Assembly: GCA_007845165.1 (NCBI GenBank)
Contig: SDRH01000002.1
Location: 1 to 34,071 of the forward strand
DNA: 34,071 nucleotides
Source of the DNA: TM7 phylum sp. oral taxon 351
Lineage (GTDB): Bacteria > Patescibacteriota > Saccharimonadia > Saccharimonadales > Saccharimonadaceae
Direction of reading: 5' to 3'
The position numbers and the translations under genes were made by a program. Below, in pieces: positions 1 through 34,071 of this stretch; the stretch's first letter is position 1; each line of letters opens with the position of its first letter. Under the pieces are notes generated by a model. That model saw nothing but the letters and a program-made list of their open reading frames with translations, made no database searches and was not told the DNA's origin.

Positions 1-738
1 AACAAGGTGCCACTGGCCTATATTCTAGGGGTGAAATGGTTTATGGGGCGACCTTTTTTGGTGAATCAAAATGTTTTAATTCCCCGTCCAGAAACAGAAC
101 TGGCGGCGGAGCTGGCGGGAAAACTTTATTATCGTATCATTGATGGAAAATTTAATAGCGGAGAGCAGACAACTTCAAAAAAGCCGGTGACAATTGTAGA
201 TGTGGGAACGGGGTCGGGCTGCATTGGTCTTTCCGTAGCTTTGGAATGCGCAAATAGCCAGGTGATTGGCCTCGATATTTCGAAAGATGCTTTGACGGTG
301 GCGCGAATTAACCGGGATAAATTAGGGGTAAAAAATATTAAATTTTACAAATCAGACCTTCTTTCGACGATTTTACGCTTGAAGATTCGCCCAGAGATTA
401 TTGTGGCAAATTTACCATACGTGGATGAATCTTGGGAGTGGCAATCGCCAGAATTGCAGTACGAACCAAAACTAGCGCTTTATGCGGATAAGGATGGCTT
501 GGCGCAGATTTATCGTTTGCTCGATCAGATTAAGCGAAATTTCTTCAGCATTAAAAACCCGGAGGAGCTCTCGGAGACAGAAATTCAGGCGGAACTGGAA
601 ACTAATTATGTGATTATAGAATCAGATATGAGCCAGCAACAAAAAATTATTGAATATGCGGAAAAGTTGGGCTTTGAATTAGGCTTAAAGAAAGATTTAA
701 TTTTAGGATTTTTCTATCCAGTGGATAAGTTGAAATAA
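1..738 (+). CDS. prmC: Peptide chain release factor N5-glutamine methyltransferase (5' end outside window)
   Basis: Partial gene: the frame is open to base 1, and the GTG at 7 falls inside the conserved linker just before the catalytic domain, so the N-terminal helical domain (about 60-80 residues) lies outside the window. PrmC/HemK transfers a methyl group from S-adenosylmethionine to the glutamine of the GGQ motif of release factors RF1 and RF2, in the cytoplasm. Seen here: the LIPRPETE motif, the SAM-binding loop VDVGTGSGCIGL, and an NLPY motif in VANLPYVDES where the family usually has NPPY. The asparagine and the P-Y pair that hold the target glutamine are kept. The gene ends in TAA and is followed directly by a strong terminator. 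The family call is firm; the Leu in the active-site motif is the only oddity. Confidence 0.93.
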   Translation, partial: NKVPLAYILGVKWFMGRPFLVNQNVLIPRPETELAAELAGKLYYRIIDGKFNSGEQTTSKKPVTIVDVGTGSGCIGLSVALECANSQVIGLDISKDALTVARINRDKLGVKNIKFYKSDLLSTILRLKIRPEIIVANLPYVDESWEWQSPELQYEPKLALYADKDGLAQIYRLLDQIKRNFFSIKNPEELSETEIQAELETNYVIIESDMSQQQKIIEYAEKLGFELGLKKDLILGFFYPVDKLK

Positions 739-794
739 TTTTTGGTGGAATTTTTAGTAAAATAAGATTTTCAATAATATTTATTATGATAGAT

Positions 795-822
795 AAAAAA
801 TAACCCCGGAGGGTTATTTTTT
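795..822. terminator. Bidirectional intrinsic terminator between prmC and htrA
   Basis: A 12-bp perfect stem (795-806 with 811-822) with a CGGA loop. A-runs on the left and T-runs on the right give a U-tract in both directions, so it can end the plus-strand prmC transcript and the minus-strand htrA transcript. Confidence 0.9.
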
Positions 823-826
823 GATT

Positions 827-2380
827 TTATTCTTCGTCGTCGTCTGATTTTTTATTGGTGGTAACCTTGGCGCTATCGGCGTCATAAGCTTCAAGTTTAA
901 CATCGAGTTGAACGTATTTTTTGTCACGATAGACTTCGAGTTTAACGGTGTCGCCGACGGCGTATTCACCGATTAGGCTACCAAGCGATCCGGCAGTGCC
1001 GATTTTGGTACCGTTAACAGCGGTGATAATGTCACCATCTTTGATACCAGCCTTGTCGCCAGCACTACCCTTGATGACGGCGGAGGCATTGTTTGAGCCT
1101 TTGACATAGGCGCCAGCCGTAATATCAAGTTTCTTCTCTTTGGCGATAAGCGGGGTGATGGTCTGGTAGCGGACGCCTAATACAGCGCGTTCGAATTTGC
1201 CATCTTTGAGGACACCGGCCATAATTCCCTTGACACTATTGATAGGAATAGCGAAACCGACGTTATTGCCTTGGCTGGCATAGGCGGTATTAATACCAAT
1301 GACTTCGCCGGCGGCATTAACGAGTGGTCCACCGGAGTTCCCGCCATTAATAGCGGCATCGGTTTGGATCATATCGGAAAGGGTTTCATAGGTGGTGCGG
1401 GAAGAATCGGAGGCAGTGAGACTACGACCTTTACCAGAGATGATGCCGGAGGTCACGGAGTTTTGGTAGGTACCAAGAGCATTGCCGATAGCTATAACTT
1501 GCTGACCGATATTAGTGGTTTTGCTGTCACCAATTTTGATTGGAGTAAGATCCTTTACGTCTTTGATTTTAATAATGGCAAAATCATTGATTGGGTCGGT
1601 GCCGATAAGTTCAACATCTTCATAAGTCGATCCATCATCGAGGATAACGCCAATTTTGGTAGCGTTAGCGACGACGTGCTTGTTAGTGGCGATATAGCCG
1701 TCGCTACTAAGAATAAAACCGGTACCAGCAGCCTGGGAAACTTGACCAGTGAAGAAAGAACCAGTGGTGCTAGTATTGGTGATGATTGAAACAACACTTT
1801 TCGAGACAGAATTGGCAATTTCGGAAATTGATCCTTCAGCAAAGGTAGCGGCATTATTGCTGGCCGAATTACTACTATGGAAAATTGAAGTAGTAGGACG
1901 GTTGTAGGCATAATAAAGCGCGGTGCCTGATAAGGCGACGGCTACGAGACTAGCAAAGGTAGCGAAGCGATTTTTACCAGTTTTAACCTTTGGTTTTTTC
2001 TCGGTTTTTGAACTAGCTTTTTCTTCAGATTCAGATTCGGTATCTTCAGCGGAATTGACTTCAGTAGCTTTCTCGGATTCATCTTCAGATTCTTTTGCTT
2101 CAGATTCAGTGTCAGAATCTGATTCGACCTCAGGTTCTTCGGCTTCAGCCGCAGATTCATCTTCGGTCTCGGAATCGGTTTCAGTTTCAACTTCAACTTC
2201 GGTTTCGTTTTTGGATCGTTCTGAAGCTTCGGAATGTTCTGAGGTGTCGGTAGCTTCTGACTCTTCGACTGGATTCACGGATGAATCGGTAGATTCGAGA
2301 CCTTCTGATTCAGAGATGTTTTTTATTTCTTCTAAATCGGTTGAGTCTTTTGGCTCAAAATTACTTTTATCTTCGTTCAT
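827..2380 (-). CDS. htrA: HtrA/DegP-like membrane-anchored serine protease with PDZ domain and acidic tail
   Basis: 517 aa. Order: a Ser/Glu/Asp-rich low-complexity segment (about 10-125), a basic stretch KKPKVKTGKNR (128-138), one membrane helix (about 139-159), a trypsin-like domain (about 185-390) and one PDZ domain (about 420-500). The catalytic triad is readable: His235 in ATNKHVVANA, Asp266 in DPINDFAIIKI, Ser349 in GGNSGGPL. The basic residues before the helix predict that the acidic tail is cytoplasmic and the protease is outside. The family degrades or refolds damaged exported proteins. The start is set by AGGAGG seven bases before the ATG. It lies 23 bp after an unknown membrane protein and close to signal peptidase I, which suggests an export quality-control cluster. 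The 120-residue acidic tail is long for the family. Confidence 0.93.
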   Translation of the reverse strand: MNEDKSNFEPKDSTDLEEIKNISESEGLESTDSSVNPVEESEATDTSEHSEASERSKNETEVEVETETDSETEDESAAEAEEPEVESDSDTESEAKESEDESEKATEVNSAEDTESESEEKASSKTEKKPKVKTGKNRFATFASLVAVALSGTALYYAYNRPTTSIFHSSNSASNNAATFAEGSISEIANSVSKSVVSIITNTSTTGSFFTGQVSQAAGTGFILSSDGYIATNKHVVANATKIGVILDDGSTYEDVELIGTDPINDFAIIKIKDVKDLTPIKIGDSKTTNIGQQVIAIGNALGTYQNSVTSGIISGKGRSLTASDSSRTTYETLSDMIQTDAAINGGNSGGPLVNAAGEVIGINTAYASQGNNVGFAIPINSVKGIMAGVLKDGKFERAVLGVRYQTITPLIAKEKKLDITAGAYVKGSNNASAVIKGSAGDKAGIKDGDIITAVNGTKIGTAGSLGSLIGEYAVGDTVKLEVYRDKKYVQLDVKLEAYDADSAKVTTNKKSDDDEE

Positions 2381-2403
2381 TTTTTACCTCCTTAAACGTA
2401 AGA

Positions 2404-3186
2404 TTAGACATTAAATAGCGGTTTACTAAACCACAGCACGATTATCAGGATTACGGAAATAGCAAAAATTGTAGGTACGAGAATATCTTTCTTTTCAATT
2501 TTCTGGTCATTTTGACTGGCGTTTTGGTAAAGTAGGCCAGCTAGGAACGCTAAGACTGTCAGAATAATGGAGATTTGTGGAATGATTAGACCGAAGGCCT
2601 TGAAAGAATAGACAATGAGCCAGAATTCAGCTAACCAGGAAATCTCGGCAAAAATTAGACCAGAAATTAGGGTAATTAAACTATATTCAGTGTCTTCACT
2701 CTGTACTAAAACGTGGCGTGCTACGGCAAAACCGAGGATAAAGTTTAATAGGACGGTGAGACCGGAGCTGCTACTAGCTACCATCAGGGTGATGGCGGTA
2801 CTGCCGAAAAATACCGCGAGAAGCGCCTGCAACTTGGTGGCAAAATTAGAAGACATTGGCTTGAGAACGATGAGCCAGAGTGAATAGAGAGCCGTTAATA
2901 CGTAATGTAATGGGCTTAAAATATTTCCGGCACAGTAGGCGAGAAAGACGAAGGAAAAACCCATGATGAGGTCGACTAGATTGGATTTAATATTAATAAA
3001 TAAATAGCGTGGACGCACGGCAAACATACGCCATTTGGAAAGAAGCACCAAGGCGCAGCCAGGAAGAAAACTTGCGGTAGCGAGGTTTAGAAAAATGGTG
3101 GCAATGGCAAGTATTAAATTCAGTAAGACATGAAGAATGGTACTGAGAATATTGCGGCCACGTCGGATGATTACATAATCTGCCAT
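2404..3186 (-). CDS. Multi-pass membrane protein of unknown function
   Basis: 260 aa, not recognised. It holds about seven or eight hydrophobic helices separated by very short loops, after a short N-terminus (MADYVIIRRGRN). No catalytic motif stands out. It sits between lepB (stop 21 bp upstream) and htrA (23 bp downstream), so a role at the membrane alongside protein export is plausible but unproven. A TATAAT box ends seven bases before the ATG, so it probably also has its own promoter and a leaderless mRNA; no Shine-Dalgarno sequence is visible. It could be a lineage-specific CPR protein. Confidence 0.8.
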   Translation of the reverse strand: MADYVIIRRGRNILSTILHVLLNLILAIATIFLNLATASFLPGCALVLLSKWRMFAVRPRYLFINIKSNLVDLIMGFSFVFLAYCAGNILSPLHYVLTALYSLWLIVLKPMSSNFATKLQALLAVFFGSTAITLMVASSSSGLTVLLNFILGFAVARHVLVQSEDTEYSLITLISGLIFAEISWLAEFWLIVYSFKAFGLIIPQISIILTVLAFLAGLLYQNASQNDQKIEKKDILVPTIFAISVILIIVLWFSKPLFNV

Positions 3187-3193
3187 ATAGAAT

Positions 3194-3199
3194 ATTATA
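3194..3199 (-). promoter_or_regulatory. -10 box for a leaderless transcript of the 260-aa membrane protein
   Basis: TATAAT on the minus strand, with seven bases between it and the ATG at 3186. The expected transcription start falls on or next to the start codon. No clear -35 was found. Confidence 0.6.
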
Positions 3200-3207
3200 C
3201 CTTATTA

Positions 3208-3849
3208 TTAAAATAAACGAATGTGATCGAAGGGATAAAGTCGCATGAGAACTGGTCCGATGATGCGACAATACGGAATAGTGCCAAGGCCATAACGAGA
3301 ATCGTAGGAATGGGTACCCTCACGGTTATCGCCGACTACGAAAATTTCACCATCTGGCACCGTGATATCAACTTCACCAGAAGTGTTGGCCTTTGGCCCA
3401 TCGGTAGCGGATTTTCTAGTAGTAGTATCTGGATCGAAGCCATTAGGGTTCTGGTCGTTATAAACCGTAATTTTACCGTCTTTTACTACCACGCGTTCGC
3501 CTGGAAAAGCAATGACACGCTTGATGATGTATTGATCCTTAATGGTAGGATCGACACTACAAGTTAGCTTGCCACTAGATTCGCCATTCAAGAAAACAAT
3601 GATTTGGCCACGTTCTGGTACGTATTCCTTGCCTGATAGATGGCTCATGCTGACGGCTAGTCGATTGACGATTAAACGGTCGTTTTCGCTTAAAGTGTTA
3701 TCCATGGAATGTCCGACGACATTATAGGAGCGAAAAACGTAGGCATTTAAGAACATGGTGCCGAGAATGACACAGGCGACAAAAACAATTAAGTTAACAA
3801 AATCTTTGACAATTGGATATCTTTTGAAGAATGAAACTTTATTTTCCAC
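3208..3849 (-). CDS. lepB: Signal peptidase I
   Basis: 213 aa with a GTG start. One N-terminal membrane helix (about 17-38) is followed by the catalytic domain. The Ser-Lys dyad is visible: Ser48 in VVGHSMDNTL and Lys110 in QYIIKRVIAFPGE. The C-terminal signature GDNREGTHSYDSRYG is also present. The enzyme cuts signal peptides from exported proteins on the outer face of the cytoplasmic membrane. The GTG is supported by a TGATAAAAT extended -10 ending six bases upstream, which predicts a leaderless mRNA. The next gene starts 21 bp downstream. Confidence 0.96.
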   Translation of the reverse strand: MENKVSFFKRYPIVKDFVNLIVFVACVILGTMFLNAYVFRSYNVVGHSMDNTLSENDRLIVNRLAVSMSHLSGKEYVPERGQIIVFLNGESSGKLTCSVDPTIKDQYIIKRVIAFPGERVVVKDGKITVYNDQNPNGFDPDTTTRKSATDGPKANTSGEVDITVPDGEIFVVGDNREGTHSYDSRYGLGTIPYCRIIGPVLMRLYPFDHIRLF

Positions 3850-3855
3850 TAATCT

Positions 3856-3864
3856 ATTTTATCA
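3856..3864 (-). promoter_or_regulatory. Extended -10 promoter of lepB (leaderless)
   Basis: Minus-strand TGATAAAAT, with six bases between the box and the GTG start at 3849. The start of transcription is expected at the G of GTG. Confidence 0.6.
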
Positions 3865-3876
3865 CGATTATGGTTC

Positions 3877-5076
3877 TTATTTTTGATAATAATCACGCAA
3901 AAAATGTTTTTTGAATTCAAAAAAGTTTTGATTTAGGATGCTTTCGCGAATTTGTTCGGTGAGGCGAATGATGAAGCGTAAATTATGGGCGGTAGCAAGA
4001 TTGTAATATTGACGCTTGAGTTCTGGGTCACCGGATTTCCAAAGTGCACGTAGTTGTCCTCTGGTCCAACCGGCTTTACAGGTAGTACAGTCGCAATCGG
4101 CGTCAAGTAATTCGTTGCTGTCTTTAAATTTACGGAGGTTAATGTCGCCGTATTTGGTGTAGATTTTGCCGTGTCGAGCTTCACGTGTTGGCGCGACGCA
4201 GTCGAAAGTGTCGGCGCCCATTTCGGTACCAATCAAGATGTCATCAGGATGCGAGAGTCCCAGTAAGTGGCGAGGTTTATTTTCGGGTAATTCTTCATTG
4301 CACCAACGCAAAATTTCACCAAGATCTTCTTTGAGAAAGGCGCCGCCGAGACCATAACCGTCAAAGGGCATTTTACCAAACTTTTTAGCGGTACTACGTC
4401 TAAGATCTTCCCAACGTCCACCCTGTAAAACTCCGTAAAGGCTTTGACGATAACCGAGTGAATCGCGCAGTTTAAAATGTTCGTCGAGACTGCGCTTGGC
4501 CCAACGTTCGGTGCGAGCAAGTGCCTCGACATTATATTCGTAGCTGTCGGCTAAGGAAGTAAGTTCATCAAAAGCCATATGAATATCAGCACCGATACGA
4601 CATTGGATCTGCATAGATTCTTCTGGGCCGATAAAATCTGGTTGCCCATCGAAGGGATCACGGAAATTGACACCGTCTTCCGTGACGCGGGCTAAGCGTT
4701 CCTGATGGGCGGTGTTTACTACTCCACGCTCGCGCTCCATAGAGACGACTTTGCCAAGTCCAGACCCTAATGACATCACCTGGAATCCACCGGAATCAGT
4801 GAGGGTTGGTCCATGCCAATTGGACCAAGCAGCTAGACCGCCTGCTTCGGCAATTTCATAAGATTTGCGACGAAGGTGGTAACCATTACTGAGCATGGCT
4901 TGAGCTTTGGTCTGATGAAGTTCTTCTGGTGAAAGAAAGCGAATGGCCCCGGTGGTGCCGACCGCCATAAAGGCTGGAGTCTTAATGTCGCCGTGTGGGG
5001 TATGAATAGTTCCGGCGCGGCCGAGCGCCCCAGGAATACGCTCATTAATTTCGAAAGAAAAACCAGAAGTCGTCAT
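3877..5076 (-). CDS. tgt: Queuine/preQ1 tRNA-guanine transglycosylase
   Basis: 399 aa. It exchanges guanine at the wobble position of GUN-anticodon tRNAs for a queuosine precursor. Visible residues: catalytic Asp94 in DSGGFQV, VLQGG (216-220), the nucleophile Asp292 in FDCVAPTRE, and the zinc site Cys328, Cys330, Cys333 and His364. The substrate-pocket motif, usually GGLAVGE or similar, reads GGAFLKE (244-250). It starts 6 bp after the YhhQ-type transporter gene. No queuosine biosynthesis gene is in the window, so the pair looks like a salvage unit. Whether it takes preQ1, queuine or another base cannot be decided from sequence. Confidence 0.95.
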   Translation of the reverse strand: MTTSGFSFEINERIPGALGRAGTIHTPHGDIKTPAFMAVGTTGAIRFLSPEELHQTKAQAMLSNGYHLRRKSYEIAEAGGLAAWSNWHGPTLTDSGGFQVMSLGSGLGKVVSMERERGVVNTAHQERLARVTEDGVNFRDPFDGQPDFIGPEESMQIQCRIGADIHMAFDELTSLADSYEYNVEALARTERWAKRSLDEHFKLRDSLGYRQSLYGVLQGGRWEDLRRSTAKKFGKMPFDGYGLGGAFLKEDLGEILRWCNEELPENKPRHLLGLSHPDDILIGTEMGADTFDCVAPTREARHGKIYTKYGDINLRKFKDSNELLDADCDCTTCKAGWTRGQLRALWKSGDPELKRQYYNLATAHNLRFIIRLTEQIRESILNQNFFEFKKHFLRDYYQK

Positions 5077-5082
5077 GATTCC

Positions 5083-5766
5083 CTATTTTTCGATCGCTTG
5101 GTCCGCGATTTTTGCGATTTCAACTTTATGGGCTGGAATGTATTTGCGGAGATTTTTTACGATTAAGATTTCGACTGGTGATAAGACAATTTCGATACCG
5201 ATACCAATGATGTAAGCAAAAATGGCTTGATTTAGGAAATCGGAAAAAGCCAAGACGCCGAGGAAGGCGACAATTTCAAAGACTAAAGTATCGAAAAAAT
5301 GTGCGACAAAAGAAGAAGTGAGGGCGCGAACGATGAAGAGTTTTTGACCAGTCTTTTGCTTAATTTTTTCGAAAATGTAGTTATTTGAGAATTGCGAGAA
5401 GAGGTAGGCGGTGAGTGAGCCGATAATAATGCGTGGCGCAAAACCTAGGACATTGGCAATTGATTCTTGCATGCCTTCCGTACCAGCGAATGGTGGCAGG
5501 GCGATGACAATCCAAAAAGTGAGCGCAGCAATGATATTGACGAGGAGGCTGCCAAGAATGATGTGCTTGGCGGTTTTTTGGCCGTAAAATTCAATGATAA
5601 TATCACCGAGGATATAAGAGATTGGGAAGCTAATTACGCCCCCGTCGACTGGAATGCCGAAGAGGTCCCAAAGCTTAGTCGCAGCTAAGTTGGAAATCAG
5701 AAGGATCCCAGCCGAAATCGCGGTGAAGTAAATTAAGAGATTTCGTTTTCTAACTTGCTTGTCCAT
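5083..5766 (-). CDS. yhhQ: Queuosine precursor transporter, YhhQ/DUF165 family
   Basis: 227 aa with about six membrane helices. The family signature is the segment FPISYILGDIIIEFYGQKTA, which corresponds to the P-x-(S/T)-x-x-x-(T/G)-D-x-x-x-E-x-Y-G pattern of DUF165 proteins. Characterised members import queuosine precursors (preQ0/preQ1, or queuine in some bacteria). It starts one base after the stop of the preceding small protein and ends 6 bp before tgt, so the three genes probably share one mRNA. It ends in TAG. Confidence 0.9.
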   Translation of the reverse strand: MDKQVRKRNLLIYFTAISAGILLISNLAATKLWDLFGIPVDGGVISFPISYILGDIIIEFYGQKTAKHIILGSLLVNIIAALTFWIVIALPPFAGTEGMQESIANVLGFAPRIIIGSLTAYLFSQFSNNYIFEKIKQKTGQKLFIVRALTSSFVAHFFDTLVFEIVAFLGVLAFSDFLNQAIFAYIIGIGIEIVLSPVEILIVKNLRKYIPAHKVEIAKIADQAIEK

Positions 5767-5767
5767 C

Positions 5768-6139
5768 TTAGAAATTAAGTTCTACGGTTTCACCGTCTTT
5801 AGTTTTGATGGAGCCACGAACATTGGTGAGCTCGATAGCGGCAGAGGTTTCGTCGTAAGTTTTGCCGGTGGATTCGTAAGCCTTTTGGTTTAGTTCTTTG
5901 TCGGCAACAGTTTTAGCTTCAGCGGTGAAACGCATGAGGCCAAGTTCGTTGCTAAAGACGTAAATTTCGACCTTAGGATTTTTTTCGATTTGAGCGTAAA
6001 CCTGTTTGTTAGATTTGGTGCCAATGTAGAGATGGCCGTCGAGAATGCCAGCAGCATCAAAAATGCGAAGATGTGGCTGATCGCCATCGGTAGTTGCAAT
6101 ATAAAACATTCCTTCAAGAAATGGTAAAACTTGTTCCAT
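5768..6139 (-). CDS. Pyridoxamine 5'-phosphate oxidase-like (split-barrel FMN-binding) protein
   Basis: 123 aa. The start MEQVLPFLEG is followed by FYIATTDGDQPHLRIFDAAG, the typical first strands of the small general-stress-protein-26 type of PNPOx-like split barrels. Members bind FMN, F420 or heme; the substrate here is unknown, and it is too short to be a true PdxH. The ATG at 6139 is preferred over an in-frame TTG at 6199, because a sigma70-type promoter (6171-6199) lies between them and AAGGA precedes the ATG. It is the first gene of the yhhQ-tgt operon; a functional link to queuosine salvage is only positional. Confidence 0.85.
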   Translation of the reverse strand: MEQVLPFLEGMFYIATTDGDQPHLRIFDAAGILDGHLYIGTKSNKQVYAQIEKNPKVEIYVFSNELGLMRFTAEAKTVADKELNQKAYESTGKTYDETSAAIELTNVRGSIKTKDGETVELNF

Positions 6140-6170
6140 AGTAAATTTTTTCCTTTTTAAGTGCTTATTA

Positions 6171-6199
6171 ATTATGTGAAATTTTGGATGACTAGTCAA
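6171..6199 (-). promoter_or_regulatory. Sigma70-type promoter of the PNPOx-yhhQ-tgt operon
   Basis: Minus strand: TTGACT (6194-6199), a 17-bp spacer, then CATAAT (6171-6176). Predicted start near 6164, leaving a leader of about 25 nt with an AAGGA ribosome site. Confidence 0.75.
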
Positions 6200-6251
6200 G
6201 CAGGTCAGAAAGATTTGATCTTTCGATCTTGAACTAGATTTTAAATTTTAA

Positions 6252-7343
6252 TTATTTTTCGTCATCGAGCGTAGCGCGGATATTGGAAGCTTCTTCGAAA
6301 AGAATTTTAATGCAGCCAGCGATTGGGATAGCCACAATACAGCCAATCAGGCCGAAGGCGTACATACCAATAGTAATCGAAATTAAGATGGCGAGCGGAG
6401 GAAGATTGAGTCCTTTGCCCTGGATACGTGGACCGATGATGTTATTTTCAATCTGCTGATAGATGAGATAGAAAATGAAGAAAGCGATAGCGGCGCCTGG
6501 GGTGTTGATGAAAAGTAGAGTGGTATTCAGGATACAGCCGATGACCGGGCCAAACATTGGGATTAGGAAAAAGAGGAAGGAGATGAGGCCGAGAGGTACC
6601 GCGAGTGTAACTGGAAGATTGAAGATGAGAGTGATGACAAAAACGCCAAGCATAGTCATGAGGCCGTCGAGGAGAGCGATAAAGACCTGAGAGGAAACGT
6701 AGGCTGCTACCACATTACCCATACGAGTGATGACGCGCTGCCAGACGTGGGCGGATTTTTTGTCTTTGACTGCCATGACGCGCCAAAAATCTTGCATCAT
6801 AGTCGGACCTTCAAGCATGAAGAGGATGGTAAGAACAATAGTAAGAATCACGCTAGTAATAATATTACTAATGGTGCCAATGCTTCCGACAGCAATATTG
6901 CTAATATTCCCGAGCATAGTACTACTGAAACTTTTGATGCCAGTAGTCAGGCTATCTTGAAGATTGGGGATTCCAAAATAATTACCAATACCATTAATAT
7001 CTAAATGGTCGATAACTTCCGAAATCTTAGCAGGTGCGGTAGCGAGAAAATTAGAAACTTGCTCGACAATAACCGGTCCAATCACTCCCACGATAATGGC
7101 AAAAGCTAGTGCAATCGAAAAAACTGCTAATGCGGAAGAAAGTCCTGGGCGACTTTTACGTTTGTCGATTTTATCGATTTGTTTAGCCAGTGGATGGAGA
7201 GAGATTGCTAGAAAGGCAGAAATTCCGACGATAATTAGACCACCGGCGGCTTTAATGATAAAAATTCCGGCTGCGGCAAAAGCGATTAAGACTAGCCAAA
7301 AGCGGACAAATGTTTTTGTGTCGATATCAATTGTGCGTGACAT
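6252..7343 (-). CDS. AI-2E family transporter (DUF20 permease)
   Basis: 363 aa. A polytopic membrane protein with the AI-2E layout: two or three N-terminal helices, a long amphipathic middle (about 70-130) and a C-terminal helix block with a conserved-looking PMFGPVIGCILN segment and IGPRIQGKGLNLPPLAI. Members include the AI-2 exporter TqsA and sodium-proton antiporters, so the substrate is open. The ATG at 7343 is favoured over one at 7379: AGGAG sits just before it, and an extended -10 (7359-7367) lies between the two. It follows cysS by 16 bp and may also be read from the upstream operon. Confidence 0.9.
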   Translation of the reverse strand: MSRTIDIDTKTFVRFWLVLIAFAAAGIFIIKAAGGLIIVGISAFLAISLHPLAKQIDKIDKRKSRPGLSSALAVFSIALAFAIIVGVIGPVIVEQVSNFLATAPAKISEVIDHLDINGIGNYFGIPNLQDSLTTGIKSFSSTMLGNISNIAVGSIGTISNIITSVILTIVLTILFMLEGPTMMQDFWRVMAVKDKKSAHVWQRVITRMGNVVAAYVSSQVFIALLDGLMTMLGVFVITLIFNLPVTLAVPLGLISFLFFLIPMFGPVIGCILNTTLLFINTPGAAIAFFIFYLIYQQIENNIIGPRIQGKGLNLPPLAILISITIGMYAFGLIGCIVAIPIAGCIKILFEEASNIRATLDDEK

Positions 7344-7358
7344 ATACTCCTTTATTTG

Positions 7359-7367
7359 ATTATAGCA
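7359..7367 (-). promoter_or_regulatory. Extended -10 promoter of the AI-2E gene, overlapping the cysS stop codon
   Basis: Minus-strand TGCTATAAT. The predicted start leaves a leader of only about 8 nt that still contains AAAGGAG before the ATG at 7343. Confidence 0.55.
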
Positions 7368-8775
7368 TTGGTGTTTCAAGATATTGCCAGAAACTGGCTT
7401 GATTGGTGTCTAAAATACTAAAATTATGTGTTTTTAAATCTTCGCGAATCTGGTCGGCTTTGGCGTAATCTTTATTTTGTTTAGCTTCGGCGCGCTCACG
7501 AATGAGTTTTTGAATTTTGGCGGATGGTAGAATTAGACTATCGAAGAAACGAAGCCCGAATAATTCATCGACAAAACGCCAATCATCTAAACTTAATTCA
7601 TTTTGATCAATTTCAGCAAAAACTTCAGCGGAGTTAAGATTTTGATTAATGATGTGAGTAAGCTTCTCCTGTAATTCTGTAGTTTGATAATTATTTTGTT
7701 GAATCTTAGTAAGAAGAGCAGCTTGATTTTCGATGGTAGTAGTTTCCTGCAGGGTTTTCGCAAGGCGATTTAGCCAATGTAGGCGTCGATTTTTGGCAGC
7801 CGCAAGGCCTTCGAAAGTGAAATTTCGTTCGGATTGATAATGTCCTTGCAAAATCCAGAGCTTAAAGTCGAGTGGTGAGAAGCCGCGGTCTTTTAGATCT
7901 TGAATTGAATAAGTATTGCCGAGGGATTTGCTAATTTTTTGATTATCAATGGTAATAAAATTGGCATGGAGCCAATAATTGGCCATAGTTTTACCAAAGG
8001 CGGCTTCCGATTGGGCGATTTCATTGGTGTGATGAATCGGAATGTGATCGATGCCGCCGGCATGAATGTCGAGGGGCTCACCTAATTCAAAATGTGAGAT
8101 GGTGGAGCATTCAAGATGCCAGCCTGGGTAGCCTTTTTTGCCTTGAAAATCCCACTGCATGGCATGATCTTCGCCAGGTTTAATAAATTTCCAGATAGCA
8201 AAATCAGAAATATTGCGTTTTTCGGAATTAAAATCGACGCGGGCGCCAGCACGTAGGTTATCTAGATCAAGTCTAGCAAAATCAGCATAGGTAGCAAATT
8301 TACTGGTATCAAAATAAATCCCATCGGAAGTTTCGTAGGTGTATCCACGCTCAATTAAGGTGTTAATCACTTCAAGATCTTCTTGAATGTAGTCGGTGGC
8401 GCGGCAGAACTTGGTAGGTGGTAATAAATTTAGAGCATTAAAATCTTGAATGAAGGCTGCTTCGTAGAATTTAGCGATTTCCCAGACAGTTTTATTCTCA
8501 CGCTTGGCACCTTTTTCCAGCTTATCTTCCCCGTCATCCGCATCAGATGCGAGATGCCCAACGTCGGTAATATTAATAATACGGTGCGGGGTTAGGTGGT
8601 TAATCTTGAGAGTGCGGACTAATAAATCCCAATAGATGTAGCTAGCAAAATTCCCAATGTGTGCGAAACTGTAGACAGTAGGTCCACAGGTATAGATTTT
8701 GACATTTTCTGGATTTTGAGGAATGAACTCTTCGATTTTGCGAGTTTCGGTATTAAATAAGTGAAGTTTAGTCAT
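7360..8775 (-). CDS. cysS: Cysteinyl-tRNA synthetase
   Basis: 471 aa, class I aminoacyl-tRNA synthetase that charges tRNA-Cys. The HIGH motif is HIGN (39-42) and the KMSKS motif is KISKS (280-284). The zinc ligands that read the cysteine thiol are all present: Cys30, Cys223, His248 and Glu252, with the normal spacing. The C-terminal anticodon-binding part is complete (GLRFFDSLI and following). It starts 12 bp after the DHH phosphoesterase stop, in the same operon. Nothing is unusual. Confidence 0.97.
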   Translation of the reverse strand: MTKLHLFNTETRKIEEFIPQNPENVKIYTCGPTVYSFAHIGNFASYIYWDLLVRTLKINHLTPHRIINITDVGHLASDADDGEDKLEKGAKRENKTVWEIAKFYEAAFIQDFNALNLLPPTKFCRATDYIQEDLEVINTLIERGYTYETSDGIYFDTSKFATYADFARLDLDNLRAGARVDFNSEKRNISDFAIWKFIKPGEDHAMQWDFQGKKGYPGWHLECSTISHFELGEPLDIHAGGIDHIPIHHTNEIAQSEAAFGKTMANYWLHANFITIDNQKISKSLGNTYSIQDLKDRGFSPLDFKLWILQGHYQSERNFTFEGLAAAKNRRLHWLNRLAKTLQETTTIENQAALLTKIQQNNYQTTELQEKLTHIINQNLNSAEVFAEIDQNELSLDDWRFVDELFGLRFFDSLILPSAKIQKLIRERAEAKQNKDYAKADQIREDLKTHNFSILDTNQASFWQYLETPML

Positions 8776-8787
8776 GATATTTCTCGA

Positions 8788-9774
8788 TTAATTAGTTTCT
8801 TCAGATTTAAAAAGTAAATCATTACAACAGAAAACTAAGTCACGTAATACGTCATCATAAGTGGTGTCATAAGTGCGAAAGCCAGCGGCAAATGGGTGAC
8901 CACCGCCACCAAAATAACCAGCGACCTTATCAGCGATTGGCTTCGAGGTACGAATTTTGCCAGTGACTTTGCCGTCTGGATATGTTTTAATGGCCACGGC
9001 GACTTCGACGCCTTCGACCATCTTCATCTCTTCGAGGATGAGCGCGTTTGGATTATACTCATCAGAAAATTCTGTAATATCAGACCAAGGAATGTGAATG
9101 GTAGAAAGCTTATCGTCGAGGCTATATTCGATGCGTTTGATGAGGTCAGCCTTATAGTCAAGAATACGGCGCGATTTCTTCATGTATTCTTTGCGATTTT
9201 CTTCTAGCTTATTGATGTCGGCACCAAGTTCGGTGAGGTGAGCGGCGACGCGGAAAGTATCAGCGGTGACACCAGCGGTGGTGAGGCCAAGAGTATCGGA
9301 AAGTAGACCTTGAAAAATATTTTCGGCGGCGGATTGATTGATTTTGATATTTTGATCAATGGCAATTTTGTAAATCAGATTAGTGCAAGATGGTAAATGT
9401 TCGATAATACTTTGGTGTGGAAAATCTAAATCATCGTCAGTTTCATGATGGTCGATGACGAAAATTGGTTTAGTGTAGAGAATATTACGGATAACCAAAT
9501 CGTCAAGTAGCTTGCTAAGAAGAATGGTAGCGGCCGTGTCGACGATAATATATCCGTCTGCATGGTAATCAAAATTTTGATCAATACGTTCCCAGCCAGA
9601 AAAATAGCGGAGATACTTTGGTACATTGACCGGGCAATAAAGTGAAATTTCCTTGTCTTCAAGGAGAGACTCGAGCGCTAAGCTGGAACCTAGTGAATCG
9701 CCGTCGGGATTTTCGGCTTGAATGACGCAGATTTTGCTTTTGTTTTGGAGAAATTCTGAAAAATTTTGATACAT
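8788..9774 (-). CDS. nrnA: DHH-DHHA1 phosphoesterase, NrnA-like (nanoRNase/pAp phosphatase)
   Basis: 328 aa. The N-terminal DHH domain shows NPDGDSLGS (22-30), Asp79 in IIVDT, DHHE (108-111) and LLSDTLGLT. The C-terminal DHHA1 domain has the GGGGHPFAAGFR signature. These are the manganese-binding and RNA-binding motifs of NrnA-type enzymes, which remove nucleotides from 2-5-mer RNAs and may dephosphorylate pAp. Cyclic-dinucleotide phosphodiesterases of the same fold cannot be excluded, but there is no GGDEF or PAS domain. The ATG overlaps the upstream helicase stop (TAATG), so translation is probably coupled. Confidence 0.9.
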   Translation of the reverse strand: MYQNFSEFLQNKSKICVIQAENPDGDSLGSSLALESLLEDKEISLYCPVNVPKYLRYFSGWERIDQNFDYHADGYIIVDTAATILLSKLLDDLVIRNILYTKPIFVIDHHETDDDLDFPHQSIIEHLPSCTNLIYKIAIDQNIKINQSAAENIFQGLLSDTLGLTTAGVTADTFRVAAHLTELGADINKLEENRKEYMKKSRRILDYKADLIKRIEYSLDDKLSTIHIPWSDITEFSDEYNPNALILEEMKMVEGVEVAVAIKTYPDGKVTGKIRTSKPIADKVAGYFGGGGHPFAAGFRTYDTTYDDVLRDLVFCCNDLLFKSEETN

Positions 9775-12700
9775 TACCCTTTAATTTTATCATAGTCGGC
9801 GATTAGCTGGTTGGCGAAGTCGATAATCTCAGCTTTCTTGGTGGTGTATCCGACTGGTTTGCAGGTAAAAGATTCGGTATTTAAGAAATCTAAGGTATCT
9901 AGTTGATGGCGAATGGCGTGAATAAGTTTCGGAATGTTGATGTCAAATTCGGCGATCTCAGATTTAGTGATGGTCTTTTCGAAGAATTCACCCGGTTCGC
10001 CTGGTTTGACGTTTTTATAGCTTGGAAGAACGAAAAGCAAGCTCATAGATTCGACCGTGTAATTTTTATAGGTTGGCGAAGTGGTGACAAGATAGTAATA
10101 GAAAAGCAACTGGATAGTATAGATGAAAAGTTTTTTGTTATTTTTCCAGGTGTCCTTTTCTTGCATACCAGTTGAAGTTTTGAAATCGTAGATGCGAATA
10201 GTTTTATTCTGTTCATCGATGGTAAGATGATCGATGGTACCGGTGATAGGGACGCCTTCAAAGGAAAGTTTTTCATGACTAAATGAAACTTCGGCCTTAG
10301 CATGTTCGTCAAAGAGAATGTCGTGGAAATACTCGATACTTTGAAGCAATTCGGTTTTACCAATGGTGATGAGATCTTCGATTTCACGTTCCGAAAGATC
10401 AAGGTTTTTGGCAGTTTCAATGTAATATTCGAGGGCTTGCTCGGCGGTGATTTTCTGGTTAGTAATCATCTCAAAACATTTGTGGATTAGATTACCCTTT
10501 TCAATATTCACCACATTTTCAATACTGCGTGGTGCGCCAATTAAACGGTTGCGGTAGAAATTTAGTGGACCGTTATATTCGAGGTCTATGAAATTCGAAA
10601 CATCAGTGGCGGAAAGCCAAATATTATCGGCTTTGGCGTGAAGGTATTTGAGTAAATCGTCTTTTGGATCGAGATATTTGTCGAGCCAGGTGGATTTTAG
10701 ATGTTGTAATTCGGTAATTTCAGAATTATCGGACGGGTGCTGGAAAATTTCAGGTGCTTCTAGTAACGGAGAAGTTTTAATAATTTTTTCCTCATTTATT
10801 TCCATCATCATGCTAAGTGGTTTGGTAATGCTCTGGCTGTGATTAATAGTGGCACTGGTCATGGTGAGAGATTTAGCGGCACGAGTCATGGCGACAAAGA
10901 GGAGACGTAGATTACAACCTTCACTTTCGGTAGCACCATTAACAAAAGTCAAATTAAAAGGAGGTTTAATTCCCTGCGATCCACGGTTCTGATTCCAATG
11001 AGCATCCGAAAGATCAAGGAGAAAGACGTGTTTAAATTCAAGACCTTTAGATTTATGAGCGGAAATTAAAGTGACCGCATTTTGGTCATCGGAAAAAATG
11101 GCAGATTTTTGGATGGCGGTATTGGTGGCTTGATACTTGTCGAGAAAATCAATATAGTCGGCAAGCTTTGGATGATCAGCCTTGGTGAAATTGTAAAATT
11201 CCTCTTTTAAGGTGGCGAGATTTTGGTAAAAATCTACCATCTGGCGAACTTCCTTGGAGGTTAGTTGTTTGGCTAGAGTTTCCGGATTTTCATAATCAAG
11301 ATTTGGTAAAAATGGTGAAATATAAAGAGATTTTTTGGTAGGGTCGGCAGATTCTGAGTTAGTCTCGAATGGATCAATGGTGGTGAAATCAGGATTTGAT
11401 TTTGGTGTTTCGTTAGACTCAGGATTTACTTCTGAAGTTTCAAGATTAAGATAAATTGGTTTTAAGTTGATGAGGAAATTTATCATGTCTTCGACAGACG
11501 AGGTGAGAGATTTTTTGGCAAGTTCAGCGAGGAATTTGGCGAAATTTCGTACGGCGGGAAGTTTTTGATATCCGAGCAAATAATCAAGAAAATGACGATG
11601 GTCGTGATATCCAGTGTGAACTAGTTGCACAAAATCAAGTGGATTAAGTCCGAGATAGTCGGCGCTCATAATTTCTGAAAGTAAATCAAGGGGGTCTTGA
11701 CCAGATGCGAGCTGATGAACGACACGAAGTAAGTCATGAAGTTCTTTGATTTTGGCATCTTCAAGAATATTTTCTTTTCGCTCGTAAGTGACGTTAATAT
11801 TGTCGTATTTGCGAAGATATGGCAGTATTGCCTTCAAGATATCGTGTTTGCGGGCGATAATGGCAATATTTTTTTGCTCTTCCCCACTTTGGATAAGATT
11901 ATGAATGGTTTCGGCGACCCACTGATACTCAGAAATGGTGTCGCTGAAGTGATGACGAGAAATACGAGTGTTTGGGCGGTTGATTGGTTGAAGCGCCTGA
12001 TCGTCACTAGTGATTTTTGATAATTCTGAGTTTCTGGCGGCATGAAGATCTTTAGTGAAGTCACCAGAAGTTTCACCCAGGCTGTTTAGGACGGACTCGG
12101 ATTTAACGAAGCTATCGGGAATTTGATCAGCAATTTTACGCGACAAAGTAAGAATTTCACTGGTTGAACGATAATTTTCTTTAAGAATAATGATTTTGGC
12201 TTGGTAATGCTGGTAGAAATCGACGAGATTGGAAGAAAGTGCGCCTTGGAATTCATAAATAGTCTGGTCGTCATCACCTACGGCCATAATTTCCGGCTTA
12301 TCGTAGTCGGTAATAAGTTGAATTAAACGAACCTGAGCCGGGTTGGAATCTTGAAACTCATCGAGCATGATATATTGAAACTGCTCAGCCATCATGGCTC
12401 TAAAATCTGGGTCAGTCTCTAGATGTTTAATTGCTTCAAGAATCATATCGGCATAGTCAACCAAGCGATTTTCAGCGAGATAGGTCTGGTATTTTTGACA
12501 AAAATCTAGAATGGTGGAAAATTTAACAATGTCGTTAGTTTGTTTATAATAATAAACTCCACTAGCATTTAAAGTGAAATGTTTATCGGTAAATTTTTTT
12601 AGAGCTGCAATAGAAGGTTTATCTTTGGTGATTTCAGACTGATAAAGATCAAGCATCTGGCGATAGAGTTCACTGGAAATATATGGTACGTTTGGTAAGA

Positions 12701-13337
12701 TATTTTGATTATGGGAAGAACTGACTTGGCCTAGTACGGTAAGGATCGGAAAATAGCGTTCCTTGCATTTACTTTCAAAATTACCACTACTGGCTTTACC
12801 GATGGTGGTGGCAGCGAGCGCTTGATTGAGGTTCTCTATATCTTTTTGATTGGCTTCCTGGATGGTAGTTAAGTCGGCGATGGAGAGATTGGCATTTTTA
12901 AGTTTATTGATTAACCCGGATACTTCGCTAGCTTTATTAGCTCGCAATGGATTAGTAATCGGTAGCTCGTCAAGAAGTTGCTGGAAGAAATTCTCCGCTT
13001 CGACGGGACTAATATTTTTTTCGGATAAACGTTCAATTTCGGTGGCATAATTCTGGTAGCGACCAATGATGGTTTTGCCGAAGGAGTGATAGGTCATGAT
13101 GTTCAATTCATCAGCGGAGTTACCGATCGCGGTGCGTAGACGGTCGCGCATGTTGGTGGCGGCGGCGTCAGTAAAAGTGAGACAAAGGATGTTGCTTGGG
13201 TTGGTTTGGGTAACATTCAAGATGTGAGCGACGCGCTGAGAAATAATTTGCGTCTTACCGGTACCTGGACCAGCTAAAACCAGAAGTGGTCCGCCTAGAT
13301 ATTCAATGGCGGCTTGCTGTTCTTTATTCGGTCTCAT
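9774..13337 (-). CDS. UvrD/PcrA-type superfamily 1 helicase fused to a PD-(D/E)xK nuclease
   Basis: 1187 aa. Helicase motifs in order: Walker A AGPGTGKTQ (22-30), LCLTFTDAAATNMRDR, Walker B MLDEFQDS, GDDDQTIYEFQG, LKENYRST, ISAHKSKGLEFKHVFLLD and FVAMTRAAK. The last 240 residues form a RecB/Cas4-like nuclease: a His in LIHKCFE (about 952), GTIDHL (about 1033) and YDFKTS with Asp1051 and Lys1053. The protein likely unwinds and trims DNA ends in repair or recombination. Its closest functional models are AddA/AddB- or AdnAB-like enzymes, but no partner subunit is in the window. The ATG at 13337 is favoured over one at 13367 because AGGAG lies seven bases before it; it overlaps the DUF998 gene by 14 bp. 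Confidence 0.92.
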   Translation of the reverse strand: MRPNKEQQAAIEYLGGPLLVLAGPGTGKTQIISQRVAHILNVTQTNPSNILCLTFTDAAATNMRDRLRTAIGNSADELNIMTYHSFGKTIIGRYQNYATEIERLSEKNISPVEAENFFQQLLDELPITNPLRANKASEVSGLINKLKNANLSIADLTTIQEANQKDIENLNQALAATTIGKASSGNFESKCKERYFPILTVLGQVSSSHNQNILPNVPYISSELYRQMLDLYQSEITKDKPSIAALKKFTDKHFTLNASGVYYYKQTNDIVKFSTILDFCQKYQTYLAENRLVDYADMILEAIKHLETDPDFRAMMAEQFQYIMLDEFQDSNPAQVRLIQLITDYDKPEIMAVGDDDQTIYEFQGALSSNLVDFYQHYQAKIIILKENYRSTSEILTLSRKIADQIPDSFVKSESVLNSLGETSGDFTKDLHAARNSELSKITSDDQALQPINRPNTRISRHHFSDTISEYQWVAETIHNLIQSGEEQKNIAIIARKHDILKAILPYLRKYDNINVTYERKENILEDAKIKELHDLLRVVHQLASGQDPLDLLSEIMSADYLGLNPLDFVQLVHTGYHDHRHFLDYLLGYQKLPAVRNFAKFLAELAKKSLTSSVEDMINFLINLKPIYLNLETSEVNPESNETPKSNPDFTTIDPFETNSESADPTKKSLYISPFLPNLDYENPETLAKQLTSKEVRQMVDFYQNLATLKEEFYNFTKADHPKLADYIDFLDKYQATNTAIQKSAIFSDDQNAVTLISAHKSKGLEFKHVFLLDLSDAHWNQNRGSQGIKPPFNLTFVNGATESEGCNLRLLFVAMTRAAKSLTMTSATINHSQSITKPLSMMMEINEEKIIKTSPLLEAPEIFQHPSDNSEITELQHLKSTWLDKYLDPKDDLLKYLHAKADNIWLSATDVSNFIDLEYNGPLNFYRNRLIGAPRSIENVVNIEKGNLIHKCFEMITNQKITAEQALEYYIETAKNLDLSEREIEDLITIGKTELLQSIEYFHDILFDEHAKAEVSFSHEKLSFEGVPITGTIDHLTIDEQNKTIRIYDFKTSTGMQEKDTWKNNKKLFIYTIQLLFYYYLVTTSPTYKNYTVESMSLLFVLPSYKNVKPGEPGEFFEKTITKSEIAEFDINIPKLIHAIRHQLDTLDFLNTESFTCKPVGYTTKKAEIIDFANQLIADYDKIKG

Positions 13338-14097
13338 CTTTGTTCTCCTTTTTAGTCCTTGGCGCAAGATTATATTTGGTTTGGATGGATTCTTTTAAGA
13401 AAATTATACCAGTAATTAGTTCCCAGGCGATGATTGGGTAGACGGTGAGTCGCTCATAGATGGCGGCTACCTCAGTTAGCTTATTTGTGATGGCGTATTG
13501 AAGAAGAAATGCAAAACTAATACCAATAATTGAAAGTAAGATAGCGGTTAGACGATAACTTTTATGGTTCGGTTTTAGAAAAATACCGGTAAAAAATAGG
13601 GTGAGATTCCCCATGAGGAATGATAATCTGGCGCCAATGCCATGTAACGAATCTTGATTGGGTACGCCACCTTGAAAAAGTCCGACTAAGAGGCTACCAA
13701 TGCTGAATAGTGTGGCTACCATCATTAAACTGCAGGCTAGTTTAGTGTTTCTGTCTTTAAGTTTTGGATATAGCAATAAGGCATAGCTAATAGAAAAACC
13801 GAAAGCGGTGACGATGAAACCTAGATTCATTACTATAGCAAGGGGTGAAAAATTGTTTGGTACGCCATCGGCGATTTGTCCAGGATACACTCCCAGCGCA
13901 CTGATGAATTGCTTAGAGTAGACATACCCTAGATCTTGATTGGTGCCAAGAGCTGCAATAAATTCGGTAATAAGGTAAATGGCGGCATTGAGAATAAATC
14001 CAATAGCGCCATATTTTACTAGGCGGCTACGCATTCGTCGATAAGTGATTGGAGTAGATTTAGTCTTTTTGGAATTGTTTGGGGGATAATTTTGCAT
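13324..14097 (-). CDS. DUF998-like membrane protein
   Basis: 257 aa with about six membrane helices after a basic N-terminus. The features match DUF998: the segment LHGIGARLSFLMGNLTLFF resembles the family HGxGAxxxFxxGNxxL motif, and the end AIYERLTVYPIIAWEL resembles its ER-x-x-xYP-x-x-W-E motif. The family has no established biochemical role. AAGGA precedes the ATG. It follows the SemiSWEET gene by 13 bp and overlaps the helicase gene start by 14 bp, so it is in the operon. Confidence 0.72.
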   Translation of the reverse strand: MQNYPPNNSKKTKSTPITYRRMRSRLVKYGAIGFILNAAIYLITEFIAALGTNQDLGYVYSKQFISALGVYPGQIADGVPNNFSPLAIVMNLGFIVTAFGFSISYALLLYPKLKDRNTKLACSLMMVATLFSIGSLLVGLFQGGVPNQDSLHGIGARLSFLMGNLTLFFTGIFLKPNHKSYRLTAILLSIIGISFAFLLQYAITNKLTEVAAIYERLTVYPIIAWELITGIIFLKESIQTKYNLAPRTKKENKDETE

Positions 14098-14110
14098 ATT
14101 TTCCTTTTGA

Positions 14111-14386
14111 CTAGAGAGCTGTTATAAAAGCGAGAAATCCTAGAATAACACCAAAAGCATTTGGAATAATTAGAATGTAATCTTTTTTCGGCTCTTTAGT
14201 CCAGCCATAAATTACCCAAATTAGGCACGAGAAAGCGGCCATAGCTGGCTGCCAAGGTTGACCTTTGGATCCACTGATGTTTGCAATAATCTGTGGAATA
14301 TAAGCAATGAAAACGAAGATACCAATAAAAGCCCCGATTGACCCAACAATAGTATTGATTTTGCTTTTAATATTATTTGGCTTCAT
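14111..14386 (-). CDS. SemiSWEET-like small PQ-loop transporter
   Basis: 91 aa with three membrane helices and the PQ motif in FIAYIPQIIANISG, followed by KGQPWQP, CLIWVIYG and a PNAFGVILG helix. This is the size and layout of bacterial SemiSWEETs, which dimerise to pass sugars across the membrane along the gradient. The substrate is unknown. AAGGAGG lies about seven bases before the ATG, and a sigma70-type promoter lies upstream. It is the first gene of a run that continues to the helicase, NrnA and CysS, an unusual set of partners. Confidence 0.8.
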   Translation of the reverse strand: MKPNNIKSKINTIVGSIGAFIGIFVFIAYIPQIIANISGSKGQPWQPAMAAFSCLIWVIYGWTKEPKKDYILIIPNAFGVILGFLAFITAL

Positions 14387-14419
14387 AAAATAGCCTCCTT
14401 TTTAAATTAAACATAAACG

Positions 14420-14449
14420 ATAATAAAGGAATATTGTGAAAACTGTCAA
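14420..14449 (-). promoter_or_regulatory. Sigma70-type promoter of the SemiSWEET-helicase-nrnA-cysS operon
   Basis: Minus strand: perfect TTGACA (14444-14449), an 18-bp spacer, TATTAT (14420-14425). Predicted start near 14413, with AAGGAGG in the leader. Confidence 0.72.
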
Positions 14450-14469
14450 GTGATTTAGACAAGTCTTCA

Positions 14470-15102
14470 TTATTGATATGGAGTAAAGGTAGCTTTTCCG
14501 TCTTCGTACTCACCAAGAAAAACTTGGCTAGGATGTGTAATCCCGTGTTTTTTAAGTTCTTGCTTTAGCCAGCTTTCATTTTTGCCGATGACTTCTAAAA
14601 TATCAAATTGGACCTGACCATCGGTAATAATTGGAAATTTGGGGTTTTCTTCCCCTTTATGAATAACTAGTAGACTACCATTTTGTTCAATAATCGCGCG
14701 CTTAATCTTTTCGGTAGAATAAACACCATTGGTGCGTAATTTAAAAGCAAGATCATGAGCGCTGAGATTAATTTTTCGGCAATTATCAATATTAATCTTG
14801 CCATTATCAACTAAGATGAGGGCTTTTCCGTCAAGGATTTGCTTAATACGCACGTTGTGGGTTTTGATCCATTTTAGAGAAAGTACTAAGAAACACCAGA
14901 TAGCTAAAATGGTGATGAATTCTAAAATAGAAATATCATTATTGTAGATTACACCTCCAATAATCCCACCAAGTACATAATTTTGAATTTGATCACTGGC
15001 GGAAGTCGGCGCAAGATTTCCCTTACCGGTAATATTGATAATGATAATGAGAGCGAGGAAGCCGATGAGTAGTTTTATAGTGAGTAGTAAAAAATCGTTC
15101 AT
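14470..15102 (-). CDS. DUF421 (YetF-like) membrane protein
   Basis: 210 aa. Three N-terminal helices are followed by two small cytoplasmic lobes. The family signature TGKGNLAPTSASDQIQNYVLGG is present in near-standard form, as are the ELKKHGI and VFLGEYEDG segments at the C-terminus. YetF-type proteins occur in many Gram-positives and some act with spore or membrane lipid homeostasis; no enzymatic role is agreed. AAGG precedes the ATG, and TAAAAT- and CATAAT-like -10 boxes lie upstream, so it may have its own promoter. The TrmA-type gene ends 36 bp upstream on the same strand. Confidence 0.85.
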   Translation of the reverse strand: MNDFLLLTIKLLIGFLALIIIINITGKGNLAPTSASDQIQNYVLGGIIGGVIYNNDISILEFITILAIWCFLVLSLKWIKTHNVRIKQILDGKALILVDNGKINIDNCRKINLSAHDLAFKLRTNGVYSTEKIKRAIIEQNGSLLVIHKGEENPKFPIITDGQVQFDILEVIGKNESWLKQELKKHGITHPSQVFLGEYEDGKATFTPYQ

Positions 15103-15138
15103 AGATTACCTTGATTATGTTTTTTATATTTTACGCTT

Positions 15139-16359
15139 TTATTTACGCTCTAGTAAGACTAGACATTCAATGTGTGGTGTGTGTGGGAAGAAATTATATC
15201 CGGTAACATCCGTAATTTGATAATTTTGAGTAAGCCTTTCGAGGTCGCGTACTTGGGTGATAGGATTGCAGGATAGGTAGACAAGTTTTTCGGGAAGTTT
15301 TTGATTGATTGTGTCAATAAGTTTAGAGTCGCAACCAGAGCGCGGCGGGTCAACAATAACGGTTGAATCATGCTCGATATGATCATAAATGTCCTCAGAT
15401 TTGGCGAGGATGCCAGTGATTTCGGAGTTGCCAGTACTAGATTTTACCGATTCAATATTATTTAGTAGTTCACCGTGAGCAAATTTATCAACTTCGACAA
15501 GTGTGAGATTTTTATCTCCAGCAACAGTTAATCCGATGGTACCAACGCCGGAGTAAAGGTCGACGACTTTGTTTTGGTCTTTGATAAAATCTTTGATTTT
15601 TCGTAAAACTTTTTCATATTCTGGAAGATTGATTTGGAAGAATCCGTTTGGAGAGTAGGAAAAATCATAGCCTAAGATTTTGTCAGTAAGATTTTTGAAG
15701 GCGGGATGTGGTTGGTAGTTCTCATAGAGTCCACCACTTACTTCGCCTTGACGATTGCAGCGCAGAAGAAGAGATTGATATTTTCTAGAATCCTCTTGTT
15801 TAGCATTTAGTTTCTCGATAATTTCCATAGCACTCTGATAAATGGCTGGATTTTCGAGCGAAGAAGTGAGGATGGGGATTTTATGATGTGAACCACGACG
15901 ATGAATGGCTGGATGAATCTTAGCAGTTTCATGATCGTAGTAAAGTGAATATTCCATCTTATTGCGATAAAAATATTCATTATCACTTGGCTCAAAGGCT
16001 ATTTTTGGTGCATCTAGCTTAGAAAAAAGTTCTTCGATAATTTGTTTTTTGACTAAATTCTCGTAGCTGATATCTAGAATTTGCCAAGGTGAATTAGAAA
16101 GATAGTGTTCGTCACGCGGCAATACGCGGTGTGGATTAGGGTTTTCAATTTTCAGAGCTACGGCTTCGGTGAGATGGGATTTTTGTTTTAAAACCTGATA
16201 TTCGGTGATTTTTTCTCCTGGCATGGCGTTCCACAGGAAGATTTTTTTACCATCTGAATTGGTCGCAATTCCCTGTCCGGTTGTGGCGAAATTAATAACT
16301 TCCAGTGGGGTTTCTGGGGTGATAATTGGATTTTTCTGCTTCATCTTAATATCTAGCAT
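15139..16359 (-). CDS. TrmA/RlmD-family RNA (uracil-5-)-methyltransferase without the Fe-S cysteines
   Basis: 406 aa. An N-terminal TRAM-like beta domain (about 14-72) is followed by the Rossmann methyltransferase. Visible: GFFQIN (239-244), DLYSGVGTIGL (267-277), VDPPRSGC (336-343), and the nucleophile Cys364 in YLSCNP. It methylates C5 of a uridine in 23S rRNA or tRNA; the target cannot be told from sequence. RlmD-type enzymes hold a 4Fe-4S cluster with cysteines near residues 80-90, but that region here (LPRDEHYLSNSPWQIL) has none, as in RlmCD- and TrmA-like members. The ATG at 16359 is chosen over an ATG at 16344 because a TATATT box ends six bases upstream (leaderless layout). Confidence 0.9.
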   Translation of the reverse strand: MLDIKMKQKNPIITPETPLEVINFATTGQGIATNSDGKKIFLWNAMPGEKITEYQVLKQKSHLTEAVALKIENPNPHRVLPRDEHYLSNSPWQILDISYENLVKKQIIEELFSKLDAPKIAFEPSDNEYFYRNKMEYSLYYDHETAKIHPAIHRRGSHHKIPILTSSLENPAIYQSAMEIIEKLNAKQEDSRKYQSLLLRCNRQGEVSGGLYENYQPHPAFKNLTDKILGYDFSYSPNGFFQINLPEYEKVLRKIKDFIKDQNKVVDLYSGVGTIGLTVAGDKNLTLVEVDKFAHGELLNNIESVKSSTGNSEITGILAKSEDIYDHIEHDSTVIVDPPRSGCDSKLIDTINQKLPEKLVYLSCNPITQVRDLERLTQNYQITDVTGYNFFPHTPHIECLVLLERK

Positions 16360-16365
16360 AAAGTA

Positions 16366-16371
16366 AATATA
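16366..16371 (-). promoter_or_regulatory. -10 box for a leaderless transcript of the uracil-5 methyltransferase
   Basis: Minus-strand TATATT with six bases to the ATG at 16359. There is no Shine-Dalgarno sequence. Confidence 0.5.
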
Positions 16372-16453
16372 AAATTTCGCAAGTTTTTAAATATTAGGAT
16401 TGATAAAATTTCGAGAGTTTATATCTGGTGGTTTGGTGTTTTTAAATTTTTTG

Positions 16454-16503
16454 ATAACTTGCTTATGCTTTGAAAATTAGATTTTAATAACTTGCTTATG
16501 CTT
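16454..16503. repeat. Two perfect 17-bp direct repeats in the trmA-comEC divergent region
   Basis: ATAACTTGCTTATGCTT occurs at 16454-16470 and again at 16487-16503, 33 bp apart (close to three helical turns). A weaker copy (ATTACTTGC) begins at 16542 and overlaps the -35 of comEC. The arrangement looks like tandem operator sites. The rest of the 233-bp gap (16360-16592) shows only the two promoters. Confidence 0.75.
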
Positions 16504-16546
16504 AAGATTTTTTAATCTGAAAAATGTTGTTTTATTTAAAAATTAC

Positions 16547-16575
16547 TTGCCAAAATGCAAAAGTTTTTCTATGTT
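16547..16575 (+). promoter_or_regulatory. Sigma70-type promoter of comEC
   Basis: TTGCCA (16547-16552), a 17-bp spacer, TATGTT (16570-16575). The transcript would start near 16582 and leave a very short leader that includes GGAGG before the ATG at 16593. Confidence 0.55.
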
Positions 16576-16592
16576 GAGCTTGGAGGTTGTAA

Positions 16593-17801
16593 ATGAAAAT
16601 ACGCATAGAAAATTTATTTATGATGAGCCTGATTTTAATTGCGGCTGGGCGAGTGTTTTGTCGGTCTCCAGATTTATTTGGAGCGAGTGAAGATGGTAAG
16701 GCGAGTTTTGCTAGAATGAAGGTCGAAAAACCGTCAAATGAACAGGGTTTTATTAAATTGTTAAAAGATAAGCTCTTAAAATACTCTGAGCACGATGAGC
16801 TGGCGCTTGGTATTAGTTATTTGACTGGTAATAAAGATGAGTTAACTGCATTACAGAAAGATAATATGAAAAATGTAGGTGTAATGCATTTAATTGCGGT
16901 TTCTGGAACCCACCTCGCAATAATTGCTGGAATTCTGAGTCTAATTTTTAAGCATTTTTCAATCATTAGTAAAACTTATTTTGTACTAATATTTTGCTTC
17001 ATCTACGCAATGATGATTGGTTTTAGTCCGTCTATTTTGCGCGCGTTAGTCGGGTTGGCTTTAATGATGACGATTAAATACTTTGGCCGAAACGTTTCGG
17101 TTTATCGAACAACGGTGATGATTATAAGTATTTGTTTGATAATACGACCAGAATTTGTAAATCAAATTGGTTTCTGGCTTTCGGTGTTAGCCTATTTTGC
17201 CATAGTAAAAATAGCGCCGTTAGCTACAAGTTATCTCTATGCGACAAAGGATGATTTGAAGGATCTTTATCGAAGGCCGGGATTTTTAGCAAAATCTTTA
17301 ATTTCGTCAATTGTGATCTCTGTAATAACATTGCCAATCAGCCTATATTTCTTTGGTAAATTTACTTGGCTTTCGATTCTGGCGAATATAGTACTATTGC
17401 CGAGTTTACCAATTGTTATGGGTTCGGTGGGATTGATTGCGGTATTGGGTGATTTATTGATATTTGGGATCAGTTTAGAAAAAATACTAATTTGGCCATT
17501 GAAAATTCATACACACATAATAAATGTTTTGGCTGAACAGGAATCTTCTATTTTAGATTTTCCGAAGAAAAAATGGTGGTATTTTTTGATATGGTTGGTG
17601 GTTTTTATACTAGTTCGATTTGCTGAGAAGAATATCAAGGTAGGCTACAATGATGGCAAAAAGCAAGAGCGAGGGGCGCACGATGGCGATGAAGTTCAAA
17701 AGCTGGATACTTATATCATCAAATGGTATGAGGAGATTGATCTTGGCGGCGCAAATGGAGACCAAAAGCACGGCGTAAATCAAGCTTTCAAGAAAACGTA
17801 A
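16593..17801 (+). CDS. comEC: ComEC/Rec2-type DNA uptake channel (competence domain only)
   Basis: 402 aa. ComEC forms the membrane channel through which single-stranded DNA enters during natural transformation. The hallmark HLIAVSGTHLAII (99-111) and GFSPSILRALVGLAL are present, followed by about eight membrane helices. The N-terminal OB-like domain and the C-terminal metallo-beta-lactamase domain of full-length ComEC (about 700-770 aa) are missing; short forms like this fit CPR bacteria. GGAGG lies six bases before the ATG. From about residue 340 the frame runs antisense to a convergent membrane gene, and this tail (GYNDGKKQERGAHDGDE and on) is hydrophilic and not family-like, so the functional domain probably ends near 340. 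No comEA or comF lies nearby. Confidence 0.9.
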   Translation: MKIRIENLFMMSLILIAAGRVFCRSPDLFGASEDGKASFARMKVEKPSNEQGFIKLLKDKLLKYSEHDELALGISYLTGNKDELTALQKDNMKNVGVMHLIAVSGTHLAIIAGILSLIFKHFSIISKTYFVLIFCFIYAMMIGFSPSILRALVGLALMMTIKYFGRNVSVYRTTVMIISICLIIRPEFVNQIGFWLSVLAYFAIVKIAPLATSYLYATKDDLKDLYRRPGFLAKSLISSIVISVITLPISLYFFGKFTWLSILANIVLLPSLPIVMGSVGLIAVLGDLLIFGISLEKILIWPLKIHTHIINVLAEQESSILDFPKKKWWYFLIWLVVFILVRFAEKNIKVGYNDGKKQERGAHDGDEVQKLDTYIIKWYEEIDLGGANGDQKHGVNQAFKKT

Positions 17802-18059
17802 AATGCCAAAAAGACTGTCTTTATTGGATTTGAAATAAAGAATTAACGGAAAGAGAAAAACTAGGGAGATGTAGATAGTGCTGGAAATTGTATTTTCTGG
17901 GATGCCGTTTAGGAATTTAGCAAATAATTCGGTTAGATCGTTGCCGAAGGTGCTATAAATGGTGTTACCGGCGATAGTGGCAAGTAAAGCAATGCCAATA
18001 TGTCGTCTAAGCATAGAGAATAGAATAAAGAGCAAGACGATTAAAAGCAAAATAATCAT
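17610..18059 (-). CDS. Small membrane protein of unknown function, convergent with comEC
   Basis: 149 aa, not recognised. It has four or five predicted helices: about 1-17, 20-35, 60-78, 85-105 and 115-143. Support for its being real is the even hydrophobic composition and a TATAAT box ending six bases before the ATG at 18059, the leaderless layout seen elsewhere in the window. Its last 63 codons overlap the 3' end of comEC on the other strand. It ends in TAG. It could act with ComEC, but nothing in the sequence shows that. Confidence 0.65.
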   Translation of the reverse strand: MIILLLIVLLFILFSMLRRHIGIALLATIAGNTIYSTFGNDLTELFAKFLNGIPENTISSTIYISLVFLFPLILYFKSNKDSLFGILRFLESLIYAVLLVSICAAKINLLIPFDDISIQLLNFIAIVRPSLLLFAIIVAYLDILLSKSN

Positions 18060-18065
18060 AAGTTA

Positions 18066-18071
18066 ATTATA
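18066..18071 (-). promoter_or_regulatory. -10 box for a leaderless transcript of the 149-aa membrane protein
   Basis: Minus-strand TATAAT, six bases before the ATG at 18059. No clear -35. Confidence 0.55.
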
Positions 18072-18109
18072 CTATATGATAACTTGTTCTGGGCTGAAAG
18101 AGATATAAA

Positions 18110-18135
18110 AATCTGACACCTAGAGATGTCAGATT
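18110..18135 (-). terminator. Intrinsic terminator after rimK
   Basis: A 9-bp perfect stem (18110-18118 with 18127-18135), an 8-base loop and, on the minus strand, a TTTTAT run. It closes the rimB-rimK unit. Confidence 0.75.
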
Positions 18136-18166
18136 GGATTAGAGATTTTGGTTTAGGGATTTTAGC

Positions 18167-19075
18167 TTAGATGCCAACCTTGTCTTTAAGGGTACGACCT
18201 TTTGCATTGTGTTCAATATATTTGATGATTGGTAGGGCGACGTTGCGGTTGGTAGCTTTTTCAATACCAAATCCTGGCGAAGCATTAACCTCGAGGATTA
18301 ATGGACCACGAGCGGAGCGCATGAGGTCAACACCGGCAACATGGAGGCCCATGACTTTGGCGGCTTTAATTGCGAGCTTTTCTTCTTCTGGAGTAAGTTT
18401 AATAGCAGTGCCAATGCCACCTTTATGGAGATTGGAACGGAAGTCATCATCAAGAGATTGACGCTTCATTGAGGCAACAACCTTTGAGCCGACCACAAAA
18501 GCACGAATATCGGTGCCAGCAGATTCTTTTATGTATTCTTGAATAAGAATGTTGGTACCATCTTCGTTATAGAGGTAGAAAGCCTGCAAGGCAGAGCGGG
18601 CAGCTTTCTTGGTTTCGGCTAGAACTACACCATTACCATGTGTACCGGTAGCAAGCTTGATGATAGCTGGAAGACCGATTTGTTCAAGAAGGTCATCAAT
18701 GTCTGCAGTGTTGCGTGAGACTAAGGTTTTTGGTGAAGCAATGCCAGCTTTGGCGAAAATTTGAGCAGAACGAAGCTTGTCGCGGACACGAGTGATTGAG
18801 ATCGAACTAGAAAGTGTCCAAGTGTTGCTCATTTCAAATTGGCGAACTACGGCGCAGCCGTAACGGGTGAGACCATTGGCGATACGAGGTAAAATTGCGT
18901 CGTAGTGAGGAAGTGCTTCTCCGTTATAGTAAACTACGGGATTATTTTCGGAGAGTGAAAGATAACAATTTTTATACTTAATGATGTCGACCTCATGGCC
19001 ACGCTTGATAGCTTCTTCGTAGAGACGGGTGGTGGAGTAGTTCTTTGGTCCGTTGGAGAGAATGGCGATTTTCAT
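18167..19075 (-). CDS. rimK: RimK-type ATP-grasp glutamate ligase
   Basis: 302 aa, full length and close to Escherichia coli RimK along its whole course: IPR-like LPRIANGLTRYG, the RARDKLRS-like RVRDKLRSAQ, IKLATGTHGNGVVLAET, IQEYIKESAGTDIRAFVVG, DFRSNLHKGG and LEVNASPGF, which carries the metal-binding Glu and Asn. RimK adds glutamates to the C-terminus of ribosomal protein S6 using ATP. Whether S6 of this organism ends in a suitable residue is not visible here; other peptides are possible targets. It starts one base after the rimB stop, with AAGGA inside the rimB end, so the two are co-translated. Confidence 0.95.
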   Translation of the reverse strand: MKIAILSNGPKNYSTTRLYEEAIKRGHEVDIIKYKNCYLSLSENNPVVYYNGEALPHYDAILPRIANGLTRYGCAVVRQFEMSNTWTLSSSISITRVRDKLRSAQIFAKAGIASPKTLVSRNTADIDDLLEQIGLPAIIKLATGTHGNGVVLAETKKAARSALQAFYLYNEDGTNILIQEYIKESAGTDIRAFVVGSKVVASMKRQSLDDDFRSNLHKGGIGTAIKLTPEEEKLAIKAAKVMGLHVAGVDLMRSARGPLILEVNASPGFGIEKATNRNVALPIIKYIEHNAKGRTLKDKVGI

Positions 19076-19076
19076 T

Positions 19077-19631
19077 TTAGTCTTCCTTGCTGATTAGTTG
19101 ATTAAGATTTTCTTTGGTTTGGTTGATATAGGATTTTGAAACGTCAACTAGGTACCGTCCTTTTAGGGCATGCTTACCAAGTAATATTGGGTAGCGGTTT
19201 TTATGACGACTGCTAAGGGTAAACGAAGTTTCAAATTCGGACCCGTTGATGCTAATTTTTAGGTTGGTTTTATAACGTTTTTGGCCATGACCATTAGAGC
19301 TAACGATGGTAATATCTCGATATTTTCCTTTGGGAATAATGACAGTTTTTGAAGTTTTGGATTTTTTAATCTTTTCATTGACTTTAGTGGGCGTATAGTC
19401 TGGATGAGCATAATCACGCTTTAATTCCCTTGGAGAAGTTTTGTGTTGATAAAAACTAGGGAGACTTATTACTAAATCGCCATCTTCGTTTACTTTAGCG
19501 CTGTTAATATGGAGAGAGCTGCTGTCGGCACCAGAATCGATTTTGGCAGGAATATCTAGAAAATTATGGCCATCTGCAAAGATTGAAACTAGGCAGAATT
19601 CACCGATAAGTTTAATATTAGATTGTTTCAT
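19077..19631 (-). CDS. rimB: RimB-like retropepsin-fold aspartic protease
   Basis: 184 aa. The active-site loop is KIDSGADSSSLH, the D-(S/T)-G-A motif of retropepsin-like proteases. The second half has YPILLGKHALKGRYLVD, matching the flap and end strands of the family once named ATP-dependent zinc proteases (COG4067). In Pseudomonas this protein is RimB, encoded with RimK and thought to counter or tune S6 glutamylation. The ATG at 19631 is taken rather than a GTG at 19646; both lie downstream of the promoter, and GGGA nine bases ahead gives it weak support. Confidence 0.85.
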   Translation of the reverse strand: MKQSNIKLIGEFCLVSIFADGHNFLDIPAKIDSGADSSSLHINSAKVNEDGDLVISLPSFYQHKTSPRELKRDYAHPDYTPTKVNEKIKKSKTSKTVIIPKGKYRDITIVSSNGHGQKRYKTNLKISINGSEFETSFTLSSRHKNRYPILLGKHALKGRYLVDVSKSYINQTKENLNQLISKED

Positions 19632-19663
19632 ATAGATTATTCCCACTTAATAATTGTCGCTGT

Positions 19664-19692
19664 ATTATAACATGAAAATAGCATTTTGAAAA
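19664..19692 (-). promoter_or_regulatory. Promoter of rimB-rimK
   Basis: Minus strand: TTTTCA (19687-19692), a 17-bp spacer, TATAAT (19664-19669) preceded by TGT, an extended -10. Confidence 0.6.
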
Positions 19693-19752
19693 GTGCTAAA
19701 ACATAGGTAGCTGATTCTTAGTGAGCAATGGGTGTAGGTTGAGTGGTGCTGG

Positions 19753-20103
19753 TTATTTATTGGGTGATTTTAATCCAACAAAATCATCAGATAGATTATC
19801 GGCGGAAAATGGGTCTTTAAGATTTTTGGTATCTTCGAGAGTCTTTTCGAAATTTTCGCGGAATTCTTCAAGAGTTTTTGAGTCGAGATTGCCGGATTCT
19901 GGGAAAGAATAAGTTTTTTCAGGTTGGTCGTCATGTTTGACTTCGTGCTTCTCCGGTAAAAAACCTGGGCGGGAGCGATCTAGATAAATGTCGCCACTAT
20001 TGTGATAGATAACTAGAGAGATGGTGGTAGTAAGAATGGTAATTAGGGTTGCGATTAAGCCTAAGCGCATAAGATTGCGACCACCAGAGGACATTTTTGG
20101 CAT
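19753..20103 (-). CDS. Small single-pass membrane protein of unknown function
   Basis: 116 aa, not recognised. A basic N-terminus and one helix (about 12-32) are followed by an 80-residue hydrophilic, acidic tail with a likely amphipathic helix (about 75-95). The charge pattern predicts that the tail is outside the cell. A G-run (GGGGGGA) just before the ATG probably acts as the ribosome site. It starts two bases after the stop of the 214-aa gene, so the two are surely co-expressed and may form an envelope complex. No terminator is clear after it. Confidence 0.75.
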   Translation of the reverse strand: MPKMSSGGRNLMRLGLIATLITILTTTISLVIYHNSGDIYLDRSRPGFLPEKHEVKHDDQPEKTYSFPESGNLDSKTLEEFRENFEKTLEDTKNLKDPFSADNLSDDFVGLKSPNK

Positions 20104-20105
20104 AA

Positions 20106-20750
20106 TTATCGTCCCCCCACTTGATTAGCAGGGTTGGTAATGCTTGAAGCTTTGGTAGCGTCGGTTTTTTCGGGAGTAAAACGAATGTTTTCGCCATCAA
20201 TTTCAATTTTTTTAATCTCTGCAAGGTATTTTTCTGCGGTTTTGGTAAGATCTTCGACTTTTTGATTGAGCTCCTTGCGGGATTCCCTGGTGACGATCAG
20301 CTGATTGTAGAAATCGTCAGGATTTTTTTGGCAATCAATAGAAAGGAGATTTTCAAATTGTTGACTATAAGCAATATAAAGTGAACTAAAGTCATTTTTT
20401 TGCAAGACAAAACTACTTTGTAGGTCAGAAAGATCGCCGAGATTCTGGTTATTTTTGACAAGGCGAAGGTTGAAAGGAGTGATGTAAGAATTGAGGATTG
20501 TCTGATAATTTGCACCGAGTAGAGAGCGGATTTTGGCATCACTAACCTGAAGTTTTTTGAGACCAGATTTAATTGAGCTACAACTCATAGAAATCTCACC
20601 GCGTTGGTCGTCGGTAAGTTCGGCCTTAGGCGCGTCAGCTGAGACATGAACGGAGTTGAAAAGAATAAAAACTAAAAGAAAAGCTATAAGAACCAGAAAA
20701 AGATGAGTTGCTTTGGATTCTTTAAGCTTAAGATTTTTGATTTCTTTCAT
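20106..20750 (-). CDS. Signal-anchored or secreted protein of unknown function with a coiled coil
   Basis: 214 aa, not recognised. After a lysine-rich start, a hydrophobic helix (about 17-36) ends in HVSADA, which looks like a signal peptidase I site. The mature part is mostly helical with one Cys at about 57 and another in the LLSIDCQKNPDDF segment, so an extracellular disulfide is possible. The stretch from about 145 to 190 has a heptad-like pattern. An extended -10 (20760-20768) ends nine bases before the ATG, giving a leader of only two or three bases, and a large dyad overlaps the promoter. It is the first gene of a two-gene unit. Confidence 0.78.
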   Translation of the reverse strand: MKEIKNLKLKESKATHLFLVLIAFLLVFILFNSVHVSADAPKAELTDDQRGEISMSCSSIKSGLKKLQVSDAKIRSLLGANYQTILNSYITPFNLRLVKNNQNLGDLSDLQSSFVLQKNDFSSLYIAYSQQFENLLSIDCQKNPDDFYNQLIVTRESRKELNQKVEDLTKTAEKYLAEIKKIEIDGENIRFTPEKTDATKASSITNPANQVGGR

Positions 20751-20759
20751 CTGTAAATA

Positions 20760-20768
20760 ATTATAGCA
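20760..20768 (-). promoter_or_regulatory. Extended -10 promoter of the exported two-gene unit
   Basis: Minus-strand TGCTATAAT with nine bases to the ATG at 20750. There is no Shine-Dalgarno sequence in the tiny leader. Confidence 0.6.
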
Positions 20769-20771
20769 TTA

Positions 20772-20823
20772 AAGTGAATATACTCGTGCTTAATTTTAGT
20801 GCAAAACACGAGTAATTTCACTT
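20772..20823. promoter_or_regulatory. Large dyad, possible operator of the exported two-gene unit
   Basis: Arms of 17 bases (20772-20788 and 20807-20823) pair except for one or two positions; the core arms are TACTCGTG and CACGAGTA around an 18-base centre. The proximal arm covers the -35 region of the promoter at 20760. There is no T-run, so it is not a plain terminator. Confidence 0.55.
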
Positions 20824-20830
20824 AGGATTT

Positions 20831-20872
20831 AAAAAACTAATCTTAATATGAAAAATTATTTTAAGATTAGTT
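20831..20872 (-). terminator. Intrinsic terminator of dnaJ
   Basis: A 12-bp perfect stem (20835-20846 with 20861-20872) followed on the minus strand by a run of six T. The stem includes the dnaJ stop codon. Confidence 0.8.
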
Positions 20873-21763
20873 CCAGAAACCGCGTTTTTTGGCAGTCTTA
20901 AATTCTTCTAGTAGTTCTTTTTGCTTTTTAGATAAACCAGTTGGGGTGTCGACTACGATATTAATAATATGTGGACCACGTTCTCCATTATTCATCGGTA
21001 CGCCATGTTTAGATAACTTAAATGGAGTGCCAGACTGAGTGCCGGCTGGGATTTTCATAGTGACTTTGCCGTCGATAGTTTCGACTTCTACTTCGGTGCC
21101 AAGAGCGGCGTCGACCATTGAGATATGTTGTTCAGAGAGAAGAATATACCCCTCACGATTAATGGTCTTGTGTGGTTGCACGCGAATTTGTACTAAGAGA
21201 TCACCGTTTTCACCGCCTTTTTCAGGAGCGGGACCACCTCGACCACGGAGACGAATGGCTTGACCATCATCAATACCGGCAGGGACTTTTAGGGTGATTT
21301 CATTGCCTTCGACGGAAATCTTTTTGGTAGTACCAAAAATTGCATCCTTAAAATCAATGACTAGGGTAGTGCGATAATCAGAGCCGCGATTTCTGCGAGC
21401 ACGTCCACCGCCGAAACCAAAAAGGTTACTTAATATATCATCGAAACCCTCGGCGCCACCAAAATCAAAATTGAATCCTTGACCACTATAAGAATAGCCA
21501 CCGAAAGGATTGCCGCTAGGACCACCAGTGCTACCATTCCCTACTCCGGCATGACCGAATTGGTCGTAGCGTGCACGTTTTTGCTTATCAGAAAGCACCT
21601 CATTGGCCTCGGAAGCCTCCTTAAATTTAGCTTCCGCCTCCTTATCACCGGGATTACGATCTGGGTGATATTTGAGAGCGAGCTTACGATAAGCTTTCTT
21701 AATTTCATCATCAGAAGCGTTTTTACTAACGCCCAAAACTTCATAATAATCACGTTTTGACAT
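20867..21763 (-). CDS. dnaJ: DnaJ/CbpA-type J-domain co-chaperone lacking the zinc finger
   Basis: 298 aa. A J domain with the HPD motif (KYHPDRNPG) is followed by a Gly/Phe-rich linker ([19 protein letters not shown]) and two C-terminal substrate-binding beta domains ([17 protein letters not shown] and the [15 protein letters not shown] repeat). There are no CxxCxGxG repeats, so it is a class II (CbpA-like) J-protein that stimulates DnaK ATPase. The ATG at 21763 is favoured over 21787: it gives the standard [11 protein letters not shown] start, and a TATAAT box ends six bases before it. It stands alone, away from dnaK, grpE and hrcA, but has its own CIRCE operator. Confidence 0.95.
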
Positions 21764-21769
21764 AGCAAT

Positions 21770-21775
21770 ATTATA
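21770..21775 (-). promoter_or_regulatory. -10 box for a leaderless dnaJ transcript
   Basis: Minus-strand TATAAT with six bases to the ATG at 21763. The CIRCE operator begins six bases further upstream. Confidence 0.65.
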
Positions 21776-21780
21776 TATAT

Positions 21781-21807
21781 TTAGCACTCAAAATGCAAGA
21801 GTGCTAG
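21781..21807. promoter_or_regulatory. CIRCE heat-shock operator (HrcA site)
   Basis: TTAGCACTC, nine bases, GAGTGCTAG: 17 of the 18 arm positions match the CIRCE consensus TTAGCACTC-N9-GAGTGCTAA. It covers the spacer and -35 of the dnaJ promoter, so HrcA binding would block RNA polymerase. Confidence 0.93.
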
Positions 21808-21925
21808 CAATTTTTTGTGATTTTTTATGAATGGGACTAAACGGAGAAGAGTTGTATTTTTATATTAATTTTTTATCATATGTGATTAAAGAGGTGGGCG
21901 AGACTTACGGTTTTATCTCTGGTTT

Positions 21926-21931
21926 TATGAT
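21926..21931 (+). promoter_or_regulatory. Possible -10 box of ackA
   Basis: TATGAT, followed by the same AGA as at the rlmH promoter. The -35 is not clear. Predicted start near 21938, with AAAGGAG in the leader. Confidence 0.35.
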
Positions 21932-21960
21932 AGACTAAGATAAAGGAGAAGAAAAAGAAT

Positions 21961-23148
21961 ATGGAATCTGAAAGACTGATTTTAATTACCAATCCGGGCA
22001 GTAGTTCTCGTAAGTACGCGCTCTATAAAGGCATGAATGAACTTTGTTCCTTGCATTTCGAATTTGAGGGTAAGAAAATTGTTTACACTTTGAAATCTGG
22101 TGACCAGAAGAAGAAGGTAGTGACGGATTTTAAGGCACTCTCAGAAGTGGCGGGAAATCTGGAAGAAATCTTAATCGAAGAGGAATTTTTAGGGGGAGTT
22201 TCGAAATTAAGTGCAATTTTGGCCCGTGTGGTGGCTCCGGGTGTCTATTTTGCTAATGACCACATTGTCGATAAAGAATGTTTTAAAGAGCTAGAAATTG
22301 CGCGAACTCGTGCGCCGTTGCACGTTCCAGTGGTGATGGATGAAATTATTGAACTAAAGAAACGTTTTGATTCGGTACCGGTGATTGAAATTTCCGATTC
22401 AAACTTCCATAACTCCAGGCCAGAGCTGGCTAAGGCTTACTGTATTGATCAAAAATTGGCTGAGAAGTTTGATATTAAAAAGTGGGGATTCCATGGTTTG
22501 TCGGTTGGCTCGGTAGTACGTTATATGAAGCAAAGCGAAATTTTGCCAGAGAAAGTAGTGGTTTGCCATATTGGTTCGGGAGCTTCGATTACTGCAGTTT
22601 ATAAGGGTAAATCTCACGATACGACGATGGGCTACACGCCGCTTGAGGGGGTAATGATGGCGACGCGCACTGGCTCGATGGATGTGGCGGCGGCGATGGC
22701 AATGAAGCGCGCATTGAAAATTGAAGATGATGTCGAACTTGAGCGCTACCTGAATAAGCAGTGTGGTTTGCTTGGTGTATCTGGGGTATCAGATGATCTT
22801 CGTACGGTAATTCAATTACGTGATGAAGGTGATAAGATGGGGTCGTTCGCTTATTCCCTCTATATTTATCGCTTGCAGGCTTGCATTAGTCAGATGATTG
22901 CTTCAATGGGTGGTGTCGATGCTCTGGTCTTTACGGCGACAATTGGCGAACGTTCAGATGATGTACGTAGACAGGTGATTCAGAAGATGAAATATCTTGG
23001 CCTTGAGCTTGATGCAGAGAAAAATACTGGTGAAATGCCAGAACGCCATACGCTTATTTCGAGTGAAGAGTCAAAGCCAATTTATGTGGTGCGCACTGAC
23101 GAAACTAGTGAAATGATTGAACGTGCAAACTTGATTTTGGCAGATTAA
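21961..23148 (+). CDS. ackA: Acetate kinase family protein, divergent
   Basis: 395 aa. AckA makes ATP and acetate from acetyl phosphate and ADP. Kept: NPGSSSRKY at the N-terminus, APLH, Asp and His in SDSNFH, WGFHG, CHIGSGASITA, TTMGYTPLEGVMM, the arginine-bearing TRTGSMD, and a late Glu. Changed: HRVVHGG is LARVVAPG, HNPAN is HVPVV, and the AGIGEN end motif is ATIGER. The core catalytic residues thus seem present, but the substrate side differs, so propionate or butyrate kinase-like activity is possible. AAAGGAG lies twelve bases before the ATG, which is long. No pta is in the window. Confidence 0.88.
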   Translation: MESERLILITNPGSSSRKYALYKGMNELCSLHFEFEGKKIVYTLKSGDQKKKVVTDFKALSEVAGNLEEILIEEEFLGGVSKLSAILARVVAPGVYFANDHIVDKECFKELEIARTRAPLHVPVVMDEIIELKKRFDSVPVIEISDSNFHNSRPELAKAYCIDQKLAEKFDIKKWGFHGLSVGSVVRYMKQSEILPEKVVVCHIGSGASITAVYKGKSHDTTMGYTPLEGVMMATRTGSMDVAAAMAMKRALKIEDDVELERYLNKQCGLLGVSGVSDDLRTVIQLRDEGDKMGSFAYSLYIYRLQACISQMIASMGGVDALVFTATIGERSDDVRRQVIQKMKYLGLELDAEKNTGEMPERHTLISSEESKPIYVVRTDETSEMIERANLILAD

Positions 23149-23160
23149 GAGCGTGAAATG

Positions 23161-23193
23161 AAAAAATATAGTGCGATGAGCACTATATTTTTT
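23161..23193. terminator. Bidirectional terminator between ackA and rmuC
   Basis: A 14-bp perfect stem (23161-23174 with 23180-23193) with a 5-base loop, and A and T runs at the stem foot on both strands. Confidence 0.9.
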
Positions 23194-23199
23194 GGTTAA

Positions 23200-24441
23200 T
23201 TAATTTTCTTCAGAATTAAAGTCCTGATCATCAAGTCCGTCAAGTAGCTTAAGGCTCTCGCTGCTTGGTAATGATTCGACATTTTTTAACTTGCGCTCGA
23301 TGACACGAGAGGTAGTAGCGGCAGCATCGATTTTATTGGCGGATTCTTGAAGTTTCTTCTTGGTGGCTTCGAGGAGGTCGCCGAATTTACCAAACTGACT
23401 TTTTACGGCACCTAGAATTTGCCAAACTTCGCTACTGCGTTTTTCAATGGCGAGAGTGCGGAAACCCATGAGAAGGCCCGAAAGAATAACTGGTAGGGTG
23501 CTTGGTGAGGCAATGGTGATGTGGAATTTTTGGCGGATTTCGTCATCGAGGCCAGGGATACGAAGAATTTCAGCGTAGAGTGATTCGGTTGGTAAAAACA
23601 TCATAGCAAACTCGGTAGTGTGTGGTGGATCGATGTACTTGGTGGAAATTTTCTTGGCCTGCTCTTTGACATCGATAGCTAGAGCTTTTTGGTATTTAAG
23701 AATCTCGGTTTTATTACCCTGCTCATAGGCGGCTACTAGGCGTTGATAATTTTCTACAGGGAATTTACTATCGATTGGTAGGAAAACTTGAGCGGTTTCG
23801 TCCTTGCCAGGCATTTTGACGGCAAATTCGACACGATCACTGGAGCCTTTTTTGGTGGCAATATTTTCACAATACTGCTCAGAGCTCAGAGTGTCACTAA
23901 TGATGTTACCAAGTTGGACTTCACCATAAATACCACGAGTCTTGACGCCTTCCATAACTTTTTTCAGGTCACCGACGCCGTTGGCGAGAGTTTTCATTTC
24001 GCCGAGACCTTGGTAGACCTGGGTAAGCTGAGTAGAAATCGTCTTAAAGCTCTCATTAAAGCGTTTTTCGACTGAAGCCTGGAGTTTTTCGTCGACAGTT
24101 TGACGCATTTCTTCAAGTTTCTTGGTATTATGGTCCTGAAGTTCGCGCACACGAGTGTCGAGAGTTTTTTGAACTAAGCCAAAATTATCGGAGATTTCTT
24201 TGCGATTTTCACGGAAATTAGTACCAATATCTTTAGTGACGCGGTCGACGTTGGTTTCAATACGAATCATACGTTCGTTCATATTGGCAAAAGTCTGCGT
24301 GGTTTGGTCTTGAAGGGTGGCGATGCGATTTTTAAGTTCTGGTAGATCGGTGTTTTTCTGATTGGTTTTCGAAAAAACGATAAATAGAATGATTAGGTTG
24401 ACGACTGAAACGATGAGTAAAATAAGTGTGGTAATATCCAT
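23200..24441 (-). CDS. rmuC: RmuC-family DNA recombination protein (predicted nuclease)
   Basis: 413 aa. An N-terminal membrane helix (about 4-24) is followed by a long coiled coil (about 35-150) and the RmuC domain with GVKTRGIYGEVQLGNI, LPIDSKFPVENY and FLPTESLYAEIL. The aspartate and lysine in PIDSKFP match the PD-(D/E)xK-like core of the family. RmuC limits inversions at short inverted repeats in E. coli; its biochemistry is little known. GAGGA precedes the ATG, with an extended -10 further upstream. Confidence 0.93.
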   Translation of the reverse strand: MDITTLILLIVSVVNLIILFIVFSKTNQKNTDLPELKNRIATLQDQTTQTFANMNERMIRIETNVDRVTKDIGTNFRENRKEISDNFGLVQKTLDTRVRELQDHNTKKLEEMRQTVDEKLQASVEKRFNESFKTISTQLTQVYQGLGEMKTLANGVGDLKKVMEGVKTRGIYGEVQLGNIISDTLSSEQYCENIATKKGSSDRVEFAVKMPGKDETAQVFLPIDSKFPVENYQRLVAAYEQGNKTEILKYQKALAIDVKEQAKKISTKYIDPPHTTEFAMMFLPTESLYAEILRIPGLDDEIRQKFHITIASPSTLPVILSGLLMGFRTLAIEKRSSEVWQILGAVKSQFGKFGDLLEATKKKLQESANKIDAAATTSRVIERKLKNVESLPSSESLKLLDGLDDQDFNSEEN

Positions 24442-24466
24442 GAAATCCTCTTATGCTAATAAATAA

Positions 24467-24475
24467 ATTATAACA
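24467..24475 (-). promoter_or_regulatory. Extended -10 promoter of rmuC
   Basis: Minus-strand TGTTATAAT, about 25 bases before the ATG at 24441. No clear -35. The remainder of the gap up to recR (24476-24550) has nothing I can assign. Confidence 0.55.
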
Positions 24476-24550
24476 CAAAAACAGAGAGAAAAAATGGTTA
24501 TAATGGACATTCGAGATTAGTGCAGATATTGAATGTGGTGTTTAAATAAA

Positions 24551-25156
24551 TTAGAGATTAGTGCGATTATTTAGAGCGGCGCTCAAAGTGATTTGATCCG
24601 CAAAAGACAGATCAACGCCGAGTGGGAGACCGCGAGCTAGACGGGTAATGGTGAGTTCGGGGTATTTTTCAGAAAGCATTTTCTGTAAAAGCAGAGCCGT
24701 ACTCTCCCCTTCGACGCTCGGATTAGTGGCGATAATAATTTCTTTGACTGCGTCGTTTTCGACGCGAGAAATCAGCTCTTTGATATGCAGGACTTCTGGT
24801 GTGATGCCGTCAATCGGCGAAATCGCACCACCGAGGACGTGATAGGTGCCACGATATTCTTTGGTTTGTTCAAAGGCGTAAATATCAAGTGGTTCCTCAA
24901 CCACAAGGATGGTAGTTTTATCACGATCCGGAGCGTCATAAAGTGGCGAAACATGCTCGTCGGCATTAATTAAGGAAAAAGTTATCGGACAGGTTTTGAC
25001 TTGTTCATGTAAATTTTCTAGAGCATGGACTAGTTGCTGAGAGATTTTACGATCGCTACGAAAAAGATAGGTCGCATAGCGTTCGGCGGTTTTACTTCCG
25101 ACGCCAGGTAATTTGCCAAGGGCGTCAATGGTATCAGTGAGGGCTCTAGGGAGCAT
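24551..25156 (-). CDS. recR: Recombination protein RecR without a complete zinc finger
   Basis: 201 aa. RecR forms a DNA clamp that helps RecO and RecF load RecA at gaps. The helix-hairpin-helix (LGKLPGVGSKTAERYA), the Toprim domain (ILVVEEPLDIYAFE, ATNPSVEGESTALLL) and the C-terminal RLARGLPLGVDLSFAD are all in place. The C4 zinc finger between them is not: only Cys56 remains, and the other three positions are filled by Thr, Ser and Tyr in the segment ending SPLYDAPDRD. Its ATG overlaps the ybaB stop (TAATG), the usual dnaX-ybaB-recR neighbourhood. Confidence 0.95.
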   Translation of the reverse strand: MLPRALTDTIDALGKLPGVGSKTAERYATYLFRSDRKISQQLVHALENLHEQVKTCPITFSLINADEHVSPLYDAPDRDKTTILVVEEPLDIYAFEQTKEYRGTYHVLGGAISPIDGITPEVLHIKELISRVENDAVKEIIIATNPSVEGESTALLLQKMLSEKYPELTITRLARGLPLGVDLSFADQITLSAALNNRTNL

Positions 25157-25458
25157 TAAGCGCCAAGTCCTAGGTTGCCAAGTTGGCCCATCAAAGGCTT
25201 CATTTTGTCGGCAGCAATTTCTTGGGCTTTGGCATAGCCATCGCGGAAACAGTTTTCAATCCAGCGTTCAAGTTCGGCGATATCTTCAAGGTCGACACGT
25301 TCTGGATCGATGGTAACTTTTTTGACTTTTAATTCACCAGTAATCTGGACTACGACGGCACCGTCGCCAGCTTCTACTTCTACAATTTCATTTTTGAGAT
25401 CTTTTTGTGCTTTACGAAGTTCATTAAGCATTTTCATCTGGTCAAAGGTAGCACCCAT
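25156..25458 (-). CDS. ybaB: YbaB/EbfC nucleoid-associated protein
   Basis: 100 aa, normal length. A helical N-terminus (MKMLNELRKAQKDLKNEI) leads to the family core VEAGDGAVVVQITGELKVKKVTIDPE, then a C-terminal helix. EbfC-type proteins form dimers that bind DNA and are encoded next to recR in many bacteria. AGGAG lies five or six bases before the ATG, and an extended -10 lies upstream. The stop overlaps the recR start. Confidence 0.93.
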   Translation of the reverse strand: MGATFDQMKMLNELRKAQKDLKNEIVEVEAGDGAVVVQITGELKVKKVTIDPERVDLEDIAELERWIENCFRDGYAKAQEIAADKMKPLMGQLGNLGLGA

Positions 25459-25495
25459 AATTTCTCCTATTATTCTCTATTCTTAATTAATATTT

Positions 25496-25504
25496 ATTAT
25501 AACA
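25496..25504 (-). promoter_or_regulatory. Extended -10 promoter of ybaB-recR
   Basis: Minus-strand TGTTATAAT, 37 bases before the ATG at 25458. It separates ybaB-recR from the membrane gene upstream. Confidence 0.6.
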
Positions 25505-25508
25505 TCTC

Positions 25509-26972
25509 TTACTTAGATTTATAAAGATAGAGACGGTCTGCATTCTGAGATTTTTCGTTGGTCACGATATGTTCGAGTTCATAATTTTCAGTATCGGTGA
25601 TTTTCTCGAGACTAATAATATTGCGCTTCTCGGTATTTTCACTGAGATCCGAGATGTACTGATATTTCGGGGTTTTATTGAAAATAGTATGTGAGTTAGC
25701 TAAATGGACATAAAAGTTACGATTTTCTTGATTTTCTGGTAGATAGAGTAAATGATTTTCGTAATAACGATCGAGCAGTTTTATGTCGTTAGTGAATTGG
25801 TTGGCAACTGGTGCGCTATAGCGATAGCCATAAACGAAATGGTTTAGATCAGAGACGATAACGATGAGCATAAACAAGCCAATCGGAAGCACACCAATAA
25901 CCTTAGCATAGGGGTTGTACGGGAAAATACTGGACCATTTATGGAGAATGTATTTCATGCCGTGGGCAACCAGGATTGCAAGTGGTAGGATGAAAAGAAT
26001 AATCATTTGTGGATTGAGACCAGAAATTAATAGGGTGAAAATTGTAAGTAAAAAGGCCATAGAATTTCGTGAGGCAAAGAAGCCCTTGAAGGTCGAGATG
26101 AAGCCAATAATGGCTAGAGTAATGGCCGGTAGGCCGTAAAGAGGAGCGAGAAAAGTGCTTTCAACCAAGCCGTTCCAGGTGATTGCGACACGCACAGCGT
26201 TTCCGAGGTTATGGAAGTAATTGGCAAAAGAAAAATTCGGCATGAGGAGTAATTCGGTGAAAATTTCTGGGTGTTTTAGTCCACGTAAAATTAATATGGT
26301 CACTGCAGAAATCACCATTAGGCTGAAAATAGCGAGCGGAATTTTCGGCAGATTTTTCAGAGTAAAACGTAGATGTGGATGGACAAAAACGTAGATTAAA
26401 ATAAAGAAATCCAAATAGAGCATGTATGGAGTAAAAATACTTAGACACATAAAAATACCAAAGAGGAAGCACCAGCTGGCTTTGGGTTTGTTTTCGCCTT
26501 GGACTTTGGAGCCGAGCCAGAGTAATAAGGTGGTCCAAAATAAAATCATGATTAAGGCGGTGCCACTACCGGAAATAAAAAGGAAGCTGGAAGAAAGTAC
26601 GGTAATAATGCTAGCCATGATGGCAGTGTTGTTTTTGAACCAGCGGTTAAGTAAAAGAATAATCAAAATACAGGTAATTGCCCCAATGATTACACTAGGA
26701 AGCATAATGGTATATGGTGAAACACCAAGAATTTTAAAGATTCCCTTTTGGAGTAAATGATAAGGTAGATCAACAATTACCTCGCGAAAAATGGTGTGGC
26801 GATTCAATTCAAAGGTTTTGGTGGTGAAATTAAATTCGTCATTCGAGAGGCCGTTCGGGGTGATGAGCGGTAAAAAGAAAAGTAAACCCGTAAAAATTAA
26901 TCCAAGTAGCAAGTAGCCAAGTTTGAAACGATGGCGAAATAAGAAATATTTGTTTGGATTGAGTTTACCCAC
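25509..26972 (-). CDS. GT-C-like polytopic membrane protein, possible glycosyltransferase
   Basis: 487 aa with a GTG start and about eleven membrane helices, then an outward C-terminal domain of about 110 residues. The first external loop carries an acidic pair (LSNDEFNF), the position of the catalytic Asp in ArnT/PMT-type GT-C enzymes that use lipid-linked sugars. That makes a role in glycosylating envelope lipids or proteins plausible, but I could not match a named family. The GTG is supported by TGCTATAAT ending six bases upstream (leaderless layout). It stands between dnaB and ybaB without an obvious link to either. Confidence 0.75.
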   Translation of the reverse strand: MGKLNPNKYFLFRHRFKLGYLLLGLIFTGLLFFLPLITPNGLSNDEFNFTTKTFELNRHTIFREVIVDLPYHLLQKGIFKILGVSPYTIMLPSVIIGAITCILIILLLNRWFKNNTAIMASIITVLSSSFLFISGSGTALIMILFWTTLLLWLGSKVQGENKPKASWCFLFGIFMCLSIFTPYMLYLDFFILIYVFVHPHLRFTLKNLPKIPLAIFSLMVISAVTILILRGLKHPEIFTELLLMPNFSFANYFHNLGNAVRVAITWNGLVESTFLAPLYGLPAITLAIIGFISTFKGFFASRNSMAFLLTIFTLLISGLNPQMIILFILPLAILVAHGMKYILHKWSSIFPYNPYAKVIGVLPIGLFMLIVIVSDLNHFVYGYRYSAPVANQFTNDIKLLDRYYENHLLYLPENQENRNFYVHLANSHTIFNKTPKYQYISDLSENTEKRNIISLEKITDTENYELEHIVTNEKSQNADRLYLYKSK

Positions 26973-26978
26973 GTTTCT

Positions 26979-26987
26979 ATTATAGCA
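26979..26987 (-). promoter_or_regulatory. Extended -10 promoter of the GT-C-like gene (leaderless)
   Basis: Minus-strand TGCTATAAT, six bases before the GTG at 26972. The box lies in the 26-bp gap after dnaB. Confidence 0.65.
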
Positions 26988-26998
26988 AATTTGCAGAT

Positions 26999-28396
26999 TT
27001 ATTCGCGGGTTTTGTCGAGATTCATGAAGCGTAGTAATTCTGGATGGAAGTAAAGTTCAATCTTACCGATGGCGCCGTGACGGTGCTTGGCTACGAGAAG
27101 CTCAGTAATATTAGTTGGCTCGTAGCCTTCTTCTTGGTGATAATAATCGACACGGTGCAGGAACATTACAAGGTCGGCGTCCTGCTCAATGGAACCAGAT
27201 TCACGAAGGTCGGAAAGTACTGGTCTTGGGTCATCACGACCGGTGACACCACGAGAGAGCTGGGCCAGAGCAATCACCGGAATTTCAAGTTCACGGGCGA
27301 GAATCTTCAGGCCACGAGAAATTTCCGTCACCTCTTGCACACGGTTACCGGCATAGCGGTCGGAACCAGTAATCAACTGGAGGTAGTCGACAATAATTAG
27401 TCCAATATTGTGATCGTGATGGGCGCGACGAGCTTTATTGCGAAGCTCCAAAATCGTCATAGAGCTGGTATCGTCTAGATAGAGTGGAATTTCACCCATT
27501 TCGCCAAGGGCATCGCCAATTTTAGCGAAGTCATCGTTGGAGATATTACCAGTACGGATGCGCCAAGAGTCAACATTAGAGGTGGTGGAAATAATACGAT
27601 CGACAATTTCATTTTTTGCCATCTCCATAGAAAAGAAAAGTACACCACATTTATTAATGCCGGCGACATTGTAGGCCAGGTTTTGGGCAAAAGTGGTTTT
27701 ACCCATGGCCGGACGCGCACCGATAATAATTAGGTCGCCTTTTTGGAGGCCGGCGGTTTTGTTGTCAAGATCACGGAAGCCAGTCTTAAGGCCACGGAGA
27801 GCGCCTTTATTTTTGCTAAGCATTTCCATGCGGTCGTAAGCATCGACAAGGAGGTCGGAAAGTGCGGTGTAATCAGTTTTGGTGTTACTATCAGAAACCG
27901 CAAAAAGTTCTTTTTCAGCTTGTCCCAGCATGGCGCCCACTTCATTGGCAGAATCGTAGGCCTTGGTAGCAATTTCGGTACCGGCCTTGATGAGGCGGCG
28001 ACGAATCGAGGCTTGTTCTACGAGATTGGCATAGGAAAGCGCATTGGCAGCGGTTGGTACAACCATGGTGAGATTAGAGATATAGGTCGCACCGCCGACT
28101 TCCTTGAGAAGCTTCATGGATTTGAGCTCGGAAGTCAAAGTGACAAGGTCGATTGGTTGACTACGTTCATAGAGATTCATCATGGCGCGATAAATATGTC
28201 CATGAATTTGGTGATAAAAATCAATTGGTTTAAGTTTTTCAAGAATGTCTGGAAAGGTCGTACTGTCGAGTAGGATGGAACCGAGGAGGGATTTTTCGGC
28301 TTCAATATTCTGAGGTGGAACTTTACCGCCAAAAAGGCTAGGGTCATTTTGAGAAATGGTCGATTTTTGCGACCTTGGTTGAGCTGGTTCCGCCAT
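26999..28396 (-). CDS. dnaB: Replicative DNA helicase DnaB
   Basis: 465 aa. The N-terminal collar domain (about 27-130) begins PQNIEAEKSLLGSIL. The RecA-like motor has Walker A GARPAMGKTT (226-235), Walker B IIVDYLQLI, RESGSIEQDAD, and the arginine-finger region AKHRHGAIG. The hexamer opens the replication fork. AGGAGG lies just before the ATG. It starts 8 bp after dnaX, so clamp loader and helicase are made from one mRNA. There is no intein. Confidence 0.97.
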   Translation of the reverse strand: MAEPAQPRSQKSTISQNDPSLFGGKVPPQNIEAEKSLLGSILLDSTTFPDILEKLKPIDFYHQIHGHIYRAMMNLYERSQPIDLVTLTSELKSMKLLKEVGGATYISNLTMVVPTAANALSYANLVEQASIRRRLIKAGTEIATKAYDSANEVGAMLGQAEKELFAVSDSNTKTDYTALSDLLVDAYDRMEMLSKNKGALRGLKTGFRDLDNKTAGLQKGDLIIIGARPAMGKTTFAQNLAYNVAGINKCGVLFFSMEMAKNEIVDRIISTTSNVDSWRIRTGNISNDDFAKIGDALGEMGEIPLYLDDTSSMTILELRNKARRAHHDHNIGLIIVDYLQLITGSDRYAGNRVQEVTEISRGLKILARELEIPVIALAQLSRGVTGRDDPRPVLSDLRESGSIEQDADLVMFLHRVDYYHQEEGYEPTNITELLVAKHRHGAIGKIELYFHPELLRFMNLDKTRE

Positions 28397-28404
28397 ATTA
28401 CCTC

Positions 28405-30060
28405 CTAGAATGGACTATCTTCAAGTTCTTGTATGTTACCCATTATATCAGAAATCGCACTGAGTGAAACGTCGTCGGTTTTTGGTGTGGCTTCCAATTT
28501 TCCGGCACTAAATTGATTAAAATCGACGGCGGTACTCGGAATTTTGTGCTCGTCGGGATTCATGATGATAATATTGAGGCCATTAATGGCGGTTTTTAGG
28601 ACTTCGAGATTGTTCTTGCTATTTAAAATATTAAACCAAACCTTAGCGCTCGGGTAAATTTCTAATTGATTAGATTTGTAGGCAAAATAGGATTTGTTGA
28701 GTGGGACGAAGAGGGTTTCCGCGATATTTTTAATATTTTCGAGAAAACCTTTGGCGCTAAAATCACCAGAACCAGAAACTACGGCTTCTGGAATGGTTAT
28801 GGCTTCAGCTTGAATTTGCTGATTCTGAATCTCGGCACGCTCTTGGATTTTTTCGGTCAGCTTGGATTTGGAAATCTTGACTAAGCGTTCGCGAATTTCG
28901 GGATTAATTGAAGGTTTAGCGGGTTCCTCTTGGGATGTTGGAATCGTTTGGGCCGTTGGAGTCACTAGGGCTGCCGGTTCGGCGGCAGGAGATTCCGTGG
29001 CTATGGAGGTTTCTGCGGTCGCCTGTGCGCTTATTACCCCTGGTGTTTGGGCATTTACTGTGGTCTTGGCGACCTGAATTTGTGGAGTTGAGGGGGCGGA
29101 GATGGCGACTGGTGTAGCTTTAAAATGATCTAAAATCAGGGCGACAATGAGTTTGGCGCTGGCAAATTCACCATTAACGGCGTAAAGTTTTTCGATGAGG
29201 TGAAGATTTTTGGCGGTGGGATTTTGCACGATGGCCTTAATGAGGCTGGTGGCAATTCCCTCGGCTTTGTTGCCTTGATTGATGAGTTCCTCGACGAGAC
29301 TGCGAATTTGGTCGACATTTTCCTGTTCATAGCTTGCTAGTAATTCTTGAATTAGAACCTGCTTAGGCACACCCAGAGCAGAAGAAACTTCTTCGGTGGT
29401 AATCAGAGTGGATTTATCAGGATGAAGATTGCTTAATTGATCGAGAATTGATAAAGAATCACGGAAGGATCCGCCACCCTGTTCAATGAGTAATGAAAGA
29501 GCGTCTTTTTCGATATTAATTCCCTCTTTTTGGCAAATACCTTCGAGGAATGGTTGCATGATAGATTTATCGGCCAGCTTAAAATGGAAAATCTGCACGC
29601 GCGAAAGAATGGTGGCAGGGATTTTTTCTGGATTAGTGGTGGCAAAGATAAAAACAATATGCTCTGGCGGTTCCTCAAGAATTTTTAGAAGCGCATTAAA
29701 GGCATTTTTTGAGAGCATATGGATTTCATCGATAATGTAGACCTTGTATTTGCCGGTGGTGGGGGCGAGCATGGCCTTATCACGCAGCTCACGGATGTTC
29801 TCCACCATAGTGAAAACGGCGGCATCTATTTCGATGATGTCGACATAATTATCTTCCAGCTGATAGTCGAAGTGATTAATTTCGTGAGCAAAAATACGGG
29901 CTACCGAAGTTTTGCCGCAGCCTCTGGCGCCGACAAAAAGATAGCCGTGAGAAATTTTTTGATTAGCGAGTTGAGTTTGTAGCTGACGAATCGTATCGTC
30001 TTGACCGACAACGTCTGCGAGCTTAAGTGGACGGTATTTACGATAGAGGGCCTTCGTCAT
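28405..30060 (-). CDS. dnaX: DNA polymerase III clamp-loader subunit (gamma/tau) without the zinc module
   Basis: 551 aa. The AAA+ ATPase has Walker A GARGCGKT (44-51), Walker B IIDEIH (109-114) and sensor 1 ATTNPEKIP. The collar domain spans about 215-310. An Ala/Thr/Pro-rich linker (about 320-400) leads to a C-terminal domain. The four-cysteine zinc module normally found after Walker A is absent, with only HEINHFDYQLEDNYVD there, and the SRC motif reads SRV (153-155). The start MTKALYRKYRP at 30060 is the family start; it has no Shine-Dalgarno and lies two bases after the previous stop, so translation is probably coupled. It ends in TAG, 8 bp before dnaB. I saw no slippery sequence for a short gamma form. 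Confidence 0.95.
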   Translation of the reverse strand: MTKALYRKYRPLKLADVVGQDDTIRQLQTQLANQKISHGYLFVGARGCGKTSVARIFAHEINHFDYQLEDNYVDIIEIDAAVFTMVENIRELRDKAMLAPTTGKYKVYIIDEIHMLSKNAFNALLKILEEPPEHIVFIFATTNPEKIPATILSRVQIFHFKLADKSIMQPFLEGICQKEGINIEKDALSLLIEQGGGSFRDSLSILDQLSNLHPDKSTLITTEEVSSALGVPKQVLIQELLASYEQENVDQIRSLVEELINQGNKAEGIATSLIKAIVQNPTAKNLHLIEKLYAVNGEFASAKLIVALILDHFKATPVAISAPSTPQIQVAKTTVNAQTPGVISAQATAETSIATESPAAEPAALVTPTAQTIPTSQEEPAKPSINPEIRERLVKISKSKLTEKIQERAEIQNQQIQAEAITIPEAVVSGSGDFSAKGFLENIKNIAETLFVPLNKSYFAYKSNQLEIYPSAKVWFNILNSKNNLEVLKTAINGLNIIIMNPDEHKIPSTAVDFNQFSAGKLEATPKTDDVSLSAISDIMGNIQELEDSPF

Positions 30061-30062
30061 AT

Positions 30063-30581
30063 TTAGAGCGACGCCTCGACGGCAGCCCAATTGGCGTCAT
30101 CGTTGTTCGCTGGAATGACTACTGAAACCTGAGAACCTTCTTTGAGACGGAAATAGGTCACCGATGCATAAAGAATTTCATATTCGCGACCGTTAACTTC
30201 GACAAAATATTTATCGTCATGGCGGATCAAGGTACCAATTACAGTCTTACGTTCGACTGGCCCGATTTGCTTGTAGAGGAATTTACCTTCCTTCGTGATG
30301 GTGAGCTTCATAATATCACCTTCGACAAGCTTGGACTTACTGGCATAGTTGGCTGGGACTGGGTAGTTCTTGCCGTCTTGGTCGATCATGATTTGGCCAT
30401 CAAAGACACCTTCGATAATCTTGCCTTCGTTATTGCTAATGACTACTTCTCTCGGAGTAGTAATGGTTTCCCCGTCTCCAAGCATCGAAATCAAAAGTTC
30501 TTTGGCAGCAGCCAAATTGGTTTCTGCTTCTTGAATAAGAGAACGGAGTCGTTTTATTTGTTTTTCTGGTAATTCAGACAT
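30063..30581 (-). CDS. Protein of unknown function encoded before dnaX
   Basis: 172 aa, not recognised. Residues about 4-35 form a helix, possibly a coiled coil (IKRLRSLIQEAETNLAAAKE). The rest is beta-rich, with two similar halves: one with GKIIEGVFDGQIMIDQDGK, the other with KTVIGTLIRHDDKYFVEVNG. It has no Cys after the start and no membrane segment, so it is cytoplasmic. The ATG at 30581 is used because the upstream in-frame ATG at 30647 lies inside the promoter; AGGA and GAGG precede the ATG. It leads the dnaX-dnaB mRNA, so a role near replication or as a regulator is a fair guess only. Confidence 0.8.
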   Translation of the reverse strand: MSELPEKQIKRLRSLIQEAETNLAAAKELLISMLGDGETITTPREVVISNNEGKIIEGVFDGQIMIDQDGKNYPVPANYASKSKLVEGDIMKLTITKEGKFLYKQIGPVERKTVIGTLIRHDDKYFVEVNGREYEILYASVTYFRLKEGSQVSVVIPANNDDANWAAVEASL

Positions 30582-30618
30582 CACCTCGCATCCTGTCTGT
30601 TTAATAAATATCACTCTA

Positions 30619-30647
30619 ATCGTACGGCCTTTTTGGGAAAATGTCAA
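30619..30647 (-). promoter_or_regulatory. Sigma70-type promoter of the dnaX-dnaB operon
   Basis: Minus strand: perfect TTGACA (30642-30647), a 17-bp spacer, TACGAT (30619-30624). Predicted start near 30612, leader about 31 nt. Confidence 0.75.
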
Positions 30648-30720
30648 GAAAGATAAGGCGAAATTTAGTGGACTTTATAGGTGAAATATGTTAAAAAATG
30701 CTATTTTTCGAAAAATCGTT

Positions 30721-30726
30721 TATGAT
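30721..30726 (+). promoter_or_regulatory. -10 box for a leaderless rlmH transcript
   Basis: TATGAT with six bases to the ATG at 30733. Confidence 0.55.
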
Positions 30727-30732
30727 AGAGAT

Positions 30733-31164
30733 ATGATTAAAATTATTGCTGGTGGAAAGAAACATATTCCAGAGATCGTGGGGATGATTTCGGAATACGA
30801 GAAGCGTTTGAAGAAGCCGTTTGATGTGAGATGGCAGTTTTTGGAAGAGAAAAAACTTGATGAATATCTAGCCAACTGGCCGTTCACGGGACGAGAATTT
30901 GTAATACTTTTGGATGAGCGCGGAGTAAATTTCAAGAATAGCCAAATTGCGGAAATTATGTCACGCGAGTTTAATTTTGGGAAAGAAATTGTCTTAATTA
31001 TTGGCGGTGCGTATGGCGTGACAGAAGAAGTGAGAAAGAAATCCGATGTGGTCTGGAGTTTTTCGAATCTAGTCTTCCCTCACCAATTGATGCGAGTGAT
31101 GTTGATAGAGCAAATTTATCGGACACAAGAAATTTTACATGGTGGAAAATATCATCACGAATAA
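30733..31164 (+). CDS. rlmH: 23S rRNA pseudouridine-1915 N3-methyltransferase RlmH
   Basis: 143 aa, a SPOUT-class enzyme that methylates pseudouridine 1915 in helix 69 of 23S rRNA on assembled ribosomes. The knot region is clear: FVILLDERG, IIGGAYGV, and the C-terminal FPHQLMRVMLIEQIYR, ending KYHHE like the YHRE/YHHE end of the family. The ATG at 30733 gives the family start (MIKIIAGGK) and is six bases after a -10 box; the in-frame ATG at 30688 lies upstream of that box. It is a single gene. Confidence 0.95.
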   Translation: MIKIIAGGKKHIPEIVGMISEYEKRLKKPFDVRWQFLEEKKLDEYLANWPFTGREFVILLDERGVNFKNSQIAEIMSREFNFGKEIVLIIGGAYGVTEEVRKKSDVVWSFSNLVFPHQLMRVMLIEQIYRTQEILHGGKYHHE

Positions 31165-31180
31165 AATCAGTGGCAGTGGT

Positions 31181-31209
31181 TTGCATTTTTCCCTTCTCTC
31201 TGATATAAT
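31181..31209 (+). promoter_or_regulatory. Strong extended -10 promoter of rplJ-rplL
   Basis: TTGCAT (31181-31186), a 17-bp spacer ending TGA, TATAAT (31204-31209). Predicted start near 31216, exactly where the leader RNA fold begins. Confidence 0.82.
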
Positions 31210-31216
31210 GTAGGAA

Positions 31217-31290
31217 GTTACCAAAGACAGTGACGGAGTAATCTTAATAAGGTCACCGAGGAAAATCTTCTAATTAATTTTTCTGGTAAC
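31217..31290 (+). ncRNA. L10-type ribosomal protein leader RNA
   Basis: The outer stem GTTACC (31217-31222) pairs with GGTAAC (31285-31290). Inside, GTGAC (31230-31234) pairs with GTCAC (31252-31256), and a weak GAAAAT/ATTTTTC stem follows. The conserved-looking CCAAAGACAG and CACCGAGGA match the L10 leader that binds L10(L12)4 and lets it repress its own mRNA. The stretch from 31291 to the ATG holds only a weak ribosome site. Confidence 0.75.
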
Positions 31291-31348
31291 GAAAATTAAA
31301 AATTCGTAAACTTTTTAATAAAAAATTTAACAATCAAGGGAACTTTTT

Positions 31349-31864
31349 ATGGCAATTTCCAAAGATAAAAAGAATACATTGGTTGCAGATTTAACTAAGC
31401 TTTTATCAGAAGCTAAACTTACCGCTTATGCAAACTATCAAGGTTTGTCTGTGGCTGAACTCGAAGAGTTACGTCACAGTGCTCGTGAGCAGGGTGTGAA
31501 AATCAAAATCGTGAAGAACCGCTTGGTTCGTGTTGCGATGGACGAAATCGCTGTCTACAAAGACACCGACACTACTCACCTCACTGGTCAATTAGTTTAC
31601 GCTATTTCTGATACCGACGAAATCGCTCCTGCTAAGATTTTGGCAGAGTTTGGTAAGACCCACAAAGCTTTCGAACTTTTGGGTGGTTTTTCTGAAACTG
31701 GCAACGCCTTGGATACCGCAGAGATCAATGCTCTTGCAGCTCTTCCATCCAAGAACGAATTGGTCGCCCAGGTGGTGGCTCAATTGCTTTCCCCAGTCAA
31801 CGATTCCATCTCAGCTCTCGCTGGTGGTCTTTCCGGAATTGTTTCTGGCTTAGAAAACAAGTAA
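31349..31864 (+). CDS. rplJ: 50S ribosomal protein L10
   Basis: 171 aa. It builds the base of the ribosomal stalk and holds L7/L12 dimers on its C-terminal helix. The start DKKNTLVADLTKLL, the GLSVAELEELR segment and VKNRLVRVAM are family-typical. AGGG precedes the ATG by about nine bases. It is followed 45 bp later by rplL, and both are probably controlled by the leader RNA upstream. Confidence 0.97.
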   Translation: MAISKDKKNTLVADLTKLLSEAKLTAYANYQGLSVAELEELRHSAREQGVKIKIVKNRLVRVAMDEIAVYKDTDTTHLTGQLVYAISDTDEIAPAKILAEFGKTHKAFELLGGFSETGNALDTAEINALAALPSKNELVAQVVAQLLSPVNDSISALAGGLSGIVSGLENK

Positions 31865-31909
31865 CAAGTGTACTATTAATAATAAATTTAATTTTTTGAA
31901 AGGTCTAAT

Positions 31910-32281
31910 ATGGCTGATATTAAAAAACTTGCTGAAGAATTAGTAAATCTTACTGTTCTTGAAGTAAACGAACTCAAAAATACTCTCAAAGATGAATACG
32001 GTATTGAACCAGCTGCTGCTGCTGTTGCTGTTGCTGCTGCTCCTGCCGCTGCTGCCGAAGAAGAAGGCAAATCTGAATTTAACGTCGTCCTTAAGGACGC
32101 TGGCGCTCAAAAGATCGCTGTAATCAAGGCTGTTAAAGAAGCTACCGGTCTTGGTCTTGGTGAAGCTAAAGCCCTCGTTGATGGTGCTCCTTCAACCGTA
32201 AAAGAAAACGTCAAGAAAGACGAAGCTGAAGCTTTGAAGAAAACTCTCGAAGAAGCTGGTGCTGTCATCGAATTAGCTTAA
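31910..32281 (+). CDS. rplL: 50S ribosomal protein L7/L12
   Basis: 123 aa. An N-terminal dimer helix ([20 protein letters not shown]), an Ala-rich hinge (about 36-52) and the C-terminal factor-binding domain with [20 protein letters not shown] and [15 protein letters not shown]. It recruits translation GTPases. AAAGG lies six bases before the ATG. The hinge DNA uses repeated GCT codons. Confidence 0.98.
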
Positions 32282-32310
32282 TTAAAACTCTGAAGTTTAC
32301 GAATTTATCG

Positions 32311-32339
32311 AAAATATCCCACCTAAGGTGGGATATTTT
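32311..32339 (+). terminator. Intrinsic terminator of rplJ-rplL
   Basis: A 13-bp perfect stem (32311-32323 with 32327-32339), a TAA loop and a T run. Confidence 0.92.
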
Positions 32340-32394
32340 TTGACGCATATGGATACGTCTAGAACGTTTCTTATAAAATCATCTTATTGTTAAA

Positions 32395-32418
32395 ATACCC
32401 CACTAGGCGGCGGGGTAT
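32395..32418 (-). terminator. Intrinsic terminator of the BspA-like gene
   Basis: A 7-bp stem (32395-32401 with 32412-32418) and, on the minus strand, a TTTTA run. It lies just after the stop codon at 32425. Confidence 0.75.
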
Positions 32419-32424
32419 GTTTTA

Positions 32425-34071
32425 TTATGATTTCTTAGTAAAGGCACCTGGTGCACCTGGAGCACCGATACGAGCATAGGTGATATTATTGCCGATGGTG
32501 CCAGTACCGTAGTCGTTGGTGACATTATAGAAGATATTGTTTGAGGCGGTAACCTTGGTGGTAACAAAGCTTTCAGAAGCATAAATGGTTACGAGCCAGG
32601 TTGAATCGTAGAACATCGAAGTGACGTCCTCAAGATTTCGCGTGTCCCAGTTGGTAAGATCAATAACTTTGAGCCAGGTATAGTCGAACATGCTGGCAGC
32701 AGTTACGAGACTTCTAGTGTCGAAAGAACTGAGGTCAAGATAGTTAATATAGGAGTTTTTAAACATTTGGCTCATATTTTTTACTTTGCCGGTATTGAAT
32801 TCAAATTTAACATTTTCACCCTTCATTAATCCACTATCGTTATATGCAAACATACCTTCCATAGTTGTGACATTAGCGGTATCGAGGCTATTGATATTAT
32901 CTATTTTGTCAATTTTGCCGATACCGTAGAACATATAGCTAGTATCGGTGAGGGCTGGAGTTTTCAAGATTGGCAAGACGATTTTGTTTAGAGAGGCATT
33001 AAATTTAAAGAGAGCACGCATGGTGGTAAGATGTGGCATATTGATTTGACCGGATGGCCAAGTAATTGACCCGATAGTATTATTCTTGGCTGTAGCACTA
33101 AATGTTCCTTCCATGGAAGTAACATTGCCAAGTTTGAAATTAGAAATATCAAGATTTGAGGTATAGAAATTCAAAAACATATAGCTCATGTCGGTCAGGT
33201 TTTCCGTATTGAAGGAAGTTGGAAATACAGCTGAGGTGGAAGCGTTTGTACCGTAGAACATATAGGAGGTGTTTTCCACTTTGTTGGCGCGAAGATTCGA
33301 AATAATGTTCTGCATTGGTAGGTAATAATCGCCAGCGAACATGCGACTCATGTTGGTAACGTTGGTGGTGTCGAGGTTGGCTAGATTATTAATAGCACTA
33401 AGCTTACTATTATTCTCAAAAAGTGAGCTCATATCGGTGATATTTGAAGTATTGAAAACGGAAGGGAGAGTAATGGTCTCGAGATTATTGGTGTTTTTAA
33501 ACATACCAACTATTGAGGTTAAAGGACCAGTTTGCATACTGCCGAGATCGATATTTTTAACCTTGCTATTTTGGAACATATAGGACATATCTGTGATATT
33601 GTTGCCGCCAAGATTTGTATTATTGAGTACTAGCTGCGTAGCGGCAGAATCTTTAAACATACCAGAAAGATTAGTGGCGGTGGCAAAATTAATTTTAGGA
33701 AGATTGATGTTTGTGGCATTTTGGGTGCCCTTAAACATATTGGAAAAATCGGTGGTATTAGAAAAAGTGGCTTCAGGTAAATTGATAGTCGAAGCTTTGG
33801 CATTTTCGAACATACCATTGGCGTTCTGTACGTTACTAAAGGCGGCCTTGCCGAGGCTAATAGTGGTGGCGGCGGAATTTTTAAACATGTTGCTAGTGTT
33901 TTGGGTGTTTTCAAAAGTGGAATTACTGAGATTAATTTCTTTAAGAATAGATCCTTCGAAAATCGAGGAGGCATCTTCCATGTCGGAAATAGTCCAGGTA
34001 GAAAGATCGGCAGTCTCAAGATATTTGGCATTTTTGAAAACATTGGAAATATTTTTGGCACTAGACATGAA
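32425..34071 (-). CDS. BspA-like surface protein with DUF285 repeats (5' end outside window)
   Basis: At least 547 aa. The frame stays open to the window edge and the ATG at 34068 is preceded by an in-frame Phe codon inside a repeat, so the true start and signal peptide lie beyond. About 20 repeats of 22-27 residues carry a central (Y/G/N)MF(K/Y/E)N-type core, for example TDMSYMFQNSK, TNVTNMSRMFAGD and KVKNMSQMFKNSY. These form leucine-rich-repeat-like solenoids found in Mycoplasma, lactic acid bacteria and oral bacteria, where BspA binds host proteins. The C-terminus (ARIGAPGAPGAFTKKS) shows neither LPxTG nor a membrane anchor. In a Saccharibacterium it could serve contact with the host bacterium; this is inference. 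Confidence 0.88.
   Translation of the reverse strand, partial: FMSSAKNISNVFKNAKYLETADLSTWTISDMEDASSIFEGSILKEINLSNSTFENTQNTSNMFKNSAATTISLGKAAFSNVQNANGMFENAKASTINLPEATFSNTTDFSNMFKGTQNATNINLPKINFATATNLSGMFKDSAATQLVLNNTNLGGNNITDMSYMFQNSKVKNIDLGSMQTGPLTSIVGMFKNTNNLETITLPSVFNTSNITDMSSLFENNSKLSAINNLANLDTTNVTNMSRMFAGDYYLPMQNIISNLRANKVENTSYMFYGTNASTSAVFPTSFNTENLTDMSYMFLNFYTSNLDISNFKLGNVTSMEGTFSATAKNNTIGSITWPSGQINMPHLTTMRALFKFNASLNKIVLPILKTPALTDTSYMFYGIGKIDKIDNINSLDTANVTTMEGMFAYNDSGLMKGENVKFEFNTGKVKNMSQMFKNSYINYLDLSSFDTRSLVTAASMFDYTWLKVIDLTNWDTRNLEDVTSMFYDSTWLVTIYASESFVTTKVTASNNIFYNVTNDYGTGTIGNNITYARIGAPGAPGAFTKKS

Follow-up and report, generated by a model that had tools for sequence, protein, structure and literature searches.

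The ComE/AgrA-type (LytTR) arrays of Firmicutes consist of direct repeats upstream of competence or surface genes. The CRP-S/Sxy regulon of gamma-proteobacteria comprises uptake genes, including comEC (rec2) and comM, with the site TGCGA-N6-TCGCA, and the ComX/SigX CIN-box of streptococci is a late-competence sigma-factor box with TACGAATA at the -10. A different class of element, the DNA uptake sequence (DUS/USS), is marked by massive over-representation genome-wide, coding regions included.

The repeat array upstream of comEC in TM7 phylum sp. oral taxon 351 shares some features with the first three of these systems. As in the LytTR arrays, direct repeats occur in 21-bp steps, here at two further promoters of the genome (contigs C52 and C3), and the proposed activator would bind on one helix face; in contrast, the comEC copies lie 33 bp apart and the site sequence is unrelated. 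The 21-bp direct repeats first suggested a LytTR (ComE/AgrA-type) regulator, but this candidate was rejected because the LytTR domain (PF04397) is present in 0 of 16 genomes (the 83%-complete draft and 15 relatives), while named control genomes were detected. The likeness to CRP-S lies in a single class of site upstream of comEC and, in relatives, of comM, which would co-regulate uptake and processing; TGCGA-N6-TCGCA has no match with two or fewer mismatches at the comEC promoter (16330–16600). Similar to the CIN-box, a dedicated promoter signature is common to comEC-type genes. However, unlike the CIN-box, this signature covers the -35 and sequence upstream of it, and the -10 is a variable TANNNT. 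No TACGAATA occurs near comEC, and the single match in the window, at 4535, is at chance level.

ComEC-dependent natural transformation has been demonstrated in a Saccharibacterium (Wang et al. 2023, PMC10633639). Neither 'regulat' nor 'transcription factor' is matched in the main text of that paper, which thus describes no competence regulator, and the titles and abstracts of the open-access papers searched contain nothing describing such a promoter motif, a leaderless class or a competence regulon in Saccharibacteria, Patescibacteria or CPR.

A spaced repeat array precedes comEC

The window, the whole 34,071-nucleotide stretch of DNA that was analysed, contains two exact copies of a 17-mer and a half copy on the predicted comEC -35, all present as originally predicted (Table 1). 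The two copies had been called tandem repeats; they are instead spaced direct repeats, 33 bp apart, and the match between them extends to 22 bp with one difference. The half copy follows copy 2 by 55 bp, and the comEC promoter has no intact core at its -35. Within the window, no further 17-mer copies are found at up to three mismatches. The -35 and -10 assignments are consensus readings, and that of the comEC -35 is, from the scan alone, no better than chance. An RNA element or riboswitch in the comEC leader was ruled out, as no known Rfam family matches positions 16200–16800 at E≤1.

Table 1. Features of the comEC upstream region (window positions) and the other array-bearing targets in the genome.
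Feature	Location	Strand	Details
17-mer copy 1 (ATAACTTGCTTATGCTT)	16454..16470	+	core GCTTATGC at 16461-16468, 109 bp upstream of predicted -10
17-mer copy 2, exact	16487..16503	+	core at 16494-16501, 76 bp upstream of predicted -10; followed by A/T tract
Degenerate half copy ATTACTTGC	16542..16550	+	overlaps predicted -35; 8 of 9 letters match
Predicted comEC -35, TTGCCA	16547..16552	+	consensus scan; register compared with C52 and C3 promoters
Predicted comEC -10, TATGTT	16570..16575	+	consensus scan; register compared with C52 and C3 promoters
Ribosome-binding site GGAGG	16582..16586	+	read directly from the sequence
comEC, 402 aa	16593..17801	+	PF03772 only
Divergent tRNA/rRNA (uracil-5-)-methyltransferase	15139..16359	-	PF05958
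Secreted cutinase-like protein	contig C9, locus L001		PF01083, E 8e-20
Cys-repeat surface protein	contig C52, locus L004		repeated CxxGYxxNxxTxRCxK units and C-terminal membrane segment
Small exported TM surface protein	contig C3, locus L005		C-terminal membrane segment

The ComEC protein is short here and in the two nearest comEC relatives (357–410 aa open frame); the longer ComEC of one relative adds an N-terminal DUF4131 to the domain that stands alone in this protein. A 149-aa membrane-type ORF without a Pfam match (window 17610–18059, minus strand) and comEC overlap tail to tail, sharing ~190 bases at the 3' end of comEC.

Genome-wide distribution and geometry

The genome is a 620-kb draft in 53 contigs and is 83% complete. 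It contains three exact copies of the 17-mer, one with one mismatch and two with two mismatches, compared with ~0.0002 exact copies expected by chance in 620 kb and zero matches to the reversed pattern at two mismatches. All six copies lie on the coding strand, 99–148 bp ahead of start codons, and the four remaining matches have three mismatches each and lack the array arrangement. The array is real and non-random: rather than being scattered, the copies all sit upstream of gene starts. Apart from A/T tracts, their flanks are unrelated (identity averages 0.37 on the upstream side and 0.45 on the downstream side), so the copies are not simply one larger duplicated promoter. Copy counts and unrelated flanks together rule out a chance repeat or promoter duplication. 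A DNA uptake sequence is also ruled out, since the 17-mer has only three exact copies in 620 kb and the core is not strongly over-represented; in the loci of relatives, GCTTATGC is only 2.6-fold above the Markov expectation. The 10-mer CTTGCTTATG has only seven occurrences in this genome.

The array lies before comEC and before three genes for secreted or surface proteins (Table 1). The full 17-mer upstream is special to these four promoters, and three of them carry phased copies; at C52, two weaker copies lie further upstream in 21-bp steps. Relative to the ATG, GCTTATGC cores start at -132 and -99 at comEC, at -163, -142, -121 and -65 at C52, at -140, -119 and -63 at C3, and at -148 at C9. 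The resulting steps are 21-21-56 at C52, 21-56 at C3 and, counting to the half copy, 33-55 at comEC; the comEC 33-bp step thus differs from the 21-bp step of the other two arrays, and the final step is 55 bp at comEC and 56 bp in the others. The copy nearest the promoter at C52 and C3 lies immediately against the -35, giving the arrangement [GCTTATG(C/G)][-35]-N17-[TANNNT]. No -10 could be assigned convincingly at C9 at the spacing that the other three promoters show.

The upstream cores lie 129, 108 and 87 bp from the predicted -10 at C52 and 108 and 87 bp at C3, and those of comEC are given in Table 1. These distances share one face of the helix, as had been proposed from the spacing of the copies, with a helical resultant of 0.97 at 10.5 bp per turn (p ~0.009, four independent offsets). 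A regulator-binding array is well supported by the occurrence of copies only before gene starts and by the 21/33/55–56-bp geometry in unrelated promoters.

comEC is the only competence gene that carries the array in this genome. Among the 17-mer matches, comEA, comF, dprA and pilus genes were not recognised, no copy stands before recA (L254), and the 83%-complete draft yielded no comM. No competence gene besides comEC has a match, the remaining targets being secreted or surface proteins. Possible control of the divergent methyltransferase, also raised in the original prediction, finds no support: without exception the sites are oriented toward the comEC-type target, and neither the cutinase (C9) nor the TM-protein (C3) promoter has a divergent partner gene. 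Elsewhere in the window, a gene for a DUF285-repeat surface protein (PF03382, E 6e-53; 32425–34068, minus strand) runs to the contig end, and a similar-looking DUF285-type surface protein is encoded on C24 (L008).

The core in related genomes

The genus is covered by 174 genomes. In G027 (36% identity) and G034 (32%), the nearest comEC relatives, the adjacent methyltransferase gene is the same and the core sits directly on the comEC -35; the promoters read CTTGCTTATGC-TTGCAA-N16-TATAGT and ACTTATGC-TTGCGT-N16-TAGAAT, respectively. The full upstream array is not kept at comEC in either, and among relatives the CTTATGC core is kept at this gene only in these two. Conservation upstream of comEC applies to the core but not to the whole array, and most other genus members have a different element.

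The core recurs at the -35 of orthologous and related targets. It is found at comM in G034, G145 and G134, and as CTTACGC in G027; at cutinase genes in G034, G030 and G032, the G034 protein being 41% identical to that of C9; and at genes for Cys-repeat surface proteins in G034 and G145. An SNase gene in G034 and PemK-like genes in G027 and G034 also carry it. The target list is thus no accident of one genome, since relatives of comEC, the cutinase gene and the Cys-repeat gene carry the core in other species. Upstream core-like copies occur in steps of 20–21 and 55 bp in G134 (L158) and of 55 bp in G034 (L130). Overall, CTTATGCTTG lies upstream of 3/29 comEC and 2/30 comM genes but 0/181 other ORFs. 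All comM relatives that carry a name are 'Candidatus Saccharibacteria' MAGs, mostly from the ruminant gut, which bears out the original placement in Saccharibacteria and points to a ruminant-gut type. As a genus-wide signature, ATAACNNGCTTATGCTT was rejected: it occurs in only 8 of the 174 genomes, and the left half is thus essentially limited to the species itself and a few others.

Several further observations concern these loci. The comEC and PemK-like promoters of G027 (C3:368689 and 483127) are nearly identical across several tens of bases, as if copied. At L119–L121, L127, L158 and L159 (G145, G034 and G134), a further word, CCCCTGTTATTTT, is shared upstream of the core, in some cases as part of an inverted repeat, GTTATTTT..AAAATAAC. 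In G019, G021, G030, G032 and G033, recA and comEC are separated by no more than a few hundred bases.

An alternative promoter version

Most other genus members have no CTTATGC at comEC, and their comEC and comM genes often share the promoter GGTGGGGGG-TTG(A/T)AA-N-TGNTA. The start codon follows the TTG by 35–36 bases, so these messages are probably leaderless. Promoters of this type precede comEC, comM, recA, CdiA_C, LTD and PemK genes (L292–L351 and L352–L431), and GGGGTTG is found within 140 bp upstream of comEC in 11/29 cases, comM in 18/30 and recA in 7/32, compared with 2/181 for other ORFs. In 12 genomes, GGGGTTG-N17-19-TGNTA has 83 sites versus 8 in the reversed control; 47 proteins encoded downstream include 9 CdiA_C, 7 LTD, 5 RecA, 5 ComEC, 3 ComM-type and 3 PemK proteins. 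PemK, comEC and comM are common to both promoter versions.

A GCNTANGC site often lies 20–21 bp upstream of the alternative promoter. In G080, GCGTAAGC stands exactly 21 bases ahead of the TTG in five leaderless-type promoters, several of which have core-like words at 42, and in G028, GCCTAGGC stands 20–21 bases ahead. In 79 sequences upstream of comM, 9 of the 20 GCNTANGC words lie in a single 4-base window, 55–58 from the ATG. It is plausible that GCTTATGC and the palindromic words of the GCGTAAGC/GCCTAGGC type are read by one diverging regulator; the offsets of the two from the -35 differ by 13 bases.

Regulatory interpretation

The most probable explanation of the comEC locus, on the sequence evidence, is a same-face activator array of a putative regulator serving a regulon of comEC plus surface genes. 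A sequence-specific DNA-binding regulator, probably an activator, would bind ATAACTTGCTTATGC, present in one to three direct copies on one helix face roughly 75–130 bp upstream of the -10, and would also bind a further copy at the -35 that is weaker or reduced to the core. The activator would then bring RNA polymerase to promoters whose -35/-10 hexamers are poor, so that comEC and the three secreted or surface genes would be switched on together and DNA uptake coupled to surface or secreted functions. We infer protein binding, activation rather than repression, and competence as the output; simple steric repression is disfavoured because the sites lie far upstream.

The main alternative, which we consider unlikely, is that GCTTATGC is a general promoter element of the genus, extended or -35-proximal, that is read by RNA polymerase, with the upstream copies acting as spares or decoys without a dedicated regulator. 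In this genome (G000), infB is also preceded by CTTATGCTT with a suitably spaced -10, as are sufC, argS and 5S rRNA in G027; a variant form stands before tRNA genes. The 8-bp core is thus a wider promoter element and not competence-specific, given its occurrence before housekeeping genes and 5S rRNA, and the pattern is enriched over the control in part of the genus (14/0 in G027, 15/3 in G034, 10/0 in G032 and 13/1 in G114). However, CTTATGC stands beside the -35 in only 2 of 42 strong TTGACA/TATAAT promoters; its absence from most strong consensus promoters rules out a universal -35 element. In addition, the long 17-mer precedes only four promoters in its own genome, and an element read by polymerase leaves the phased copies 75–130 bp upstream unexplained.

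Two further observations concern promoters in the genus. In relatives, the spacers of strong TTGACA promoters often contain GCTTATGC or GCATAAG words (e.g., TTGACATTTTAGCATAAGTGTGATATAAT), and the promoter CTTATGCTTGGTGTTTTCGAACTTATGTAATATACT recurs near-verbatim in many genus members (G003:C4:344–379, G001:C2:7756–7791 and others), where the downstream sequence has no Rfam match and is possibly an undescribed RNA.

It is improbable that the sites instead define a stress or DNA-damage regulon of recA, comM, nuclease and toxin-like genes rather than a competence regulon. Although several genus members have the core or the GGGGTTG promoter before recA, and PemK- and CdiA_C-type genes are also among the promoter targets, the recA of this genome has no site, the array here precedes comEC and three genes for secreted or surface proteins, and the site is unlike a dyad operator lying on a promoter. 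Surface and secreted proteins are often phase- or stage-regulated, and such targets, together with the A/T tracts after the last copies, would suit a repressor, silencer or nucleoid-protein site for surface-exposed genes, but sites 76–129 bp from the -10 in a common helical register, with weak hexamers, fit activation better and make such a role very unlikely.

For the activator array, the original proposal that it controls DNA uptake is borne out in part: a phased array precedes gene starts, with comEC among them here and the core at comM in relatives, but the other targets in this genome are not competence genes. The competence reading is partly supported, being strengthened by comM in relatives and unproven for this genome itself. 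A broader possibility, which we offer tentatively, is a conserved, so far undescribed regulon of gut Saccharibacteria that would join uptake and processing (comEC, comM and often recA) to secreted, toxin-like and surface proteins. The GC-N-TA-N-GC sites of the putative regulator (GCTTATGC here and GCGTAAGC/GCCTAGGC elsewhere) may diverge from species to species, with position and helical register retained, many targets may be leaderless, and the array in the window would be this genome's own version.

Significance

Saccharibacteria are naturally transformable epibionts for which no described competence regulator was found in the open-access papers searched. With the site defined, few targets to consider and a common register, there is a direct route to the putative regulator. 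Uptake may be bound up with host-cell interaction, as its link to secreted or surface proteins suggests.
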